Shown here: positions 1 through 63,803 of the stretch, piece after piece
How the letters are laid out: each line of letters begins with the position of its first letter
Position numbering within the stretch: the stretch's first letter is position 1
Origin: Ruminococcus sp.
Lineage (GTDB): Bacteria; Bacillota; Clostridia; Oscillospirales; Ruminococcaceae
NCBI GenBank assembly: GCA_017542475.1
Contig: JAFXXD010000034.1
Coordinates: forward strand, 1-63,803
Reading direction: 5' to 3'
DNA length: 63,803 nt
Notes under the pieces: generated by a model
The model's database searches: none
The model's input: the letters and a program-made list of their open reading frames with translations, nothing else
What the model was told of the DNA's origin: nothing
Translations under genes and position numbers: made by a program

Positions 1-1
1 G

Positions 2-2821
2 TTTAAAAATTTCAAAGCAACTTCTATTGACCTTACAAATGCAAATACGAGCAATGTAACTGGTATGAGTTGTATGTTCATGCAGTGCTATGAACTTACT
101 GACTTGAATTTAAGCGGAATTGATACAAGCGAAGTTACAGACATGAGTTATATGTTCTATGGTTGTAAAGTTCTCGTATCACTTGACCTTAGCAGCTTTG
201 ATACGAGCAAGGTTACTAATACGAGAACGATGTTTCAGGCTTGTATAGAAATTGAAACTATATATGTCTCTGATAAGTGGAATATGGCTAATGTAACTGA
301 TTCAACATATATGTTTGCGCAGTGTCAAAAACTTGTCGGAGGAAACGGAACAAAACAGAGAGACGTATCCATAGATGCTACATACGCTCGTCCTGATTTA
401 GAGGGACAGAAGGGCTTATTGACAATCAATATCTTGGCTGTCCCCGCAAAGGAACCCACCTGCGGCGCGGCAGGCAACAGCGCTTACTACAAGAACAACA
501 TAAACGGCAAATACTATTCCGACGCTGAATGCACCACCGAGATAACCCTCGAATCCACGGTTATCCCCGCAACAGGCGAGCATACTTGGGGCGAACCCGA
601 GGGCGGCTTCCGCACCTGCACTGTTTGCGGTACAAAGGAGGCACTCGCAGATTTCGACAAGCCTCAGAATATCACAGCCACCGATATTACAAAGACAAGC
701 TTAAAGCTCTCTTGGGACGCTTTCCCCGAGGGCTACAAGCTGGATAGAATTACAGGCGGAAAGAATGTCCCCGAACTGGGAGACCTCGATTTCAACGCGG
801 TAATGAAGGATTATGTTACACTTCTCAGCTCGGGAAAGACCGATGACGAGGCATATCCTGTCATTGAAGCTAAATACGGCGAGACCGCAACTGCCGCATT
901 GAAAGCAGTCAACGAGCCTGAAAATACGCTCCCGTTTGAAAACTATGAACTTGATGAAACCGACCTGACATGGTGCAAGGTCAATAACCTTGAAGAAGGA
1001 ACTCTCTATACATTCCTGATAGTTCCAAACATCAATGACGGCGGCGTTCCGCTCCCCGAGCACTGGGGTATCATTCAGGTGAAGACCCTTGCCGATAAGG
1101 TGCTCACCCACGTTGAGGCTAAGGCGGCTACCTGCACAGAGGCAGGCAACATCGAATACTGGAAGGACGAAGACGGCAAGTGCTACTCCGACGCGGAGGG
1201 CAAGCTCCCGATAGACCCCGCGTTCGTAGTTATCCCGCCCACCGACGACCACCAGTACGGCGAGCCCGTCTACGAATGGGCGGCTGACCTCGGCGAGGTA
1301 ACGGCGAAGGTGGTATGCGCACTCAGCAGCGAGCACAAGATATCCGAGACAGTCAAGACCGTCAAGGAGGAGCTCCCCGAGCTCGGCAAGATAGTATACC
1401 ACGCTGTCTTCACCGATACGCACTTCACCGAGCAGACGAAGGAAGTCCCGATGGAGACGACTACGGGTACAACCACTGCTACAACTACGGCTACTACAAC
1501 GGCTACTACAACGGCTACAGAGACTGAGACTACCACAACCACATCTTCGGAGACTGCGACAACCACAACTTCTGTAACTACTACAGAGACTGAGACTACT
1601 ACAACCACATCTTCGGAGACTGCGACAACAACTACAGTTTCTGAGGGCACGACCACATCTGCAACTACTACAGAGACTGAGACTACTACAACCACATCTT
1701 CAGAGACTGCTACTACAACGACAGCTTCTGAGGGTACGACCACATCTGCGACTACAACAGAGGGAACAACTACATCTTCGGAGACTGCCACTACAACGAC
1801 AGCTTCTGAGGGTACAACAACCACGACAACTACAGTTTCTGAGGGTACAACGACTTCTGCGACTGCTACGGAGTCCGCGACCACCGCGAGCGAGGGCACG
1901 ACAACGAGTGGAACAGCAACAGAAACGACAACCACGGCAAGCGACACAGTAACCACAACATCAGGTACTGAGACGACGGTTTCAACGACAAGCGGCACAG
2001 ATACCGAGACCATAGCTTCAACAAGTGGTACAGGTACTGAGACAACTGCTTCGACTACAAGCGGTACAGGTACTGAGACCACATCTTCGACTACAAGCGG
2101 TACAGGTACCGAGACAACTGCTTCGACTACAAGCGGTACAGGTACCGAGACAACTGCTTCGACTACAAGCGGTACAGGTACCGAGACTACAGCTACCACT
2201 ACAAGCGGTACAGGTACCGAGACTACAGCTACCACTACAAGCGGCACAGGTACTGAGACAACAGCTTCAACAACGAGCGGCACAGGTACCGGGACGACAG
2301 CTTCAACAACGAGCGGCACAGGTACCGAGACGACAGCTTCGACTACAAGCGGCACAGGTACCGAGACTACAGCTACCACTACAAGCGGAACAGGTACTGA
2401 GACCACTGCTTCAACGACAAGCGGCACAGGTACCGAGACGACAGCTTCGACTACAAGCGCTACAGGCACAGGAACGACAGCTTCCACTTCACAGACCACA
2501 GCTGCTTCGTCTACAGGCGAGCAGGGCTCGACTACTACCGAAACCAAGCCCGTTGAGCCTGACAAGGACCTCGGCGATATGAACGGCGACGGCAAGGTAG
2601 ATGCTAAGGACGCTTCGGCTATCCTCGTTGCATACGCAAAGGCTTCCACAGGTGAGGACGACGGACTTACAGACGCTCAGCGCGCAGCAGGCGATGTAAA
2701 CGGCGACGGCAAGGTCGATGCTAAGGACGCTTCCGCGGTACTTGCGTACTACGCACTTGTATCGACGGCGACGGGCGATATCCCGACACTGCTGGAATTC
2801 GCACGGCCGAAGGTATCGTAA
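2..2821 (+). CDS. BspA/DUF285-repeat surface protein with Thr-rich linker and C-terminal dockerin (5' end outside window)
   Basis: The frame is open from base 2, upstream of the first in-window ATG at 65, so the signal peptide and earlier repeats lie outside the window. The first ~115 residues are DUF285/BspA-type repeats, with a recurring 'MSYMFYGC' and 'FDTSKVTN' pattern. Two related modules with a CGAAGN / CTEAGN start and a Tyr-Tyr/Trp-rich core follow, around a fibronectin-III-like stretch (TKTSLKLSWD). A ~380-residue Thr/Ser/Gly linker leads to a type I dockerin with two calcium loops, both of the form D-x-NGDGKVDAKDAS. By family knowledge the protein is exported and docked to a cohesin scaffold; the repeats probably bind protein or host ligands (inference). 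No catalytic domain is seen. DNA is AT-rich to about 430 and GC-rich afterwards, as if modules were exchanged. Confidence 0.85.
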   Translation, partial: FKNFKATSIDLTNANTSNVTGMSCMFMQCYELTDLNLSGIDTSEVTDMSYMFYGCKVLVSLDLSSFDTSKVTNTRTMFQACIEIETIYVSDKWNMANVTDSTYMFAQCQKLVGGNGTKQRDVSIDATYARPDLEGQKGLLTINILAVPAKEPTCGAAGNSAYYKNNINGKYYSDAECTTEITLESTVIPATGEHTWGEPEGGFRTCTVCGTKEALADFDKPQNITATDITKTSLKLSWDAFPEGYKLDRITGGKNVPELGDLDFNAVMKDYVTLLSSGKTDDEAYPVIEAKYGETATAALKAVNEPENTLPFENYELDETDLTWCKVNNLEEGTLYTFLIVPNINDGGVPLPEHWGIIQVKTLADKVLTHVEAKAATCTEAGNIEYWKDEDGKCYSDAEGKLPIDPAFVVIPPTDDHQYGEPVYEWAADLGEVTAKVVCALSSEHKISETVKTVKEELPELGKIVYHAVFTDTHFTEQTKEVPMETTTGTTTATTTATTTATTTATETETTTTTSSETATTTTSVTTTETETTTTTSSETATTTTVSEGTTTSATTTETETTTTTSSETATTTTASEGTTTSATTTEGTTTSSETATTTTASEGTTTTTTTVSEGTTTSATATESATTASEGTTTSGTATETTTTASDTVTTTSGTETTVSTTSGTDTETIASTSGTGTETTASTTSGTGTETTSSTTSGTGTETTASTTSGTGTETTASTTSGTGTETTATTTSGTGTETTATTTSGTGTETTASTTSGTGTGTTASTTSGTGTETTASTTSGTGTETTATTTSGTGTETTASTTSGTGTETTASTTSATGTGTTASTSQTTAASSTGEQGSTTTETKPVEPDKDLGDMNGDGKVDAKDASAILVAYAKASTGEDDGLTDAQRAAGDVNGDGKVDAKDASAVLAYYALVSTATGDIPTLLEFARPKVS
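1993..2490 (+). repeat. 36-bp coding minisatellite in the Thr-rich linker
   Basis: About thirteen tandem copies of a 36-bp unit encode SGTGTETTASTT with small variants (ETTAT, ETTSS, GTTAS). A second, looser repeat with TETETTTTTSSETATTTT units covers about 1520-1830. Copies are nearly identical at DNA level, so recombination or slippage could change linker length in steps of 12 residues without breaking the frame. Confidence 0.9.
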
Positions 2822-2830
2822 GCAAAACAA

Positions 2831-2868
2831 AAATCGGATCGGGTCAGGTGATCTGATCCGATTTTTTT
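2831..2868 (+). terminator. Rho-independent terminator after the dockerin gene
   Basis: A hairpin with arms AAATCGGATC and GATCCGATTT begins 10 bases after the stop codon and is followed by a T run. Confidence 0.85.
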
Positions 2869-2926
2869 AGCTTTGATTTTGTCAGACACTAAAAAATATC
2901 AATACATTATCAATGAGGTGATACAA

Positions 2927-3664
2927 ATGGAAGAAATGTGCCAAGACTTTATGCGCAAAATGCAGGCAGCAGCCGCTAAAGGTCCGTCATTGGAGGACGT
3001 AAGAGCAGATATGACACCGCACGGCAGGCTCGTGAGCTGCTCATATTATGCTTCGTCAAGCGGGATGCAGTGCAACAGCAACACGCTGCTGGATATCTCC
3101 GTCATAGTTGCGGACGGCGTGCAGAGGATAAGCTATACAAATAAACCTGCCTTCCAGTCCCAAACAGTGACCGTTTATAAGCCGAAGCAGGACGTTCTCG
3201 CAGCCGTGCAGGAGCTGACTGAGCGTGAGAATCTTGCGGCGTGGTCAGCGCTGGAGTACCACGATCCTTTCCCTTGCACCGACTGCTCAAGCAGCACTTC
3301 TGTCTCCCTGACCTTTGATGACAGCTCCGTAGGGGGGAAGAGCAGCGTGCGCAAAACTATTAATGTTGATGCGGCTTGTCAGCATGGCGGCGGTGATGTT
3401 ATACAGCAGTTCCGTGATATACTGGAAACGGCTGTGCAGGATTCGGAGGTGCTGTCAAAGACGGAATATGATACACCGAATGCAGGACTCGGGTTTATGG
3501 GCATAATGGGAATGCTGGGTACGCCTCCGACACCCGCTCTGGAAACAGATCTCCCCGACGGTGCGTGGAGGTGCGGGAAATGCGGCTGCGCTTCCAACAC
3601 AGGCAGATTCTGCACCGAATGCGGCGCAAAAAAAGGAACGCCGCCGATTCATTACGAAGCGTGA
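2927..3664 (+). CDS. Uncharacterised protein with C-terminal zinc ribbon
   Basis: The start at 2927 is chosen because a GAGGTG ribosome site (2915-2920) precedes it; an in-frame TTG at 2873 lies in the terminator region of the previous gene. The protein has 245 residues and no signal peptide or membrane segment. The body (SYYASSSGMQCNSN, then a CTDCSSS segment) is not recognised. The last ~25 residues form a double-CxxC zinc ribbon (WRCGKCGCASNTGRFCTECG) of the kind found at the ends of many small Firmicutes cytoplasmic or membrane-linked proteins. It is a monocistronic gene between a terminator and a consensus promoter. Function unknown. Confidence 0.75.
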   Translation: MEEMCQDFMRKMQAAAAKGPSLEDVRADMTPHGRLVSCSYYASSSGMQCNSNTLLDISVIVADGVQRISYTNKPAFQSQTVTVYKPKQDVLAAVQELTERENLAAWSALEYHDPFPCTDCSSSTSVSLTFDDSSVGGKSSVRKTINVDAACQHGGGDVIQQFRDILETAVQDSEVLSKTEYDTPNAGLGFMGIMGMLGTPPTPALETDLPDGAWRCGKCGCASNTGRFCTECGAKKGTPPIHYEA

Positions 3665-3694
3665 AACGGTGAGAGCGTTCGATAAAGAAATCAC

Positions 3695-3723
3695 TTGTAT
3701 TTTTCCGAGATACAATGTATAAT
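3695..3723 (+). promoter_or_regulatory. Sigma-A-type promoter for the HAD hydrolase gene
   Basis: TTGTAT (3695-3700), a 17-base spacer and TATAAT (3718-3723) lie about 30 bases before the start codon. Confidence 0.7.
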
Positions 3724-3755
3724 ATATACAGCAACCCGTATAAGGAGAATACACT

Positions 3756-4928
3756 ATGACTGCTGAGAGAAAAACCAAGGAAAGCAAGCCCGTTCTTGCG
3801 ATATGCTACGACTTCGACAAGACCCTTTCGCCCGACGATATGCAGGCGCAGGGCTATATACAGTCGGTCTATGACGGCGATATACCGTCGTTCTGGAAGG
3901 AGACCGACGAGCTCGCGGAGGCTAACGAGATGGACTCGAATCTCGCCTATATGTTCAAGATGGTGAACGAGGCGAGGGGACGCATCGTGCTCACGAAAAA
4001 GAGCCTGCAGGAATACGGCTCGAAGGTCAAGCTCTTCGACGGCGTCGAGGAGTGGTTCGGACGCATACGCGAGTACGGCTCGGAGCACGGCGTCATAGTC
4101 GAGCACTACATAATCTCGTCGGGCTTGAAGGAAATGATAGAGGGCACATCTGTCGCGAAGAGCGGGGCTTTCGAGAAGATATACGCGAGCTCGTTCATGT
4201 TCGACGACAAGGGCGTACCGATATGGCCCGCGCAGGTGGTCAACTACACGAACAAGACGCAGTTCCTGTTCAGGATAGAGAAGGGCGTGCTCGACGTAAA
4301 CGACTCGGGCGTGAACGACTTCTTCGCTCCCGAGGAGCTGCGCGTGCCGTTCAGGAATATGGTCTACATCGGCGACAGCGATACCGATATCCCGTGTATG
4401 AAGCTCGTCAACACCAACGGCGGACACTCCATCGGCGTGTACAACAACGACACGCTCGACAAGTCGAAGGTGTACAAGATGCTCCACGACAACCGTATCA
4501 GGTACTTTGCTCCCGCGGACTACACCGACGGCTCGGAGCTCGACAGGCTCGTGAAGGCGATAATCGACCGTACTGTCGCCAATGAGGTGCTCGAGGACTT
4601 CCACTTCGGCTGCAAGGACGAGAGGGAGCACAACGACGCCCGCAAGGCAAAGGACGAAAACAAGCGCAGGCGGCTCGACTGTATACTCGCGCTTGACGGC
4701 AGCACCAACTTCGGTACGACGCATACGCTGATGAAGGAAATGCTCAGCATCAATGACTGGACGGAGGAGGAGATAGGTATGCTCCTCGATATCGCGCTGA
4801 ACAATCACCCTGTCCGCTATCTGCTGAACGACAGCGACGTGAACAGCTTCTTCCGCGGGATAATCGCAATGCTTCCCGTTAAGACCGATAAGGCAGAGAA
4901 GGTGGAGAGCTTCTTTGAGAATAAGTGA
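3756..4928 (+). CDS. HAD-superfamily hydrolase (phosphatase-like)
   Basis: This 390-residue protein carries haloacid-dehalogenase motif I as CYDFDKTLS (nucleophile Asp and second Asp at about residues 19 and 21). A motif II-like Ser lies in HYIISSGLKEM, and motif IV is YIGDSDTDIPCMK. The 70-residue insertion between motif I and the core is the usual cap. A ~130-residue C-terminal extension beyond the HAD fold (from about residue 265) is charged and of unknown role. The start is supported by AAGGAG six bases ahead. By family rules it is a Mg-dependent phosphoryl hydrolase; the substrate cannot be told. Monocistronic, with its own promoter and a terminator shared with the convergent neighbour. 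Confidence 0.85.
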   Translation: MTAERKTKESKPVLAICYDFDKTLSPDDMQAQGYIQSVYDGDIPSFWKETDELAEANEMDSNLAYMFKMVNEARGRIVLTKKSLQEYGSKVKLFDGVEEWFGRIREYGSEHGVIVEHYIISSGLKEMIEGTSVAKSGAFEKIYASSFMFDDKGVPIWPAQVVNYTNKTQFLFRIEKGVLDVNDSGVNDFFAPEELRVPFRNMVYIGDSDTDIPCMKLVNTNGGHSIGVYNNDTLDKSKVYKMLHDNRIRYFAPADYTDGSELDRLVKAIIDRTVANEVLEDFHFGCKDEREHNDARKAKDENKRRRLDCILALDGSTNFGTTHTLMKEMLSINDWTEEEIGMLLDIALNNHPVRYLLNDSDVNSFFRGIIAMLPVKTDKAEKVESFFENK

Positions 4929-4955
4929 GCTCCTGTAATATCAGGACAGAAAAAA

Positions 4956-4982
4956 CGGGTCAGGGGATTTCCCCTGACCCGT
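4956..4982. terminator. Bidirectional terminator between convergent genes
   Basis: A perfect hairpin ACGGGTCAGGGG / CCCCTGACCCGT has an A run on the left and a T-rich right side. It serves the HAD gene (+) and the LRR-dockerin gene (-). Confidence 0.85.
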
Positions 4983-5000
4983 TCTGTTGTTGATTACGAT

Positions 5001-8000
5001 TTATGCTGCCTTTGATGCCAGGTATTCGCTTATCGTCGGGATATCGCCCGTTGCGGTCGATACCATTGCATAGTAAGCGAGTACGCACGAGGCGTCCTTG
5101 GCGTCTATCCTGCCGTCGCCGTTTACGTCGGAGGCTGCCTTCTGAGCGGCGGTAAGACCGTCGTCAGCGCCCGTCGAAGCCTTGGAGTACGTCACGAGTA
5201 TCATCGAAGCGTCCTTGGCGTCTATCTTGCCGTCCTCGTTCACGTCGCCGAGCGTGGAGTCTGTATCGCCGTCAACGAGAAGCTCGTCCTTGACCTCGGT
5301 TATCTTCTCGCTCACAGGCTCTGCCGCAACACCGCTGTAGCTGAGCAATCCCGCTGTGATATGGAGCGTCGAGCCCGCGATGTTCTCCTGGTCGGAGATG
5401 AGCAGTATGCGGTCGGAGAACTTCGTATCGTTCGTTTCGGACTTGACAAGCTTGATCCTGCAGTTTATCTTTTCGCCGTTTGCGTCCGTGAGATAGATGT
5501 TCTCAGCCGCAGCAGTGCTGTCGTCGATGTACTGCGACATCTTTATTTCAACACCGTTTGCGAAAGCGTCGAGCATCTGTATCTTCGGAGCGGCTGTGCT
5601 CATCAGGTCAATATTGATACCTGTCTGAACGGGGAGTACGGGCAGCCACTCGGAAGCAGCGTCCTTGTAGCCCTCCTTGGATATCCTTACCTGCCACATT
5701 CCCTCGGGAACATCCCACATAAACCAGCCGTCGGAGGCAGTGGTCTGCGGGTTGAGCTGGTCGAAGTCCTCTGCGTTCCAGAGCACCTCCTTGCCTGCTT
5801 CGTCCTTGTAATAGATTGTAGCGGTCGCGCCTTCAACGCGGTTGTCGGGAACAGCTGCGTATACGTAGCCGCTCGGGTCGGCGATGAAGTTCGGGTCTGC
5901 GCTGTTGCCTATCTTTTTGCGCGGGTCCCTGTATATTATCGCGTCGAGCTTCTTTGCGCGTCTGTTGTAGTAATTCTGTATGCAGTATGCTCCGATACCT
6001 ATCACCGCACCTGCGATGAGCGCGGGCCACAGAGTCAGTCCCGCAAAGCCGACAACTATAGATGCGGCTGCTGCTCCTGTTGTAGTTACCATTCTTCCGA
6101 AGAAGATATTCTCGGCTTCTGCCTTGAGCTCAGCCTTATGAGCCTGAACATACGGGTCCTTGCTGTAATCTATCTGGCTTCTCTGCATACTGTAAGCCTC
6201 GCCGTGCACTACCATTTCGCAGCCCGCGTTGAATACGGTAAACACACCGCCAACTACGTTCAAGCCGTTCTGAGCAACATCGCTGAGGCTGTCCTGAACG
6301 ATAGCGATGTCCGCACTGACTGTCTGACCGCCTATGAACTCGCCGTGCTCGTCCATAAACGAGGTCTTTGCCTCCTGATTGGAAACGAGCTGGGTCTCAG
6401 CCTTGACCTCGCCCGTGGACTCGTTCCTGTCGACCATTACCATACCGCTTACGTAGTCGAACGGCTTGGCTCCGAGGAAGTCCATAGCGGTGTCGTATGC
6501 GGAGGACACGTCATCGGGGATAGTGAGCGACTTCGCCACCTCAACAGCGTCGGCTGTTTCAGCGAGCACCTTGACGAAATACGAGTGTACGTCGCCGTTT
6601 TCGTCGGTCATTTTCAGTCCCGACTCGACGAAGCCGTAGTCCTCGGGAGCAGAGGAGATAGCGTTTGCTGTGACCTTCTTGCCGCCTATGCCGACGGAAT
6701 CGGTAATGCTCTGGAATACGCCGATGCTGACCTCGCTGATATCGGGATTGTCCTTCTTGAAGGTCTCGGTGGGAGTATAGTCATAGCGCACCAGTGTGTT
6801 GTTCTCGGTCGCTATTGCGGTCGATGTCCTGACATTGTCGAGGAACACCTTCGCGGGATCGTTGGGATTCGCGGTATTGTTCGCTGTCGGTGAGAGCTCA
6901 TTCTCCGAGTCCTTGACCTTGTACGATACCGTGCCGTCCTTGACGGTCTTGTAGATCATTTCCTTTTCCTGCTTGGGTATCTGAGTGATGCTCAGCTTGC
7001 CGGGGAGAGAGGTGGCAAATTTGCCTGTGCCTGTCCATTTGCCCGTTGTCTCGTCGAGCTCGAGCGGGAGCGATGAGAACTCGCCGCCCTTTTCGGAGGT
7101 GACATACAGCTTTGCGATGTTGCTGTTATCGGATACCTCCACATCGAATGTCATATCGTAGCGAGGATTGATCGCGACATAGGGCTTTTTGCCCGTCCGG
7201 AAAGCGGGAGTAAGGTCTGTCTCCTTGATATGGTTTATCTTCACGCTTACTAATTCGGGATAGTTCTCGCAGAGGAGGACTGCTTTCTTGGCAGATGTAA
7301 GCTCGCCGCAGACCGCGTCTATGCTGAGCTCGGTCGCTGTGCCCTCATATGTTACGAATGCGCTGTATCTGCCCGTGTACTTGTTCGACTTCACGCTAAC
7401 GCTGTCCTTGCCGTTTACGCGGACAGTGATGTCGCTGTCGAGCGGACCTGTACCGCTTACGCTGAAGCTGCTCTTGCCGTCGGAAACATTTACAGTTTCG
7501 GGAGCGGTGAGTGTCAGCGGAGACATATCTGTTCCGTCAACGACTATGTTCTTGCAGTCTGTGCCGTACTGCTCGTCGGGGTGCATCTTGACCTTCATCC
7601 ATGCCGAGACAGTGAGCTCACTTTTTGCGTCGGAGCGCACACTGAAGCGTAAAGTGCCCTCGGGCTCGGTGAAGTCAAAGCGCAGCTTTCCGTAATCTCT
7701 CACTGCCGATTCACCGTAGCTCTCCTCGACGAAATTGTCGCGGTAGTTGGAGTCCACGTAAATGGAGCCTTCTCTGAAAACATCGCGGAAGCACGGATTT
7801 ATCGAATAGTGTATCGAGTAGTTTATGAGTGCTCCGTCAGCCGTAGAGGAAGCGGTGCTGCTCATATAGAGACCGTTCTGCTCGGCGAATGAGAAGCGCT
7901 GATCCCACATATTGTCCGAATAGTCGAAGGCAGATGCCTTGAAGGGGATAGCCTCCTGCGGAGCCTCTATCTCGATGAGCTCGGGGCATTCAGCGAAAGC

Positions 8001-9800
8001 CTCGGCTTCGATGAGCTCCACGCTCGAAGGCAGAATGACCTTCTCGACGGACGGGCAATTGTAGAGCAGCTTCTTCGGGACGGTCTTCATACTGTCACCG
8101 ATACGTACTATCCTGAGCTCGTCTGTGTTTCTTGCTATCTGCTCAGCCTCTGTGACTGAGGCGGGGATATAGAGATATGTCAGTTTGGTCTTGCTGAAGG
8201 CGTCCCAGCCTATCTTGGTGACACCCGACGGCAGGTCGATGCTCGTTATCGGTGTCGATTCAAAGGCGGATTCGCCTATCTCGGTGACGCTGTCGGGGAT
8301 GACGATCTGTGTGAGCTCCTTGCAGCCGATAAGGCAGCGGTAGGGTATCGCCTTGAGCCCGTCCGCGAATGTGACCTTCTGAAGATGAGGAGCGGATGAC
8401 AGCGACCAGTTCGACTTTTCGAGCGTGCTCGGCAGAACGAGCTCGGTGATAGAATCACAGCCGCCGAAAACGTTGATTCCCGTTACCTCCGTAACACCCT
8501 CGGGAATGTCAATGTGCGCGAGCTTGGGGCACTCCTCAAATGCATAGCCGTGTATATACTGCAGCGTGCTCGGGAGCACTACCTCTGTCAGCTCGGGGAG
8601 GTACGCAAAGCGGCCGTGTATCTCAGTTATGCCCTCGGCATAAGTGAGCTTCTCAATGCCCGAATTCGAGAAAGCACTGCTTCTGCCGTAATCTCCGGGG
8701 TAGGGCAGCTGCACGGGCACGTAGAGCTCCTTTAGTGAGGTGGTGCTGTCGAACGACTGGCGTCCGAGGTCTTTCAGACCCGTGGGCAGGTCGAGGTGGG
8801 TTATGCCTGTACAATCCGCAAAGGCATAGGACTCGATGAGCTCGACGCTGTCGGGTATCTTCGGGTCTGTCAGCGATTTGCAGTATTGAAATGCACGTGA
8901 ACCTATCTTTGTGGGAGCACTGCTCCAGTTGATAGTTTCAAGGTTTTCGCAGGAATAGCAGATATTAGCGGGTATCTCCGTTATTCTATCGCCGAAGGTT
9001 ATCTCCTTGATACCGCATCTCTGGAAAAAACCTCCTTCTGTGTCCTCACTGAATGTCCACGTATCGGGAACAGTGACTGAGGTCAGCTTCGGATTTTCCT
9101 CAAAGGCGTACGAACCTACGAAATCAAGCACGTCGGGAAGGTCGAGCACCTCGAGATCGGGGTTGTCTGATATCGCGCAGCGACCAATGCTCTTTACGCT
9201 GTCGGGGACGTGTATCTCCTTCAGACCCGTTATCGCCTCAAATGCGTTATCGCCGATAGCCGTAACGGAATCGGGGATAACGATCTCGCCCATATAGTCC
9301 GTGCTGGAGAAGAGCCAATCAGGTATCTTCTCCATGCCGTCCTCGATGATGACCTTGTTTATCTTGCAGTAGGTGAACGGACGCTCTGCTTTTTTCAGGG
9401 TTTTCGGGATAACAAGCGTATCAAGCGCCTTGTAGTCGTTGAAGCACCAGTTGTTTATCTTCTCGATGTGGTCGGGCAGGACTATTTCGGTGACGGTAGA
9501 GTTGCTGCTGTAGACGCCGTGCCCGAAGGCGCTGCTGTCGATCTCGGTGACGTACTTGCCGTCTATCGTGGACGGCAGGACTATCCTATCCGTGGGGAGC
9601 TCCTTTTCCTCGTCGAAGCCCTTTATCGTGATGTTGCCGTCGCCATTGACGATGTAGGCGAAGCCCTCATCTGTGTAGAGCCAGCTCTCCTCGTCGTCGG
9701 CGGCATGGACGGGCGGCGGCATAACTGCTATTACCGAGGTCACGGTAAAGACGGTAGTCACAGCCGCAGTTGAGAGACGTTTGCTGAATTGTCGCTTCAT
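5001..9800 (-). CDS. Large secreted leucine-rich-repeat (BspA/LRR_5) protein with C-terminal dockerin
   Basis: The ATG at 9800 follows GGAAGGAG and opens a signal peptide (MKRQFSKRL, a hydrophobic core, then PPVHA/ADDEE); 38 upstream codons are non-coding. The protein has about 1,599 residues. Residues ~60-640 hold some two dozen LRR_5 repeats (IPDSVTEIGESAFE, LPSTLEKS and similar). Then come beta-rich Ig-like segments, a hydrophobic stretch at about 1235-1270 that could span a membrane, a carboxypeptidase-regulatory-like fold (~1303-1400) and a two-loop dockerin (DVNEDGKIDAKDAS, DVNGDGRIDAKDAS). No enzyme domain is seen. By family it is a surface adhesion or binding module delivered to a cohesin scaffold. 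It is divergent from the pilus operon, and both genes have consensus promoters in the 320-bp gap between them. Confidence 0.9.
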   Translation of the reverse strand: MKRQFSKRLSTAAVTTVFTVTSVIAVMPPPVHAADDEESWLYTDEGFAYIVNGDGNITIKGFDEEKELPTDRIVLPSTIDGKYVTEIDSSAFGHGVYSSNSTVTEIVLPDHIEKINNWCFNDYKALDTLVIPKTLKKAERPFTYCKINKVIIEDGMEKIPDWLFSSTDYMGEIVIPDSVTAIGDNAFEAITGLKEIHVPDSVKSIGRCAISDNPDLEVLDLPDVLDFVGSYAFEENPKLTSVTVPDTWTFSEDTEGGFFQRCGIKEITFGDRITEIPANICYSCENLETINWSSAPTKIGSRAFQYCKSLTDPKIPDSVELIESYAFADCTGITHLDLPTGLKDLGRQSFDSTTSLKELYVPVQLPYPGDYGRSSAFSNSGIEKLTYAEGITEIHGRFAYLPELTEVVLPSTLQYIHGYAFEECPKLAHIDIPEGVTEVTGINVFGGCDSITELVLPSTLEKSNWSLSSAPHLQKVTFADGLKAIPYRCLIGCKELTQIVIPDSVTEIGESAFESTPITSIDLPSGVTKIGWDAFSKTKLTYLYIPASVTEAEQIARNTDELRIVRIGDSMKTVPKKLLYNCPSVEKVILPSSVELIEAEAFAECPELIEIEAPQEAIPFKASAFDYSDNMWDQRFSFAEQNGLYMSSTASSTADGALINYSIHYSINPCFRDVFREGSIYVDSNYRDNFVEESYGESAVRDYGKLRFDFTEPEGTLRFSVRSDAKSELTVSAWMKVKMHPDEQYGTDCKNIVVDGTDMSPLTLTAPETVNVSDGKSSFSVSGTGPLDSDITVRVNGKDSVSVKSNKYTGRYSAFVTYEGTATELSIDAVCGELTSAKKAVLLCENYPELVSVKINHIKETDLTPAFRTGKKPYVAINPRYDMTFDVEVSDNSNIAKLYVTSEKGGEFSSLPLELDETTGKWTGTGKFATSLPGKLSITQIPKQEKEMIYKTVKDGTVSYKVKDSENELSPTANNTANPNDPAKVFLDNVRTSTAIATENNTLVRYDYTPTETFKKDNPDISEVSIGVFQSITDSVGIGGKKVTANAISSAPEDYGFVESGLKMTDENGDVHSYFVKVLAETADAVEVAKSLTIPDDVSSAYDTAMDFLGAKPFDYVSGMVMVDRNESTGEVKAETQLVSNQEAKTSFMDEHGEFIGGQTVSADIAIVQDSLSDVAQNGLNVVGGVFTVFNAGCEMVVHGEAYSMQRSQIDYSKDPYVQAHKAELKAEAENIFFGRMVTTTGAAAASIVVGFAGLTLWPALIAGAVIGIGAYCIQNYYNRRAKKLDAIIYRDPRKKIGNSADPNFIADPSGYVYAAVPDNRVEGATATIYYKDEAGKEVLWNAEDFDQLNPQTTASDGWFMWDVPEGMWQVRISKEGYKDAASEWLPVLPVQTGINIDLMSTAAPKIQMLDAFANGVEIKMSQYIDDSTAAAENIYLTDANGEKINCRIKLVKSETNDTKFSDRILLISDQENIAGSTLHITAGLLSYSGVAAEPVSEKITEVKDELLVDGDTDSTLGDVNEDGKIDAKDASMILVTYSKASTGADDGLTAAQKAASDVNGDGRIDAKDASCVLAYYAMVSTATGDIPTISEYLASKAA

Positions 9801-9885
9801 ATAAACACTCCTTCCGTATCGGAAAGCACAGCGGATTGATAATGCTCTGACAATATCAATAAATTTTACCTGTGCTGTTGAACTT

Positions 9886-9914
9886 ATTATATCAAATATA
9901 TATAGGAGAGTCAA
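9886..9914 (-). promoter_or_regulatory. Promoter of the LRR-dockerin gene
   Basis: On the minus strand TTGACT (9914-9909), 17 bases and TATAAT (9891-9886) lie about 85 bases upstream of the ATG at 9800. The rest of the AT-rich gap to 10042 shows no gene. Confidence 0.75.
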
Positions 9915-10042
9915 CTATTTTATATAATTGCTCGTCTGTATGAAGAAATTCGTTACAAATAGATAATAAGATACTGTTGAAACTGTGGGAAACGTGCACA
10001 AAAAAAAGAAAAAATGGTATATGTGTTTGATTGTAATTACTA

Positions 10043-10071
10043 TTGTTTTGCTCGGATTAAAATGCTATAAT
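10043..10071 (+). promoter_or_regulatory. Promoter of the pilus operon
   Basis: TTGTTT (10043-10048), a 17-base spacer and TATAAT (10066-10071) lie some 50 bases before the signal-peptidase-like gene. Confidence 0.65.
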
Positions 10072-10123
10072 TATGGTGTATAGGTATTATTAGGAGCAAA
10101 TCTGCGCTTTTTTTCGGAGTGTG

Positions 10124-10675
10124 ATGACAGTGAACGACGCGGCAGAGACTGCAACATCTATCGAAACGCCCAAAAAGCCGAAGAAAAAGCACTCGGCTGC
10201 ATATTATGCCGCCGCCTTTTTCGCAAAGATAGGCTGTACCGTGCTCTTCGTGTGGCTGCTGCTCACATTCGTCGCTGGAGTGTTTGTCTGCCACGATAAT
10301 TCGTCCTTCCCGATGATAAAGGACGGCGACCTGTGTATCACCTACCGCCTTGGTAAGCTTAAACAGGGCGACGAGGTCGTGTACAGGCGCGACGGCAAGG
10401 TGTGCTTCGGGAGGATAGTCGCCTTCGGGGGAGAGGCTGTCGGCATATCCGACGACTACGTCTCAGTGGACGGCTACCGCGTGTACGAGGATACAGTCTA
10501 CCCGACAACTGCCGAAAATGCGAGGATAACGTTCCCTTATACTGTACCCGGCAACTGCGTTTTTGTGCTGAACGATTTCCGCTCCGACATCACCGACAGC
10601 AGAACATACGGAGGTATACCGCTCGATGATGTCAAGGGGAAAGTGGTGTTCGTCCTGCGCAGGCGCGGGATATAA
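10124..10675 (+). CDS. Signal-peptidase-I-like pilus assembly protein lacking the catalytic lysine (SipA-like)
   Basis: This 183-residue S26-family protein has a Lys-rich cytoplasmic start (KKPKKK), one membrane helix (about residues 37-55) and motif B as SSFPMIKDGD, so Ser60 fits the nucleophile of the canonical S-M-x-P-T-L-x-x-G-D. The segment matching the KRVIG(L/F)PGD motif reads GRIVAFGGE: the general-base lysine is replaced by Gly96. Loss of catalytic residues is known for SipA of streptococcal pilus islands, which acts in pilin polymerisation rather than cleavage. Being first in an operon with an FctA-like pilin and a class B sortase supports that role (inference). An upstream in-frame GTG at 10121 lies within the GGAGTG ribosome site. 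Confidence 0.8.
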   Translation: MTVNDAAETATSIETPKKPKKKHSAAYYAAAFFAKIGCTVLFVWLLLTFVAGVFVCHDNSSFPMIKDGDLCITYRLGKLKQGDEVVYRRDGKVCFGRIVAFGGEAVGISDDYVSVDGYRVYEDTVYPTTAENARITFPYTVPGNCVFVLNDFRSDITDSRTYGGIPLDDVKGKVVFVLRRRGI

Positions 10676-10717
10676 ACAAGTTTGACCTTTTTGATGATAT
10701 AAAGGAGGAAATTTACA

Positions 10718-12106
10718 ATGAAAATCAAACGATCAATTGCGGCACTGGCTTCAATGGCAATGCTCGCGACCGCAGCAGCGGCTGCTGTTCCGATGAGTGC
10801 GGGGGCAGCTACATACAATGACGTGCTCGGAAAGAAGAACACTGATATCCAGAAGTATCTGATAATGGATATCGATGCAAATGTCCCGAATGCGGGCTTC
10901 ACCTTCGACATCACGAAGTATGACAGCGAGAAGGCTGCAGCTGCTGCACTGTCTTCTTCCGCGTCCGTTGATGTATATAACGGCGTCGATGCCGACAAGA
11001 TAACAGCGTCTGTAGACACAGCTGCGACTAAAGTTATTACGTTCGCACCCACGGACAGTGCAACAGTTGAAACAAACGCTGAATCTGATATCGCGTGGGC
11101 AACACCTGAGGTTTACGGCGATGAAAAGTGCTCGACCAAGTCACTTACGTATGATTTCAGTGCGGTAGGCTTCACGACTCCCGGTGTGTACCGCTACCTT
11201 ATCACCGAGACAGGTGCCGTTACAAACAAGGCTATCACGAACGATATCGGCATCTCGACCGATACGAACAAAACATACAGAACTCTCGACGTTGTCGTAC
11301 ACGACTATTCTTCGTACTACGATACGGTGCTTTCGGATGATGACAAACTGGATACTGATAAATATCCCGTGCCCGAGGGAGATGAGCTCTACATAAGCAC
11401 CTATATCCTGTATGCGGGCAAATATGACGCCGCGCCCTCTGATTCGACCGAGCTTGCAAAGAAAAGCTACAGCTACACGAATAAGTATACCACATATGAC
11501 CTCACGATAGGTAAGGACGTTGACGGAAATCAGGCTTCAAAGGATAAGTACTTCGCTATAACTGTCAGCATTTCAGATGCTGTTGCAGGCACTAAATATG
11601 CCGTATCGTATTTCGATGACGAAAACGCTTACACCATCGACGGAAGCAACGCGGAAATCAATGTTTCTCCCAACAGCGCTACGACCTGCTTCACCGAAGC
11701 AAAAACCCAGCCGACAGAGCTTACAGTAGGAGCAGACGGAACTGTTGAGCGGGTGTTCTATCTCAAGCACAATCAGAGAATAACCGTAAGAGGTCTTGCC
11801 GAAGGAACAGCTTATACTGTCTCAGAGAATGCTGAAACCTATACTGCAAGCGTAACTCCCGTACTTACTGCTTCGGGCGCTTCTATGCTCGGAACAAGCT
11901 ATACGGTCAATGATGCCCACGATCAGGTAACTGTTTCAAAAATCGTAGGCGACAACTCCGTAATCTTCACAAACACAAAGACAGGTCTCCTCCCCACAGG
12001 TATCATCGTATCAGTTGCGGGACCTGCTGTTGTAGGCATCATCGCGCTCCTCGGCATAGCCGTACTTCTCATCAGAGGCAGACGCAGAAGAGCCGAAGAA
12101 GAATAA
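10718..12106 (+). CDS. LPTGI-anchored major pilin (FctA/Spy0128-like)
   Basis: The protein has 462 residues. A signal peptide ends at about SAGAA/TYN. A first pilin domain contains FTFDITKYD and PGVYRYLITETG (E-box-like, with Glu for isopeptide formation). A second begins YDLTIGKDVDGN (candidate isopeptide Lys) and ends VIFTNTKTG (candidate Asn). The sorting signal is LLPTGI, a hydrophobic segment and an RGRRRR tail. By family it is the backbone subunit polymerised by the next-door class B sortase. AAAGGAGG precedes the ATG. It lies 42 bases after the SipA-like gene and 3 bases before the sortase. Confidence 0.88.
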   Translation: MKIKRSIAALASMAMLATAAAAAVPMSAGAATYNDVLGKKNTDIQKYLIMDIDANVPNAGFTFDITKYDSEKAAAAALSSSASVDVYNGVDADKITASVDTAATKVITFAPTDSATVETNAESDIAWATPEVYGDEKCSTKSLTYDFSAVGFTTPGVYRYLITETGAVTNKAITNDIGISTDTNKTYRTLDVVVHDYSSYYDTVLSDDDKLDTDKYPVPEGDELYISTYILYAGKYDAAPSDSTELAKKSYSYTNKYTTYDLTIGKDVDGNQASKDKYFAITVSISDAVAGTKYAVSYFDDENAYTIDGSNAEINVSPNSATTCFTEAKTQPTELTVGADGTVERVFYLKHNQRITVRGLAEGTAYTVSENAETYTASVTPVLTASGASMLGTSYTVNDAHDQVTVSKIVGDNSVIFTNTKTGLLPTGIIVSVAGPAVVGIIALLGIAVLLIRGRRRRAEEE

Positions 12107-12109
12107 GCA

Positions 12110-12808
12110 TTGCGGAAATTCTGGATAGGGATGAACGTCCTCTACGAGAGGGTGCTCCTTATCGTGCTTGTGTTCGTACTGCTGATAGTGTCGTGGTGTA
12201 TGTACGATAATTACTACATCTACTCGCACACGCTCGAGGCGGATATAACCAGATACAAGCCGGGCAGGACCTTCTCCCTCACCGCCGAGGACCCGCAGAT
12301 GTCGGACGAAATGGTGGCGTGGCTCACCATAGACGGCACGAATATCGACTACCCCGTAATGCAGGGCAGCAATAACCTGAAATACCTCAATACCGACCCG
12401 TTCGGGAGCTATTCGCTTTCGGGGAGCATATTCCTCGACAGCAGGAACAGTCCCGATATGACCGACAGCTACTCGGTGGTTTACGGTCATCATATGGAGC
12501 ACGGGAAGATGTTCGGGGCACTGGACGAATTTCTCGATAGCTCCTACCTCACCGAGCATACGGGCGGCTCGCTCATTATCGGAAGCAATGCTGACGATAC
12601 GTACCCGCTCGAGGTGTTCGCAAGTATGAAGGCGAGTGCCAACGACGAAAATATCTTTGATTTCAAGTGCGGGGATATAGTCGGATATATCCGCGACAAT
12701 TCACAGGTCTTCACAAGATCGGACGACAAGCCTGTGATAGCCCTCTCGACGTGCTCGTCGGGAGATATGATCGAGAGAACGATCGTATTCTGTTATATCA
12801 TCAAATGA
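12110..12808 (+). CDS. Class B sortase (pilin polymerase)
   Basis: This 232-residue protein has an N-terminal membrane anchor (VLLIVLVFVLLIVSW). The sortase core contains WLTIDGTNIDYPVMQ, the catalytic His in VYGHHMEHGKMF, the Cys in LSTCSSGD and the Arg in MIERTIVF. These YxVYGHHM and TC-x-R spacings are those of class B. The TTG at 12110 is taken as start because the charged MRKFW leader belongs to the anchor; an ATG at 12131 is the alternative and has a poorly spaced ribosome site. Only 3 bases separate it from the pilin stop, so translational coupling is likely. It should join the LPTGI proteins of this operon into a pilus. Confidence 0.88.
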   Translation: MRKFWIGMNVLYERVLLIVLVFVLLIVSWCMYDNYYIYSHTLEADITRYKPGRTFSLTAEDPQMSDEMVAWLTIDGTNIDYPVMQGSNNLKYLNTDPFGSYSLSGSIFLDSRNSPDMTDSYSVVYGHHMEHGKMFGALDEFLDSSYLTEHTGGSLIIGSNADDTYPLEVFASMKASANDENIFDFKCGDIVGYIRDNSQVFTRSDDKPVIALSTCSSGDMIERTIVFCYIIK

Positions 12809-12828
12809 ACAGGAAGGAGAGTGAGCAT

Positions 12829-13590
12829 ATGAGCACGATACGCAGATGTTTCTGCTGCCTCGCAGTATGCCTGCTCTCCTTTTTCGTTTTTCCCTGCTGT
12901 ACCGCTTTTGCAGGTACATATGAGAAGGAACACCTTGAAATACCCGTGATGTGCCTCGATGTTGAGGACATCGAAGACCACGTCTACATCGTGAAGATAA
13001 CTACCGAAGACACACTTGCCCCCCTTCCGCAGACGGATACCCTTTATATAAACCAGAACGGAAGAGGACAGTTTGAAATAGACATCGACCAGCCGGGCAC
13101 CTTTGTGTACAATATCTTTGAGACCGAGGGCGACGAGGACGATATCGAATACGAGCAGACCGTATACACGGTGACAGTGTACGTGGAGACGAACGCGAAT
13201 GATGAGCTGCTCTATTCCGTGACGGCGGCTGTCAACGGTATGCCTGTCAAATCCGAGGAGATACAGTTTCAGGATAAGCTGATGGACAACTCCGAAAGGA
13301 AGAAGCCGTCCACTACAACGACGACGGCACCTGAGACGACGACAACAGCTGCCGAAACAACAAATACTACAGCAACGACAACCACAACAACTGCGGTGAC
13401 TACAGCGGCGTCTGTCACTGCGACCGAGACCGCTTCGACTACAAAGGCAAATTCCATTGTCAGCTTTGTTGACGATGTCCTGACAGGCGACAGCTTCCCC
13501 GCAAAGCTGCTTTGCATCATAATTATCGCGGCGCTGATAATTATGGTCGGCGCGTTTGCACTGAGAAAGAATAACGGCGATAACGACTGA
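12829..13590 (+). CDS. Small pilin-like protein with Thr-rich stalk and C-terminal membrane helix (FctB-like)
   Basis: The start at 12829 follows GGAAGGAG. Of 253 residues the first ~28 are a signal peptide (CLLSFFVFPCCTAFA/G). One pilin fold follows, with PGTFVYNIFETEG and YTVTVYVETN strands as in FctA/FctB. A stalk of TTTTTTAPETTTT type leads to a C-terminal hydrophobic helix (LLCIIIIAALIIMVGAFAL) and an RKNNGDND tail. No LPxTG-like motif precedes the helix (the nearest text is DSFPAKL), so it is either held in the membrane or uses an unusual signal. Its place between sortase and adhesin suggests the basal or minor pilin (inference). Confidence 0.75.
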   Translation: MSTIRRCFCCLAVCLLSFFVFPCCTAFAGTYEKEHLEIPVMCLDVEDIEDHVYIVKITTEDTLAPLPQTDTLYINQNGRGQFEIDIDQPGTFVYNIFETEGDEDDIEYEQTVYTVTVYVETNANDELLYSVTAAVNGMPVKSEEIQFQDKLMDNSERKKPSTTTTTAPETTTTAAETTNTTATTTTTTAVTTAASVTATETASTTKANSIVSFVDDVLTGDSFPAKLLCIIIIAALIIMVGAFALRKNNGDND

Positions 13591-13626
13591 GCGGGCACAT
13601 AAATCTGAATGAAAGGAGATGATACG

Positions 13627-16600
13627 ATGTTTGTGACAAAGAGGCTTATCAGCGGATTGGCTGCTCTTGTGATGGCTGTTGCGGGCACGCTCCCGACAGC
13701 GACCGCCGTTGTCGGCAGAGATGATAGCACCACTGTCGCGGACGAGGAAAGTCACGTCCTGAAGCACCAGAGCCTCGAGCTCTGCCCCGATGAGAGCGAC
13801 TCCGACAAGACTGTCACCCTCGACGGACTTATGCCGAAGAATGCCACGGCGACAGCTGTGGACGTCACTGAGATGATAGCTGATTCGGACATCGTAACGT
13901 CTCCGCTCTGCGACGACAGCTCCGTTGTTGTCGCCTATGATATCACTATCTCCGACGGGGAGGGCGAATTCCAGCCCGACAGCTCGCGCCCGATATACGT
14001 CGGGATAACCGACCCGAGTATAACTGATTCCGAGTTTACCGAGCTGTGGCACATCAGCGACGACGGTCAGCGCGAGCAGATAAGCGATTTCACCGTCGAG
14101 GACGGCGCTGTCAGCTTCTATGCCGAGGGCTTCAGCGTTTATGCGGTGGTCAAAAACGACAAGCTAACCTCAAAAGAATATGGCTGGCAGGTAGTTAAAA
14201 GTGTTGAAGACATCAACACAAAAGGTTCGGCAGGATTATATGTTGGTTCTAATTTTAATCGTTTCCTGACAGGTGAAGTAGTGCAAAGTGCGAACACTCG
14301 AAACGGTTTGGATACAATCGAAAGCACTTCTGTACCTACTGATAGTATCCCTCTGTTTTATTTTATTCAGAATGAAGATAATCCTGACCAATACAGCATT
14401 TACACAATAGAGAACAATAAAACATACTATGTCAGAATGTATGTAAGTGATAAGAAGAATGGACGAGCCGGTCTGAATTTTACCGATGCTGAATCTCAAA
14501 AAACATGGTTTACTTTTGAAGAAAAAGATGATACGGATTCATTCTATTGTTCAGCAACATTTGCTAATGACACAAACACATATTACTGGAACAAAAATGG
14601 AAGAAATGGTGGAGAAGGTGCATTTGTTGGTTATAATGTGAAAGGTAACGAAAATACTGTCTTTTTGAAACTGTATTATTATGCAGGTGAAATGTCAGAT
14701 GATCCCTACGAGCTCGACGGCAAGTCCTACGGCTTTATGAACTACGAGAGCAACTCCTACGCCTACGCTATGCAGAGCGACTTCAAGGCAAAGCAGATGG
14801 AAGCGAAGGTCAACCCGCTCAGTCACGAGGGTATCAACTATATCGCCAAGAACAGCGACATTACTTTCTGGACCTTTCATAAGGCTTCCGAGGACAATTA
14901 CTACATCTCCACCACCGACAATGACGGCAATGTAAAATACATCAAGGTCACAGGCAGCGGTAGTTCTCAGGTCAGAGAGCTCGTCGATTCCGTTGACGAT
15001 GCTACTCTGATAAAGGTCATTCCCCAGAGCGGCGACAACATCGGAAAGATAAAGCTCTGCGCTGACAATAAGTACCTGTATCTGAACGGCACGAGCGATT
15101 TTAAGTTTGACACCGATAAGGGCAGCGCCTCGCTTATCAAGCTCGTCGAGAAGGACGTGCAGATCACCGATGACGACTTCAAGGTCTACTCAGCCGAGAA
15201 AATAGGCATTTCCGAGGCTGTGAACGGCGAAGAATACATCGTCTATACGCGTGTATGGGACGATACCAAGAAGGCTTACAGATTCTTCGCGGTAGACCAC
15301 GACGGTACACTCGTCGAGTGCTACGAGCGCGGCGACGATATTATGTGGATAGGCAGCAGGATAAACACCCTCGAATGGGATTTCACCGAGTATTACGGTC
15401 TGGACGGCAAGCCCAACTACTACTATGAGCTGCGCAATACCTACTCGGATATGTATCTGGCTCCGCAGATAGGCGGAGAGGCACTCTCGGACGGTACTAT
15501 CGGCATTAACCTCCCAGGCAGACAGGACGGCGAATACTACTCCGATATCCTCGCCTGGGACGAACCGCACTACGCCTATGCGGCACTTGTTGCAAACAAA
15601 GAAGATACCGCGCTGACCACGGCTGCAAAATCCAGGGCGGGCACGTTCTACTTCGCCAAGGTCAAGGACTATGAGACTTCAAGCGGACTGACAGAGGTCG
15701 AGACCATCGACAACAACGAGTACGGCATCACTATGAAAATGGTGGACTGGAAGGGCAGCACCGGCAACACCGGAGATGTCCAGAATACGTTTTTGAATAC
15801 GGATTCAAAATCTCACGGGCTGGCAGCTCATTCGGGGCTTTTATCTACAGATCTTGAAAAGGATGCAGACGGCAAATATACGTATCCCACGGTGTTGAAC
15901 GGTGTGAACCAATCACTGGGCTTGCTGTATAACGAGACCGCTGAAGATAAGATCGAGGACGCGCTCAGGGAAGTCAATCACCTGTTCATCAAGAGTACCT
16001 ATGAAGCAACAGGCTACTTTGAATTTGACAGCTGTCAGAATTTCGCTACCCTCAAAAAGCAGGATAGGCAATTCAACACCGAGACCGTAAATGTTAGTGA
16101 AGGCGTAACAAAGGAAGTAACCAATTTTACAGTATACAGACAGCTTGGCACAAATGACTCTTCAGCAAAAACAACGCTGTGCCACGGACAATTCCTGCCG
16201 TACAACACGATCAAAGAAGGAAAGTATCCGTCAAAGAATCCCTATAATCTTTATTCCGCACTGGCTAATCCTGATAATAAGAGCATTGGTCTGCTTGATG
16301 ATTCAGACCCGAGAAAGTATGAGAGGCTTCATCTGGTTCAGGAGAGCACGGACTATTTCAACGGCATGGAGCTCGAGGCGAGCTTCGTCCAGACGCCTAA
16401 CGGCAAGGACAACTGGAATCACGACATCATCTTCGAGTTCACGGGCGACGACGACTTCTGGCTCTACGTTGACGGCGAGCTTGTCATAGACCTCGGCGGT
16501 ATACATTCCGCTCTTGAAGGAAAGGTCAATTTCGCAACAGGACAGGTCATAGTCAACGGCGTAGAAAAAACACTGAGACAGGTGTTCAAAGAAAACTACG

Positions 16601-19320
16601 AAACACGCAATCCCGGCGCATCAGCAGCAGATGTAAATGCATACCTTGCAGAATACTTCGACGACGGCGAGGTCGTATTCAAGGATTACTCTCAGCACAA
16701 GATGAAGATATTCTATATGGAGCGTGGTGCAGGTGCGTCGAACCTCCATATGCGATTCAACCTCAGCTATGTTACTCCCGGACACGTTATCCTCAAGAAG
16801 GAAGTCGAGGGCGCAGAGGACCTCGACCTCAGCCTTGTACAGTATCCCTTCCAGATATACTACAATGACGACAGTCTGCACCCTGATGTATTCCAGCCGC
16901 TGGGAAATGATGACGCAAATGTAAGCATCACTTATCAGAACTCGACTCAGAAGGTGGAATTCAAGGAGCATTATACTCCGCCGGGCTGTACGGATACGTT
17001 TGACAATGTCTTTTTCCTCAACCCCGATCAGGTCGCGGAGATACACTTCCCCTCGAAAACCATCAACTATAAAGTAGTAGAATGCGGCTTGAGCAGCATT
17101 TACGATTCTGTAAGGATAAAAGGCGAGGAAGATGTGCTTGCAGCCAAACCTATAGCTGCGGCGGAAGGCTCCTATGTCGAACGCTATTATTACGAGACAA
17201 AGCCTTACGAAGTAGAAAAGAAGCAGAGTATGGTATTCGTCAATAAGTTCAAGGATGGCGCTCTTCGTCCTCTCTATTTCACGAAGATCCTGAAGGACGA
17301 GAACGGACACGAGCTGACGTATGACTTGGAGCACCCGAATGAAGAAAACGTTGACAATACCACATTCCAGTTCAGGCTGTATCTGACGAACGGCGTTGAT
17401 GATGAACTGCGGCTTGCAAATATGGCTAAGTACCGCGTATTGACCCCGAGCGTCAAAATAGATGAGGAGAACAGCGTCAGGTACTATTGCAGCTGGGACG
17501 CAGACGCTCAGAGATTCGTTCCCACCGAATATACGTCCCAATCAGGTATGTCAACTTCCTTGGAGACAAAGCTGAAGGAAATAAAAGAAGATACCACATT
17601 GACGGCTGAAGAAAAGCAGCAGAAAAAGGAGGATCTTCTCGATCTGATAACCTTCGAGACGTCTATAAACGGTACTATCTCGCAGATCCCCGCGGGCTAC
17701 ACCGTCGAGGTGCCGAACCTGACCGCGGGCGTCCGCTTCAAGGTCGTTGAGCGGCCGAATGAGACGGAGCTCGGTTACGGCAAGGTCGAGTATCAGGTTG
17801 TAAACGAATCCTATTACTACTCCAGCAGCGGCGACAAGAACGACGGAACTGTAAATACCGAAGATCCCCCCGAAATGAATGTCATAAACAAGCGCGGCTA
17901 TGGTCTTGAGGTAAGAAAGCAGTGGAGCGATTCCGACTTCACCTACAACCACAACCCTATATACGTAGCTGTATACAAAAAGAGCGGAAATACCGAAACT
18001 CTCCTTCCCGAAACTGTCAGGGAGATATCGCCGAAGAATTCGTTCGTGCGTTATTTCTTCGACGGCAAAGAGGAAAATGACGGTGTTATCAGTGAAGATG
18101 ACTTCAACAGCTATGTTGTCCGTGAGGTAACGCTTACAAGAATCGACGGTGTAGCGTATGATCCCGATCCCGAGCCCGTTGAGATAGATCCTGAATCGCA
18201 GCAGGTTAAAGAGAAGGAACCTGATCCGAACAGACCGATCCCCGACGATGACTTCAAGATAACAAATATCGCTGATTTCAAGGTCGCAAAGGTAGATAAC
18301 GAGGGTTTGCTCAACAAGGCATATACTATGAAGGAAGCGAATAAATACGTTCCCGTACACAATTACAAGGACGAATATACGTACTTCCCTACCTATAATC
18401 AGGGCGAACCCGAGTCCGTAAGCGAAGGCTCTGTCGGCTTGAAGCGAAAGGACTCCATAAGAAACGACCGCGGCGGCGGTATCATCATAACCCTGCACGA
18501 TATGGACACTAAGGAGCCTCTGCGCGGCGGAGAATTCGAGCTGAGGGAAGAGGACGGTAATTATGTCGGTAAATTCACCACCGATGGCGACGGACAGATA
18601 ACTATCCTGTATAAGGGCGAAAACCTTAAAACAAATGAGCAGTATACCCTCAGTCAGACCAAAGCTCCCGCGGGATATATCGGCGTGCCCAACACTGTGA
18701 AATTCAAAGTGGAAGAGTCAGGTAACGTTGTAACTGAGATATATGTCACGGGAAATGACCCAAAATGGGCAAACCGCGAAATCTTAATAAGCAACGAGGA
18801 GAGCCTCATCGGCCACATCAGAGTCTACAACAAGCCGTTCACTCTTCAGGTGAAGAAGGTGGATTCCTCGACAGGAGCACCGCTCAAGGGCGCACATTTC
18901 GCTCTGTATAAGTGTGTGAACGGGGTCAAGGACTATACTCCGATGCAGAACTACACTGATATTGTCAGCGGCGAAAACGGCGTCATTGCCGAGATAAGCG
19001 CTGCTCTCGGACACGGTACCTACTGCCTTGAGGAGCTGTCAGCTCCGACAGGCTATGAAAAGCTTACTGCTGATATCAGATTCACGATATCCTCCGACGG
19101 AGCAGTTACCGCCACAGGAAACGGAAGCAGTCTGACAGTGGATGACGGTGAAAGCAGCTGCTCGTATCTGATAAAGATATCGAACAGCAAGAAGGAGACT
19201 TCAATACTGTTGCCTACAGGAATCGAGACGCACGGTGCGGCGACAGCTTCGATGCTGTTCCTGCTTGTCACGTTCGGAGCCTTCCTGCTGATACGTACTA
19301 AGATGCGCAAAAAAGAATAA
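13627..19320 (+). CDS. Giant LPTGI-anchored adhesin with fibro-slime and Cna-B/SpaA domains
   Basis: The ATG at 13627 follows AAAGGAGATGATACG; the ORF opens 6 codons earlier. The protein has 1,897 residues: signal peptide (GLAALVMAVAGTLPTATA), variable N-terminal region, a fibro-slime/PA14-like domain at about 795-1045 (FEFTGDDDFWLYVDGELVID), Ig-like repeats, a Cna-B domain near 1423-1500 (LEVRKQWSD), two SpaA-like folds at about 1615-1710 and 1735-1855, and LLPTGIE followed by a hydrophobic helix and RTKMRKKE. By analogy it is the tip or ancillary adhesin of the pilus. Codons for residues ~178-357 (14160-14698) are strikingly AT-rich against GC-rich flanks, suggesting a swapped module. Last gene of the operon, closed by a terminator. 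Confidence 0.88.
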   Translation: MFVTKRLISGLAALVMAVAGTLPTATAVVGRDDSTTVADEESHVLKHQSLELCPDESDSDKTVTLDGLMPKNATATAVDVTEMIADSDIVTSPLCDDSSVVVAYDITISDGEGEFQPDSSRPIYVGITDPSITDSEFTELWHISDDGQREQISDFTVEDGAVSFYAEGFSVYAVVKNDKLTSKEYGWQVVKSVEDINTKGSAGLYVGSNFNRFLTGEVVQSANTRNGLDTIESTSVPTDSIPLFYFIQNEDNPDQYSIYTIENNKTYYVRMYVSDKKNGRAGLNFTDAESQKTWFTFEEKDDTDSFYCSATFANDTNTYYWNKNGRNGGEGAFVGYNVKGNENTVFLKLYYYAGEMSDDPYELDGKSYGFMNYESNSYAYAMQSDFKAKQMEAKVNPLSHEGINYIAKNSDITFWTFHKASEDNYYISTTDNDGNVKYIKVTGSGSSQVRELVDSVDDATLIKVIPQSGDNIGKIKLCADNKYLYLNGTSDFKFDTDKGSASLIKLVEKDVQITDDDFKVYSAEKIGISEAVNGEEYIVYTRVWDDTKKAYRFFAVDHDGTLVECYERGDDIMWIGSRINTLEWDFTEYYGLDGKPNYYYELRNTYSDMYLAPQIGGEALSDGTIGINLPGRQDGEYYSDILAWDEPHYAYAALVANKEDTALTTAAKSRAGTFYFAKVKDYETSSGLTEVETIDNNEYGITMKMVDWKGSTGNTGDVQNTFLNTDSKSHGLAAHSGLLSTDLEKDADGKYTYPTVLNGVNQSLGLLYNETAEDKIEDALREVNHLFIKSTYEATGYFEFDSCQNFATLKKQDRQFNTETVNVSEGVTKEVTNFTVYRQLGTNDSSAKTTLCHGQFLPYNTIKEGKYPSKNPYNLYSALANPDNKSIGLLDDSDPRKYERLHLVQESTDYFNGMELEASFVQTPNGKDNWNHDIIFEFTGDDDFWLYVDGELVIDLGGIHSALEGKVNFATGQVIVNGVEKTLRQVFKENYETRNPGASAADVNAYLAEYFDDGEVVFKDYSQHKMKIFYMERGAGASNLHMRFNLSYVTPGHVILKKEVEGAEDLDLSLVQYPFQIYYNDDSLHPDVFQPLGNDDANVSITYQNSTQKVEFKEHYTPPGCTDTFDNVFFLNPDQVAEIHFPSKTINYKVVECGLSSIYDSVRIKGEEDVLAAKPIAAAEGSYVERYYYETKPYEVEKKQSMVFVNKFKDGALRPLYFTKILKDENGHELTYDLEHPNEENVDNTTFQFRLYLTNGVDDELRLANMAKYRVLTPSVKIDEENSVRYYCSWDADAQRFVPTEYTSQSGMSTSLETKLKEIKEDTTLTAEEKQQKKEDLLDLITFETSINGTISQIPAGYTVEVPNLTAGVRFKVVERPNETELGYGKVEYQVVNESYYYSSSGDKNDGTVNTEDPPEMNVINKRGYGLEVRKQWSDSDFTYNHNPIYVAVYKKSGNTETLLPETVREISPKNSFVRYFFDGKEENDGVISEDDFNSYVVREVTLTRIDGVAYDPDPEPVEIDPESQQVKEKEPDPNRPIPDDDFKITNIADFKVAKVDNEGLLNKAYTMKEANKYVPVHNYKDEYTYFPTYNQGEPESVSEGSVGLKRKDSIRNDRGGGIIITLHDMDTKEPLRGGEFELREEDGNYVGKFTTDGDGQITILYKGENLKTNEQYTLSQTKAPAGYIGVPNTVKFKVEESGNVVTEIYVTGNDPKWANREILISNEESLIGHIRVYNKPFTLQVKKVDSSTGAPLKGAHFALYKCVNGVKDYTPMQNYTDIVSGENGVIAEISAALGHGTYCLEELSAPTGYEKLTADIRFTISSDGAVTATGNGSSLTVDDGESSCSYLIKISNSKKETSILLPTGIETHGAATASMLFLLVTFGAFLLIRTKMRKKE

Positions 19321-19327
19321 ATGAAAA

Positions 19328-19363
19328 AACTCCCGAAAAGCGGATTGCTTCTCGGGAGTTTTC
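19328..19363. terminator. Bidirectional terminator between the adhesin and lectin-dockerin genes
   Basis: The hairpin has arms AACTCCCGA and TCGGGAGTT with an inner AAGC/GCTT pair, an A run at left and a T run at right. Confidence 0.85.
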
Positions 19364-19373
19364 TTATATCGGC

Positions 19374-20751
19374 TTATGCTGTTTTGGGAACTGTGAACTC
19401 CTTTAACGTCGGGATATTGCCCTCTGCGGTAGATACCAGAGCATAGTACGCGAGTACGCATGAAGCGTCCTTTGCGTCAACTATGCCGTCGCAGTTGACG
19501 TCGCCGTAAAGGGGAGTGTATACAGCGGAAGAAGTAGTTGCCGCTGATGTGGCAGTTGAAGCAGTCGTACTCTTTGAAGCTGAAGCTGTACTGCTTACTG
19601 CTGTTGTAGTCGCAGAAGCGGAAGATGCTGTTGTTGCAGATGTGGTCGTGGTAGTCACGAGATACTCCGCAGGCTCGGTCATGGGCGCATAGAAATATAC
19701 CATTTCCTTATCCCATTCGCAGATAAAGCCGAGATCATCCTTGCCGTATGACGAGCAGGCATTGTCAGCCGAGCTCCACGAATATGGAGGTCTGTTCGCC
19801 GATCTTACTCTGTGAAGGAGCACATATTCGCCGAATTCTTCCTTGTCGGGATTGCCCGGAGCCCAGTGCTCCCAGCAGTTAGCCAGATAATCCTCGCTGA
19901 GCCACTCGACCTCGTCGTCATCGTTGAGCTTGCCGCCGAGCCAGTATACGTCCTTCGTACCGTTTCTGAGGAGCTTCTTTACGTCCTCCTCGTCGATCTG
20001 GTGGTCAATGGATGCGAGGTGACCGCCGAGGCTATCGCAGTAATCCCTTGCCTTATCCCAGCTCATACCGGTGTTGAATACACGGTAGTAGGAGTCGTTT
20101 GCCTTGTTGGGGACGATATTGCCCGACTTGACAGCGTGCATATATATCCTGTCCACAGGAGTTTCCAGCTGATTGCCTTCGCTGTCTCGGCAGGATGCGC
20201 CGTCGTTGAGGTCGGTATTGCTTACGGCGTCGGCAGACTTGTAATCGAATACGATATCGGATATCGCATACGCTGGATCGCCATCCTTGGTGTAGAAGAG
20301 GTGAGTGTCGATACCGCCCGCAGAGCTGTTGAGGTCGCCGCTGACATCATTGAAGTGAGTGTCGCCGCTGAACGGACAGAGCGAATATTCCACTCCGTTT
20401 TCTGTCAGCTTTTCCGAGTCGTCAGTGATGAACCTGTCAACGATGATGAGGTCTTTTATCGCCTCTTTCGGGTCTTTCGTGGTCTTGTAGCCAAGGTAGA
20501 TATGGTTGCTGTAGGAGCCGCATCCGCCGTTGAGGTCGGTGTCCACGACGGTGTAGCCGTTACTTATAAGCCTGTTCTTTGCGTCCATAGCTGCGCCTGC
20601 GTTGTTTACCGAGTTGAAGCCTACAAGCAGCAGATCGCTGATGTAGGTCGCCTGCTTGGGAGATAATGCTCCCGCGCTCAGCTGAGCAGGCACAAGCGCA
20701 GTCAGCATTGCCGCCGAGCAAGATGCGCTTATGAGCTTTTTTGACTTCCAT
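19374..20751 (-). CDS. Secreted C-type-lectin protein with half dockerin; reading frame broken in the signal peptide
   Basis: The long frame opens at 20708 (MLTALVPAQLSAGA), which lacks a charged n-region and ribosome site. A proper start, ATG at 20751 after AGGAGGAAC, is one frame off. Removing one A from the six-A run at 20742-20737 (minus strand) joins them into MEVKKLISASCSAAM plus MLTALV, a textbook signal peptide. The mature part has an N-terminal domain with an IYLGYKTTKDP segment of uncertain fold, a C-type-lectin fold (RDYCDSLGGHLASI, WAPGNPD, LGFICEWDKE), a Ser/Thr/Ala linker and only one dockerin loop (DVNCDGIVDAKDAS). Either the run is a slippage switch controlling export, or the base count is an error. 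As written the lectin is probably made poorly or not secreted. Confidence 0.75.
20737..20742 (-). promoter_or_regulatory. Six-A homopolymer, candidate phase-variation tract
   Basis: On the coding (minus) strand the run follows ATGGAAGTC. Six A put the signal peptide out of frame with the lectin body, while five would restore it. Confidence 0.5.
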
Positions 20752-20822
20752 AAATGTTCCTCCTGTTATGCCTGATTTGTACTGTCGATCCGAAGCCATA
20801 ATGCGCCGGAAAATAGCATTAT

Positions 20823-21072
20823 AATTAATGTGTACTCAATAACCGCCATTAGGCGGTTATTGCCCCGAACTTTGTTCGGGGTGCGCAAATTCTTTGATAA
20901 TATATGGAATTTGCGCATCACATTAATTGATGTCAAGCTCATTTTGCCCTAAATGGCAAAACAAAGTGCAAGAAAAATTATTTTTTCTTGCACTTTGACA
21001 ACTCAAAAATGCCTTTTAAAAGCTATATAAAGGCATTTTTGAGTCGTTGAGCAGACATTAATTAATGTCTGC
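20823..21072 (+). repeat. Structured hairpin element, copy A
   Basis: A closing stem AATTAATGTG (20823-20832) / CACATTAATT (20919-20928) encloses three hairpins: 20837-20862 (CAATAACCGCC arm), 20863-20881 (CCCCGAAC arm) and 20882-20917 (TGCGCAAATTC arm). Four more follow: 20942-20961, 20962-20997 (16-bp stem CAAAGTGCAAGAAAAA), 20998-21049 (ACTCAAAAATGCCTT arm) and the perfect palindrome 21051-21072. A further small hairpin lies at 21085-21099. No good -35 box is seen for this copy. It fills most of the gap between the lectin gene and cotJC; no protein-coding frame is evident in it. Confidence 0.8.
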
Positions 21073-21174
21073 TTTGTACAGTCAACGCAATAATTGCGTA
21101 TATGACACGTCAGTGCCCACAGACAATCCGTGCTTTCAGCCTGATTATTATTAATGCTTCGGCAGCTCTTTTTG

Positions 21175-21717
21175 TTATCCTGACCGTAATGCTTCGCCGA
21201 AGCGCTGGTAATGCACGATCTCGCGCTGTCTGAGGAATCGGATGGGGTCGCGGACATCGGGGTCGTCGGCGAGGCGGAGGATATTGTCGTAGGTGGTGCG
21301 GGCTTTCTGCTCCGCCGCCATATTCTCGTGCAGGTCGGTGATGATGTCGCCCTTGGACTGGAAGTAGGTCGCGGTGAAGGGCGTGCCCGAAGCGGCGACA
21401 GGGTAGATACCCGTCGTGTGGTCAACGAAGTAGGTGTCGAAGCCGCTCGCCTTTATCTCGTCGATAGAGAGCCCCTTTGTAAGCTGATACAGAATGGCTG
21501 AGATCATCTCCACATGGGCGAGCTCCTCGGTGCCTATATCAGTAAGCAGACCCTTCACCTCGCCGTAGGGCATGGCGAAGCGCTGGTTGAGATAGCGCAG
21601 GGAAGCGGCTAATTCGCCGTCTGGACCTCCGAGCTGGCTGATAATGACCTTAGCCATTTTCGGGTCGGGATTCTTGATGTTTACGGGGTACTGTAATTTC
21701 TTTTCATACTGCCACAT
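21175..21717 (-). CDS. cotJC: Spore coat protein CotJC (manganese-catalase fold)
   Basis: This 180-residue protein is of the usual CotJC length. It starts MWQYEKKLQYP and carries the di-manganese four-helix signature: ELAASLRYLNQRF, GTEELAHVEMI (EExxH), an AAEQKARTTYDN segment and REIVHYQRFGE. CotJC family proteins resemble Mn catalases and sit in the inner spore coat; enzyme activity in the coat is inferred. It is the last gene of a cotJA-cotJB-cotJC operon, 3 bases after cotJB. Together with bofA at 30622 it argues that the organism forms endospores. Confidence 0.92.
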   Translation of the reverse strand: MWQYEKKLQYPVNIKNPDPKMAKVIISQLGGPDGELAASLRYLNQRFAMPYGEVKGLLTDIGTEELAHVEMISAILYQLTKGLSIDEIKASGFDTYFVDHTTGIYPVAASGTPFTATYFQSKGDIITDLHENMAAEQKARTTYDNILRLADDPDVRDPIRFLRQREIVHYQRFGEALRSG

Positions 21718-21720
21718 AGA

Positions 21721-21969
21721 TTAGCTCCTTTCCCAGGGCCACGGGTCGGCGACCCAGTCCCAGCTCTGAAGGTTTTTGTTCTGCTCGGGAGTGAGCGGAC
21801 CGAACTTGTCGTTGTATTCGGCGACGGCTTCCTCGCGGAGCTTCTTATACTGCGCGAACATAGCAAGAGCTCGCTGACATCTCGGGTGCGTATCGAGGTA
21901 GAGGTTAAGCTCCTTGAGGGAGAAGTCGTACTGTTTTATCTTTCTGAGAAGAGCACAGCGAGGGTCCAT
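21721..21969 (-). CDS. cotJB: Spore coat protein CotJB
   Basis: The start ATG at 21969 overlaps the cotJA stop codon (TAATG), showing translational coupling; longer upstream frames are shadows. The 82-residue product (LLRKIKQYDFSLKELNLYL, LDTHPRCQRAL, then a Trp-rich end SWDWVADPWPWE) matches the CotJB family in length and in its WDW-x-PWPWE tail. By family it is needed with CotJA and CotJC for coat assembly in the mother cell. Confidence 0.92.
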   Translation of the reverse strand: MDPRCALLRKIKQYDFSLKELNLYLDTHPRCQRALAMFAQYKKLREEAVAEYNDKFGPLTPEQNKNLQSWDWVADPWPWERS

Positions 21970-22220
21970 TATTTGCCGCCTCCTCTCTCGAACGGGAAGA
22001 CGAGGTCGGTGAAGAGAGTGCCGCAGGAGAGCGCTTTGTCGGCTTCCATGGTGTTGCCCCACTGCTGGAAGGGCACGTAAGCCATAGCGAGCTGTGGAGA
22101 GGCAGGCATATCGGTCTGAGGGAGCGCGTCCATGCGTTCGGCTCGGTCGGCGTAGGGAATGGAATTGCCGTTCTCACGCAGGACGAGCCCGTCTATATTG
22201 CTGAACAAGTCAAGGTTCAT
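21969..22220 (-). CDS. cotJA: Spore coat-associated protein CotJA
   Basis: The start at 22220 follows AGGAGG (minus strand). The 83-residue product has the family core LAMAYVPFQQW and the late ALSCGTLFTDLVFPF motif, in which the Cys and FP are conserved in CotJA proteins. It is the first gene of the cotJ operon. No clear sigma-A promoter is visible in the ~100 bases upstream; a sporulation sigma factor would be expected by analogy with Bacillus but cannot be assigned here. Confidence 0.9.
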   Translation of the reverse strand: MNLDLFSNIDGLVLRENGNSIPYADRAERMDALPQTDMPASPQLAMAYVPFQQWGNTMEADKALSCGTLFTDLVFPFERGGGK

Positions 22221-22327
22221 ATTATTTCCTCCTATCGGGATTTGCGGGAGGACATCGTGCAGATGACCTCCGCACATTTCATATTATTCGCGGAGCAGGA
22301 AAAGTGATACAGCTTAAAAAGAACAAT

Positions 22328-22343
22328 TGTTTCACGTGGAACA
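22328..22343. other. parS site (ParB/Spo0J binding, chromosome partition)
   Basis: TGTTTCACGTGGAACA is the exact reverse complement of a well-known Bacillus subtilis parS sequence (TGTTCCACGTGAAACA). Flanking bases extend the symmetry with AACAAT on the left and ATTGTT on the right. In Firmicutes parS sites nucleate ParB spreading and SMC loading and cluster around oriC. It lies in the intergenic space between divergent cotJA and the next LRR-dockerin gene. Confidence 0.88.
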
Positions 22344-22422
22344 ATTGTTTTTCGCGCGGGTAATCGCGGGTGAATATGGCAGTTTTCGGTTTGTGCAATA
22401 TGCTGAATTTTCTCCGAAATAC

Positions 22423-22467
22423 TTGTTATTTTTTCCTTTTATGGTATAATGAATTATATATTATACC
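22423..22467 (+). promoter_or_regulatory. Promoter with overlapping inverted repeat
   Basis: TTGTTA (22423-22428), a 16-base spacer and TATAAT (22445-22450). The -10 box sits in GGTATAAT (22443-22450), mirrored by ATTATACC (22460-22467), a possible operator. Confidence 0.55.
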
Positions 22468-22483
22468 CTGAGGAGGAATTAAG

Positions 22484-23956
22484 ATGAAATTGAGAAAAAT
22501 TTTAGCGGCGGCAATGGCTCTGACCGTGGTCTGCGGAGCGCAGACGGCTCTCACGGCTTATCAGCCTGTCGGCGGTATTACGGCAAATGCGGCGGATATT
22601 GTTGACAGTGGTGAGTGGGACGAAAATTTAACTTGGCAGTTTGACAGCGAGGGTACACTCACTATCAGCGGAACAGGTGAAGTGTCGGAATTCCCTTGGA
22701 ATTACTCTGATAAGTTCGATCCCGAGAATGTTAAAAAGCTTGTTATCAAAGAGGGAGTTACTGCTATATTTGGCTCACTATTCCTATTTATGACTAATCT
22801 CGAATCAATAAGTATTCCAGATTCATCATTTTCATTAGACGGAATATCAAGTGACACTTTTTGTGGTACTAAGTGGTTTGAAAATGAAAAGGCAAAAGGT
22901 TCATTTGTTATTTTGAATGGCTATTTGTTAGACGGCAGCAACTGCAAAGGCGAGGTTAAAATACCAAATACTGTTAAGCATATAGCTTCATTGGCATTTA
23001 AAAGTAACAAAGAAATAACATCTGTTACTATACCTGAGAGCGTGACAAGTATAGGCACTGGTGCATTTGCTGAGTGCAAAAACCTTGAGAAGGTTAGCGG
23101 AGGTTCATCATTGAACAGTTGCGGAAATAGTGTGTTTTGGGGCACAAAATGGCTGGATAGTGAAAGTACAAAGAATCCGCTTGTTGTTTTACAGCATACT
23201 CTAATAGAGGGCAGTTTTTGCAGTGGCAATGTAACTATACCCGATAATGTTACGAATATAGCAGCTTATGCTTTCGAGACTTCTGCGATAACTTCTGTTA
23301 CGATACCCAAATCTGTTACAAGTATAGGATATGGTGCGTTTTATTCCTGTGAGAATCTTGAATCAGCAATTATCTATAACCCCGAATGTTTTATCCATAG
23401 CGGCCCATATACATTTTTCTCGGATTTTGGTAATGGTCAGTTTGACTACGTTTTCAACGGTGTCATAAAGGGCTACAAGGGCTCTACTGCTGAGGCTTAT
23501 GCTAATAAATGGGGTTACAAATTTGAAGCTTTAGCCGAAGAAACAACAACAACAACTACCACGACCACTACTACAACAACAGAAGCAACAACAACTACTA
23601 CCGCAACTACAACTGAAGCCACGACTACAACAGAAGCAACAACCACCGCTCCCGAGACAACGACTGAGCCCGTCACCACAACAGTTACAGCTCCTGTCAA
23701 TGAAGTGTCCTTCGGTGACCCGACTGGCGATGGCAAAATCGACGCTAATGACGCCTCCTTCACCCTCGTCGAGTACGCGAAGGTTTCCACGGGCGGCGAA
23801 TCGGCGCTCACACCCGAGGAAATCGCGGCGGCTGACGTAAACGGCGACGGCAAGGTTGACGCCAAGGACGCTTCGGCTATCCTCGCCTACTATTCCTACC
23901 TCTCCACGGGCGGCACGGACACGCTGGAGGCTTTCCTCAAACCACAAGAATTATAA
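22484..23956 (+). CDS. Secreted leucine-rich-repeat (LRR_5) protein with C-terminal dockerin
   Basis: The 490-residue protein starts after GAGGAGG with a signal peptide (MKLRKILAAAMALTVVCG). LRR_5 repeats follow between about residues 60 and 330 (IPESVTSIGTGAFAEC, IPKSVTSIGYGAFYSC), then a Thr/Glu/Ala linker and a two-loop dockerin (DPTGDGKIDANDAS and DVNGDGKVDAKDAS). The C-terminal repeat ends STGGTDTLEAF and is more divergent than in the other dockerin proteins here. DNA for the repeats (to about 23440) is AT-rich while linker and dockerin are GC-rich, the same split as in the gene at 2-2821. No enzyme domain. Probable role: non-catalytic binding module on a dockerin-cohesin complex (inference). 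Confidence 0.88.
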   Translation: MKLRKILAAAMALTVVCGAQTALTAYQPVGGITANAADIVDSGEWDENLTWQFDSEGTLTISGTGEVSEFPWNYSDKFDPENVKKLVIKEGVTAIFGSLFLFMTNLESISIPDSSFSLDGISSDTFCGTKWFENEKAKGSFVILNGYLLDGSNCKGEVKIPNTVKHIASLAFKSNKEITSVTIPESVTSIGTGAFAECKNLEKVSGGSSLNSCGNSVFWGTKWLDSESTKNPLVVLQHTLIEGSFCSGNVTIPDNVTNIAAYAFETSAITSVTIPKSVTSIGYGAFYSCENLESAIIYNPECFIHSGPYTFFSDFGNGQFDYVFNGVIKGYKGSTAEAYANKWGYKFEALAEETTTTTTTTTTTTTEATTTTTATTTEATTTTEATTTAPETTTEPVTTTVTAPVNEVSFGDPTGDGKIDANDASFTLVEYAKVSTGGESALTPEEIAAADVNGDGKVDAKDASAILAYYSYLSTGGTDTLEAFLKPQEL

Positions 23957-24027
23957 CGGGCTGTCGGGGACGCCAGCCCCTACAAGGCGAATCTGTAGGG
24001 GACGGCGTCCTCGACGTCCCTTTTTTT
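23956..24027 (+). repeat. GTAGGGG-family intergenic repeat
   Basis: Contains CCCCTACA followed by TGTAGGGGACGGCGTCC, also seen in part at 30389-30415 and 48696-48852. The remaining gap to 24060 shows no gene. Confidence 0.65.
23998..24027 (+). terminator. Terminator built from a GTAGGGG-type repeat
   Basis: The stem GGGACG / CGTCCC is followed by seven T. It lies about 40 bases after the LRR-dockerin stop and forms the end of the short repeat beginning near 23956. Confidence 0.75.
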
Positions 24028-24060
24028 GAATCGTAAATGTTGAAAATTTCATTATTACTG

Positions 24061-24089
24061 TTGAAATTCTCACACTCGTGTGATATAAT
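24061..24089 (+). promoter_or_regulatory. Consensus promoter ahead of hairpin element copy B and PPi-PFK
   Basis: TTGAAA (24061-24066), a 17-base spacer and TATAAT (24084-24089). The predicted start near 24096 is a few bases before the closing-stem arm at 24103. Confidence 0.8.
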
Positions 24090-24096
24090 AGACCTA

Positions 24097-24342
24097 TAAG
24101 ATAATGTGCCTCCAATAACCGCCGTTAGGCGGTTATTGTCCCGAACTTCGTTCGGGAAGCGCAAATTCTTTATGAAATAGGGAATTTGCGCTCCACATTT
24201 CTTCATGTCAAGCTCATTTTGCCCTATAGGGCAAAACAAAGTGCAAGAAAAACTTCAAATTATTGTTTTTCTTGCACTTTGGCAACTAAAAAATGGCTTA
24301 AAAGCTATATAAAGCCATTTTTTAGTTGTTGAGCAGACATTA
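24097..24342 (+). ncRNA. Structured hairpin element, copy B (candidate structured RNA / leader)
   Basis: Same architecture as copy A. The closing stem AATGTG (24103-24108) / CACATT (24194-24199) holds three hairpins: CAATAACCGCC arm, TCCCGAAC arm and GCGCAAATTC arm. Then come TTTTGCCC/GGGCAAAA, a 17-bp stem with a CAAAGTGCAAGAAAAAC arm, and ACTAAAAAATGGCTT/AAGCCATTTTTTAGT. Several differences from copy A change both sides of a pair. The final palindrome of copy A is cut to its left arm here. The phosphofructokinase ribosome site begins about 20 bases later, so the element probably lies in that mRNA's 5' leader, or is a separate RNA. Known riboswitch classes were not recognised. Confidence 0.6.
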
Positions 24343-24372
24343 AGTTCGTATTTCGACATCGGAGGGTATTTT

Positions 24373-25590
24373 ATGATGAACATTGCAGTTGCGCAGTCGG
24401 GAGGTCCCACCTGCGCGATAAACGCCTCGCTCGTGGGCGTATTCAGCGAGGCTCTCAAGGAGCCCAAAATCGACGCAATATTCGGCTCGGTGAACGGTAT
24501 CGAGGGAATGATAGAGAACCACCTCATCGACCTCAAAGCCTTTATCAACACCAACGACGATATGGAGCTCCTGCGTCAGACGCCGTCAACGGTGCTCGGT
24601 TCGTGCAGATATAAGCTCCCCGACTACAAGGAGGACGAGGAGACCTACAAGAAGATAGTCAAGACGCTGAAACAGCGCAGGATAGGGGCTTTCTTCTACA
24701 TAGGCGGCAACGACTCGATGGACACGGTGGACAAGCTCTCCGCTTACTTCGCCGAGAAGAAGATAGATATCAAGGTCATCGGCATACCCAAGACCATCGA
24801 CAACGACCTCTGCGTCACCGACCACACCCCCGGATTCGGTTCGGCGGCTAAGTACGTTGCCGCGACCATGCACGAGATAGTCCGCGACAGCTCGGTCTAC
24901 AGCATACCCTCGGTCACTATTGTCGAGGTAATGGGACGTCACGCGGGCTGGCTGACGGCTTCGAGCGCGGTGCTGCACGCTCTCGGCGAGACTGCTCCTC
25001 ACCTTGTATACGTCCCCGAGGCGGAGTTCTCGCTGGATAAGTTTATGAACGACGTCCGCAATCAGATGGCGAAGCACAAGGCTGTCATCGTAGCTGTTTC
25101 CGAGGGAATGGAAGTGCCCGACGGCGTGCAGTCGGGAGTTGTCGATAACTTCGGGCATAAGTACCTCTCGGGCATAGGCAAGTACCTTGAGGAGCAGGTA
25201 CGCGAGCAGATAGGCTGCAAGGTGCGTTCTATCGAGCTCAACGTAATGCAGCGCTGTTCGTCGCACCTCTGCTCGCGCACGGATATAGACGAGTCCGAGG
25301 CTGTCGGAGCTGCGGGCGTAAGATGTGCGCTTGGCGGCGGTACGGGCAAGATGATGGTATTCCGCCGAGTGAAGGATATGCCGTACACGGTAGTCATCGA
25401 GGCTGCCGACGCGTCAAAAATCGCGAACAAGGAGAAGTTCCTCCCGCGCGAGTACATCAACTCCGAGGGCAACAACATCACCGACGCGGCAATGCGCTAT
25501 TTCCTGCCGCTGATACAGGGCGAGCTCAATATCCGTATGAATATGGGTATTCCGATGCACTTCACATTGCAGGAATCCGTTTTGAAGTAA
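24373..25590 (+). CDS. 6-phosphofructokinase, pyrophosphate-dependent type
   Basis: The 405-residue protein belongs to the PFK family: VAQSGGPTCAINAS (phosphoryl-donor loop), IGGNDSMDT, GIPKTIDNDL (catalytic TIDND), VEVMGRHAGWL and VSEGMEVPDG. PPi-users carry Asp after the GGD position and Lys before TIDND. Here the text is GGND-S and P-K-TIDND, so both PPi determinants are present, while the usual Asp of GGD is Asn, which deserves a test. It phosphorylates fructose 6-phosphate in glycolysis, in the reversible PPi-linked form common in anaerobic Firmicutes. Start at 24373 (GGAGGG six bases ahead); 24376 is an adjacent alternative. Monocistronic, with structured element copy B in its leader. 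Confidence 0.88.
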   Translation: MMNIAVAQSGGPTCAINASLVGVFSEALKEPKIDAIFGSVNGIEGMIENHLIDLKAFINTNDDMELLRQTPSTVLGSCRYKLPDYKEDEETYKKIVKTLKQRRIGAFFYIGGNDSMDTVDKLSAYFAEKKIDIKVIGIPKTIDNDLCVTDHTPGFGSAAKYVAATMHEIVRDSSVYSIPSVTIVEVMGRHAGWLTASSAVLHALGETAPHLVYVPEAEFSLDKFMNDVRNQMAKHKAVIVAVSEGMEVPDGVQSGVVDNFGHKYLSGIGKYLEEQVREQIGCKVRSIELNVMQRCSSHLCSRTDIDESEAVGAAGVRCALGGGTGKMMVFRRVKDMPYTVVIEAADASKIANKEKFLPREYINSEGNNITDAAMRYFLPLIQGELNIRMNMGIPMHFTLQESVLK

Positions 25591-25593
25591 AAG

Positions 25594-25630
25594 AAAACAG
25601 CCGTGAGTTTAAGCTCACGGCTGTTGTTTT
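25594..25630. terminator. Bidirectional terminator after PPi-PFK
   Basis: The hairpin ACAGCCGTGAG / CTCACGGCTGT is flanked by an A run and a T run, and overlaps the end of the convergent membrane-protein gene. Confidence 0.88.
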
Positions 25631-26777
25631 ATCTATTACTGTAATCTCGTTCGGGGATACGCTTATTGCGGTTGAAGTACAGACCGACGGATTCAAGTCC
25701 CGAAAGACCGCCGAAAACGGCGATAGTGCAGGCAATGGAAACAATGAAGAGCGGGATTATCACTCCGAGGCTGCCCTCATGCAGTGATATCATCAGCAGA
25801 CCGGGGAACACCTGTATTATTCCCGCGAGCAGGTATACGAGCGAGGCAAGCGTCTTTAATATGCCGACGCCGCTTATCATAGCGAGTCCCGTCGCGCCCA
25901 TAGCGACTGCGATGTAGAGTGAGGCTTCCTTGATGATGTTGGATATGCCGCTCAGAGCCTCCTCCTTGTATTCGATACCGAGCAGGCTGCTTCCGCTGTA
26001 GAGCAGGAAGAATGCGACAGCTGCGATAACTCCGATTATTCCGAGAACGATAGTGACCTTGAAGCCCTTCTTTGCTTCCTCCTGACGGAGCTGCTCCTTC
26101 AGCTCTATCATCATACGGAGGCTCTCCTTCGAGTCCTTCTGCTCGGACACAAGTGAGCTCGATACAGCCTTCTTAGCGCCCTCGCGCTTGGCTCTTTCGA
26201 GGTCCTCGTCCACGAACTTGGGCACGTACTTGGGAGCCTCGGGCTCGTCGTCGAGTATGGGAGCTGTTACGGGCTCGACAGGCTCGGCGGGCTTCTCCTT
26301 CTTCGGAGGCGGAACGTAGTTGTCCTCGTCGAGGACGGGCGCTGTTACAGCGGGCGCGGGAGCTTCCGCTCCGAGCTGCTGACGGCGCATATCTATTATC
26401 TGCTGCTGCTTGTCCTGCGGCAGGTTAGCGAACATAGCCTTCTGCTCGTCGCTCATTCCGTCGATTATCTGCTCGTCGGTGAGGATGAGCTTCTCGCTCT
26501 TCTGCGGGGCTGTATAGTCCATACCGTCGTCGAGCACGGGAGCGGCTACTCCTGTGGGAGCGCCCTTCTTCTCGGACGTTGGCGGAACGTAGTTGTCGTC
26601 ATCGAGCACGACTGCGGCTACGCCTGTAGGAGCACCCTTCTTGGCGGCGGGAGCTACGTACTCGAAGTCATCGAGCACGGGAGCGGCTACGCCTGTGGGA
26701 CCTTCCTTTTTCGGTGTGGGCTCGACATAGTCGATATCGTCGAGCACGGGAGCGCCGATGTTGTTTTCGTCGTTCAT
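25629..26777 (-). CDS. Membrane protein with repeated APVLDD motifs in a long cytoplasmic N-terminus
   Basis: 382 residues. The N-terminal ~190 are disordered-looking and acidic, with five or six copies of a unit reading PTGVAAPVLDD-x-x-Y-x-xP (variants AVVLDDDNY, APVLDEDNY, APILDDE). In their midst is a helical patch (DEQIIDGMSDEQKAMF). From about residue 238 four hydrophobic segments follow (VTIVLGIIGVIAAVAFFLLY and others), ending NKRIPERDYSNR. No known family was recognised. The repeated short acidic motif resembles a multivalent ligand for a partner protein (inference). Located just downstream of purA and read in the same direction, 34 bases apart, so likely co-transcribed. Confidence 0.75.
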   Translation of the reverse strand: MNDENNIGAPVLDDIDYVEPTPKKEGPTGVAAPVLDDFEYVAPAAKKGAPTGVAAVVLDDDNYVPPTSEKKGAPTGVAAPVLDDGMDYTAPQKSEKLILTDEQIIDGMSDEQKAMFANLPQDKQQQIIDMRRQQLGAEAPAPAVTAPVLDEDNYVPPPKKEKPAEPVEPVTAPILDDEPEAPKYVPKFVDEDLERAKREGAKKAVSSSLVSEQKDSKESLRMMIELKEQLRQEEAKKGFKVTIVLGIIGVIAAVAFFLLYSGSSLLGIEYKEEALSGISNIIKEASLYIAVAMGATGLAMISGVGILKTLASLVYLLAGIIQVFPGLLMISLHEGSLGVIIPLFIVSIACTIAVFGGLSGLESVGLYFNRNKRIPERDYSNR

Positions 26778-26811
26778 AAATTCACCTTCTTACAATTTAT
26801 CGGAGAAGTGC

Positions 26812-28086
26812 TTATCTTTCGAGTATCTGCGACCTGTCGGGACCGATGCCTACCATGCTCACCTTGCAGCCTACGAGCTCTTCAAGGCGCTCGATGTACT
26901 TCTTGCAGTTTGCGGGAAGCTCGTCGAAGCTTGCGCACTTGGAGATGTCCTCGGTGAAGCCGTCGAACTCCTCGTATACGGGAGTGCAGCCCTCGAGCTC
27001 TTCGAGCGTGGGCGGGAAGTTCTCGGTTACAGTGCCATCGGGCTTCTTGTAGGCAACGCAGATCTTGAGCTTGTCAAGGTTTGCGAGGGTGTCGAGCTTG
27101 TTGATAGCGAGGCTGTCAAGACCGTTAACTCTTACCGAATGGCGCACGATAACTGCGTCGAACCAGCCTGTTCTTCTCGGACGACCCGTAGTCGTGCCAA
27201 ACTCACCGCCGACGTTCCTTATCTGCTCGCCTATCTCATCGTCGAGCTCTGTCGGGAAGGGACCCTTGCCGACTCTCGTTGTGTAAGCCTTGGCAACGCC
27301 GATGATGTTGGTGATGACCTTCGGACCTACGCCTGTACCTACGCATACACCAGCCGAAAGCGGGTGAGATGACGTAACATAGGGATATGTGCCGAAGTCG
27401 ATGTCGAGGAGCGTAGCCTGTGCTCCCTCGAACATTATTGTCTTGCCTGCCTTTGCGGCATCGAAGGTGAGGACGGAAACGTCGTCAACGTAGGGGAGGA
27501 GGCGCTTGCCGTACTCTGTGTACTCAGCTGTAACTGCGTCGAGGTCGAAAGCCTTGCCGCCGTAAACGTCTGTGATTATCTTGTTCTTGAGCTTGCCTGT
27601 GGACTGTATCTTCTCCGCGAGCACCTCGGGGTGAACGAGGTCGTATACGCGGATTCCGCAGCGCTCGTACTTATCCATATATGTAGGACCTATGCCGCGC
27701 TTTGTAGTGCCGATGTCCTTGCCGCCGCGGAAAGCCTCCGAGAGACCGTCAAGCTCGATATGCCACGGCATAACGACGTGTGCGCGGGGGTCTATCTTAA
27801 GGTTGGCAGTGGATATGCCTCTTGCCTCAAGGCTGTCGAGCTCGCCTATGAAGTCCTTGGGGTCGAGAACTACTCCTGCGCCTATAAGGCAGAGGGTGTC
27901 CTTGTAGAGAATACCCGAGGGAATGAGGTGGAGCTTGTATACCTCACCGTTATTAACGACGGTATGACCCGCGTTGTTTCCGCCCTGTGAGCGTACCACA
28001 ACATCGGCGCGGGAGGAAATGATGTCGATTATCTTACCCTTTCCTTCGTCTCCCCACTGTGTACCAACAACAATATTAGCAGGCAT
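26812..28086 (-). CDS. purA: Adenylosuccinate synthetase
   Basis: The start at 28086 (MPANIVVGTQWGDEGKGK) has GAGGAAT upstream; the ORF extends 14 codons further without support. At 424 residues it matches the family length. Motifs: GTQWGDEGKGK (GTP-binding glycine loop), NAGHTVV, GTTKRGIGPTYMDK, EGAQATLLDIDFGTYPYVTSS and TTGRPRRTGWFD. It makes adenylosuccinate from IMP, aspartate and GTP, the first committed step to AMP, in the cytoplasm. A good promoter lies upstream. In Bacillus purA sits near the origin, in line with the parS site here. Confidence 0.97.
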   Translation of the reverse strand: MPANIVVGTQWGDEGKGKIIDIISSRADVVVRSQGGNNAGHTVVNNGEVYKLHLIPSGILYKDTLCLIGAGVVLDPKDFIGELDSLEARGISTANLKIDPRAHVVMPWHIELDGLSEAFRGGKDIGTTKRGIGPTYMDKYERCGIRVYDLVHPEVLAEKIQSTGKLKNKIITDVYGGKAFDLDAVTAEYTEYGKRLLPYVDDVSVLTFDAAKAGKTIMFEGAQATLLDIDFGTYPYVTSSHPLSAGVCVGTGVGPKVITNIIGVAKAYTTRVGKGPFPTELDDEIGEQIRNVGGEFGTTTGRPRRTGWFDAVIVRHSVRVNGLDSLAINKLDTLANLDKLKICVAYKKPDGTVTENFPPTLEELEGCTPVYEEFDGFTEDISKCASFDELPANCKKYIERLEELVGCKVSMVGIGPDRSQILER

Positions 28087-28139
28087 TGTGATTCCTCTTT
28101 TCATAATGATTATAGCGTGCATAAGCACAATTACAATTA

Positions 28140-28168
28140 ATTATATCACAGTTGCAGCAAAAATGCAA
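28140..28168 (-). promoter_or_regulatory. purA promoter
   Basis: Minus strand: TTGCAT (28168-28163), 17 bases, TATAAT (28145-28140). No purine riboswitch-like fold was seen in the ~50-base leader. Confidence 0.7.
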
Positions 28169-28213
28169 GACTTTGGAGAAAAAAAGCCCGTTTTTCAGAA
28201 TTTTTCAGTTGTT

Positions 28214-28401
28214 TCCCGCCGAAAGCAGACTATGCCCTCTGTACAGAGTGAGCGAGCTTGCGAGCGGCAACGTAGTTGGATTCCAAAGGGCTGTGCCCTT
28301 TGGCAGGGTCTGGGACAGAGTCCCAGCGGATTCCAAAGGCAGAGCCTTTGGCAGAGTCCAGAGACGGCGTCTCTGGCGGATTGTTAAGGCAGAGCCTTAA
28401 C
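28214..28401. repeat. Constant-loop hairpin repeat cluster, copy 1
   Basis: Head CCGCCGAAAGCAGACTATGCC (28215-28235), then GAGTGAGCGAG...GCGAGCGGCAACG. Five hairpins with 3-nt loops follow: CCAAAGGGC-tgt, CTGGGAC-aga, CCAAAGGC-aga, CCAGAGAC-ggc and GTTAAGGC-aga, each with its exact complement. Related clusters are at 30483, 43098 and 60048, and a head-only copy at 61497. The gap holds no gene. Confidence 0.8.
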
Positions 28402-28433
28402 AAAAATCCCCGCAGGCAGCCGCCTGCGGGGAT
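28402..28433 (-). terminator. Terminator of the zinc-ribbon gene
   Basis: Read on the minus strand, ATCCCCGCAGGC / GCCTGCGGGGAT is followed by TTTTTG, directly after the stop codon. Confidence 0.85.
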
Positions 28434-28437
28434 CTCA

Positions 28438-28926
28438 TCATTCATCAAGCTTAGCGCCGCATTTGTCGCAGAAGCGTGCCGCGTCCACGAGCTCCGCTCC
28501 GCACTTCTTGCACACCGTGACCTTTTCAGCCGCGACGTGCTCGGTTTTCTTCTCGGGGCGGACTATCTTCGTGCCGCACTTGTCGCAGAAACGAGCGTCC
28601 TTGGTGACGAGCTCGCCGCACTGCGGACACGGTATCTTGTCTTCAAGGTCGCTGAGGAGCTCGTTGAGGCGCTCTATCTCGCGCTCCTTCTCCCTGATGT
28701 TGTCGAACTGGGACTTGAACTGCTGCGAATCGGGCTGCTCGGCGAATACCTTCTTGCCGATACCGATGTAAATGTTGTTCGTCTCGAAGGTGAGACGTCC
28801 TATCTCCTTCTTTATGCGGGACTTTTCAGTCATCTTCTTATAGCTGTCCGAGCCTGTCTTGATACCCTTATCTACGGTATCTCCGACCTTTTCGGCTATT
28901 TCCTTTACACTGTCAACAAAGCCCAT
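28438..28926 (-). CDS. Small cytoplasmic protein with amphipathic N-terminus, coiled coil and two zinc ribbons
   Basis: 162 residues, start supported by AGGAGG. Residues 1-35 (VDSVKEIAEKVGDTVDKG) form an amphipathic helix. Residues ~40-90 look like a coiled coil ending NIREKEREIERLNELL. Two double-CxxC ribbons follow: CPQCGELVTKDARFCDKCG and CKKCGAELVDAARFCDKCG. This layout (helix-coil-ribbon) is common in uncharacterised Firmicutes proteins and suggests an oligomer with a zinc-dependent binding end. Function unknown. Downstream of the nucleoside phosphorylase gene on the same strand (38 bases), it may share its transcript. Confidence 0.8.
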   Translation of the reverse strand: MGFVDSVKEIAEKVGDTVDKGIKTGSDSYKKMTEKSRIKKEIGRLTFETNNIYIGIGKKVFAEQPDSQQFKSQFDNIREKEREIERLNELLSDLEDKIPCPQCGELVTKDARFCDKCGTKIVRPEKKTEHVAAEKVTVCKKCGAELVDAARFCDKCGAKLDE

Positions 28927-28964
28927 TGGTCATTCCTCCTTTTGGATATGTTCGCGCGTTTCGC

Positions 28965-30245
28965 TCACGTCAGAGCTGTGGCTGTGAGGTCGCGGAAGGT
29001 TATCGCGTTGTACGCGCGGACGGCTGCCTCAGAGAAGTCGCTGCAAACGGTCGAGTAGAGCGTCATCAGCGGAGCGTCCATTGATATCTTGTCGCCGACC
29101 TCGAAGTCGAGCACGATGCCCGCTGTCGGGTCGATAGCGTCGTCCTTCTGGATACGTCCCGCGCCGAGCAGCAGCGAAGCCATTCCGAGCTCCTCCGCGT
29201 TCACGGCTACTATCTCGACATCGCGGCTTGCGCGTATCTCGTGCTTAAAGCGCGGCTGCGGCAGGAGCGAAACGTCGTCGCATATGCGTCCGTCGCCGCC
29301 GTGGAGCTCGATAGTCTCCTTCAGCACGGCGAGAGCACGTCCCGAGGAGATAGCCTCCTCTGCCATGCGCTGACACTCTCCGAAGGTGCCCTTGCCCGCG
29401 AGCTCGAGCAGGTTAGCGGTCAGCTCGATGCAGACATCGTAGAGTCTGCCTCTGACCTTGCCCTGCAATACCTCGATAGCTTCTTTGACCTCAAGAGCGT
29501 TGCCGATACAGCTTCCGAGCGGGCTGTCCATATCAGTCACCACAGCGCGGCATTTCTTGCCAGCCGCGTCGCCGACACGCTCCATAAGGTCGCCGAGCTT
29601 GCGGGCTTCGAGGTTGGTCTTCATAAATGCTCCCGAGCCGCATTTTACGTCGAGGAGCAGTATATCGGCGTTGAGAGCGAGCTTCTTGCTCATAATGCTC
29701 GCGCAGATGAGCGGTATGCTGTCCACAGTGCCCGTTGCATTGCGGAGGGCGTATATCTTCTTGTCGGCGGGACAGAGCGTGCCGCTCTGCGAGATTATCG
29801 AGAAGCCCGTCTTGTTGACGATTTCCGCGAATTCGGGGAAGGGGAGCTCCGTGCGGTAGCCGCTTATGCTTTCGAGCTTGTCTATCGTGCCGCCTGTGTG
29901 TCCGAGACCCTTGCCCGACATCTTCGGCACGTACACTCCGCAAGCCGCCGCGGCAGGACCGATGATGAAGCTGGTCTTGTCGCCGACTCCGCCCGTGCTG
30001 TGCTTGTCGGCGGTAATGCCGTCTATACAGCTCATATCGAGGATATCGCCGCTGTCGCGCATAGCCTTTGTGAGGGCGACCGTCTCGTGCTCGTTGAGCC
30101 CGTTCAGGCAGACCGCCATCAGCCACGCCGACATCTGATAGTCGGGGATATCGCCGTTTGTGTAGCCTTCAACGACGAAGTTTATCTCCTCGTCGGAGAG
30201 GGGGATCGCACGTTTGGTCTTGTTGATTATATCAATTATGTTCAA
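28965..30245 (-). CDS. Pyrimidine-nucleoside / thymidine phosphorylase
   Basis: TTG at 30245 is the likely start: AGGAGGTG lies at ideal distance and MNIIDIINKTKRA matches the family start; the ORF's extra N-terminus is unsupported. 426 residues. Motifs: DKHSTGGVGDKTSF (the thymidine phosphorylase signature with phosphate-binding Lys/Ser/Thr), KMSGKGLGHTGGTIDKLESI, MSKKLA and KCGSGAFMK. It splits thymidine or uridine with phosphate to base and (deoxy)ribose 1-phosphate for salvage. Sequence alone does not separate deoA from pdp; the Firmicutes type is usually Pdp. Confidence 0.93.
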   Translation of the reverse strand: MNIIDIINKTKRAIPLSDEEINFVVEGYTNGDIPDYQMSAWLMAVCLNGLNEHETVALTKAMRDSGDILDMSCIDGITADKHSTGGVGDKTSFIIGPAAAACGVYVPKMSGKGLGHTGGTIDKLESISGYRTELPFPEFAEIVNKTGFSIISQSGTLCPADKKIYALRNATGTVDSIPLICASIMSKKLALNADILLLDVKCGSGAFMKTNLEARKLGDLMERVGDAAGKKCRAVVTDMDSPLGSCIGNALEVKEAIEVLQGKVRGRLYDVCIELTANLLELAGKGTFGECQRMAEEAISSGRALAVLKETIELHGGDGRICDDVSLLPQPRFKHEIRASRDVEIVAVNAEELGMASLLLGAGRIQKDDAIDPTAGIVLDFEVGDKISMDAPLMTLYSTVCSDFSEAAVRAYNAITFRDLTATALT

Positions 30246-30388
30246 AATTTTCACCTCCTGTGTTATTGTATAACACAAGGCAACGTTCCGCCCTGTGCTT
30301 TACATATATATTTTAGCACATCTTTTCAAAAAAATCAACTGTTCGGGGAAAATTTTTGTAGCCGAATGTCGTGCATGAAATTTGATGC

Positions 30389-30465
30389 GGGACGCCGAGG
30401 GCGGCGTCCCCTACATAGTGTTGCCGCAATTGATTCGGTAGAGCGCGGGCGGATAATATCCGCCC
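30389..30465. repeat. GTAGGGG-family repeat and palindrome upstream of the phosphorylase gene
   Basis: The hairpin GGGACGCC / GGCGTCCC (30389-30410) is followed by CTACA. A perfect 19-base palindrome GGGCGGATAATATCCGCCC lies at 30447-30465. No gene is seen in 30246-30621. Confidence 0.65.
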
Positions 30466-30482
30466 TGCTGTATATTACTTCA

Positions 30483-30624
30483 CGCCGAAAGCAGACTGAG
30501 CCTTTTGTACAGAGTGAGCGAGCAAAGCGAGCGGCAACGTAGTTCGGGGTCAGGGGAACTGTGTTCCCCTGCGGGGTTCGGGGCAGAGCCCCGACGAATT
30601 CCAAAGGCAGAGCCTTTGGCTTCA
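30483..30624. repeat. Constant-loop hairpin repeat cluster, copy 2
   Basis: Head CGCCGAAAGCAGACTGAGCC, then GTGAGCGAG...GCGAGCGGCAACG. Hairpins are CAGGGGAAC-tgt, TCGGGGC-aga and CCAAAGGC-aga with perfect complements. It abuts the bofA stop codon. Confidence 0.8.
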
Positions 30625-30876
30625 TAAATATCTTACTACTATCATCGCTGCCACAAACGGCGCTCCGAGCACTGTGCTGCCGCAGACGTTGAACAGATTC
30701 AGCGGCAGATACGCGCCGAACTGCTCGCCGAAGAGGTTGACGAGAAACAGCGCCGCAAGTCCCGAAATGCTCCCGAACAGAACCGACAGCAGCCTGTGCT
30801 TGCGTCTCACGTAGTATACTGCCATCGCCGCGAGCACCGCTCCGCACACGATATAGAATATCAGACCCATATCCAT
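30622..30876 (-). CDS. bofA: BofA-like inhibitor of pro-sigma-K processing
   Basis: 84 residues with two hydrophobic segments (YIVCGAVLAAMAVYYV; ISGLAALFLVNLFG). The BofA family core is present: ALFLVNLFGEQFG, LPLNLFNV then STVLGAPFVAAMIVV (family pattern N-x-x-x-V...G-x-P-G/F-V-A). In Bacillus BofA holds the SpoIVFB protease inactive in the outer forespore membrane until engulfment is complete. It is the last gene of a four-gene minus-strand cluster, suggesting the three unknown genes ahead may also be sporulation-linked (inference). Confidence 0.85.
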   Translation of the reverse strand: MDMGLIFYIVCGAVLAAMAVYYVRRKHRLLSVLFGSISGLAALFLVNLFGEQFGAYLPLNLFNVCGSTVLGAPFVAAMIVVRYL

Positions 30877-30891
30877 TGTATCACCACCGTT

Positions 30892-31164
30892 CTACAGCAG
30901 TATATAGCCGAGCGCGATGACGAGCCTGATGTCGCCGCCCTCTTTCAGCAGCAGAAACAGCAGAGCCGCTATCAGCAGGGTGTCGCTGTCGATACCGTCG
31001 GGGAGTATGCTCCCGAGGAGGTCGCGCCGCCTCGGAGCGCTGCGGCTCTGCGGCGGCTTCTCAGCCTGCTGTTCAATGACAGGCGGGGGCAGGGGAGGCA
31101 TATCCGCGTGCCTTGTAGGTGGCTCCCACGAGCCGCGCCTCATTCCGCTGCCGTATACCGACAT
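30892..31164 (-). CDS. Small uncharacterised protein, proline-rich with hydrophobic C-terminus
   Basis: 90 residues. The first half is Pro/Arg-rich (EPPTRHADMPPLPPPV, RSAPRRR). The end is one hydrophobic segment with acidic breaks (DSDTLLIAALLFLLLKEGGDIRLVIALGYILL), of a kind seen in short proteins of sporulating clostridia. No named family. It starts after GGAGGTG (31171-31177 read on the minus strand) and lies 15 bases upstream of bofA, clearly the same transcript. Confidence 0.7.
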   Translation of the reverse strand: MSVYGSGMRRGSWEPPTRHADMPPLPPPVIEQQAEKPPQSRSAPRRRDLLGSILPDGIDSDTLLIAALLFLLLKEGGDIRLVIALGYILL

Positions 31165-31186
31165 ATCAACACCTCCCCGACCTACG

Positions 31187-31558
31187 CTACATTATGTCTT
31201 TAAGCAATCCGCTTTCCTTCGCCATATTCCACACGGCTATCAGCTTCAGCAGCTTGACCGCCCTGTCCACGCGCTTCTGCTTTTCCTCGCCGAGGTGCGG
31301 CTTCAGCGCGAGCAGCAGGTCGGCGTTCTTGTCGCTCTGAGTGAAGGCTCCCGCGAGGCTCGTCAGCTTGAGTATCGTTTCGATATCGGGCATACCTCCG
31401 CCGTCCGAGCCCGTGCTTTCCTCGGCGGGAGCCTCCTCCGCGGTATCGGTCGGCTCGCCGCCTGCGTCCGACATAAACATCTTCGCGAGCTCCGACAGCT
31501 GACGGACGCTCTCCTCGTCCGACAGCAGCCCCGATACCTTATCCATTACATCGTCCAT
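31187..31558 (-). CDS. Uncharacterised acidic protein in the bofA cluster
   Basis: 123 residues, no signal or membrane segment. A helical N-terminus (MDKVSGLLSDEESVRQLSEL) and helical C-terminus (KQKRVDRAVKLLKLIAVWNMAK) flank an acidic Gly/Ser/Glu linker. Its start codon overlaps the stop of the upstream gene (TAATG), so translation is coupled. Family not recognised; role inferred only from its place ahead of bofA. Confidence 0.75.
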   Translation of the reverse strand: MDDVMDKVSGLLSDEESVRQLSELAKMFMSDAGGEPTDTAEEAPAEESTGSDGGGMPDIETILKLTSLAGAFTQSDKNADLLLALKPHLGEEKQKRVDRAVKLLKLIAVWNMAKESGLLKDIM

Positions 31559-31812
31559 TATTTCCCGCCCGAGAGCTTCTTGTACAGTGCCTTTGCCTGC
31601 GGAGTGCTCATCATCTTCTCCACGAGCTGAGGGTTGTTCACTGCCTGCCTGAACTTTGCCGCGTCACTGCCGCTCATAGCCGAGAGAGCACTGTCGAACT
31701 TGCCTGCTTCGAGCTCGCTCCTGAGCGTATCCGCGGGCACGCCTATCTTCTTGCTGACCGCATTGAGCAGTCCGCTGAGCTTATCGGGGTCAACCTTGCT
31801 GTTATTGTTCAT
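31558..31812 (-). CDS. Uncharacterised small helical protein, first gene of the bofA cluster
   Basis: 84 residues (LSGLLNAVSKKIGVPADTLRSEL, then NNPQLVEKMMSTPQAKALYKKL), wholly helical by appearance, soluble. The start is preceded by AGGAGG on the minus strand. It resembles its downstream neighbour in having repeated short Leu/Met helices and ending in a Lys-rich tail. Not recognised as a named family. Confidence 0.75.
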   Translation of the reverse strand: MNNNSKVDPDKLSGLLNAVSKKIGVPADTLRSELEAGKFDSALSAMSGSDAAKFRQAVNNPQLVEKMMSTPQAKALYKKLSGGK

Positions 31813-31910
31813 ATTAGCCTCCTGTGTGCCCGAAAACGGGCTTGCAATTGTGAATGAAAAGCTGTATAATGTATATGAGAGTTGAACTTCTTCTTTTTTG
31901 GAGGTGTATT

Positions 31911-32396
31911 ATGCGTATCATCGCTATCTCAGACACACATGGAAATTACAGCGCTCTTTCGTCCGTATTCCTGCGCAACAGCGACGCCGACTGGTTCATT
32001 CACCTTGGCGACGGCGAGCGCGAGCTCGACCGCTTCATCATCGAGCACCCCGAGTACATCGAGCGAGTGCTCCACGTCAGCGGTAACTGCGACATAGGCA
32101 GTCTCAGCCCCGAATATGTGGTGCTCCCGCTCAGCAACGGGCATAAGCTCTTCGCGACTCACGGTCATACTGTCGGAGTAAAGGGCGGGCTCGACCGCCT
32201 CAAGAGCAGAGCCGAGAAGCTGGAGTGCGATATAGTCCTCTACGGGCATACGCACGTGCGTCAGAATACCTTCACCGACGGGCTGTATATCCTCAATCCC
32301 GGCAGCGCTTCCTGTCCGCACGACGGCAGAAAGGCCTCGTTCGGCACTGTTGACATCTCGGACGCGGGCGTGCTGCTCAACATCGCTGATGTATGA
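31911..32396 (+). CDS. YfcE/MJ0936-type metallophosphoesterase
   Basis: The start at 31911 follows GGAGGTG; upstream codons are not supported. 161 residues. Calcineurin-like motifs: SDTHGN, HLGDGERE, GNCD, ATHGH and YGHTH, the complete set for a two-metal centre. Small YfcE proteins hydrolyse phosphodiesters such as bis-pNPP; the natural substrate is unknown. Possibly in an operon with the next membrane protein (84-base gap). Confidence 0.9.
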   Translation: MRIIAISDTHGNYSALSSVFLRNSDADWFIHLGDGERELDRFIIEHPEYIERVLHVSGNCDIGSLSPEYVVLPLSNGHKLFATHGHTVGVKGGLDRLKSRAEKLECDIVLYGHTHVRQNTFTDGLYILNPGSASCPHDGRKASFGTVDISDAGVLLNIADV

Positions 32397-32480
32397 TATG
32401 CCGCACGGCTGCGGAGCGTTACTGCTCACGCACTATTATATGTGACATAAAACGATAATTATACCGCGGAGGTGACAGCG

Positions 32481-33092
32481 TTGGCGGACAGCAGAATGAC
32501 GAAGAATCACGCTGATATGAAAAAGTGCGGCAGGGTCTATACCTTCGTTTCATCGGTGTACGTTACAGCCTTCGGGTTCTATATCCTTGCGGATATGTAC
32601 CTCTTGCTGATAACAATGAACGGCGATTTCAAGTATCTGCTGCTGAACGGTCCCGTATTCAAGGGAGCGGTGCTTGCGGCGGGCTTCCTCGGGACGTATA
32701 AGAAGAGCAACCTTTTCGCGGGGATAGCTCCGATGATAATGTTTATCAACACCGCTCTGTTCCGGAATGTCGATAACTACTTTGACCAGTTCTGGGGGAC
32801 GGTAATGCCGATGAAGATAGATCTTATGTATCTGTTTATGACGATAGCCCTCGCGGTGATGACGATACTCGCGAATATGAAGTACCGCTACCTCGAGCAG
32901 CAGGAGGGCTTTCCGCAGTTCAGCGAGGTCTTCGAGCAGCAGAAGACGGGCAAGCCTCAGTACGGAGCGACCTATGCGGAGAGGCTCGAGCAGCTCAAAA
33001 GGACTGCGGGCGGCAATATGGAGGGCATACCTGACGAGACTCCGATGATGGACGAGAGCCGACCGAGTATCGGACAAATGGACGAAATATGA
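32481..33092 (+). CDS. Uncharacterised four-helix membrane protein
   Basis: TTG at 32481 is preferred because GGAGGTGA (32468-32475) sits five bases ahead; the GTG at 32472 lies inside that ribosome site. 203 residues, with four hydrophobic segments (VYVTAFGFYILADMYLLLI; GAVLAAGFLGTY; FAGIAPMIMFIN; LMYLFMTIALAVMTILA) and a soluble, charged C-terminal tail ending PSIGQMDEI. No family recognised. Followed by a terminator. Confidence 0.75.
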   Translation: MADSRMTKNHADMKKCGRVYTFVSSVYVTAFGFYILADMYLLLITMNGDFKYLLLNGPVFKGAVLAAGFLGTYKKSNLFAGIAPMIMFINTALFRNVDNYFDQFWGTVMPMKIDLMYLFMTIALAVMTILANMKYRYLEQQEGFPQFSEVFEQQKTGKPQYGATYAERLEQLKRTAGGNMEGIPDETPMMDESRPSIGQMDEI

Positions 33093-33095
33093 AAA

Positions 33096-33128
33096 TAACC
33101 ACAGGGAAGTGATTCTCTGTGGTTTTTT
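33096..33128 (+). terminator. Terminator after the membrane protein
   Basis: AACCACAG / CTGTGGTT followed by six T. Confidence 0.85.
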
Positions 33129-33157
33129 CAGATAAAAAAGAATTTTTTTGAAAAATC

Positions 33158-33187
33158 TGTAATAAATGTGAAAGCCGCTCGTCTAAC
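33158..33187 (+). promoter_or_regulatory. Candidate ECF-type autoregulatory promoter
   Basis: TGTAAT (33158-33163), 16 bases, then CGTCTAAC (33180-33187). The CGTC -10 core is typical of ECF sigma promoters in Firmicutes, and no sigma-A pair fits better. It lies 20 bases before the ECF sigma gene. Confidence 0.5.
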
Positions 33188-33207
33188 TATATGAAGGAGG
33201 TGAGATG

Positions 33208-33705
33208 ATGGACAGGGAATTCCACGAGATATACGAGAAATACAGCGCCGACCTCTACGCCTTTATCCTGAGAATGTGCCGCAATGAGCAGCTTGCGAAG
33301 GACATTTTGCAGGACACGATGCTGAAAGCTATGACAAGCGCCGACAGCTTCAATGGCGGCTGCTCCGTGAGGACGTGGCTGTGTACTATCGCGAAGAATC
33401 TCTGCTGCGACTACCTGAAAAAAGCCGAGAACAGGAACAGCTCCATTGACGATGTTCCCGAGCCTGCCGCAAATGAGAGCATCGAAGCCTCCTTTGCGGA
33501 CAAGGACACGGCTATGCATATCCATCATCTGCTCCACGAGCTCGACGAGCCGTACCGCGAGGTCTTTTCCCTGCGGGTTTTCGCAGAGCTGAGCTACTCC
33601 GAGATAGGAGAGGTGTTCGGCAAAAGCGGCAACTGGGCAGGCGTGACCTTCTACCGCGCCAAGCAAAGGCTTATGGAGCTGATGAAAAAGGAGGGACTGC
33701 TATGA
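33208..33705 (+). CDS. ECF-type RNA polymerase sigma factor
   Basis: 165 residues. Region 2 (ADLYAFILRMCRNEQLAKDILQDTMLKAM, with the conserved DILQD) and region 4 (PYREVFSLRVFAELSYSEIGEVFG, helix-turn-helix) are joined by a short linker, with no sigma 1.1 or region 3. ATG at 33208 is best spaced from AGGAGGTG; 33205 is an adjacent alternative. The stop overlaps the anti-sigma start (ATGA), so the pair is translated together. It likely drives a small envelope-stress regulon including its own operon (inference). Confidence 0.92.
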   Translation: MDREFHEIYEKYSADLYAFILRMCRNEQLAKDILQDTMLKAMTSADSFNGGCSVRTWLCTIAKNLCCDYLKKAENRNSSIDDVPEPAANESIEASFADKDTAMHIHHLLHELDEPYREVFSLRVFAELSYSEIGEVFGKSGNWAGVTFYRAKQRLMELMKKEGLL

Positions 33706-34541
33706 ATAAGAATGAAATATCCTGCAATACGATAATCGACCTGCTTCCTCTCTATAAGGAGGAGATATGCAGCGAGGAGACGAAGGAGCTCGTTGAGGAG
33801 CACCTGCAAAGCTGTGGCAGCTGCCGCAGCCTGTCCGAGTCGCTGACCGTTGCCGAGCCTGTGAAAGCGGCGGCTCCGAGCGAGGCGGAGACCTTCCGAA
33901 AGGTCGGCAGAAAGCTGAAAAGGAGCCGTTTCACGAAAGTGATGGCTGTGCTGATGTGCGTGTGTATTGCGCTGTTCGGAGCAGTCAATGCGGCGTGGTA
34001 CTTCCTGAAATACCGCCCGATGAAGCTTATGTGCGAGGGTATGTCTCAGATAGGTACTGGCGACCTGAGAGAAACTCCCAACGAGCGTAAGCTGTCGATA
34101 TACGTCGCAGAGGACGAGAACTACTTCTACTCGGTAAGGCTGCCGAACTACCTCAATTTCACGATGGGAACGGCTACTATCGCGCCGATAGGAGCAATGG
34201 GTATAGACGAAAACGGTATGAACTACTACAACGACGGCACGCAGCCTATCCTGACTATCCCGCATAAGATATTCGGTACGGATTATTACTTCGTCGGCTG
34301 TGAAGTCATCACTTCGACCGAGCTTTCACCGACAGCGTCATCTTATAATGTCAGCTGGTACACGTTCGAGACTGACCCCGAGCTAAGCAGAGTGATCAAG
34401 CCCGCTTTATCTTCGTCAGGAGAGACTTCAGATATTATGGGAGAGATCTCGGATATGAACGACATACTCGAAACGCACAAGGACGAGCTCGCTGCTATGA
34501 AGCAAGCCGCCATGGACAGGTGGGGCAAATACCTTAAATAA
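33702..34541 (+). CDS. Membrane anti-sigma factor with zinc-finger (ZAS-like) N-terminus
   Basis: 279 residues. The N-terminal Cys/His cluster (SCNTIIDLLPLYKEEICS, then EEHLQSCGSCRSL) gives the H-x3-C-x2-C pattern of zinc-containing anti-sigma domains. A membrane helix follows at about residues 80-103 (MAVLMCVCIALFGAVNAAWYFL), then a ~170-residue exterior domain. By family it holds the cognate ECF sigma until an envelope signal. Overlaps the sigma gene by 4 bases. Confidence 0.88.
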   Translation: MNKNEISCNTIIDLLPLYKEEICSEETKELVEEHLQSCGSCRSLSESLTVAEPVKAAAPSEAETFRKVGRKLKRSRFTKVMAVLMCVCIALFGAVNAAWYFLKYRPMKLMCEGMSQIGTGDLRETPNERKLSIYVAEDENYFYSVRLPNYLNFTMGTATIAPIGAMGIDENGMNYYNDGTQPILTIPHKIFGTDYYFVGCEVITSTELSPTASSYNVSWYTFETDPELSRVIKPALSSSGETSDIMGEISDMNDILETHKDELAAMKQAAMDRWGKYLK

Positions 34542-34550
34542 GCAATAGAA

Positions 34551-34576
34551 AAGCGCGGTTCAGCTGAACCGCGCTT
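34551..34576. terminator. Bidirectional terminator
   Basis: Perfect hairpin AAGCGCGGTT / AACCGCGCTT between the convergent anti-sigma and lipoprotein genes. Confidence 0.85.
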
Positions 34577-34582
34577 CTGTTG

Positions 34583-35518
34583 TTACTGGTAATCCCTGTA
34601 CATCGGGACAGGATAGGCTTCATAGGGGATACGCCCGTCCATACCGAGGTCGTCGCTGAGAAAGTGCTCGTAGGAAAGCTCTCCCGTGCCCGACTGCGCC
34701 TCGTATACGTCGCAGGAGATATCCACGAGCTTCCACGTATCGCCGAGATATACGAGATTCCACGCGTGACCGAGCTCGCCGTCGCTGCTCCCGTCGAATC
34801 TGCCTATCACGACTATGCAGTCGATGTCCGCGAGGTCGCACAGGTACTTGAAGGCGTAGGCGTAGCCGTCACAGACAGCGCTCCTGTCTATGAGGGCGCT
34901 GTATATCGTGTGAGAGGCGGGAGTTATCTCGGTGTCGTACTTTCCGCGGCAGAGCCTGTCGTGTATCGCGCGGAGCTTTTCCTCGTCGCCGAGAGCGTCT
35001 ATCGTGCTGACAAAGCTGCGGCTGACCGTTTCCACGTCCTTACGCTTGAGCAGTGCGAGCTCAAGGTCGTCGGAGCTCTCGCGCCTGTAGGCATAGATGC
35101 GGTTGCGTCCGCCGCTCTTGGGCACCTTCTCCATTCGGATATCGCAGTTTGCGAGTATCTGATTGCTGAGCGGGTCGTCCATAGTATAGCACGTCATCGC
35201 GACAAGTGCGTCGTTGAGCAGGAAGTCCATATGGTCGCCCTTGTACTCGTATATGAGTATCTCCTCGGAGGGAGACTTCATCGACTCCTTCAGCGTGGAG
35301 TACATCTTGCTCTGTATCTTGTCGAGCGTGTACTCATGGGTGAAGTCTGCTCCCGCAGTGCGTATGCTTTCCGCCGAGACTGCGGGCTCTCTTTCCGCGG
35401 GAGGCTCGGGCTCTCCGCAGGCGGTGGCAAATACAAAAAAGACTGCGCACATCAAAGCGGACAGCCTTTTCAAAGTCCTTGCGGACCTTGATATATATTC
35501 ATTTATATAAAGTTTCAT
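34583..35518 (-). CDS. Transglutaminase-like (Cys-His-Asp) lipoprotein
   Basis: 311 residues. A lipoprotein signal peptide ends FATAC/GEPEPP. The papain-like transglutaminase core lies in the second half: Cys in SAVCDGYAYAFKYL, His in GELGHAWNLVYL and Asp in VDISCDVYE. The family may act as cysteine protease or transamidase on the cell surface; substrates are unknown. The start at 35518 has only a weak ribosome site (GAGAG). Two longer relatives sit in tandem at 45440-47624, sharing the CxGY, HAWN and D spacing. Confidence 0.82.
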   Translation of the reverse strand: MKLYINEYISRSARTLKRLSALMCAVFFVFATACGEPEPPAEREPAVSAESIRTAGADFTHEYTLDKIQSKMYSTLKESMKSPSEEILIYEYKGDHMDFLLNDALVAMTCYTMDDPLSNQILANCDIRMEKVPKSGGRNRIYAYRRESSDDLELALLKRKDVETVSRSFVSTIDALGDEEKLRAIHDRLCRGKYDTEITPASHTIYSALIDRSAVCDGYAYAFKYLCDLADIDCIVVIGRFDGSSDGELGHAWNLVYLGDTWKLVDISCDVYEAQSGTGELSYEHFLSDDLGMDGRIPYEAYPVPMYRDYQ

Positions 35519-35552
35519 TGAAAAACAGCTCTCTATTTCATCTTATACTTCA

Positions 35553-35581
35553 ATTATACCCGAGCGCGAATGTAAAGTCAA
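35553..35581 (-). promoter_or_regulatory. Promoter of the transglutaminase-like lipoprotein gene
   Basis: Minus strand: TTGACT (35581-35576), 17 bases, TATAAT (35558-35553). Confidence 0.75.
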
Positions 35582-35687
35582 CAGCGGCGGCTCCGAAAAA
35601 ATGACGAAATTCGAGGCGTTTTGCGCGGCGGATTTGTGAGCCGTCCGCAGTCGGGTACGATGCCCGCGCACTTCTTTGTTTTCATAC

Positions 35688-35748
35688 TTGACAATCCCGG
35701 CGTTTTATCCTATAATAATAACAGCGGCGCGGTAGTGTCTGCGCCGCT
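35688..35748 (+). promoter_or_regulatory. Perfect-consensus pspA promoter and leader hairpin
   Basis: TTGACA (35688-35693), 17 bases, TATAAT (35711-35716): both hexamers are exact. The transcript starts into a GC-rich hairpin AGCGGCGC / GCGCCGCT (35722-35748) followed by CTATCTTT, which may shield the 5' end or attenuate. Confidence 0.85.
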
Positions 35749-35780
35749 CTATCTTTAACCACGAACAGGAGGATGAATAA

Positions 35781-36518
35781 ATGGGTGTATTTGCAAGACT
35801 GAGCGACCTGCTCAAGTCCAACATCAACGACCTTATCGACAAGGCTGAAGACCCCGAGAAAATGGTCAAGCAGATAATCGCCGATATGCAGAAGGAGCTT
35901 ACTAAGGCTACTCAGAACTACGGAAAGGCAAAGGCGAGCGAGCGTCTCGCGGAGACAAAGTACAAGGACGCGGTGTCGGTATCCTCCGACTGGGAAAACA
36001 AGGCTAAGGCGGCTCTCGCAAGAGGGGAGCAGGACCTCGCAAAGCAGGCTCTTTCACGAAAGGTGAAGGCTGACGAGGAGGTCGCGACATACCAGCAGAT
36101 GTATGAGTCCATATCCGCTCAGACCGTTACCATCGGCGAGCAGGTGGAGCTCCTCAAGGCTAAGCTCGAGGAGGCTAAGTCGCGTCAGGCTATGCTGATC
36201 GCGCGTGCTCAGATGGCTGACACGAAGAAGCAGCTCGCTGCGGCTCAGGGCGGCTTTGACGGAAAGAGCGCTTTCGAGAAGCTCAGCCGTATGGAAGAAA
36301 AGGTCCAGCAGAAGGAAGCCGAGGCTGACGCATTCACCGAGATAGCGGGCGTTCAGCAGGACGACCTCCAGCAGCAGTTCCAGCAGATCGAAAACGACGC
36401 AAAGGTGGATCAGGAGCTCCAGAGGCTCATCGCCGAGATGAACGGCAATGCCGCTCCCGAGGAGATAACTCCCGAGACAGCTCCCGTTGAGGGCGCTGAC
36501 GACACCGATGCAGAATAA
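35781..36518 (+). CDS. pspA: PspA/IM30 (Vipp1) family membrane-protection protein
   Basis: 245 residues. N-terminal amphipathic helix and family signature (MGVFARLSDLLKSNINDLIDKAEDPEKMVKQIIADM), followed by long coiled-coil helices (EQVELLKAKLEEAKSRQAML; FEKLSRMEEKVQQKEAEADAF) and an acidic tail. PspA-type ESCRT-III-like proteins polymerise on stressed inner membranes. A perfect-consensus promoter implies high constitutive expression. Followed after 16 bases by a small membrane protein, probably a partner in the same operon. Confidence 0.93.
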   Translation: MGVFARLSDLLKSNINDLIDKAEDPEKMVKQIIADMQKELTKATQNYGKAKASERLAETKYKDAVSVSSDWENKAKAALARGEQDLAKQALSRKVKADEEVATYQQMYESISAQTVTIGEQVELLKAKLEEAKSRQAMLIARAQMADTKKQLAAAQGGFDGKSAFEKLSRMEEKVQQKEAEADAFTEIAGVQQDDLQQQFQQIENDAKVDQELQRLIAEMNGNAAPEEITPETAPVEGADDTDAE

Positions 36519-36534
36519 AGAGCGAGGGATAGAA

Positions 36535-36714
36535 ATGAGCAGACGTAAAAAGACCGAAGAAGAAATAAATCCGAAGAAGGTACTGCATATGTTCCTTCCC
36601 ATCGTCGGAGCAATATTCATAGCAGTGAGCTCGATACTCTACATTCTCTACAAGAGCTGGAGCAACAAGCTCTACTTCGAGAAGTGGAAGGATTACGAGG
36701 ACTGCGGAGTATAA
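36535..36714 (+). CDS. Small single-pass membrane protein downstream of pspA
   Basis: 59 residues starting MSRRKKTEEEINPKK, with one transmembrane helix (MFLPIVGAIFIAVSSILYILY) and a short charged tail (FEKWKDYEDCGV). The start at 36535 has a modest GAGGGAT site; the ORF's earlier codons overlap the pspA end. Operon position suggests a PspA membrane partner (inference). Confidence 0.75.
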   Translation: MSRRKKTEEEINPKKVLHMFLPIVGAIFIAVSSILYILYKSWSNKLYFEKWKDYEDCGV

Positions 36715-36721
36715 TAAAGCA

Positions 36722-36751
36722 AAAAGCGTCGGGTCAATGACCCGACGCTTT
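36722..36751. terminator. Bidirectional terminator
   Basis: AAAGCGTCGGGT / ACCCGACGCTTT with A and T runs on the two sides, between the pspA operon and the convergent ROK gene. Confidence 0.88.
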
Positions 36752-36765
36752 CTTTGTCTGTAAGT

Positions 36766-37989
36766 TTACTTCTGCATACCGCCCATTGTGTAGAAGTTGT
36801 CCTGAATGATGAGCGCACAGCCGCCGAGGAAATTATTCTTTCCGTCGAGCTTGCTGAGCACGACTCTGTCGGCGATGTCCTCGCTGACGAGGCGTATCAT
36901 CTCGCGCTTTACGTAGTCGAACTGCTTCTCGTTGAGCTTGTAGTTGTGGAGGACTATCTTCTTTGCGAAGTGGCTGATAGACAGGTTGTTCACCAGTACG
37001 GTGTACTTCGCGATGATGTCGTCAACAAGGTTCTTCACGGGCTCTTCGCCTCTCATAAGCGCCATAAAGACTGTATCCGTATTTATCCTTGACTTGTCGC
37101 CCTCTGTGAGCTCATAGAGCACGGGGGTCTTGTCCTTGGAATAGATCTCGTAAAATGCCGAGAGCATTGCCGATCTTGAAAGCTCAGCCTTTACGGAGCC
37201 GTTGGGATAGCCTTCGTAAGCGCGTCCGTTCGGACTAACGATGTACTTCTCTATCATAGAGGTGTACGAGATGTAGTCGTTCGAGAGCTCGTTCTTGTTC
37301 ACGATAGCGAGGTTTACCTGATTGCCGTTGTGAAGGAAAGCGGTGTTGGTCTGGTAGCCGTTCTGTGTTCTGAAGTCGTTGCTTGCAAGAGCCATAAGTC
37401 CGATGGCGTTGCCGCAGTGTATATCAATGTCAAGGCTTCCCGAGAGCTTCTCGATGAAGTTCGTGAAATCGAGCACGCCGTCCTTGTAGAAGATCTTGAG
37501 CTTGCCCCACATCGAGGGCACTACGCCTACGCCGAGACCGAGTATCTTGTCTTTGGTGAGGGCGCTGTTCTCGATCATCGTGTTGCTTGCCTTTATTATG
37601 TAGTTGATGATATCCTTGCTCGTAGTCCTCTCGTCGATGACCATGCTCGACTTGTCGAGCACCTCGGAATTGAGGTTGGTAAGACCGATGCTTACCTCCT
37701 TTTCGTCAACTGTAGCGCCGAGTGCAAAACGGCTGTTGACGTTGATGTCGATGAGGATCTTTCTTCTGCCCTTCTGGAGCTTCTCCGTATTGATCGGAGC
37801 TTCGCCGATCTCAACGAGAACACCCTCCTCGATCATCTCGTTGGTGATTATTGTGACAGCAGCTCTTGTTATTTCGAGAGCGCTTGCCACGTCAACTCTT
37901 GAAATTGGACCTGATTCTCTGATGACGCGCAGTATCTGCATACGGTTGCGTCTCTTTAGATCAAGCTTGCTGATTCCTCTTTTTTCCAT
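36766..37989 (-). CDS. ROK-family transcriptional regulator (NagC/XylR type)
   Basis: 407 residues. An N-terminal winged helix (LKRRNRMQILRVIRESGPISRVDVASALEITRAAVTIITNEM) is followed by a ROK-like actin fold (ALGATVDEKEVSIGLTNL, then LGLGVGVVP). The CxCGxxGCxE zinc motif of functional ROK proteins is not seen, and the sugar-kinase DxGxT loop is degenerate, so it is likely a diverged sugar-responsive repressor. A possible extended -10 promoter is at 38121-38126. Confidence 0.8.
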   Translation of the reverse strand: MEKRGISKLDLKRRNRMQILRVIRESGPISRVDVASALEITRAAVTIITNEMIEEGVLVEIGEAPINTEKLQKGRRKILIDINVNSRFALGATVDEKEVSIGLTNLNSEVLDKSSMVIDERTTSKDIINYIIKASNTMIENSALTKDKILGLGVGVVPSMWGKLKIFYKDGVLDFTNFIEKLSGSLDIDIHCGNAIGLMALASNDFRTQNGYQTNTAFLHNGNQVNLAIVNKNELSNDYISYTSMIEKYIVSPNGRAYEGYPNGSVKAELSRSAMLSAFYEIYSKDKTPVLYELTEGDKSRINTDTVFMALMRGEEPVKNLVDDIIAKYTVLVNNLSISHFAKKIVLHNYKLNEKQFDYVKREMIRLVSEDIADRVVLSKLDGKNNFLGGCALIIQDNFYTMGGMQK

Positions 37990-38120
37990 GGGGCATACTC
38001 CGTTCTTTCAGTGATAGTAGTTCGGATCGGCGGACCGTCGGGACGATCGGCAGCACCGAGGTCAGCCATCCTTTCCTTTTGCTTAGCAATAGTAAAGGAA
38101 ATAGTTCTTTTCGTATATAT

Positions 38121-38126
38121 AGTATA
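38121..38126 (-). promoter_or_regulatory. Extended -10 element upstream of the ROK gene
   Basis: Minus strand TGTTATACT gives TATACT with the TGn extension; the -35 region is only a T-rich tract. Nearby an imperfect inverted repeat TTTCCTTT / AAAGGAAA (about 38071-38102) could be an operator. Confidence 0.4.
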
Positions 38127-38192
38127 ACACATTTTAAAAAAAAATAAAACCTTTTTTGGATAAAATTCTAAAAATCAGCGTTAACAACAAAT

Positions 38193-39122
38193 TTAACTTA
38201 TCATTTTTGTAACATATTCCGTAATTTTTATTACTAATGGTAATGCGATAACAGACAGTATAGTCCCTGCGGTGAAAATCTCGCTTGCGTAGAGGGAATC
38301 CTTGCCGCTCCGAATGCAGAGAAGAGTACACATTGCGGCGGGCGGAGCAGCTGCTGCAACGAGGACTGTCATCTTCACCTGCTCGTCCACATGGAGTACA
38401 GAAAATATAACAGTAAGTATAAAAGGAAGTAAAATCAACTTAGAGAAACATACCCTGTATACACCTGATTTTTTAACTATCGAAAGTATGCTTGTCTCGG
38501 ATATCGTAACGCCCGAAACCACCATGGCAAGCGGCGTATTCATATCTGCGATGTAGCCGAGAGCCTTCGACGGTATCTCGGGCAGCCTTATCTTCAGGAA
38601 GAAGGCGAGCAGTCCCAGCCCTATCGCTATCATAGTCGGCGAGCGGAGCACCTTCAGCACCGATTTTACGTCCTTTTCGCCTGTTATGAGTATTACTCCG
38701 TGAGTCCACACCGTGAGGTTGAACACCGTGATGAATGCCGTCAGGCAGAACACGCCCTCCATTCCGAACAGCGCGTTCACGAGCGGTATGCCCATAAAGC
38801 CGCAGTTCGAGTATATCGACGAAAACCGCTCTATCTCGGTGTTCCTGCCCTCCTTCGGACGTATGAGCAGGTATGCTCCCGCCATCATCACCGCCATCGC
38901 GAGAGCCGAGAGCGCGAACGTCAGCAGCAGCTTCTTCACGAGCTCGGGCTTGAGCTCCGTCTGATACGACATAAATATTACCACAGGGTTGACTACCTGC
39001 AAAACGAATTTGGACAGGTCCTTGTTCGCTGAGGAGCTTATCAGCCCTGTTTTCGCGCTCAGAGCTCCCACCAGCATAAGCATCAGCATTATCAGTGTCT
39101 GTTTGAGAATAGTCTCAGCCAT
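38193..39122 (-). CDS. Auxin efflux carrier (AEC) family permease
   Basis: 309 residues with about ten hydrophobic segments in two five-helix halves, the AEC/BART fold. The start is MAETILKQTLIMLMLMLVGALSAKTG; the half-way loop contains NTPLAMVVSGVTIS, a glycine/proline crossover typical of the family. Likely exports or imports small carboxylates or amino acids; the substrate is not deducible. Downstream of the zinc-ribbon gene on the same strand, but a terminator-like hairpin separates them. Confidence 0.88.
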   Translation of the reverse strand: MAETILKQTLIMLMLMLVGALSAKTGLISSSANKDLSKFVLQVVNPVVIFMSYQTELKPELVKKLLLTFALSALAMAVMMAGAYLLIRPKEGRNTEIERFSSIYSNCGFMGIPLVNALFGMEGVFCLTAFITVFNLTVWTHGVILITGEKDVKSVLKVLRSPTMIAIGLGLLAFFLKIRLPEIPSKALGYIADMNTPLAMVVSGVTISETSILSIVKKSGVYRVCFSKLILLPFILTVIFSVLHVDEQVKMTVLVAAAAPPAAMCTLLCIRSGKDSLYASEIFTAGTILSVIALPLVIKITEYVTKMIS

Positions 39123-39132
39123 TGTATCACTC

Positions 39133-39166
39133 CAAAAAAAGCGGGGAAGAACTTGGTCTCCCCCAC
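39133..39166 (-). terminator. Terminator after the zinc-ribbon membrane protein
   Basis: Minus strand: GGGGGAGA / TCTTCCCC (one G-T pair) followed by GCTTTTTTT. Confidence 0.75.
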
Positions 39167-39183
39167 AGTTGTTATTATTGAAT

Positions 39184-39864
39184 TTACAGAAGCATCGTGA
39201 GGTCCTTCAGATAATCGAAGGTGTCGCTTCCCTCGGGGCAGTATACCCAGCCGCCGTCCTTTATCTTGGCAACCGTTATCCAGCCGTCGTTGTTCATCTC
39301 ACCGCCGCCGTCCTTGTACTTGGCTGTGAAGTTGACCTCCACACGGTAAGCCTTCCTGACCTCCTCGCCGAAGCTGTTCTTGTAGTATTCCTCGACCTTT
39401 TCGAGGTTGCTTCCGTCGAGCTTCTCCTTTGCGACGATGTCAACGCTTATCTTCTTGATGTTCTTCGATTTGCGGATAGTGTCGATGGACTTGTCGTTAT
39501 CCTTTATGTAGGAATCCCAGTCGAAGCCCTTGTCCTTTACTCTTACCTTGAGCTCGCCTATCTCGTCTTCGGTGTACATAGCGGAGATGATACGCTCGGT
39601 ATCGCCCTTGTTCACGCCCTTGACCATTTCCTTGATAGGCTTTTTATAGGCATTTACCCAGCCCATTATCAGAAGCACTAACGCAGCAATGAGCGCGAGC
39701 ACAACGCATATGCAGACTGTTATGAGAACAGCCTTTGACTTGCCCTCGGGGGACTTGTCTGCCTTGATATGCTCTCTCGACGGAGCAGATTTGCCCATCG
39801 AAGCCTCGCAGGTGCAGTTGCCGTCCTTGTCGAGTTCTTTTCCGCAATATTTACAAAAAGCCAT
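39184..39864 (-). CDS. Zinc-ribbon, single-pass membrane protein with extracytoplasmic domain
   Basis: 226 residues. A partial zinc ribbon (CKYCGKELDKDGNCTC) is followed by a Ser/Lys-rich linker, one transmembrane helix at about 44-67 (AVLITVCICVVLALIAALVLLI) and a ~155-residue domain (IKEMVKGVNKGDTERIISAMY, WITVAKIKDGGWVYC) with the look of a NTF2/DUF4878-like fold. The start is supported by AAGGAGG. Function unknown; such proteins are thought to sense or scaffold at the membrane. Confidence 0.8.
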   Translation of the reverse strand: MAFCKYCGKELDKDGNCTCEASMGKSAPSREHIKADKSPEGKSKAVLITVCICVVLALIAALVLLIMGWVNAYKKPIKEMVKGVNKGDTERIISAMYTEDEIGELKVRVKDKGFDWDSYIKDNDKSIDTIRKSKNIKKISVDIVAKEKLDGSNLEKVEEYYKNSFGEEVRKAYRVEVNFTAKYKDGGGEMNNDGWITVAKIKDGGWVYCPEGSDTFDYLKDLTMLL

Positions 39865-39948
39865 AGTATTTGACCTCCTTAGATTCTGTTAGAAATATTT
39901 TAACACATTATGAACACAAAGTCAAGTATCGGCGGCAATAATTGCACA

Positions 39949-40446
39949 TTATTTTTCGATGCCGATGACTCCTTTGTATCCGAGCGCGTAAAATGCCGCA
40001 AACACAGCCGCAGGCACGAATGCGAGCGGCAGCATTGCCCATATCTGTCCGTCCGTCAGCGCGGAGGAAGCAGCGTCGGGATTTATCATATTGTATATCT
40101 GTATGAACCAGCCGTTTATGAGCTTGTGCCAGCGGTAGAAGTCGAGCAGCCCGCCCGCTCCGATACGCAGCAGCAGCCAGCTCGCAAGCGGCGGCAGCAG
40201 CGCCGTGACAGCCATTTCCGCAGGAAGCAGGAGCGGCGTCCTTGTGCCCGAGGTGCGCTCGGCTTTGAGGTCAGCCGCCGCTGTTTTCAGAGCAAGGCTC
40301 GCCATAAGGCATATCATTATTCCCGAGCCGCACACTGCGGATATCACACGTATCAGCGGATTTGCCGAGCCCGCAAGGGTCAGCCCGATGAACAGCGACA
40401 GGAAGTCCGCGGCGGCAAGGAAGAGAAGAGTCCGCAGGTAACGCAT
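39949..40446 (-). CDS. Uncharacterised multi-pass membrane protein
   Basis: 165 residues, four hydrophobic segments (TLLFLAAADFLSLFIGLTLAG; VISAVCGSGIMICLMASLAL; MAVTALLPPLASWLLL; MLPLAFVPAAVFAAFYALGY). No family recognised. No ribosome site stands out, so the start is uncertain; coding is supported by codon use and hydrophobic pattern. Confidence 0.6.
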   Translation of the reverse strand: MRYLRTLLFLAAADFLSLFIGLTLAGSANPLIRVISAVCGSGIMICLMASLALKTAAADLKAERTSGTRTPLLLPAEMAVTALLPPLASWLLLRIGAGGLLDFYRWHKLINGWFIQIYNMINPDAASSALTDGQIWAMLPLAFVPAAVFAAFYALGYKGVIGIEK

Positions 40447-40516
40447 ATGAAGATTTCCTTTTCTTGTCCCGAATAAAAACGCTTCGGGACGGGATAATAT
40501 CTATGAGGTGACAGCT

Positions 40517-40654
40517 ATGAACGATGAAGATATGAAAATATACATCCCGTCGGCAGGCGCGGAGAAGACCGCTGCTCCCGAGACGGACGACGTAAAAATT
40601 TACACCTGCTCGTCGGAGCTCTCAGCCCCTGCGCAGTCCGAGCAGGTCCCGTAA
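40517..40654 (+). CDS. Possible 45-residue protein overlapping the 3' end of the Fur-family gene
   Basis: ATG at 40517 has GAGGTG six bases ahead and reads 45 codons (MNDEDMKIYIPSAG, later DDVKIYTCSS) before TAA. The last 55 bases are antisense to the Fur-family coding sequence. The strong ribosome site and internal KIY repeat favour a real gene; the short length and overlap argue against it. Confidence 0.35.
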   Translation: MNDEDMKIYIPSAGAEKTAAPETDDVKIYTCSSELSAPAQSEQVP

Positions 40655-41034
40655 AACACGGTCTGCGACGGGTCGATGATGAAGCCGTGGTGCTCGGCGA
40701 TATGCTCGTTTATGCCCATAAGGTGGTCGCAGTTGAGGTGTATCAGCTTCCCGCATCTGAGACATTTGAGGTGGAAGTGCTCGCGGCACTCGCCGGTGTT
40801 TTCGATGTACTGATAGCACGCGCCCATTTTGCCGTCGATGACGAACTTGCGTACTACTCCCGCCTCGACGAGCTTGTCGAGCTGGCGGTATATAGTCGCC
40901 GTACCGAGCGGTGAGCCCTCCGACGAGAGGTAGGCGCTTATCTCCTGCACGTTGGTGTGCTTTTCCTTGTTGCGGATAAGGTAGTCGATTAGCTTTTCCT
41001 TTTGTCTTGTATTATAACCGATATCACGTTTCAT
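40600..41034 (-). CDS. Fur-family metal-responsive repressor
   Basis: 144 residues. The winged helix (QEISAYLSSEGSPLGTATIYRQLDKLVEAGVV) is followed by the dimer domain with EHFHLKCLRCGKLIHL and a C-terminal YGTCSDC. The two CxxC pairs fit the structural zinc site, and the HFH and HxxxHH residues the regulatory site. Length and CLRCG/CSDC spacing are nearer Zur or Fur than PerR, but the metal cannot be decided. Monocistronic; target operators were not identified. Confidence 0.88.
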   Translation of the reverse strand: MKRDIGYNTRQKEKLIDYLIRNKEKHTNVQEISAYLSSEGSPLGTATIYRQLDKLVEAGVVRKFVIDGKMGACYQYIENTGECREHFHLKCLRCGKLIHLNCDHLMGINEHIAEHHGFIIDPSQTVFYGTCSDCAGAESSDEQV

Positions 41035-41136
41035 TATTACCGCGCTCCTTTTATCAAATCTATTTTAGCAGATACATACCGATTTGTCAACGTCCGCCTT
41101 CTGACGTGCGGAAGCTGCTTTTGTCCCGAAACAGAA

Positions 41137-41163
41137 GGGGAGGCTCTTTGAGAAAGCCTCCCC
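41137..41163 (-). terminator. Hairpin terminator downstream of the metallophosphoesterase gene
   Basis: GGGGAGGCT / AGCCTCCCC. The better T run is on the plus strand side (CGTTTTCC); the minus-strand side reads CCCCTTCTGTTT. Confidence 0.6.
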
Positions 41164-41208
41164 GTTTTCCGTTATATGACCGCTGACCGCGTTTGTCAGC
41201 GGAAATGC

Positions 41209-42327
41209 CTATTCATCGACGATATCGACAACTACAATCTCGGAAACGGTCCCCGTCTTGAAGGGGATAGCCCAGCCCGAGATACCGCTCGTGACAATGA
41301 AGTCGGTGCTGCTCCTGCGCTCGTGACCGTAAACGCGGTCGTTCGCTCCCATAAGCAGACCTATCTGTCCCGCGGGGATAAGCGGTCCGCCGTGGGTGTG
41401 TCCCGATAAAACAAGGTCAGCGCCCGCCTCCGCCTCCGCGGCGTAGTCGTTGGGCTGGTGGTCGAGGACAATGGTGTAGCGCGAGCTGTCGAGCCCGCTG
41501 ATAAGCTCGTCCATAGCGGCTCTGCCCGAGCCCGTACTCTCCTCGTACTTGTCACGTCTGCCTATAACGTATATGTTGTCACCGACTGTGATGCTCTCGT
41601 CGCTGAGGACAACAACGCCGTTCTCCTTCAGACAGCTGTCGAGGTCGTCGAAGCTGAAATCGCGGTAGTCCTCGGAGTAGTAGCCCTTGTCGTGGTTGCC
41701 GTAGACGAAATAAACGCCGTAGGTGCTGTTTATCCCGCCGAGCGCCTGACAGGCACGCTCCATATCGGCTTTTTTGGATTCGTCGTCCACGAAATCGCCC
41801 GCAACAGCAACGATATCGGGCTCAAGGGCACTGATACGCTCCATCTGCTCGGCGAACTCCTCGCCGTCAAGAGTGATGCCGAGGTGCGAGTCGGCTATCA
41901 GCGCGATACGCAGACCGTCGCCGACATTTTTGTCAGTGGTGAGCTTGTACTCGGTTATGTAAATGTGGTGTGTGAAGTACCAGCCCGCGCCGAGATATGC
42001 TGCCGTAATGATGAGAGCGGCTGCTCCCGCTATGTAGCGTTCGGGCTTTTTGCCGCGCAGCTTGTGCACTATTGCGGCGATGATGTCGCACAGCAGCCAT
42101 ATGATGAACAGGTGTATCATCACGACAGCCGCCGACCACACGTTGACTATCGCCCACGCTCCGCATACGCTCGCGGCTGTGACTGCCGATACTGCCCACG
42201 CGAGGAAGCGGTGCTTCTCGCCGAGCTTCTTTATGAGGCTGAACCTGTGAAAGCCGCAGACGATATACGCCGCTCCCGCTATCGCAAAGAGCAGTACCGC
42301 GCCGAATATCGCCAGCCACATAGCCAT
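41209..42327 (-). CDS. Membrane-anchored metallophosphoesterase
   Basis: 372 residues. Four N-terminal hydrophobic helices (to about residue 120) precede a calcineurin-like domain: IADSHLG, VAGDFVDD, VYGNHDKGY, LDHQPND and LSGHTHGGPL, a full metal-ligand set as in the YkuE/YaeI lineage. The active domain should face outside. YkuE-type enzymes act on cell-envelope phosphoesters (UDP-sugar lipids or lipoteichoic-linked substrates in relatives); the specific substrate is unknown. Two bases after the ThrH-like gene, so one operon. Confidence 0.9.
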   Translation of the reverse strand: MAMWLAIFGAVLLFAIAGAAYIVCGFHRFSLIKKLGEKHRFLAWAVSAVTAASVCGAWAIVNVWSAAVVMIHLFIIWLLCDIIAAIVHKLRGKKPERYIAGAAALIITAAYLGAGWYFTHHIYITEYKLTTDKNVGDGLRIALIADSHLGITLDGEEFAEQMERISALEPDIVAVAGDFVDDESKKADMERACQALGGINSTYGVYFVYGNHDKGYYSEDYRDFSFDDLDSCLKENGVVVLSDESITVGDNIYVIGRRDKYEESTGSGRAAMDELISGLDSSRYTIVLDHQPNDYAAEAEAGADLVLSGHTHGGPLIPAGQIGLLMGANDRVYGHERRSSTDFIVTSGISGWAIPFKTGTVSEIVVVDIVDE

Positions 42328-42328
42328 A

Positions 42329-42940
42329 TTATTCCGCTATGACTTCCTTGATAGCCGCGAGGAGCTCGTCGTAGCTCTCGAATGCAGGGAACTGGGGGTA
42401 GTCCTTCTTTATCTGTTCCGTGCTGCGGAAAAGGAAGCCTGCCTTGCTTGCCTGTATCATACCGAGGTCGTTGAAGCTGTCGCCGCTCGCGATAGTCTCG
42501 AAGCCTATCGACTGGAGCGCCTTTACTGTCGTGAGCTTTGACTTTTCACATCTCATTCTGAAGCCCGTTATCTCGCCGTCGGGAGCTACCTCGAGCGTGT
42601 TGCAGAAGATAGTGGGCATACCGAGCTTCTTCATAAGCGGAGCGGCGAACTGCGTGAAGGTGTCGCTGATGATAACGACCTGACACAGCGAGCGGAGCTC
42701 GTCGAGGAACTCCTTAGCGCCCTCCATAGGCTCTATCTTGGCAATCGTGTCCTGTATCTCCTTGAGACCGAGACCGTGCTCCTTGAGTATGCCGAGGCGC
42801 CATTTCATAAGCTTGTCGTAGTCGGGCTCGTCGCGGGTAGTCCTCTTGAGCTCGGGGATACCGCTTGCTTCCGCAAAAGCGATCCATATTTCGGGAACGA
42901 GAACGCCCTCAAGGTCGAGACAGGTGATATACATTGACAT
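42329..42940 (-). CDS. thrH: ThrH-type phosphoserine phosphatase / homoserine phosphotransferase
   Basis: 203 residues. It closely follows the Pseudomonas ThrH pattern: CLDLEGVLVPEIWIAFAE (HAD motif I with DLE), PDYDKLMKWRL, VVIISDTF (motif II) and SGDSFNDLGMI (motif IV), ending YPQFPAFESYDEL. ThrH removes phosphate from phosphoserine and can transfer it to homoserine. The start at 42940 has GGAGG seven bases ahead. Operon with the metallophosphoesterase downstream. Confidence 0.92.
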   Translation of the reverse strand: MSMYITCLDLEGVLVPEIWIAFAEASGIPELKRTTRDEPDYDKLMKWRLGILKEHGLGLKEIQDTIAKIEPMEGAKEFLDELRSLCQVVIISDTFTQFAAPLMKKLGMPTIFCNTLEVAPDGEITGFRMRCEKSKLTTVKALQSIGFETIASGDSFNDLGMIQASKAGFLFRSTEQIKKDYPQFPAFESYDELLAAIKEVIAE

Positions 42941-43097
42941 AGTTGATTCCTCCGTTGGGATATTTTATACTCTTTTATTATACCAGTTTTTTCAGTCCTT
43001 GTAAAGAGAGGAAAACGGAAAAACTTATAATTGTGTGATTTGGGGCTTATATCTGCGCGATTCTGACAATCGCGAAAGAAAACTTGTGATTTGCAAA

Positions 43098-43200
43098 AGG
43101 TGAGCGAGTTTACGAGCGACATCGCGATTACGGGGTCAGGGGAACTGTGTTCCCCTGCAGGGTCCGGGACAGAGTCCCGCGAAAGGCAGAGCCCTTGGCG
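43098..43200. repeat. Constant-loop hairpin repeat cluster, copy 3
   Basis: GGTGAGCGAG...ACGAGCGACATCGCG, then hairpins CAGGGGAAC-tgt-GTTCCCCTG, GGGAC-aga-GTCCC and an imperfect AAGGC-aga-GCCCTT. The remainder of the 42941-43203 gap is AT-rich without a gene. Confidence 0.75.
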
Positions 43201-43203
43201 CAT

Positions 43204-43233
43204 TTGACATACCGACTGACAAAATGCTATAAT
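43204..43233 (+). promoter_or_regulatory. SulP gene promoter
   Basis: TTGACA (43204-43209), 18 bases, TATAAT (43228-43233), both exact hexamers. Confidence 0.8.
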
Positions 43234-43259
43234 AGAGAAAAACGGACAGGAGGGTGGAT

Positions 43260-45446
43260 ATGAAAATTGCAGGCTTTTCGCTGAAAAAGCTCCCGCGCGA
43301 CATCATCACGGGTATCATCATCGCGCTCGTTTCCATACCGATATCTATGGGCTATGCGCAGGTAGCGGGTCTGCCGCCTGTATACGGACTTTACGGCTCT
43401 ATCTTCCCGATACTTATATTCGGGCTCTTCTCTACCTCAGAGCAGTTCATATTCGGGGTGGACGCCGCTCCTGCGGCTCTTGTCGGAGCATTTATCGCCT
43501 CAAAGGGCATAGCTTCGGGCTCGGAGGAAGCCGTGCGGCTCGTTCCGATGATAACGCTGTTCGTGGCGGTATGGCTGCTCGTCTTCTTCGTGATGAAGGC
43601 GGGACGGCTCGTAAACTACATCTCCACGCCCGTGATGGGCGGCTTCATCAGCGGTATCTCCACCACCATCATCTTTATGCAGATACCGAAGGTGCTCGGC
43701 GGTACGAGCGGGAACGGCGAGATAGCGGAGCTCATCGCGCACATCGTCCGCACCTGCCGTGAGAGCTTCAACACGATGTCCCTTATACTCGGAGCGGCTT
43801 CGCTGGCTTTGCTGCTGCTCTCAAAGAAGATAGTGCCGAAGCTCCCGATGTCGGTGTTCGTTATGGCGGGCGGAGCGGCACTCGGCTATTTCGGCTTCGC
43901 GGACAGGTACGGCGTGGCTAAGCTTGCCGCTATCAGGACGGGGCTGCCCGCTTGGGACTTCCCGCACATCGACTACGACCTCCTCGGCGACGTTGTCCCC
44001 ACGAGTCTGACTATCGCGGTCGTGATAATGGCGGAGACACTGCTCGCGTCGAATAATCTTGCCAACAAGAACGGCTGCCGTCTCGACGAGAATAACGAGA
44101 TAATGGTCTACGGTATGGGCAATTTCGCGGCTTGTCTGACGGGCTGCTGCCCCGTGAACGGCTCTGTTTCGCGAAGCGCTATGGGCGAGCAGTACGGCGG
44201 CGCGTCGCAGGTGATGTCGCTTGCAGCGGCGGGGACTATGGCTGTGATAATGATGTTTTTCACGGGCTTTATACAGTATCTTCCTGTGCCCGTGCTGACG
44301 GCTATCGTCATCGCGGCTCTGCTCGGAGCTGTCGAGTTCGGGCTCGCAGCGCGGCTGTTCAGGCAGGACAAGCGTGAGCTGCTCATCTTCCTCGGCGCGT
44401 TCTTCGGAGTGCTGCTCTTCGGCACGGTCTACGGCGTACTTATAGGCGTGATACTCTCGTTTGTGTCGGTCATAATCAACACCGCTAACCCCAAGCGCTC
44501 GTTCCTCGGCGTGATACCGGGACACGAGGGCTTCCACAGCCTTGAGCGCAACACCTACTCGATACCGCTGAAAAATGCCGTAATATACCGCTTTTCTGGC
44601 AATCTCTACTTTGCAAACATAAGGATATTCATCTCCGACATTGAGGGTGCGCTCAAAGACGATACGCGGTGCGTGGTTGTTGATTCGGGCGCGATATGCA
44701 ACATTGACATCACCGCTGCCGACCGCATCTCCTCGCTCGCGAAGGAGCTCGCGGGCAGGGGAGTGAGCCTCTATTTCGCCTCCCACATCGGACACCTCAA
44801 CGACCGTATGCGCGGGCTCGGGCTCGGCTCGCTCGTCGAGGACGGGCATTGCAGGCGTACTGTCGCCTCTGCGCTCGCTGCTGCGGGATTTAAAGCTCCG
44901 TATGCGCTTGAAGCCGACGATGTCCCCGAGGAGAAGGCACTTCCCTACGGCAACGCCGACAGGCTCGAATTCGAGTGGGCTTTCGGCGACAGTGCCGAGG
45001 CTGAAATGGAAAAGTACACAGAAAAGCTGCTCGGCAGTATCGGCAGCGAAGCCGTACCGCCTGAGCAGCAGCTAATGGATATTATCAGCCCCAAGGGCTC
45101 GTGGAAGGGAGTCAGCGAGCTCGACAGCGAGGAGCTCCTTGCGCATTTGCAGCTCCACATACGCGAGCTCTCGGAGAAGCTCGGCATACCCGAGGAAAAG
45201 GTCGCCGAGGCTATCGAGCGGCGCAGGCTGCGTATCGCGAAGCGCGTCGCCGAGAGAGACGCCAAGGCACTTGAGCGGCTGAAGCAGCACGATATGCGCT
45301 TCAGGGAGTCGCTGAAAAATGACCATCCCGAGCTGAGCGAGAGGCTCGCAGAGCTCAGGCGCGGAGCCGTTGAGCGTATCAGCGCCGAGGACGGCAGCTA
45401 TGCCGACCTCATAAGTGAGCTTTACGGCGGCGAACAGAGTCAGTAG
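43260..45446 (+). CDS. SulP-family anion transporter with STAS domain and C-terminal coiled-coil extension
   Basis: The start at 43260 follows AGGAGG; the GTG at 43254 is too close. 728 residues. The membrane part (~1-420) has the SulP signature early (IITGIIIALVSIPISMGYAQVAGLPPVYGLYGSI split over helices 1-2), GGFISGISTTI and NLANKNG. A STAS domain runs ~445-550 (FANIRIFISDIEGAL, VVVDSGAICNIDITAA). Unusually, ~180 more residues follow, strongly charged and helical (EELLAHLQLHIRELSEKLG, RLRIAKRVAERDAKALERL). The family moves sulfate, bicarbonate or dicarboxylates; the ion is not deducible. Ends 7 bases inside the convergent lipoprotein gene. Confidence 0.9.
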   Translation: MKIAGFSLKKLPRDIITGIIIALVSIPISMGYAQVAGLPPVYGLYGSIFPILIFGLFSTSEQFIFGVDAAPAALVGAFIASKGIASGSEEAVRLVPMITLFVAVWLLVFFVMKAGRLVNYISTPVMGGFISGISTTIIFMQIPKVLGGTSGNGEIAELIAHIVRTCRESFNTMSLILGAASLALLLLSKKIVPKLPMSVFVMAGGAALGYFGFADRYGVAKLAAIRTGLPAWDFPHIDYDLLGDVVPTSLTIAVVIMAETLLASNNLANKNGCRLDENNEIMVYGMGNFAACLTGCCPVNGSVSRSAMGEQYGGASQVMSLAAAGTMAVIMMFFTGFIQYLPVPVLTAIVIAALLGAVEFGLAARLFRQDKRELLIFLGAFFGVLLFGTVYGVLIGVILSFVSVIINTANPKRSFLGVIPGHEGFHSLERNTYSIPLKNAVIYRFSGNLYFANIRIFISDIEGALKDDTRCVVVDSGAICNIDITAADRISSLAKELAGRGVSLYFASHIGHLNDRMRGLGLGSLVEDGHCRRTVASALAAAGFKAPYALEADDVPEEKALPYGNADRLEFEWAFGDSAEAEMEKYTEKLLGSIGSEAVPPEQQLMDIISPKGSWKGVSELDSEELLAHLQLHIRELSEKLGIPEEKVAEAIERRRLRIAKRVAERDAKALERLKQHDMRFRESLKNDHPELSERLAELRRGAVERISAEDGSYADLISELYGGEQSQ

Positions 45447-46534
45447 CTTATCTCAAGTATGTACATCTTATCGTCGTATACATAGTTCAGATCGTAGCCT
45501 AAGTCCGCATAATCGGATAGCTCCCATATCTCTTCATTCCCGAACAGCGAATCTATCGCCTTATCAAAGCCTGCTTTGTCGCGGAACATCATCTCCGCAA
45601 GACGGGTGTCGGCGCTTTCGGCGAGTATCCTGCCTATCTCATCGGTGTTATAGTCGGTGAGGTAGGCGTTTTTCATTACGAAATAGTTCCTGTCCATAGA
45701 CGTGCAGCTCGGTATGAGGTACTGTCCCTCGTCGAGCGACCGCGTGCGCAGCAGCAGCTCGTCGTTTATCATAAAATAGTTGTGGCAGAGCTTGTCGAGT
45801 GTGCTGCCGTCCTCGGACTCGGGGTCGTCCCACGTGACGTCTACCCAGTAGTAATCGCCGTACATTTTTACGTAGTTCCAGGCGTGTCTGCCGCGAATGC
45901 TCTGTCCCGTGCAGACTCCGCACTCTATGCCGAGCTTCTGCAATATGAGGCTGTATGCCTCCGAGTAGCCCTGACACACGGCGCTCCCGTCAACGAGGCA
46001 GCCGTATGCGTTCCCCCACAGACCGTTGTAGCTGAGGGAAACCTTGTCGGTCGCATAGCTCGTATTGTTCACGATATAGTCGTGGACGAACAGTGCCTGT
46101 TCGTATTCGCCGAGTGACGTCGGCACCTGCGAGATAACGTCGTTTACGGCACTCATAAGCTCGCCGTGCATTTCTCGGAGCTGCTCGGGCATATAGTCGT
46201 TGAGCGTCATAAACTCGACCGTCGTTTCCGAGCCCGACATCGTCGTGGAATATCCGTTTATCCAGAAGTATTCGGGGTGGGCGTGGCGTATCTCCAGCAC
46301 AGCCCTGTCTATGGTGTCCTGTTCGAGCCTTGCGGAGAATACCGTGCGGTCACTGTACTCCGAGAGCGAATCCTCCAGCGCCTTGAAAACCTCTTCGGAG
46401 GTGTAGGCGGTTACCGAAGCTTCGGGAGCTGAGGTGCTGTTCTGTCCCGGGAGGCAGCCCGACAGCGCCGCGCCGATGACGGCGGCTGTGACAGCGAGCA
46501 GCGCCGTCCTTTTTCTGAAGCGATATCCGAACAT
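45440..46534 (-). CDS. Transglutaminase-like lipoprotein, tandem copy 2
   Basis: 364 residues. Lipoprotein signal with lipobox ALSGC/LPGQ. Core: Cys in SAVCQGYSEAYSLIL, His in RGRHAWNYVKM and Asp in WVDVTWDDPE. Starts one base after the stop of the paralogue upstream, so co-translated. About one third of positions look alike between the pair, including FVHDYI(V/A)NTSYA-type and KLGIECGVCTG segments. Role on the envelope unknown. Confidence 0.85.
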   Translation of the reverse strand: MFGYRFRKRTALLAVTAAVIGAALSGCLPGQNSTSAPEASVTAYTSEEVFKALEDSLSEYSDRTVFSARLEQDTIDRAVLEIRHAHPEYFWINGYSTTMSGSETTVEFMTLNDYMPEQLREMHGELMSAVNDVISQVPTSLGEYEQALFVHDYIVNNTSYATDKVSLSYNGLWGNAYGCLVDGSAVCQGYSEAYSLILQKLGIECGVCTGQSIRGRHAWNYVKMYGDYYWVDVTWDDPESEDGSTLDKLCHNYFMINDELLLRTRSLDEGQYLIPSCTSMDRNYFVMKNAYLTDYNTDEIGRILAESADTRLAEMMFRDKAGFDKAIDSLFGNEEIWELSDYADLGYDLNYVYDDKMYILEISY

Positions 46535-46535
46535 A

Positions 46536-47624
46536 TCAGAAGTTGATGTTCACCGCGAACATATTGTCATATCGGAAATACTTCATCGTGTCGGGATCGA
46601 CATTCGATGCCTTGTACACCTTGCTGTCGTCGAAGAGGTCGTAGAGCGCTTCCTTGTATGACTCGAAATCCGCGAACATAAACTCGCAGTGCTTCTTGTC
46701 GGAGCAGCTCTCGATGTAGGATATGACCTCGCTGCGGTCATACTTGTCGAAATATGAGCCGTTCTTCACGTAGTAGTTCTCGTCCATCGCCGTGCAGTCG
46801 GGGAAGTAGCCCTGCGTCCAGTCGATACTGCGCGAGCGCAGCAGCAGATCGCTGTTTACGAGGAAGTATGTATGCTCCGCCTGATAGCCTGTCGCGTGGC
46901 TGTCGAGGTCGTCCCATGTGATGTCGAGCCAGTAGTATTTGCCGTCCGCCTTGACGTAGTTCCACGCGTGGTTCGAGCCCGTACAGATGCCGCTCTCGAT
47001 GCCGAGCTTGTTCATTATCAGCGTGAATGACTCCGCATAGCCCTCGCATACGGCTTTTCCGTCAACCAGACAGCCGTAGGTCGTGTGGCAGAGCTGAGAC
47101 TTGTCAGCAGCCGCTCCCGCGTAGTCGTAGGTGGTGTTGTCGGCGATGTAGTCGTGCACGAAGAGTATCTTGTCGTAGTCGCTTCCCGAAGGCACCTTTG
47201 ATACTATCTCATTGAGCTTTTCGTCAAGCTTTGCCGCCATCTCGGGGACATCGTCCTCCTCCAGACCGTCGAGCACGCCGAGCTTTATCTTCGAGCCGTC
47301 GGTGACTGTCGTGGCGGAATAGCGGTTGCCGAGCCAGAATATCTCGGGGTGGTCGCTCGGCAGATGTGCGAGCGCCTTCTTGACGTCCTCGTTAGTGACG
47401 TGGGTGTGTACGATGCAGGTCGATTTGAATTGCAGTATCTCGTCGCACATCTCGTGGTACCATTCGTTGGAGTTCATTTCCTCGCCCGTTATGGTGAGGT
47501 TATTCGGCACCGAGTTGACCTCGGGCTCGACGGGAGCCTCTATGTGCTCCTTCATCGGTGATGAGCAGCCTGCGAGCAGGACGAGCGAAGCGGTCATTGC
47601 TGCGATGATATGGTGTTTTCTCAT
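46536..47624 (-). CDS. Transglutaminase-like lipoprotein, tandem copy 1
   Basis: 362 residues. Lipoprotein signal MRKHHIIAAMTASLVLLAGC/SSPM. Core: Cys in KAVCEGYAESFTLIM, His in GSNHAWNYVK and Asp in WLDITWDDLDS. Upstream partner of the copy at 45440-46534; the arrangement indicates tandem duplication followed by divergence. The transglutaminase-like fold can cleave or crosslink peptide bonds; surface protein or peptidoglycan substrates are possible (inference). Confidence 0.87.
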   Translation of the reverse strand: MRKHHIIAAMTASLVLLAGCSSPMKEHIEAPVEPEVNSVPNNLTITGEEMNSNEWYHEMCDEILQFKSTCIVHTHVTNEDVKKALAHLPSDHPEIFWLGNRYSATTVTDGSKIKLGVLDGLEEDDVPEMAAKLDEKLNEIVSKVPSGSDYDKILFVHDYIADNTTYDYAGAAADKSQLCHTTYGCLVDGKAVCEGYAESFTLIMNKLGIESGICTGSNHAWNYVKADGKYYWLDITWDDLDSHATGYQAEHTYFLVNSDLLLRSRSIDWTQGYFPDCTAMDENYYVKNGSYFDKYDRSEVISYIESCSDKKHCEFMFADFESYKEALYDLFDDSKVYKASNVDPDTMKYFRYDNMFAVNINF

Positions 47625-47657
47625 TGTTTTTCTCCTGATATACCCTTGATATTTGTT

Positions 47658-48611
47658 TTACATTTTCAGTCCGTCGAAGCTCTCGTCGAGTATCTTCGCT
47701 GAGTTGCGGAACTTCTCCTTCTCGTCCTCGGTGAGCGAGAGCTCGAGCACCTCCTTGACGCCGTTCCTGCCGATAATACAGGGCACGCCGATGAATACGC
47801 CGCGGCTCTCGTACTCGCCGCACAGCTTCGCGGAGACGGTCAGCACGCTGTTCTCGTCGCCGAGAATAGCCTTGACTATCCTCGTGATAGCCATACCGAT
47901 GCCGTAGTAGGTCGCGCGCTTTGCCTCGATTATCTTGTAGGCGGCGGTGCGCACCTGTTCCTCTATCTTATTCATATCGTCGGTGGTGTATGAGTTGCGG
48001 TCGTCGGCGAGTATCTCCGAGACCTGCTTCGTCGCGAGCATCACCTGCGAGAGCGGTACGAACTCGCTGTCGCCGTGCTCGCCTATGACGTAGGCGTGGA
48101 TATTCTTCGGGTCTACCGTGAAGTAGTCGCCGAGGAGGTAGCGCAGACGTGCGGTGTCGAGCGATGTGCCCGTACCGATGACGCGCGATGCTCCGAAGCG
48201 CGAGAGCTCGTAGGTCACTCGTGTCATAATGTCAACAGGGTTCGTTGCTACGAGGAATATGCCGTCAAAGCCCGACTTCACCACAGGCGTGATTATCGAG
48301 CGGAATACCTCCGTGTTGCGCTGGAGCAGGTCGAGGCGTGTCTCGCCCTCCTTCTGTGCGACTCCCGCCGCGATGACGATGATGTCGGCGTCCTTGCAGT
48401 CGTGGTAGTCGCCCGCGTATATCTTCATATTTGACTTGGCGAACGCGAGACCGTGGTTGAGGTCCATAGCTTCGCCCATAGCCTTGTCCTTGTTAACGTC
48501 CACGAGCACGAGCTCGTTGCAGATACCGCCCTGATTCACCAGCGCGTATGCAAAGCTCATACCGACCATTCCCGTGCCTATGAGGACAACTTTTCTTCTG
48601 TCATTGTTCAT
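47658..48611 (-). CDS. ldh: L-lactate dehydrogenase
   Basis: 317 residues. NAD-binding GTGMVGMSFA with the adenine-ribose Asp in LVLVDVN. Substrate Arg lies in KEGETRLDLLQRN, the NPVDIMT loop is present, and the catalytic Asp-His pair is GTGTSLDTARLRY and IGEHGDSE. It reduces pyruvate to L-lactate to regenerate NAD in fermentation. LDH rather than malate dehydrogenase is indicated by the GETRLDL loop and ATNPVD. AAAGGAG precedes the ATG. Monocistronic behind a sigma-A promoter. Confidence 0.95.
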   Translation of the reverse strand: MNNDRRKVVLIGTGMVGMSFAYALVNQGGICNELVLVDVNKDKAMGEAMDLNHGLAFAKSNMKIYAGDYHDCKDADIIVIAAGVAQKEGETRLDLLQRNTEVFRSIITPVVKSGFDGIFLVATNPVDIMTRVTYELSRFGASRVIGTGTSLDTARLRYLLGDYFTVDPKNIHAYVIGEHGDSEFVPLSQVMLATKQVSEILADDRNSYTTDDMNKIEEQVRTAAYKIIEAKRATYYGIGMAITRIVKAILGDENSVLTVSAKLCGEYESRGVFIGVPCIIGRNGVKEVLELSLTEDEKEKFRNSAKILDESFDGLKM

Positions 48612-48641
48612 AATTCTGCTCCTTTGCTGTATAATAATTTA

Positions 48642-48670
48642 ATTTTATACTATTTTCGCTTTTATGTCAA
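48642..48670 (-). promoter_or_regulatory. ldh promoter
   Basis: Minus strand: TTGACA (48670-48665), 17 bases, TAAAAT (48647-48642). Confidence 0.7.
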
Positions 48671-48695
48671 GTTAATTATTGCTATGTGCTCGGCA

Positions 48696-49010
48696 GTGTA
48701 GGGGTGCATTCCGTGCGCCCGCCGAATCGTCCTTTTTTTCGGGCGGACACACGGGTCCGCCCCTACGGTCTGTGTAGGGAACGCCGCCCTCGGCGTTCCA
48801 CGCCTCACAGAACGACCTGCGGCAACGCATTGTAGGGGACGGCGTCCTCTCTCGCAAAACAATTCACTGGATTGTTTTGCGATTCACCCCTTGCGGAGCG
48901 CCTTCGATTATTTCGCCGTTCTTTAAAAGCTGTGAACGGCGACGAGGGACGCTGTCCCTCGACCCGCAAGCCTTTGAAAAGGCTTGAGCGAAACTTTTGG
49001 CTTCGCGTCA
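48696..49010. repeat. Composite of GTAGGGG-type repeats and long hairpins
   Basis: Contains GTAGGGGTGCATTCC...CCGCCCCTAC (48696-48765), GTAGGGAACGCC...GGCGTTCC and GTAGGGGACGGCGTCC. Then come hairpins TCGCAAAACAAT / ATTGTTTTGCGA (48853-48882), GAGGGAC / GTCCCTC near 48943-48960 and CAAGCCTTT / AAAGGCTTG near 48968-48987. No convincing gene lies between ldh and pflA. Confidence 0.7.
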
Positions 49011-49045
49011 TAGTTTATCTGTGTCGGAAGCTGTTCCCGCGCACG

Positions 49046-49792
49046 TCATTTTTTCCGCTTTTTCAGTCCCGACTTTATGCCCGAGATAATCATCTCCCGC
49101 GCCGCTATAGCGCCCTCCTTCGAGAGCGGCGGCGTGTCGGGCAGGGGATAGGGGAGCCCTAACCGCTCGTACTTCGGCTTCGCCATATCGTGGTACGGCA
49201 GCACGTCCAGCGCCTTCAGATTCGTCAGCGCGGACAGGAACTCCCCGAGGCGGAAAAGCTCGTCGTGGCTGTCCGTGATGCCCGGTACGACGACGTGACG
49301 TATCCACACGGGTATGCCGAGGTCGCGGAGATGCTCCGCAAACCGCAGTATATTGGTATTTCCTATGCCTGTCAGAGCCTTGTGCTGTTCGTTGTCGATG
49401 TGCTTGATATCGAGCATTACGAGGTCGGTGTATCTCAGCGCCTCGTCAATTTTTCCGCTGTTTTCGGGCGACCACACTCCCGCCGACGTGTCAAGGCAGG
49501 TGTGCACGCCCTTTTCCTTTGCAAGGCGGAAAAGCTCCGCGAGAAATTCAGGCTGTGCGAGGGGCTCGCCGCCCGTAGCGGTTATACCTCCCGATTTCAG
49601 GAACTCCTTGTAGGAGTCGTACTCGCGCATGAGCTCCTCCGCCGTAACCTCTCTGCCGCCGTCAAAGTCCCATGTATCGGGGTTGTGGCAGTATTGACAC
49701 CTCAGCGGACAGCCCTGAAAGAACACGACGAAGCGGATACCGGGTCCGTCAACAGTGCCGAAGCTGTCGGTCGAATGTATGCGTCCCGTCAT
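49046..49792 (-). CDS. pflA: Pyruvate formate-lyase activating enzyme
   Basis: 248 residues, start at 49792 (MTGRIHSTDSFGTVDGPG); the longer ORF upstream is the CCA gene in another frame. Radical-SAM motif GCPLRCQYCHNPDTW (C-x3-C-x2-C), SAM-binding GGITATGGEPL, VMLDIKH and HVVVPGITD. It uses SAM and a 4Fe-4S cluster to install the glycyl radical on pyruvate formate-lyase. The lyase itself is not in the window. The start overlaps the CCA gene stop by four bases (ATGA). C-terminus ends in a basic KKRKK tail. Confidence 0.95.
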   Translation of the reverse strand: MTGRIHSTDSFGTVDGPGIRFVVFFQGCPLRCQYCHNPDTWDFDGGREVTAEELMREYDSYKEFLKSGGITATGGEPLAQPEFLAELFRLAKEKGVHTCLDTSAGVWSPENSGKIDEALRYTDLVMLDIKHIDNEQHKALTGIGNTNILRFAEHLRDLGIPVWIRHVVVPGITDSHDELFRLGEFLSALTNLKALDVLPYHDMAKPKYERLGLPYPLPDTPPLSKEGAIAAREMIISGIKSGLKKRKK

Positions 49793-51108
49793 TTCAGCAC
49801 CTCCTCCGCGCGGCTGAGCAGAGCCCCGCGCTCGTTCGGGAGCTCGCCGTCTATGACGAGGTCGAGCAGCGTGTGCAGGCACTCGCCGACTTGTCTGCCC
49901 TCCGCTCCGAGAGCCATTATGTCGTTGCCGTTGACTGCAAGGTCTCGGAGCTTTATGCACGCGTTTTCCTGTATGAAGCGCTTGCCGAGCTCCGCGCACT
50001 CGTCGAACCATACATTTTCGGTCAGCACGAACTCATTCTTGGCGAGGTTGTCGGCTTTCTTTGCTTCGAGCAGGCGGAAGAAGTTGTCCTCACCAAGCCG
50101 CGATATCAGGCGCTTTATCTGCTTCTCGGAGCTTATCTTGTCGCTGTGCCGCGCGATTATCGCGCACACGTCCGCGATGACGGCGTTTTCCCAGTGGAGC
50201 CGCCGCATTATGACCTCCGCTGCCTGTGCGCTGACCTCGGCGTGTCCCTTGAAATGTCCTGTGCCGTCTGCGTCACGGTTGAACATCTGCGGCTTGCAGA
50301 TGTCGTGGAAGAGCATTGCCGTGCGCACTGTCGGGTCGGGCGGAGCTGCCGCCACCGCGCGGACTATGTGCTCGTAGACGTTATATTTGTGGTAGCGCGA
50401 GTGCTGCTCGAAGTCGAAGCACGCGCGGAATTCTGGTATCACCTGCGCGATGATGTCGCGGTATCTCAGAGCCGTCTCCGCGAAGCTTTCGCCCATTATC
50501 ATTTTTGACAGCTCGTCGCGGCACCTTTCGCGGGAAATATTGTCAAGCAGCCCGCGGAGCTCCAGTGCCGCCGCGGAGGTGCGCTCCTCGACTTCAAAGC
50601 CGAGCGTTGATGCGAATCGGACTGCCCGCATAATGCGGAGTGCGTCCTCGCGGAAGCGCTTTTCGGGCTCGCCGACACAGCGGATAATGCGTGCTTGCAG
50701 GTCATTGCGCCCGCCGAACGGGTCGTACAGCTCGCCGCGGACGTCCATAGCCATTGCATTTACCGTGAAATCACGGCGTGCGAGGTCTTCCTCCAGCGAT
50801 GCGGTGAAGGTCACTGAGTCGGGGCGGCGCGAGTCGCTGTAGCTGCCGTCCACGCGGAATGTCGTGACCTCGAAGGGCATATCATTGTAAATGACGGTGA
50901 CCGTGCCGTGCTTCAGCCCCGTGGGAGCGACCTTCAGCTCCGCGAAAACAGCCATTGTCTGCTTGGGGAGAGCGTTTGTCGTGATGTCGTAGTCGCTTAT
51001 TTCCCGTCCGAGAAGTCTGTCCCGCACGCATCCGCCGACTATATATGCCTCGAAGCCCGCAGATTCAAGCTTTTCGAGCAGATATGCGTATTTCCTGACG
51101 TTTTCCAT
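49789..51108 (-). CDS. cca: CCA tRNA nucleotidyltransferase
   Basis: Start at 51108 (MENVRKYAYLLEKL) with AAAGGCGGTGA upstream. 439 residues. Nucleotidyltransferase head GGCVRDRLLGREISDYDITT (catalytic DxD), RRPDSV, RRDFTVNAMA, the base-selecting ERCRDELSKM region, and an HD-type domain in the tail (HSRYHKYNVYEHIV, LFHDICK). It adds or repairs the 3' CCA of tRNA. The HD domain suggests the class II type with phosphohydrolase-like tail. Translationally coupled to pflA. Confidence 0.94.
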   Translation of the reverse strand: MENVRKYAYLLEKLESAGFEAYIVGGCVRDRLLGREISDYDITTNALPKQTMAVFAELKVAPTGLKHGTVTVIYNDMPFEVTTFRVDGSYSDSRRPDSVTFTASLEEDLARRDFTVNAMAMDVRGELYDPFGGRNDLQARIIRCVGEPEKRFREDALRIMRAVRFASTLGFEVEERTSAAALELRGLLDNISRERCRDELSKMIMGESFAETALRYRDIIAQVIPEFRACFDFEQHSRYHKYNVYEHIVRAVAAAPPDPTVRTAMLFHDICKPQMFNRDADGTGHFKGHAEVSAQAAEVIMRRLHWENAVIADVCAIIARHSDKISSEKQIKRLISRLGEDNFFRLLEAKKADNLAKNEFVLTENVWFDECAELGKRFIQENACIKLRDLAVNGNDIMALGAEGRQVGECLHTLLDLVIDGELPNERGALLSRAEEVLK

Positions 51109-51249
51109 TTCGTCACCGCCTTTCTTGAACTTGCTACTATTATATAACATTTATACCGAAAATGCAAGGGCGCGCCGCCGCCGCTGCATCTTAGCTCTGA
51201 GTTCTGAAAAGTGTTCACAGAAAATTAAGGAGTAGGAACGTTTTTTTTG

Positions 51250-51278
51250 TTGACAAATCAGCGCGTATGTGTTATAAT
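51250..51278 (+). promoter_or_regulatory. Distal promoter of the V-ATPase operon
   Basis: TTGACA (51250-51255), 17 bases, TATAAT (51273-51278). Shortly downstream GAGCT (51307-51311) and AGCTC bound a loop followed by TTTTT, a weak attenuator-like hairpin. An 8-codon frame (MNGGQLFS, 51353-51379) has GGGAGGAAG ahead of it. Confidence 0.75.
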
Positions 51279-51385
51279 ATTAAAGTCGTATGAAATGCGC
51301 AAAGGGGAGCTGTCTGTAGGGATAGCTCTTTTTCCGTATAGGGAGGAAGAAAATGAACGGCGGTCAATTATTTTCTTGAAACCTA

Positions 51386-51414
51386 TTGACATTTCAATAA
51401 CGACGTGGTATAAT
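51386..51414 (+). promoter_or_regulatory. Proximal promoter of the V-ATPase operon
   Basis: TTGACA (51386-51391), 17 bases, TATAAT (51409-51414). A leader hairpin AAATGAC / GTCATTT (51424-51442) lies just before the ribosome site of the first gene. Confidence 0.82.
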
Positions 51415-51459
51415 ACCGAGTATAAATGACCGACAGTCATTTTGCAAAGGAGGTACATT

Positions 51460-51771
51460 ATGGCATCCGAGGCAGTAAAAAGAATTCTCGAAGCCGAAGC
51501 CGAGGCGGATAAACGCTCCGCGGAGGCGCGTGCCAAGGCTGACGGTATCGTCACCGAAGCCGAGCGCAAGGCGTCCATCACCGTGCAGAAGCGCCTTACC
51601 GACGCCAAGACGGAGACGGGAAAGCTCCGCGACGAGAACCGCCGCAGGCTCGAGGAGTACACAAATAAAGCGGAGGAGGACTGCGCCGCGAAGCTCGCCG
51701 AGCTCGAAAAGACGGCGGCTTCAAACTCCGACAAGGCTGTTGAAGCCATTATCAGCGGATTTTTCAGCTGA
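51460..51771 (+). CDS. ntpF: V-type ATP synthase subunit H/G (peripheral stalk)
   Basis: 103 residues starting MASEAVKRIL after AAAGGAGG. Almost entirely coiled coil rich in Ala, Glu, Lys and Arg (LEAEAEADKRSAEARAKADG), the hallmark of the stalk subunit that pairs with subunit E. First gene of the nine-gene operon. The gene symbol follows the Enterococcus ntp scheme; naming differs between systems (G, H or F). Confidence 0.85.
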   Translation: MASEAVKRILEAEAEADKRSAEARAKADGIVTEAERKASITVQKRLTDAKTETGKLRDENRRRLEEYTNKAEEDCAAKLAELEKTAASNSDKAVEAIISGFFS

Positions 51772-51808
51772 ATGAAAGGATAATATGTGAAGGAGGGTGA
51801 TATAGCAG

Positions 51809-54248
<2,440 letters not shown>

Positions 54249-54265
54249 TCACGGAGGTGCAGGAT

Positions 54266-54868
54266 ATGTCAGGGATCGAAGAGATACTGAATATTATCGA
54301 CTCTCAGCAGAAACAGACCGAGGACAACCTCGTATCCGCGGCGGAGCACAAGGCTTCCGCGATAATCTACGACGGCAACGAAAAAGCCGAAAAGGCTTAC
54401 GAGGAGCATATAAAGAAGATGACGGAGCAGCTCGCTCACGACTTCGACAATGCCTGCTCGTCCGCGGACGCCGCTATGAAAAGGCGCGTGCTCGCGAGGA
54501 AGATAGGGCTCATCGACGAGACTATCGAGGCGGCGCTTGCGAAGCTCGACAAGCTCCCAGACAGCGAGTATTTCGCTGTTCTCGGCAGGCTCGCGGCTAA
54601 GAGGCTCAGAGCAGGAGAGGGCGTGCTCTCCCTGAGCAGGCGCGACCTCGGACGCGTCCCCGACAGCTTCATTAAGGAGCTTTCGGCGGCGGCTGAAAAG
54701 GTCGGCGGAAGCGTGAAGCTCGATACCGAGCCCGCCGACATCGAAAACGGCTTCATCCTCACATACGGGCTTATCTCCGAGAATTGCAGCTTCCGCGCCG
54801 TAGTTGAGGCGGAGCGCGAGGGCGTGAGGGATACCGCCGCAAGAGTATTGTTCGGGCAGGTGGTCTGA
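54266..54868 (+). CDS. ntpE: V-type ATP synthase subunit E (peripheral stalk)
   Basis: 200 residues. ATG at 54266 is preferred over the GTG at 54257, which is within the GGAGGTG ribosome site. The N-terminal half is a coiled coil (QQKQTEDNLVSAAEHKASAI); the C-terminal half is the globular cap (FILTYGLISENCSFRAVVEAE). Overlaps ntpC start (ATGA). Pairs with the H/G subunit to hold the A3B3 head. Confidence 0.92.
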   Translation: MSGIEEILNIIDSQQKQTEDNLVSAAEHKASAIIYDGNEKAEKAYEEHIKKMTEQLAHDFDNACSSADAAMKRRVLARKIGLIDETIEAALAKLDKLPDSEYFAVLGRLAAKRLRAGEGVLSLSRRDLGRVPDSFIKELSAAAEKVGGSVKLDTEPADIENGFILTYGLISENCSFRAVVEAEREGVRDTAARVLFGQVV

Positions 54869-55809
54869 TGAGCACGAAATATGCAAATGCGGTCGCGGCG
54901 ATAAGGGCGATGGAGAATTCCCTCCTCAGCCGTAACGACCTCGACCAGCTGATAAACACCGCTACAAAGACCGAGCGCGAGAACATCGTCGCCTCGAAGA
55001 GAGGTTCGGGTGCGGAGGAGCTCACGCTTGAGGGCGTGTGGGAGACCATACGCGCCTATGCTCCCGACTGCAGGGAGCTGGAGATACTACTTTACAGGAA
55101 CGATTTCCACAACCTCAAGGCGGCGCTGAAGTCGATGATAGCGGGCAAGGAACCGCAGGGCTACTATATCCGTCCGACCAACCTCGACCTCGACGCGCTC
55201 TATCCAGCGCTGTCGGCGAAGGACTACGAGCAGCTTCCCGAATATGTCAGAGGGACTGCCGAGGAGGCTTATGAGCTCCTGACAAGGACGCTCGACGGTC
55301 AGCTCGCGGATTCGCTCGTTGATACGGCTTGTATGCGGGCTATGCAGAGGGCTGCTGAGAAGTCGGGAAGTGATTTTATGAGAAAGTATGCGCAGCTCAC
55401 GACGGTCTGCGCGGATATAAAGACGGCTTACAGGTGCAGCCGTATGAAGAAGCAGCGCTCGTTCATCGAGACTGCTGTCTGCGGCAGCGACGCCCTTGAC
55501 AAGGACTCGCTGGTGCGTGCTTCTCTCGGAGGCACAGAGGGGCTTTTCGCCTACCTCGAAGCGACGAGCTACGGCGATGCGGCAAAGCTCCTCGCGGAGT
55601 CGCCCGCCAAGTTCGAGAAGTGGTGCGACGACGTCATAATGGAGCTCGCCGAGGGCGCTCGTATGGAGGCTTTCGGAGCCGACCCGCTCGCAGCCTATTT
55701 CATCGCGGCTGAGGCAGAGCTGAAAAATCTGCGTATAATCAGCGTATGCAAGGAGTCGGGCACAGACAGGGAAACGATAACGGAAAGGATGAGAAAGCTG
55801 TATGTCTGA
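54868..55809 (+). CDS. ntpC: V-type ATP synthase subunit C (socket for central stalk)
   Basis: 313 residues, helical, starting MSTKYANAVAAIRAMENSLL, with the family pattern ILLYRNDFHNLKAALKSMI and YFIAAEAELKNLRII near the end. It couples the central stalk D-F to the rotor ring. Overlaps both neighbours by a few bases, consistent with stoichiometric coupled translation. Confidence 0.93.
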   Translation: MSTKYANAVAAIRAMENSLLSRNDLDQLINTATKTERENIVASKRGSGAEELTLEGVWETIRAYAPDCRELEILLYRNDFHNLKAALKSMIAGKEPQGYYIRPTNLDLDALYPALSAKDYEQLPEYVRGTAEEAYELLTRTLDGQLADSLVDTACMRAMQRAAEKSGSDFMRKYAQLTTVCADIKTAYRCSRMKKQRSFIETAVCGSDALDKDSLVRASLGGTEGLFAYLEATSYGDAAKLLAESPAKFEKWCDDVIMELAEGARMEAFGADPLAAYFIAAEAELKNLRIISVCKESGTDRETITERMRKLYV

Positions 55810-56125
55810 TACACATTTCAAGACCGCCGTCATCGGCGATACCGCGAGCGTATCGGGCTTTGCGGCACTCGGACTGTCCGTGTTCTGCGAGACCGACGGA
55901 GCCAAGATATCGAAGCTCATAAACAGGCTCGCGGCGAACGATTTCGCTGTCATCTATATCACCGAGCCCGCTGCGGCTCTTGCGGCTGATACGATAAAAA
56001 AATACAGGAGCAGCAGGCTCCCGTCCATCGTGCTGATACCCGCTATCGAGGGCAACACGGGCGACGGTATGAGAGCTCTGCACGAGGCAGTCGAGAAGGC
56101 TGTAGGCTCGGATATCCTTAACTGA
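55802..56125 (+). CDS. ntpG: V-type ATP synthase subunit F (central stalk)
   Basis: 107 residues with the Rossmann-like F fold: [31 protein letters not shown] and [18 protein letters not shown]. It binds subunit D and tunes hydrolysis. Overlaps the ntpC stop by 8 bases. Called ntpG in Enterococcus, atpF or subunit F elsewhere. Confidence 0.93.
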
Positions 56126-56141
56126 GGAAGGAGAATCTGCT

Positions 56142-57911
56142 TTGGCAAGTATAGGAAATATAGTCAAGATATCGGGACCTCTCGTTGTTGCGGAGGGTAT
56201 GAGAGACGCCAATATGTTCGACGTTGTGCGCGTCAGCGAGAAGCGTCTTATCGGCGAGATAATCGAAATGCACGGCGACCGTGCCTCCATACAGGTATAC
56301 GAGGAGACTGCGGGTCTCGGTACGGGCGAGGCTGTTGAATCTACGGGCGAGCCAATGAGCGCCGAGCTCGGACCTGGTCTTATCGGCAGCATATACGACG
56401 GTATACAGCGTCCGCTCGACGATATCCGCAAGGTCTGCGGCAATAACCTCGCGAGAGGCGTTGAGGTGCCCTCGCTGAAAAGAGACAAGAAGTGGAAGTT
56501 CACGCCGACTGTGAAAGTCGGGGACGAGGTCATCGGCGGCGACGTCATCGGAACTGTGCCCGAGACGGACATAGTGCTCCATAAGATAATGGTGCCCAAC
56601 GGCGTGAAGGGAAAGGTCAAGTCCATCAAGGAGGGCGAGTACACCGTCGCTGATACGGTGTGCGTGCTCGAGACCGAGAAGGGCGAGCGCGAGCTTACTA
56701 TGATGCAGAAATGGGGCGTAAGAAGCGGCAGACCCTACAACAAGAAGCTGTCGCCCGAGATGCCGCTGGTAACGGGTCAGCGTGTCGTTGACTGCCTGTT
56801 CCCGATAGCGAAGGGCGGCGTTGCGGCTATCCCGGGACCATTCGGAAGCGGCAAGACCGTTACCCAGCACCAGCTCGCGAAGTGGGCTGAGGCTGACATC
56901 ATCGTGTATATCGGCTGCGGCGAGCGCGGCAACGAGATGACCGACGTTCTCAACGAGTTCCCAGAGCTGATCGACCCCAAGACCGGCAAGTCGCTGATGG
57001 AGCGCACAGTGCTCATTGCGAACACGTCCGATATGCCTGTTGCGGCGCGTGAGGCGTCCGTTTACACGGGTATCACCATTGCCGAATACTACCGCGATAT
57101 GGGCTATTCCGTGGCTCTTATGGCGGATTCCACCTCGCGCTGGGCTGAGGCTCTGCGTGAGATGTCGGGACGTCTCGAGGAAATGCCGGGTGATGAGGGC
57201 TACCCCGCCTACCTCGGAAGCCGTCTCGCTCAGTTCTACGAGCGTGCGGGTCGCGTGATCTCAACGGGTACGGAAGGACGCGAGGGCGCTCTCTCCGTTA
57301 TCGGAGCCGTTTCGCCTCCGGGCGGTGATATCTCCGAGCCTGTTTCGCAGGCGACGCTCCGTATCGTGAAGGTGTTCTGGGGTCTGGACTCCAACCTCGC
57401 GTATCAGCGTCACTTCCCCGCTATCAACTGGCTGACGAGCTACTCGCTCTATGCGGATTCGCTCGCAGACTGGTACAACAATAACGTCTCGAAGGAATGG
57501 ATGAAGTCGCGTGCGAGGTTTATGTCCATTCTCCACGACGAGGCAGAGCTGAAGGAGATAGTAAAGCTCATCGGTATGGACGCGCTCTCCGCGGGCGACC
57601 GCCTCAAAATGGAGACTGCACGCTCTATCCGCGAGGACTTCCTGCACCAGCTCGCGTTCCATGAGATAGACACGTATACAAGCCTTAAAAAGCAGCTCTA
57701 TATGATGAAGCTCATCCTCGCCTTCAACGACGAGGCTGAGGCTGCCGTAAGCAAGGGCGCGGACATCGAGCTCGTCTCCGAGCTGCCCGTCCGCGAGAGG
57801 ATAGGACGTTTCAAGTACGTTCCCGAGAATGAGACCGACGCCGAGTTCGAGAAGGTCTCCGTCGAGATATCTGCACAGCTCAACGAGCTGCTCGGTAAGG
57901 AGGAAGACTGA
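56142..57911 (+). CDS. ntpA: V-type ATP synthase subunit A (catalytic)
   Basis: 589 residues, the usual length with the A-type insertion. TTG at 56142 is the start, with GAAGGAG ahead and the typical [18 protein letters not shown] opening. Walker A is [14 protein letters not shown]. Catalytic Glu is in GERGNEMTD, and a Walker B-like segment reads [23 protein letters not shown]. It hydrolyses or synthesises ATP at the A-B interface. The stop overlaps the ntpB ATG by one base pair of the codon (TGATG). Confidence 0.97.
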
Positions 57912-59284
57912 TGCCAAGAGAATACAGAACTATCGAAGAAGCAGCAGGTCCTCTGCTGCTCGTTAAGGACGTCGAGAACGTCACATACGGCGAGCTCGCG
58001 GAGATAAGGCTCGCAAACGGCGAAAAGCGCCGCTGCCGTGTCCTCGAGATAGACGGCAGCAATGCCCTCGTTCAGCTGTTCGAGAACGCCGCGGGTATCA
58101 ATCTCAAGGACAGCGCCGTTGTCTTTTCGGGTCATCAGATGGAGCTCGGCGTTTCCGAGGATATGCTCGGACGAGTTTTCGACGGTCTCGGTCGTCCTAT
58201 CGACGACGGTCCCGAAATAATCCCCGACAAGAGAATGGACGTTAACGGTCTGCCGATGAACCCCGTTGCCCGCAAGTACCCGCAGGAGTTCATTCAGACG
58301 GGCGTTTCCGCGATAGACGGTCTGAACACACTCGTCCGCGGTCAGAAGCTGCCCATTTTCTCGGCGAGCGGTCTGCCGCACGCTCAGCTCGCGGCTCAGA
58401 TAGCGCGTCAGGCGCGTGTTCTCGGCGACAACGAGCAGTTTGCCGTTGTATTCGCTGCTATGGGTATCACCTTCGAGGAGTCCGAATACTTCGTCCGCAG
58501 CTTCCGCGAGACGGGAGCTCTCGACCGTACCGTGCTCTTCGTGAACCTCGCGAACGACTCCGCTATCGAGCGTCTGGCAACTCCGAAAATGGCGCTTACT
58601 GCTGCGGAATACCTCGCCTTTGAGAAGGGTATGCACGTGCTCGTAATACTCACCGATATCACCAACTACGCAGACGCGCTCCGTGAGGTGTCCGCTGCGC
58701 GTAAGGAGGTTCCGGGCAGAAGAGGCTACCCCGGCTATATGTACACCGACCTCGCGTCGCTCTATGAGCGTGCGGGACGTCAGGACGGCAAGGACGGCTC
58801 TATCACGATGATACCCATTCTTACTATGCCCGAGGACGACAAGACCCACCCCATTCCCGACCTCACCGGCTACATCACCGAGGGTCAGATCATACTCTCG
58901 CGCGAGCTCTACCGCAAGGGCATAAACCCGCCTGTGGACGTGCTCCCGTCGCTGTCGAGACTTAAAGATAAGGGTATCGGCAAGGGCAAGACCCGCGCCG
59001 ACCACTCCGATACGATGAACCAGCTCTTCTCCGCCTATGCCCGCGGCAAGGACGCCAAGGAGCTCATGGTCGTGCTCGGTGAGGCGGCTCTTACGCCTAC
59101 CGACCTGCTGTACGCCAAGTTCGCGGACGAATTCGAGAAGCGCTATGTTTCGCAGGGCTTCGAGAACAACCGCTCAATCGAGGAGACGCTCTCCATCGGC
59201 TGGGAGCTGCTGAAGCTGCTCCCGAGGAGCGAGCTGAGACGTATCAGAGAGGAGTACCTTGCCGAATACTACGACAAGAAGTGA
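57911..59284 (+). CDS. ntpB: V-type ATP synthase subunit B
   Basis: 457 residues. Regulatory, non-hydrolytic paralogue of A: the P-loop is replaced by [17 protein letters not shown], while [35 protein letters not shown] (in parts) is the subunit B signature that contributes the arginine to the catalytic site. TGATG junction with ntpA. Eleven bases before ntpD. Confidence 0.97.
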
Positions 59285-59295
59285 GGTGAGCTCCG

Positions 59296-59946
59296 TTGGC
59301 AAGACTTAACGTAAATCCGACCCGTATGGAGCTCAGCAAGCTGAAAAAGAAGCTCGTTTCCGCCCAGCGCGGTCACAAGCTGCTGAAAGACAAGCGCGAC
59401 GAGCTCATGCGGCAGTTTATGATAATGATAAAGGAGAACAGGCAGCTCCGCGCGGAGGTCGAGGCGGCTATAGCCGAGGCTGACCGCTATATGGCGGTAG
59501 CGGGCTCCGTTATGCAGAGGGAGGCGCTTGAAACGGCGCTGATGCTCCCGAAGCAGGAGGTCGAGCTCGAGGTGGGGGTGAAGAACGTGATGAGCGTGTA
59601 TATCCCCGTATTCAGCCCGAAGTACCGCACCTCCGACACCAGCGACATCTACTCCTACGGTACGGCGTTCACCTCCACAGACCTCGACGGCGCGGTAAAT
59701 GTACTGAGCGACATCTTCCCGAAGATGATAAGGCTCGCGGAGGTCGAGAAGGCGTGCCAGCTTATGGCGGATGAGATAGAAAAGACCCGCCGCCGCGTAA
59801 ATGCTCTCGAGCACATAATGATTCCCGACTATCAGGAGACTATCAAGTATATCACCATGAAGCTCTCCGAGAACGAGCGCTCCACGACCACCTCGCTGAT
59901 GAAGGTAAAGGATATGGTGCTCAAGCAGAGCCACAATTTCACCTGA
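59296..59946 (+). CDS. ntpD: V-type ATP synthase subunit D (central rotor shaft)
   Basis: 216 residues. Two long helices forming the rotor coiled coil (NPTRMELSKLKKKLVSAQRG; CQLMADEIEKTRRRVNALEHIMIPDYQ) around a short beta insertion. TTG at 59296 is the start, with GAGGTGAGC ahead. NALEHIxIP is the family signature. Last gene of the operon; a terminator follows 25 bases later. Confidence 0.95.
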   Translation: MARLNVNPTRMELSKLKKKLVSAQRGHKLLKDKRDELMRQFMIMIKENRQLRAEVEAAIAEADRYMAVAGSVMQREALETALMLPKQEVELEVGVKNVMSVYIPVFSPKYRTSDTSDIYSYGTAFTSTDLDGAVNVLSDIFPKMIRLAEVEKACQLMADEIEKTRRRVNALEHIMIPDYQETIKYITMKLSENERSTTTSLMKVKDMVLKQSHNFT

Positions 59947-59970
59947 CAGAACTCAGAGCTAAGATTTTCA

Positions 59971-59996
59971 GGGCTGCCATTGGCAGCCCTTTTTTG
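59971..59996 (+). terminator. V-ATPase operon terminator
   Basis: GGGCTGCC / GGCAGCCC with a 3-base loop, followed by six T. Confidence 0.92.
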
Positions 59997-60047
59997 TTAT
60001 GTGCAGGACGCTGTTCCTATGAATCGCGGGGGAAAAGCTGCCGTACA

Positions 60048-60185
60048 TATTTAGTGAGCGAGTGAAACGAGCGGCGACGTGAATTTTGATTCCAAAGGTC
60101 TATGCCCTTTGGCAGGGTCCGGGACAGAGTCCCGGCGGATTCCAAAGGCAGAGCATTTGGCGGGTCAAGGGCAGAGCCCTTGCTA
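60048..60185. repeat. Constant-loop hairpin repeat cluster, copy 4
   Basis: TTTAGTGAGCGAG...ACGAGCGGCGACG, then hairpins CCAAAGG...CCTTTGG, CGGGAC-aga-GTCCCG, CCAAAGGC-aga-GCATTTGG (one mismatch) and CAAGGGC-aga-GCCCTTG. The right edge runs into the -35 box of the next gene. No gene is seen in this gap. Confidence 0.78.
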
Positions 60186-60208
60186 TTTTGAGACAGATGT
60201 GTTATAAT
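60180..60208 (+). promoter_or_regulatory. Promoter of the tocopherol-cyclase-like gene
   Basis: TTGCTA (60180-60185), 17 bases, TATAAT (60203-60208). The -35 lies within the last hairpin of the repeat. Confidence 0.65.
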
Positions 60209-60260
60209 AAGGTCAACTTATTATTTCGGACATAACAAATTCTGGAACAGGAGAAAAGCT

Positions 60261-61394
60261 ATGGAATTCAACAAGCACGATATCACACGCAACGCCTGTA
60301 TGCTCAAGGGCAAGCTCGCAAAACGCGGCTACGACTGGTGGTGGCATTCGTTCACGGGCGTGGACGAGGAAACAGGCGAGGAGAAAGCCTTCTTCATCGA
60401 GTTCTTTGTCTGCAACCCCGACCTCGCCGAGCCCGAGCCTGTACTGGGTCAGCTTCCCGAGAATCAGTTCGCGGGCAAGAAGCCGTCCTATCTTATGGTC
60501 AAGGCGGGCTGCTGGGGCAAGGACGCGCGTCAGCTCCACCGCTTCTTCTCGTGGAACGACATCAGCGTATCAGAGGGCGTGCCCTTCTCAATCATCGCCG
60601 ACGACTGCTATGCCTCCGAGAACAAGCTCTGCGGCAGCGTGAGTATCACTCCCGAGGAAGCCGCTGCTCACCCCGAGTGGATGTGCGACGCGGGCGAGAT
60701 GTCGTGGGAGCTCGCGGTCGATAAGCAGATAGCTTTCAATGTCGGCTACGGCGCAGGCGACCAAATGCGCGCACTCAACGCCTTCGAGATGTACTGGCAC
60801 GCCGAGGGCATGAAGACCCTCTATTCGGGTACTGTCACCTTCGGCGGCAGACGCTACTCCGTCACGCCCGAGACCTCCTACGGCTATGCCGACAAGAACT
60901 GGGGCGGGGATTTCACCTCGCCGTGGATATGGCTCTCGTCGAACTGTATGGAGAGCCGCATAACAGGCAAAAAGCTCGAGAACAGCGTGTTCGACATCGG
61001 CGGTGGCAGACCGCGTGTATTCGGCGTGTCGCTCGACCGCATACTGCTCGGCGCGTTCTACTACGAGGGCAGGGAGTATGAGTTCAACTTCTCGAAGGTG
61101 TGGACGCGTCCCAAGACCGTTTTCAGGTGCTTCGAGACGGACACCGAGATAGTGTGGCATATCAGGCAGTCCACGCCGAAGTACGAGATGAGGACGTGCA
61201 TACACTGCCGCAAGGACGAGATGCTCTTCGTTAATTACGAGGCTCCCGACGGCTCGAAGCAGCACAACCGACTGTGGAACGGCGGTACGGGCAAGGGCAG
61301 GATAAAGCTGTTCGAGCGCAAGCGCGGCAAGCTGGAGCTCATCGACGATATCAACGTTTCGCACGTTGGGTGCGAGTACGGCGAATTCTGCTGA
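60261..61394 (+). CDS. Tocopherol-cyclase-like / lipocalin-type beta-barrel protein
   Basis: 377 residues, no signal peptide. The core YGYADKNWGGDFTSPWIWLSSNC (read as ADKNWG and PWIWLSSN) fits the tocopherol cyclase/CrtC-like barrel pattern EKNWG...P..W.W.Q.N. Early DWWWHSFTG and late WHIRQSTPKYEM are further barrel strands. Bacterial members outside phototrophs have no known product; a lipid or isoprenoid substrate is possible. Start ATG at 60261 has GGAGAAAAG ahead. Single gene with own promoter. Family assignment is by motif, function open. Confidence 0.7.
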   Translation: MEFNKHDITRNACMLKGKLAKRGYDWWWHSFTGVDEETGEEKAFFIEFFVCNPDLAEPEPVLGQLPENQFAGKKPSYLMVKAGCWGKDARQLHRFFSWNDISVSEGVPFSIIADDCYASENKLCGSVSITPEEAAAHPEWMCDAGEMSWELAVDKQIAFNVGYGAGDQMRALNAFEMYWHAEGMKTLYSGTVTFGGRRYSVTPETSYGYADKNWGGDFTSPWIWLSSNCMESRITGKKLENSVFDIGGGRPRVFGVSLDRILLGAFYYEGREYEFNFSKVWTRPKTVFRCFETDTEIVWHIRQSTPKYEMRTCIHCRKDEMLFVNYEAPDGSKQHNRLWNGGTGKGRIKLFERKRGKLELIDDINVSHVGCEYGEFC

Positions 61395-61496
61395 GCGCGG
61401 TGTCCGCGCCGCCGATTCGCGCGGTCGCTCGTAAACTCGTTTACCTGTGCAGAACGCAAGCTTGTCTCCGCGTGCCATACAGATTTGTATTTGTTA

Positions 61497-61520
61497 CCCG
61501 CCGAAAGCAGACTATGCCCC
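61497..61520. repeat. Head fragment of the constant-loop repeat, copy 5
   Basis: CCGCCGAAAGCAGACTATGCC is identical to the start of copy 1 but the hairpins are absent. The rest of 61395-61670 holds a GCCTTCGGC / GCCGAAGGC inverted repeat near 61587-61620 and an ATT-rich CATTATTCATTATTCAC tract, and no gene. Confidence 0.7.
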
Positions 61521-61670
61521 GTTAAGGATAGCGGGCTATCGTGCGCCTATTATGATTTATTGAATATTGAATAATTGCGGTATCGCCTTCGGCGATGATT
61601 TTTTTAATATTGCCGAAGGCACACCTTAACTATTCACTCTTCATTTTTCATTATTCATTATTCACTGAAA

Positions 61671-61704
61671 AACAGCCATAGAGAATTGATTCTCTATGGC
61701 TGTT
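61671..61704. terminator. Bidirectional terminator
   Basis: AACAGCCATAGAGAA / TTCTCTATGGCTGTT with an A run at left and TTT at right. It serves the minus-strand GGDEF-EAL gene. Confidence 0.88.
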
Positions 61705-61707
61705 TTG

Positions 61708-63378
61708 TTACTTATCCAGTTCCTTCTCGAACTCCTCTGTCGGGAGCGGCTTGCCGAAGTAGTAGCCCTGCGCCAGCGAGCAGCTGTTGTCGCGGAGCAT
61801 ATTCACCTGCTTCTCGGTCTCGACGCCCTCGGCGATACATTCGAGCCCGAGCTCCTTTGCCATTGCCACGATGTATTTGAACATCACGCTGCGGGTGCTG
61901 TGCGGATTGTCTGCGTCAAGCGGAATGAGGCTCCTGTCGATCTTCAGCACGTTCCACGGTATCTCGCGGATGAGGTTCAGCGACGACTGTCCCAGACCGA
62001 AGTCGTCCACGGAGGTGCATATGCCGTCCTGCTGCAGCTCGCTTACCACGCGCTTTATCTCCTTGAACTCGATGTCGGTCGTGGACTCGGTGAACTCTAT
62101 CTCGATAAGGTCGTGCGGCACGCGGTATCTGTCCACTACATCTGTGATGTGCTCGGAGAGATCTGCGTCCATCATATTCTTGTGCGAGAAGTTGACAGAT
62201 ACGCGCACGACGGGCTTGCCCTCGTCGAGACGGCGGCGTATGTCCTGACAGACGTGCTCGAGCATATAGAAGTCGAGCTTGCATATATCGGTGCTCTGCT
62301 CAAGAATGGGGATAAAGTCGGCGGGCATTATGACAGCGCCCTCGTGCTCCCAGCGGCAGAGAGCCTCCGCGCCGATTATCTCCTCGGACTGTATGTCCGA
62401 CTTCGGCTGATAGTAGACCTTGAACTCGCCTTTTTCGAGTCCGAGCGGCAGGAGCTTGCGGAAGTTGGCGAGTCTTTCCCTGCCCTCCTCAGCCTTGCCG
62501 TCGAAGAAGACGATATTGTCGGAGGGATTGAGCTTTGCGACCCTTGATGTGGTGGCTATCTTATCCATAATATCACCCACATCCTCGTAGACGAAGCCGT
62601 CGGGGATACGGAAAACGCCCGTGCTCGCGGAGATTGTCACGCGGTCGGAGCTGTTTGAGCCGTAGGACACAGGCACGCCCTTGAGTATCTCAAGCACGTC
62701 GATGAGCAGACCGTCGTCGAATATGGCAACGAAGTTGTCGCCGCCCGCGCGGCAGATGATGCCGTCGTCGCCTATTACCTCCTCGAGCATAGTGTAGTAG
62801 TTCCTGATGACGAGGTCGCCGTTGTTCCTGCCTATTTCCTGATTTATCTGCGAGAAGCGGCGGAGGTTGAAGTAGACGGCGGTGTGCGTGCCGAGCTGCT
62901 TCCGCTCGTTGAGCTGTTCGAGGCAGCGTATGAACGAGCGCATATTGCGGTAGCCGTTATCGTCGTAGAATGTGAGGCGCTCGACTATCTTTCTCAGCCT
63001 GCTGTTGCTGATGAAGCTGAGGACTATCTTCATCACGAGGTCTACCTTTTCGCGCTCCTCGTCGGACAGAGGCTCTGCGCCGTCAGCCATATAGACCCTG
63101 CACTTCGAGACAGCCATAGCCTCGTCAACGATGCGTCTGCCCATTATCTCGCTGCCGCCCTCGCCGCTGTCATAGCAGACGAAGACCTCGCCGCGCCCCG
63201 ATTTTTCGTGGCTGGCGCTCTTGTAGAACTCGGTCACGCCCTTGGACACGCGGAATAGCCTGCACAGTCCTGCAAGAGGCTCGTATATCCTGTCGATGCT
63301 GAAGCTTTCAACATCTCTTGTTACGGCGATGAGCTGTTCGAGCAGCTCGTAGTAGCGTATCTGCTTATCGGTCTCCAT
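61708..63378 (-). CDS. GGDEF-EAL protein, probable cyclic-di-GMP phosphodiesterase
   Basis: 556 residues, soluble. Residues ~1-130 look like a GAF-type sensor. The GGDEF domain (~135-290) has the degenerate signature AGGDNF at 211-216 and lost the usual TDxLTGLxNR start, so cyclase activity is doubtful. The EAL domain (~310-550) is complete: EAL 338-340, NFS 396-398, E431 in EFTES, DDFG 458-461, K479, D481, AEGVE 516-520 and QGYYFGKP. By family it should degrade c-di-GMP, perhaps allosterically tuned by GTP on the GGDNF domain. Start supported by AGGAGGGG. Single gene. Confidence 0.9.
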   Translation of the reverse strand: METDKQIRYYELLEQLIAVTRDVESFSIDRIYEPLAGLCRLFRVSKGVTEFYKSASHEKSGRGEVFVCYDSGEGGSEIMGRRIVDEAMAVSKCRVYMADGAEPLSDEEREKVDLVMKIVLSFISNSRLRKIVERLTFYDDNGYRNMRSFIRCLEQLNERKQLGTHTAVYFNLRRFSQINQEIGRNNGDLVIRNYYTMLEEVIGDDGIICRAGGDNFVAIFDDGLLIDVLEILKGVPVSYGSNSSDRVTISASTGVFRIPDGFVYEDVGDIMDKIATTSRVAKLNPSDNIVFFDGKAEEGRERLANFRKLLPLGLEKGEFKVYYQPKSDIQSEEIIGAEALCRWEHEGAVIMPADFIPILEQSTDICKLDFYMLEHVCQDIRRRLDEGKPVVRVSVNFSHKNMMDADLSEHITDVVDRYRVPHDLIEIEFTESTTDIEFKEIKRVVSELQQDGICTSVDDFGLGQSSLNLIREIPWNVLKIDRSLIPLDADNPHSTRSVMFKYIVAMAKELGLECIAEGVETEKQVNMLRDNSCSLAQGYYFGKPLPTEEFEKELDK

Positions 63379-63398
63379 ATTTCACCCCTCCTGTCGGA

Positions 63399-63525
63399 CA
63401 CTGTCGAAAAAAGTATTTGATTAATTATAACACATAATAACAGAAAATGCAACAGGCACGGGGGGGCTTTTTTCGTTTTTGGTCAAAAAAACGACGCTTT
63501 GGTAAAATGCTGTGTTTCGACAGTG
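63399..63525. promoter_or_regulatory. GGDEF-EAL promoter flanked by an 11-bp inverted repeat
   Basis: Minus-strand promoter TTGCAT (63452-63447), 17 bases, TATAAT (63429-63424). It is bracketed by CACTGTCGAAA (63399-63409) and TTTCGACAGTG (63515-63525), perfect complements that could be operator halves. Confidence 0.5.
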
Positions 63526-63635
63526 CGGGATTGTTTAATTCCACGAGTGGAAAATATCCTCACAGTATAGTTTTACTTAGATTTTTATACAAACGTAACA
63601 TTTTTTATGAATGTCCGTTACATTTTATAACCATA

Positions 63636-63664
63636 TCGACAATAACAATACCATAGTATAGAAT
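63636..63664 (+). promoter_or_regulatory. Promoter-like sequence before hairpin element copy C
   Basis: TCGACA (63636-63641), 17 bases, TAGAAT (63659-63664). The predicted start falls at 63671-63672, inside the closing-stem arm. Confidence 0.55.
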
Positions 63665-63666
63665 AT

Positions 63667-63803
63667 AATTAATGTGTACTCAATAACCGCCGTTAGGCGG
63701 TTATTGCCCCGAACTTCGTTCGGGGTGCGCAAATTCTTTGATAATATATGGAATTTGCGCATCACATTAATTGATGTCAAGCTCATTTTGCCCTAAAGGG
63801 CAA
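63667..63803 (+). ncRNA. Structured hairpin element, copy C (truncated by window end)
   Basis: Closing stem AATTAATGTG (63667-63676) / CACATTAATT (63763-63772). Inside are hairpins at 63681-63706, 63707-63725 and 63726-63761. The next hairpin (TTTTGCCC arm) is cut by the window end. It differs from copy A by only a few bases, all in loops or making pairs better. Stretch 63526-63635 shows no gene. Confidence 0.65.

What the first reader, a model, noticed from the sequence alone, without database searches (positions are those of the whole stretch)
20823..21072. Undescribed dispersed element that folds into a multi-branch domain plus a chain of long hairpins
Three copies (20823, 24097, 63667) share an order of stems: a long-range closing stem around three hairpins, then three to four further stems of 7-17 bp. 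Between copies A and B stems change on both sides: the CCCCGAAC/GTTCGGGG outer C-G pair becomes T-A, and in the ACTCAAAAATGCCTT stem one C-G becomes A-T and another C-G becomes G-C. Paired change across about 250 bases indicates selection on structure. No protein frame runs through it and it does not match REP or riboswitch families I can name. It could be a structured regulatory RNA, a non-autonomous mobile element, or a protein-binding nucleic-acid platform.
Basis: seen in the sequence. Interest (0 to 1): 0.88.

Follow-up and report, generated by a model that had tools for sequence, protein, structure and literature searches.

The report
Mobile hairpin element inserted at promoters
A short, protein-free, hairpin-packed mobile DNA element has copied itself many times in Ruminococcus bacteria, often landing in one fixed orientation right on the start signal (promoter) of a gene, where it would become the folded front end of that gene's message.

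Summary
The repeat is real: at least 23 copies in this Ruminococcus genome, and matches in 27 of 60 genomes of the genus. It is a MITE-like non-autonomous mobile element rather than a host regulatory RNA. The flanking 4-bp duplications vary together (54 of 77 exact, shuffled mean 28.7), element-free orthologous sites exist, the ends are inverted repeats, and the body is modular with internal deletions.

Unexpected: the left end usually abuts a sigmaA -10 box. TATAAT is exact at 103 of 154 sites. TTGACA is enriched at exactly 17 nt upstream; this was seen in 109 sites and again in 45 further ones. Orientation is locked (TATAAT on the left in 48 of 77, on the right in 2). With a strong promoter, 30 of 34 next genes are co-oriented. 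None of the window's three copies has a -35 at that spacing.

Stems co-vary (28 of 75 pairs). But single-copy changes hit stems and loops alike, and G-U does not exceed A-C, so structure is probably kept for propagation, not for the host. No Rfam family matches. The mobilising enzyme was not found.

The parts
20827..21059 (+). Copy A, long form, AATGTG...GACATT
   Evidence: ends set by the flanking repeats
20827..20924 (+). Copy A, domain 1: stem AATGTG/CACATT around three hairpins; this domain alone is the short mobile form elsewhere
   Evidence: fold; short copies
20929..21059 (+). Copy A, domain 2: second closed multibranch domain with three hairpins
   Evidence: fold; alignment
20823..20826 (+). 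Left flanking repeat AATT of copy A
21060..21063 (+). Right flanking repeat AATT of copy A
20820..20825 (+). TATAAT at the left junction of copy A (no -35 match at 17 nt; neighbouring genes run the other way)
24103..24341 (+). Copy B, long form, in the leader of a phosphofructokinase-like gene (24373-25590, named by eye)
24061..24089 (+). TTGAAA-17-TATAAT with TG before it, upstream of copy B; here the element sits 13 nt past TATAAT, at TATAAG
   Evidence: conserved in element-free relatives
63671..63803 (+). Copy C, left part only, cut by the contig end
63664..63669 (+). TATAAT at the left junction of copy C (no -35 match at 17 nt)

Best explanation
A MITE-like, non-autonomous mobile DNA element of the genus Ruminococcus that inserts in one orientation at TATAAT sites, preferentially those of real sigmaA promoters. 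SHOWN by sequence: ends AATGTG...CACATT (short form) or AATGTNTNCTCAA at both ends (long form); 4- to 5-bp target duplications; element-free orthologous sites; left end facing TATAAT with TTGACA enriched 17 nt upstream; two tandem closed domains whose stems co-vary. INFERRED: an enzyme supplied in trans recognises the ends or the hairpins, cuts about promoter positions -9 to -5 (inside the stretch that RNA polymerase melts, from general knowledge), and joins the element in one orientation. The promoter is left intact, transcription would start within the first bases of the element, and the element becomes a self-folded 5' leader that leaves the ribosome-binding site downstream free. Low cost to the host would help it spread. 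The structure is kept by what propagation needs, not by the host gene.
For: Duplications: 54 of 77 exact against a shuffled mean of 28.7 (maximum 39); for the 25 non-AATT left flanks 16 exact against a mean of 1.7 (maximum 7). Element-free sites: phosphofructokinase-like locus in 6 relatives; eight element-free copies of another repeat that holds one insertion; 29 of 30 orthologs of one occupied gene carry no element within at most 330 nt upstream. Promoter: 109 sites, TATAAT exact in 73, TTGACA at spacer 17 averages 3.15 of 6 against 1.42-1.85 at all other spacers 5-39; 45 further sites, 30 exact, 3.07 at spacer 17. Against intergenic TATAATWW background: -35 in 44 of 73 versus 55 of 177, p = 3e-5. 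Orientation: TATAAT on the left in 48, on the right in 2 of 77; -35 of 5 or more in 26 versus 1. Next gene co-oriented in 30 of 34 with a strong promoter, 16 of 34 with a poor -35. Stems constrained in shared variation (0.373 versus 1.337 alleles per column) but not in single-copy variation (0.513 versus 0.562).
Against: No enzyme was found: two copy-rich genomes (G000, G013) have no match to PF01609, PF00665 or PF00872. 85 of 154 sites lack a -35 of 4 or more at 17 nt, and none of the three window copies has one, so promoter placement is a preference, not a rule. 23 of 77 copies are followed by a gene on the other strand. No transcript data. In short copies only 7 of 15 (8 if L022, whose right end was misread, is counted) have exact duplications. 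Sites are treated as independent although some may be shared by descent (near-duplicates were removed).
Confidence: 0.72

Rival explanations
1. Plain sequence preference plus survivorship: the mover only reads a directional TATAATTA-like motif; copies in promoters persist because the gene still works, and no promoter or RNA polymerase is involved.
For: 85 of 154 sites lack a good -35; 55 of 177 unoccupied intergenic TATAATWW already have one; sites with a poor -35 keep the same TATAAT orientation.
Against: The -35 and the extended -10 TG are enriched beyond intergenic TATAATWW (44 of 73 versus 55 of 177, p = 3e-5; TG 33 of 73 versus 49 of 177, p = 0.011), and the spacing signal was seen again in 45 further sites.
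Confidence: 0.25
2. Mobilisation by a single-strand HUH enzyme (REP-associated tyrosine transposase type) that reads the hairpins.
For: Such proteins co-occur with the element: both 20, element only 7, protein only 6, neither 27 of 60 genomes, p = 2e-5. The G013 protein matches NF047646 (E 5.5e-16, below its cut-off). Hairpin-rich elements fit such enzymes (general knowledge).
Against: Clear 4- to 5-bp duplications, which this mechanism does not make (general knowledge). The end pattern, searched allowing mismatches, was not found near the RAYT-like genes of L262/L272, L273, L274 and L275. Association weakens among genomes under 3 Mb (7, 6, 6, 25; p = 0.03) and relatedness was not corrected for.
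Confidence: 0.07
3. A structured cis-regulatory or small RNA used by the host and spread to many genes.
For: Strong covariation: 28 of 75 pairs, 126 cells, shuffles 8.4 and 26.6; frequent leader position.
Against: Single-copy substitutions fall equally in stems and loops; private G-U 18 versus A-C 17, shared types 11 versus 8. 29 of 30 orthologs of one occupied gene lack it. Internal deletions down to 42 bp persist. Opposite-strand neighbours in 23 of 77. No Rfam match.
Confidence: 0.05
4. Paired changes arise by template switching inside DNA palindromes during replication, not by selection.
For: No strand-specific RNA signature; the stems are equally stable as DNA (z = -15.9).
Against: If arms were corrected routinely, single-copy stem changes should be rarer than loop changes, and they are not. 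Long-range closing stems also show paired change (helices 1 and 5).
Confidence: 0.12

Closest known systems
Prokaryotic MITEs in general (review PMC10969869; abstract, outline and sections 4, 10, 12 seen)
   Same: Under 500 bp, inverted-repeat ends, target duplications, AT-rich intergenic sites, stable stem-loops, size variants; the review also tells of a Correia element just downstream of the mtrCDE promoter.
   Different: Systematic, oriented placement at the -10 box over many sites; two-domain body; no related autonomous element found.
BOX elements of Streptococcus pneumoniae (PMC3049150; abstract, section 5 and passages seen)
   Same: Modular, folded, TIRs and duplications, variable number of modules, may lie in leaders.
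   Different: Found here only in Ruminococcus-related genomes; different ends; the passages read do not describe a fixed promoter position. No BOX sequence was compared.
TnGBS / p-MULT 3 and ISKra4-group transposons (PMC3942029; passages seen)
   Same: Target sigmaA promoters, oriented insertion ascribed to unlike inverted repeats.
   Different: They insert 15-17 bp upstream of the -35; this element sits at the -10 box and on the transcribed side. Their transposase family was not searched for here.
REP sequences with RAYT transposases
   Same: Dispersed short palindromes; a RAYT-like gene in many of the same genomes.
   Different: Inverted-repeat ends and duplications; not next to the RAYT-like genes examined.

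Membership tests
MITE | short (<500 bp), multicopy, no long ORF | tested here: met
   median 244 bp (long) and 97 bp (short); at least 23 copies; only mechanical short ORFs overlap
MITE | terminal inverted repeats | tested here: met
   AATGTNTNCTCAA at both ends of the long form; only about 6 bp (AATGTG/CACATT) in the short form
MITE | target site duplication | tested here: met
   54 of 77 exact, shuffled mean 28.7; 16 of 25 non-AATT, mean 1.7; element-free sites
MITE | related autonomous element or transposase | tested here: inconclusive
   none found with the ends or with four Pfam families in four genomes; many families not searched
TnGBS / p-MULT 3 | insertion 15-17 bp upstream of the -35 box | tested here: not met
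   left end lies at the -10 box, downstream of the -35
TnGBS / p-MULT 3 | Mutator-like transposase of that group | not tested
REP / RAYT | no target duplication | tested here: not met
   duplications present
REP / RAYT | element next to the RAYT gene | tested here: not met
   end pattern not found around the RAYT-like genes of L262/L272, L273, L274, L275
Rfam RNA family | match at gathering score | tested here: not met
   0 matches in the window; sub-threshold only with permissive settings
Host cis-regulatory RNA | structure under selection in each copy, RNA-strand pairing rules | tested here: not met
   single-copy changes equal in stems and loops, G-U 18 versus A-C 17; small numbers
BOX element | homology to boxA/boxB/boxC | not tested
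   no BOX sequence was fetched

The most novel reading that the evidence does not exclude
A transcription-coupled mobile element: inserted into the DNA that RNA polymerase opens at sigmaA promoters (duplication at about -9 to -5, one orientation) by an enzyme outside the common IS families, with its closed hairpin domains rather than long inverted repeats as the recognition signal, so that insertion at a promoter makes it the transcribed leader of a host gene.
Probability: 0.2. Interest if true: 0.86.

Novelty: new variant of a known kind. Interest (0 to 1): 0.6.

Why it matters
The promoter-targeting bacterial transposons that I found in print sit upstream of the -35 box (PMC3942029, passages). 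An element that lands at the -10 box in a fixed orientation would be transcribed by the promoter it hits, which bears on how transposition finds open promoters and how an element can spread at low cost. It also offers a natural series of promoters with and without a folded 5' leader for testing effects on mRNA stability. Practically, it accounts for assembly breaks: 16 of 114 contig ends of this assembly lie in the repeat (counted).

Tried and rejected
Autonomous partner. Searched by the end pattern in the own genome, in the loci held then, in six genomes (list cut off) and in 20 stretches around unpaired ends; the ends seen belonged to normal, truncated or fused copies and none enclosed a gene. 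PF01609: 0 of 4 genomes; PF00665: 1 of 4 (G032); PF01797: 3 of 4 (G013 below cut-off); PF00872: 2 of 4. Viral contigs: one locus, the same place as the window; 0 for a right-end pattern. Plasmids and phages: none.

Failed or replaced steps; its right-end finder matched an internal stretch in most copies, so its flank and duplication tables are void; one search replaced it. One search held artefact rows from contig-edge loci; one search replaced it. Of the 109 sites, 77 had a usable right end (three short ones, L081, L110, L136, were dropped there as unreadable; the rest were partial matches or cut). Among the 15 'short' rows, L117, L131 and L162 are really deletion derivatives whose true end lies a little further on, and L022 was misread; all four count as mismatches. 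Of 62 long copies, 57 were aligned; L073, L092, L106, L121 and L146 were left out. Of 60 stretches fetched as a second set, 14 were duplicates and 1 had no left end, leaving 45. For the five joined-flank queries, element-free matches were seen for four sites (L005, L009, L022, L026); for L020 none was in the listed rows, and the list was cut off. The automatic alignment at L022 is poor; the promoter there was read by eye.

RAYT as mover was set aside because of the duplications (see rivals).

Literature. Searches listed no paper describing this element or -10-box insertion; apart from PMC3942029 (passages), PMC3049150 (abstract, section 5, passages) and PMC10969869 (abstract, sections 4, 10, 12) only listings were seen. 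Gene names of downstream proteins are by eye from their first residues.

Full report
WHAT WAS CHECKED. The three copies named in the finding are in the window with the stems and paired differences described. Searching the window's own assembly (2.66 Mb, 57 contigs) with 20823-21072 gave 44 matches: 28 rows that are copies or parts of copies, one 57-base remnant, and 15 rows in which one arm of a hairpin matches the other. By my count these 28 rows are 9 long copies, 5 short ones, 1 truncated one, and 8 left plus 5 right fragments at contig ends, hence at least 23 copies. 16 of the 114 contig ends lie inside the repeat, including the end of this window. No Rfam family reaches its gathering score in the window; permissive settings give only sub-threshold matches.

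ANATOMY. The long form (median 244 bp) runs from AATGTG to GACATT and folds as two tandem closed multibranch domains: domain 1 closed by AATGTG/CACATT around three hairpins, domain 2 closed by a second stem around three more, with AATT between them in copy A (-111.6 kcal/mol, z -13.3; as DNA z -15.9). Domain 1 alone is also a mobile form (97 bp), with its own duplications at, for example, L142 (AATA) and L151 (AAGT). Internal deletion derivatives keep both outer ends: 42 bp (L249), 46 bp (L239), about 70 bp (L241) and 142 bp (L250). Tandem copies separated by AATT occur (L111, L115).

IT IS MOBILE. For 77 of 109 sites both ends could be read. The four bases on either side agree exactly in 54 (shuffled partners: mean 28.7, maximum 39). 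Because AATT dominates, the stricter test is the 25 sites with another left tetranucleotide: 16 agree (shuffled mean 1.7, maximum 7). A few sites read better with five bases, such as AATAT at L069 and AATTC at L118. Element-free sites: at the phosphofructokinase-like locus of copy B six relatives align across the junction without it (G004, G009, G099, G108, G008, G038). The copy at C5:68038 lies inside another dispersed repeat, element-free in all eight loci that I aligned. One occupied gene (radical-SAM-like by eye, L166/L169) has no element within at most 330 nt upstream in the other 29 of 30 orthologs read; several show a TTGACA-type promoter shortly before the ribosome-binding site, where the occupied locus has promoter plus element.

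IT FAVOURS PROMOTERS. In 109 distinct left flanks the sequence at the junction is TATAAT in 73 (at least 4 of 6 in 100). TTGACA at a spacer of 17 matches 3.15 of 6 bases on average, against 1.42-1.85 at every other spacer from 5 to 39. A second set of 45 sites, not used to find the pattern, gave 30 exact, 39 with at least 4 of 6, and 3.07 at spacer 17 (next 2.18 at 18). Together 103 of 154 are exact, 139 have at least 4 of 6, and 69 have a -35 of at least 4 of 6 at 17 nt; 85 do not. Control: unoccupied intergenic TATAATWW of the same loci have such a -35 in 55 of 177, exact-TATAAT insertion sites in 44 of 73 (p = 3e-5); the TG of the extended -10 is 49 of 177 against 33 of 73 (p = 0.011). The right side shows none of this: exact TATAAT 2 of 77 against 48 of 77 on the left, -35 of 5 or more 1 against 26. 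The next gene, by a simple ORF caller, is co-oriented in 48, opposed in 23 and not called in 6 of 77; with a strong promoter (-10 at 5 or more, -35 at 4 or more) 30 to 4, with a poor -35 (2 or less) 16 to 14 and 4 uncalled; median distance from element to start codon about 37 nt. In this genome alone 13 of 20 sites have exact TATAAT and 8 of 20 such a -35. The window's copies are not good examples: A and C have TATAAT but no -35 at 17 nt, and copy B sits 13 nt past a good promoter, TTGAAA-17-TATAAT at 24061-24089.

WHAT THE STRUCTURE SAYS. In an alignment of 57 of 62 long copies, 28 of 75 predicted pairs changed on both sides (shuffles 8.4 +/- 1.7; 0 of 500 as high), with 126 such cells (26.6 +/- 4.2); sliding the partners gives 5-11 pairs. 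The structure was predicted on the same alignment, which favours it. Complementarity is thus kept over the lineage. But substitutions seen in one copy only are as common in stems (0.513 per column) as in loops (0.562), whereas variants shared by two or more copies are rare in stems (0.373 against 1.337). I read this as constraint on copies that give rise to new copies and near-neutral decay afterwards. If the RNA were what is kept, G-U should be tolerated above A-C; single-copy cells are 18 against 17, shared types 11 against 8; the numbers are small, and counting all cells (93 against 37) is dominated by one pair whose consensus is U-G (44 cells). A start about 7 nt after TATAAT would fall inside AATGTG and take most of one arm of the domain-1 stem out of the RNA (inference), which again points to DNA, where that stem is the inverted-repeat end.

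WHO CARRIES IT. 27 of 60 genomes of the genus have a match (G022 and G040 only at E about 6e-4; a loose first look with few candidates scored per genome, so copy counts are lower bounds). An exact-pattern scan of 84,980 species genomes gave 81 stretches, all titled Ruminococcus except one 'Bacillota bacterium' contig whose length equals that of contig C36 of G046, a genome of this genus. A family-level draw of 297 genomes (126 genera) hit 4: G000 and G013 of this genus, G347 of another genus with two full-length copies, and G320 with a 38-base match only (two candidates scored per genome). None in plasmids or phages.

WHAT MOVES IT. Unknown. G000 and G013, both rich in copies, have no match to PF01609, PF00665 or PF00872. 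G013 has one sub-threshold IS200-like match, resembling REP-associated tyrosine transposases; G000 has two proteins similar to it. They co-occur with the element (20, 7, 6, 27 of 60; p = 2e-5), but less clearly among genomes under 3 Mb (p = 0.03), relatedness is not corrected for, and the duplications speak against that mechanism. Known promoter-targeting DDE transposons insert 15-17 bp upstream of the -35, their orientation being ascribed to unlike inverted repeats (PMC3942029, passages). The present element works like these in being oriented and promoter-bound, but does not meet their defining position, and their transposase group was not searched for.

VERDICT. A Ruminococcus-centred, MITE-like mobile element with an oriented preference for the -10 box of promoters: a new variant of a known kind. 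Shown by sequence: mobility, duplications, promoter enrichment, orientation, covariation. Inferred: mobilisation in trans, insertion at or near the opened -10 region, leader formation, low host cost. Not shown: any transcript, any enzyme, any effect on expression.

Noticed in passing
G000:C5 about 67980-68440 (L005 1465-1505 and from 1749); L206-L214: A second dispersed palindrome-rich repeat (TTATAGTGAACGTCAAAA...), about 135 bp, present at about 91% identity in many genomes of the genus; one copy of the element is inserted in it.
   Followed up: partly
L166, last ~30 residues of the protein at 3067-4080: The C-terminal ~30 residues match many other places in G013 and other genomes, so a further dispersed repeat seems to supply the gene's end.
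   Followed up: no
window 21175-21717 (-) against L168 from about 1200: A viral-collection contig carries the same locus as the window but leaves it inside the coat-protein-like gene (named by eye), as if a prophage were inserted there in that strain.
   Followed up: no
window 21047-21072: The right end of copy A is followed by an inverted piece of a right end (GCAGACATTAATTAATGTCTGC), perhaps the relic of a second element in opposite orientation.
   Followed up: no
L079 1505-1828: A 324-bp copy with other sequence inside a hairpin of domain 2.
   Followed up: partly
L143 and L166; L111 and L123: Similar genes carry a copy in their leader in different genomes; shared descent or repeated insertion was not resolved.
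   Followed up: no
G347:C10:90892-91145 and C6:53883-54136: Two full-length copies (85% and 79% identical) in another genus of the family: possible transfer between genera.
   Followed up: no
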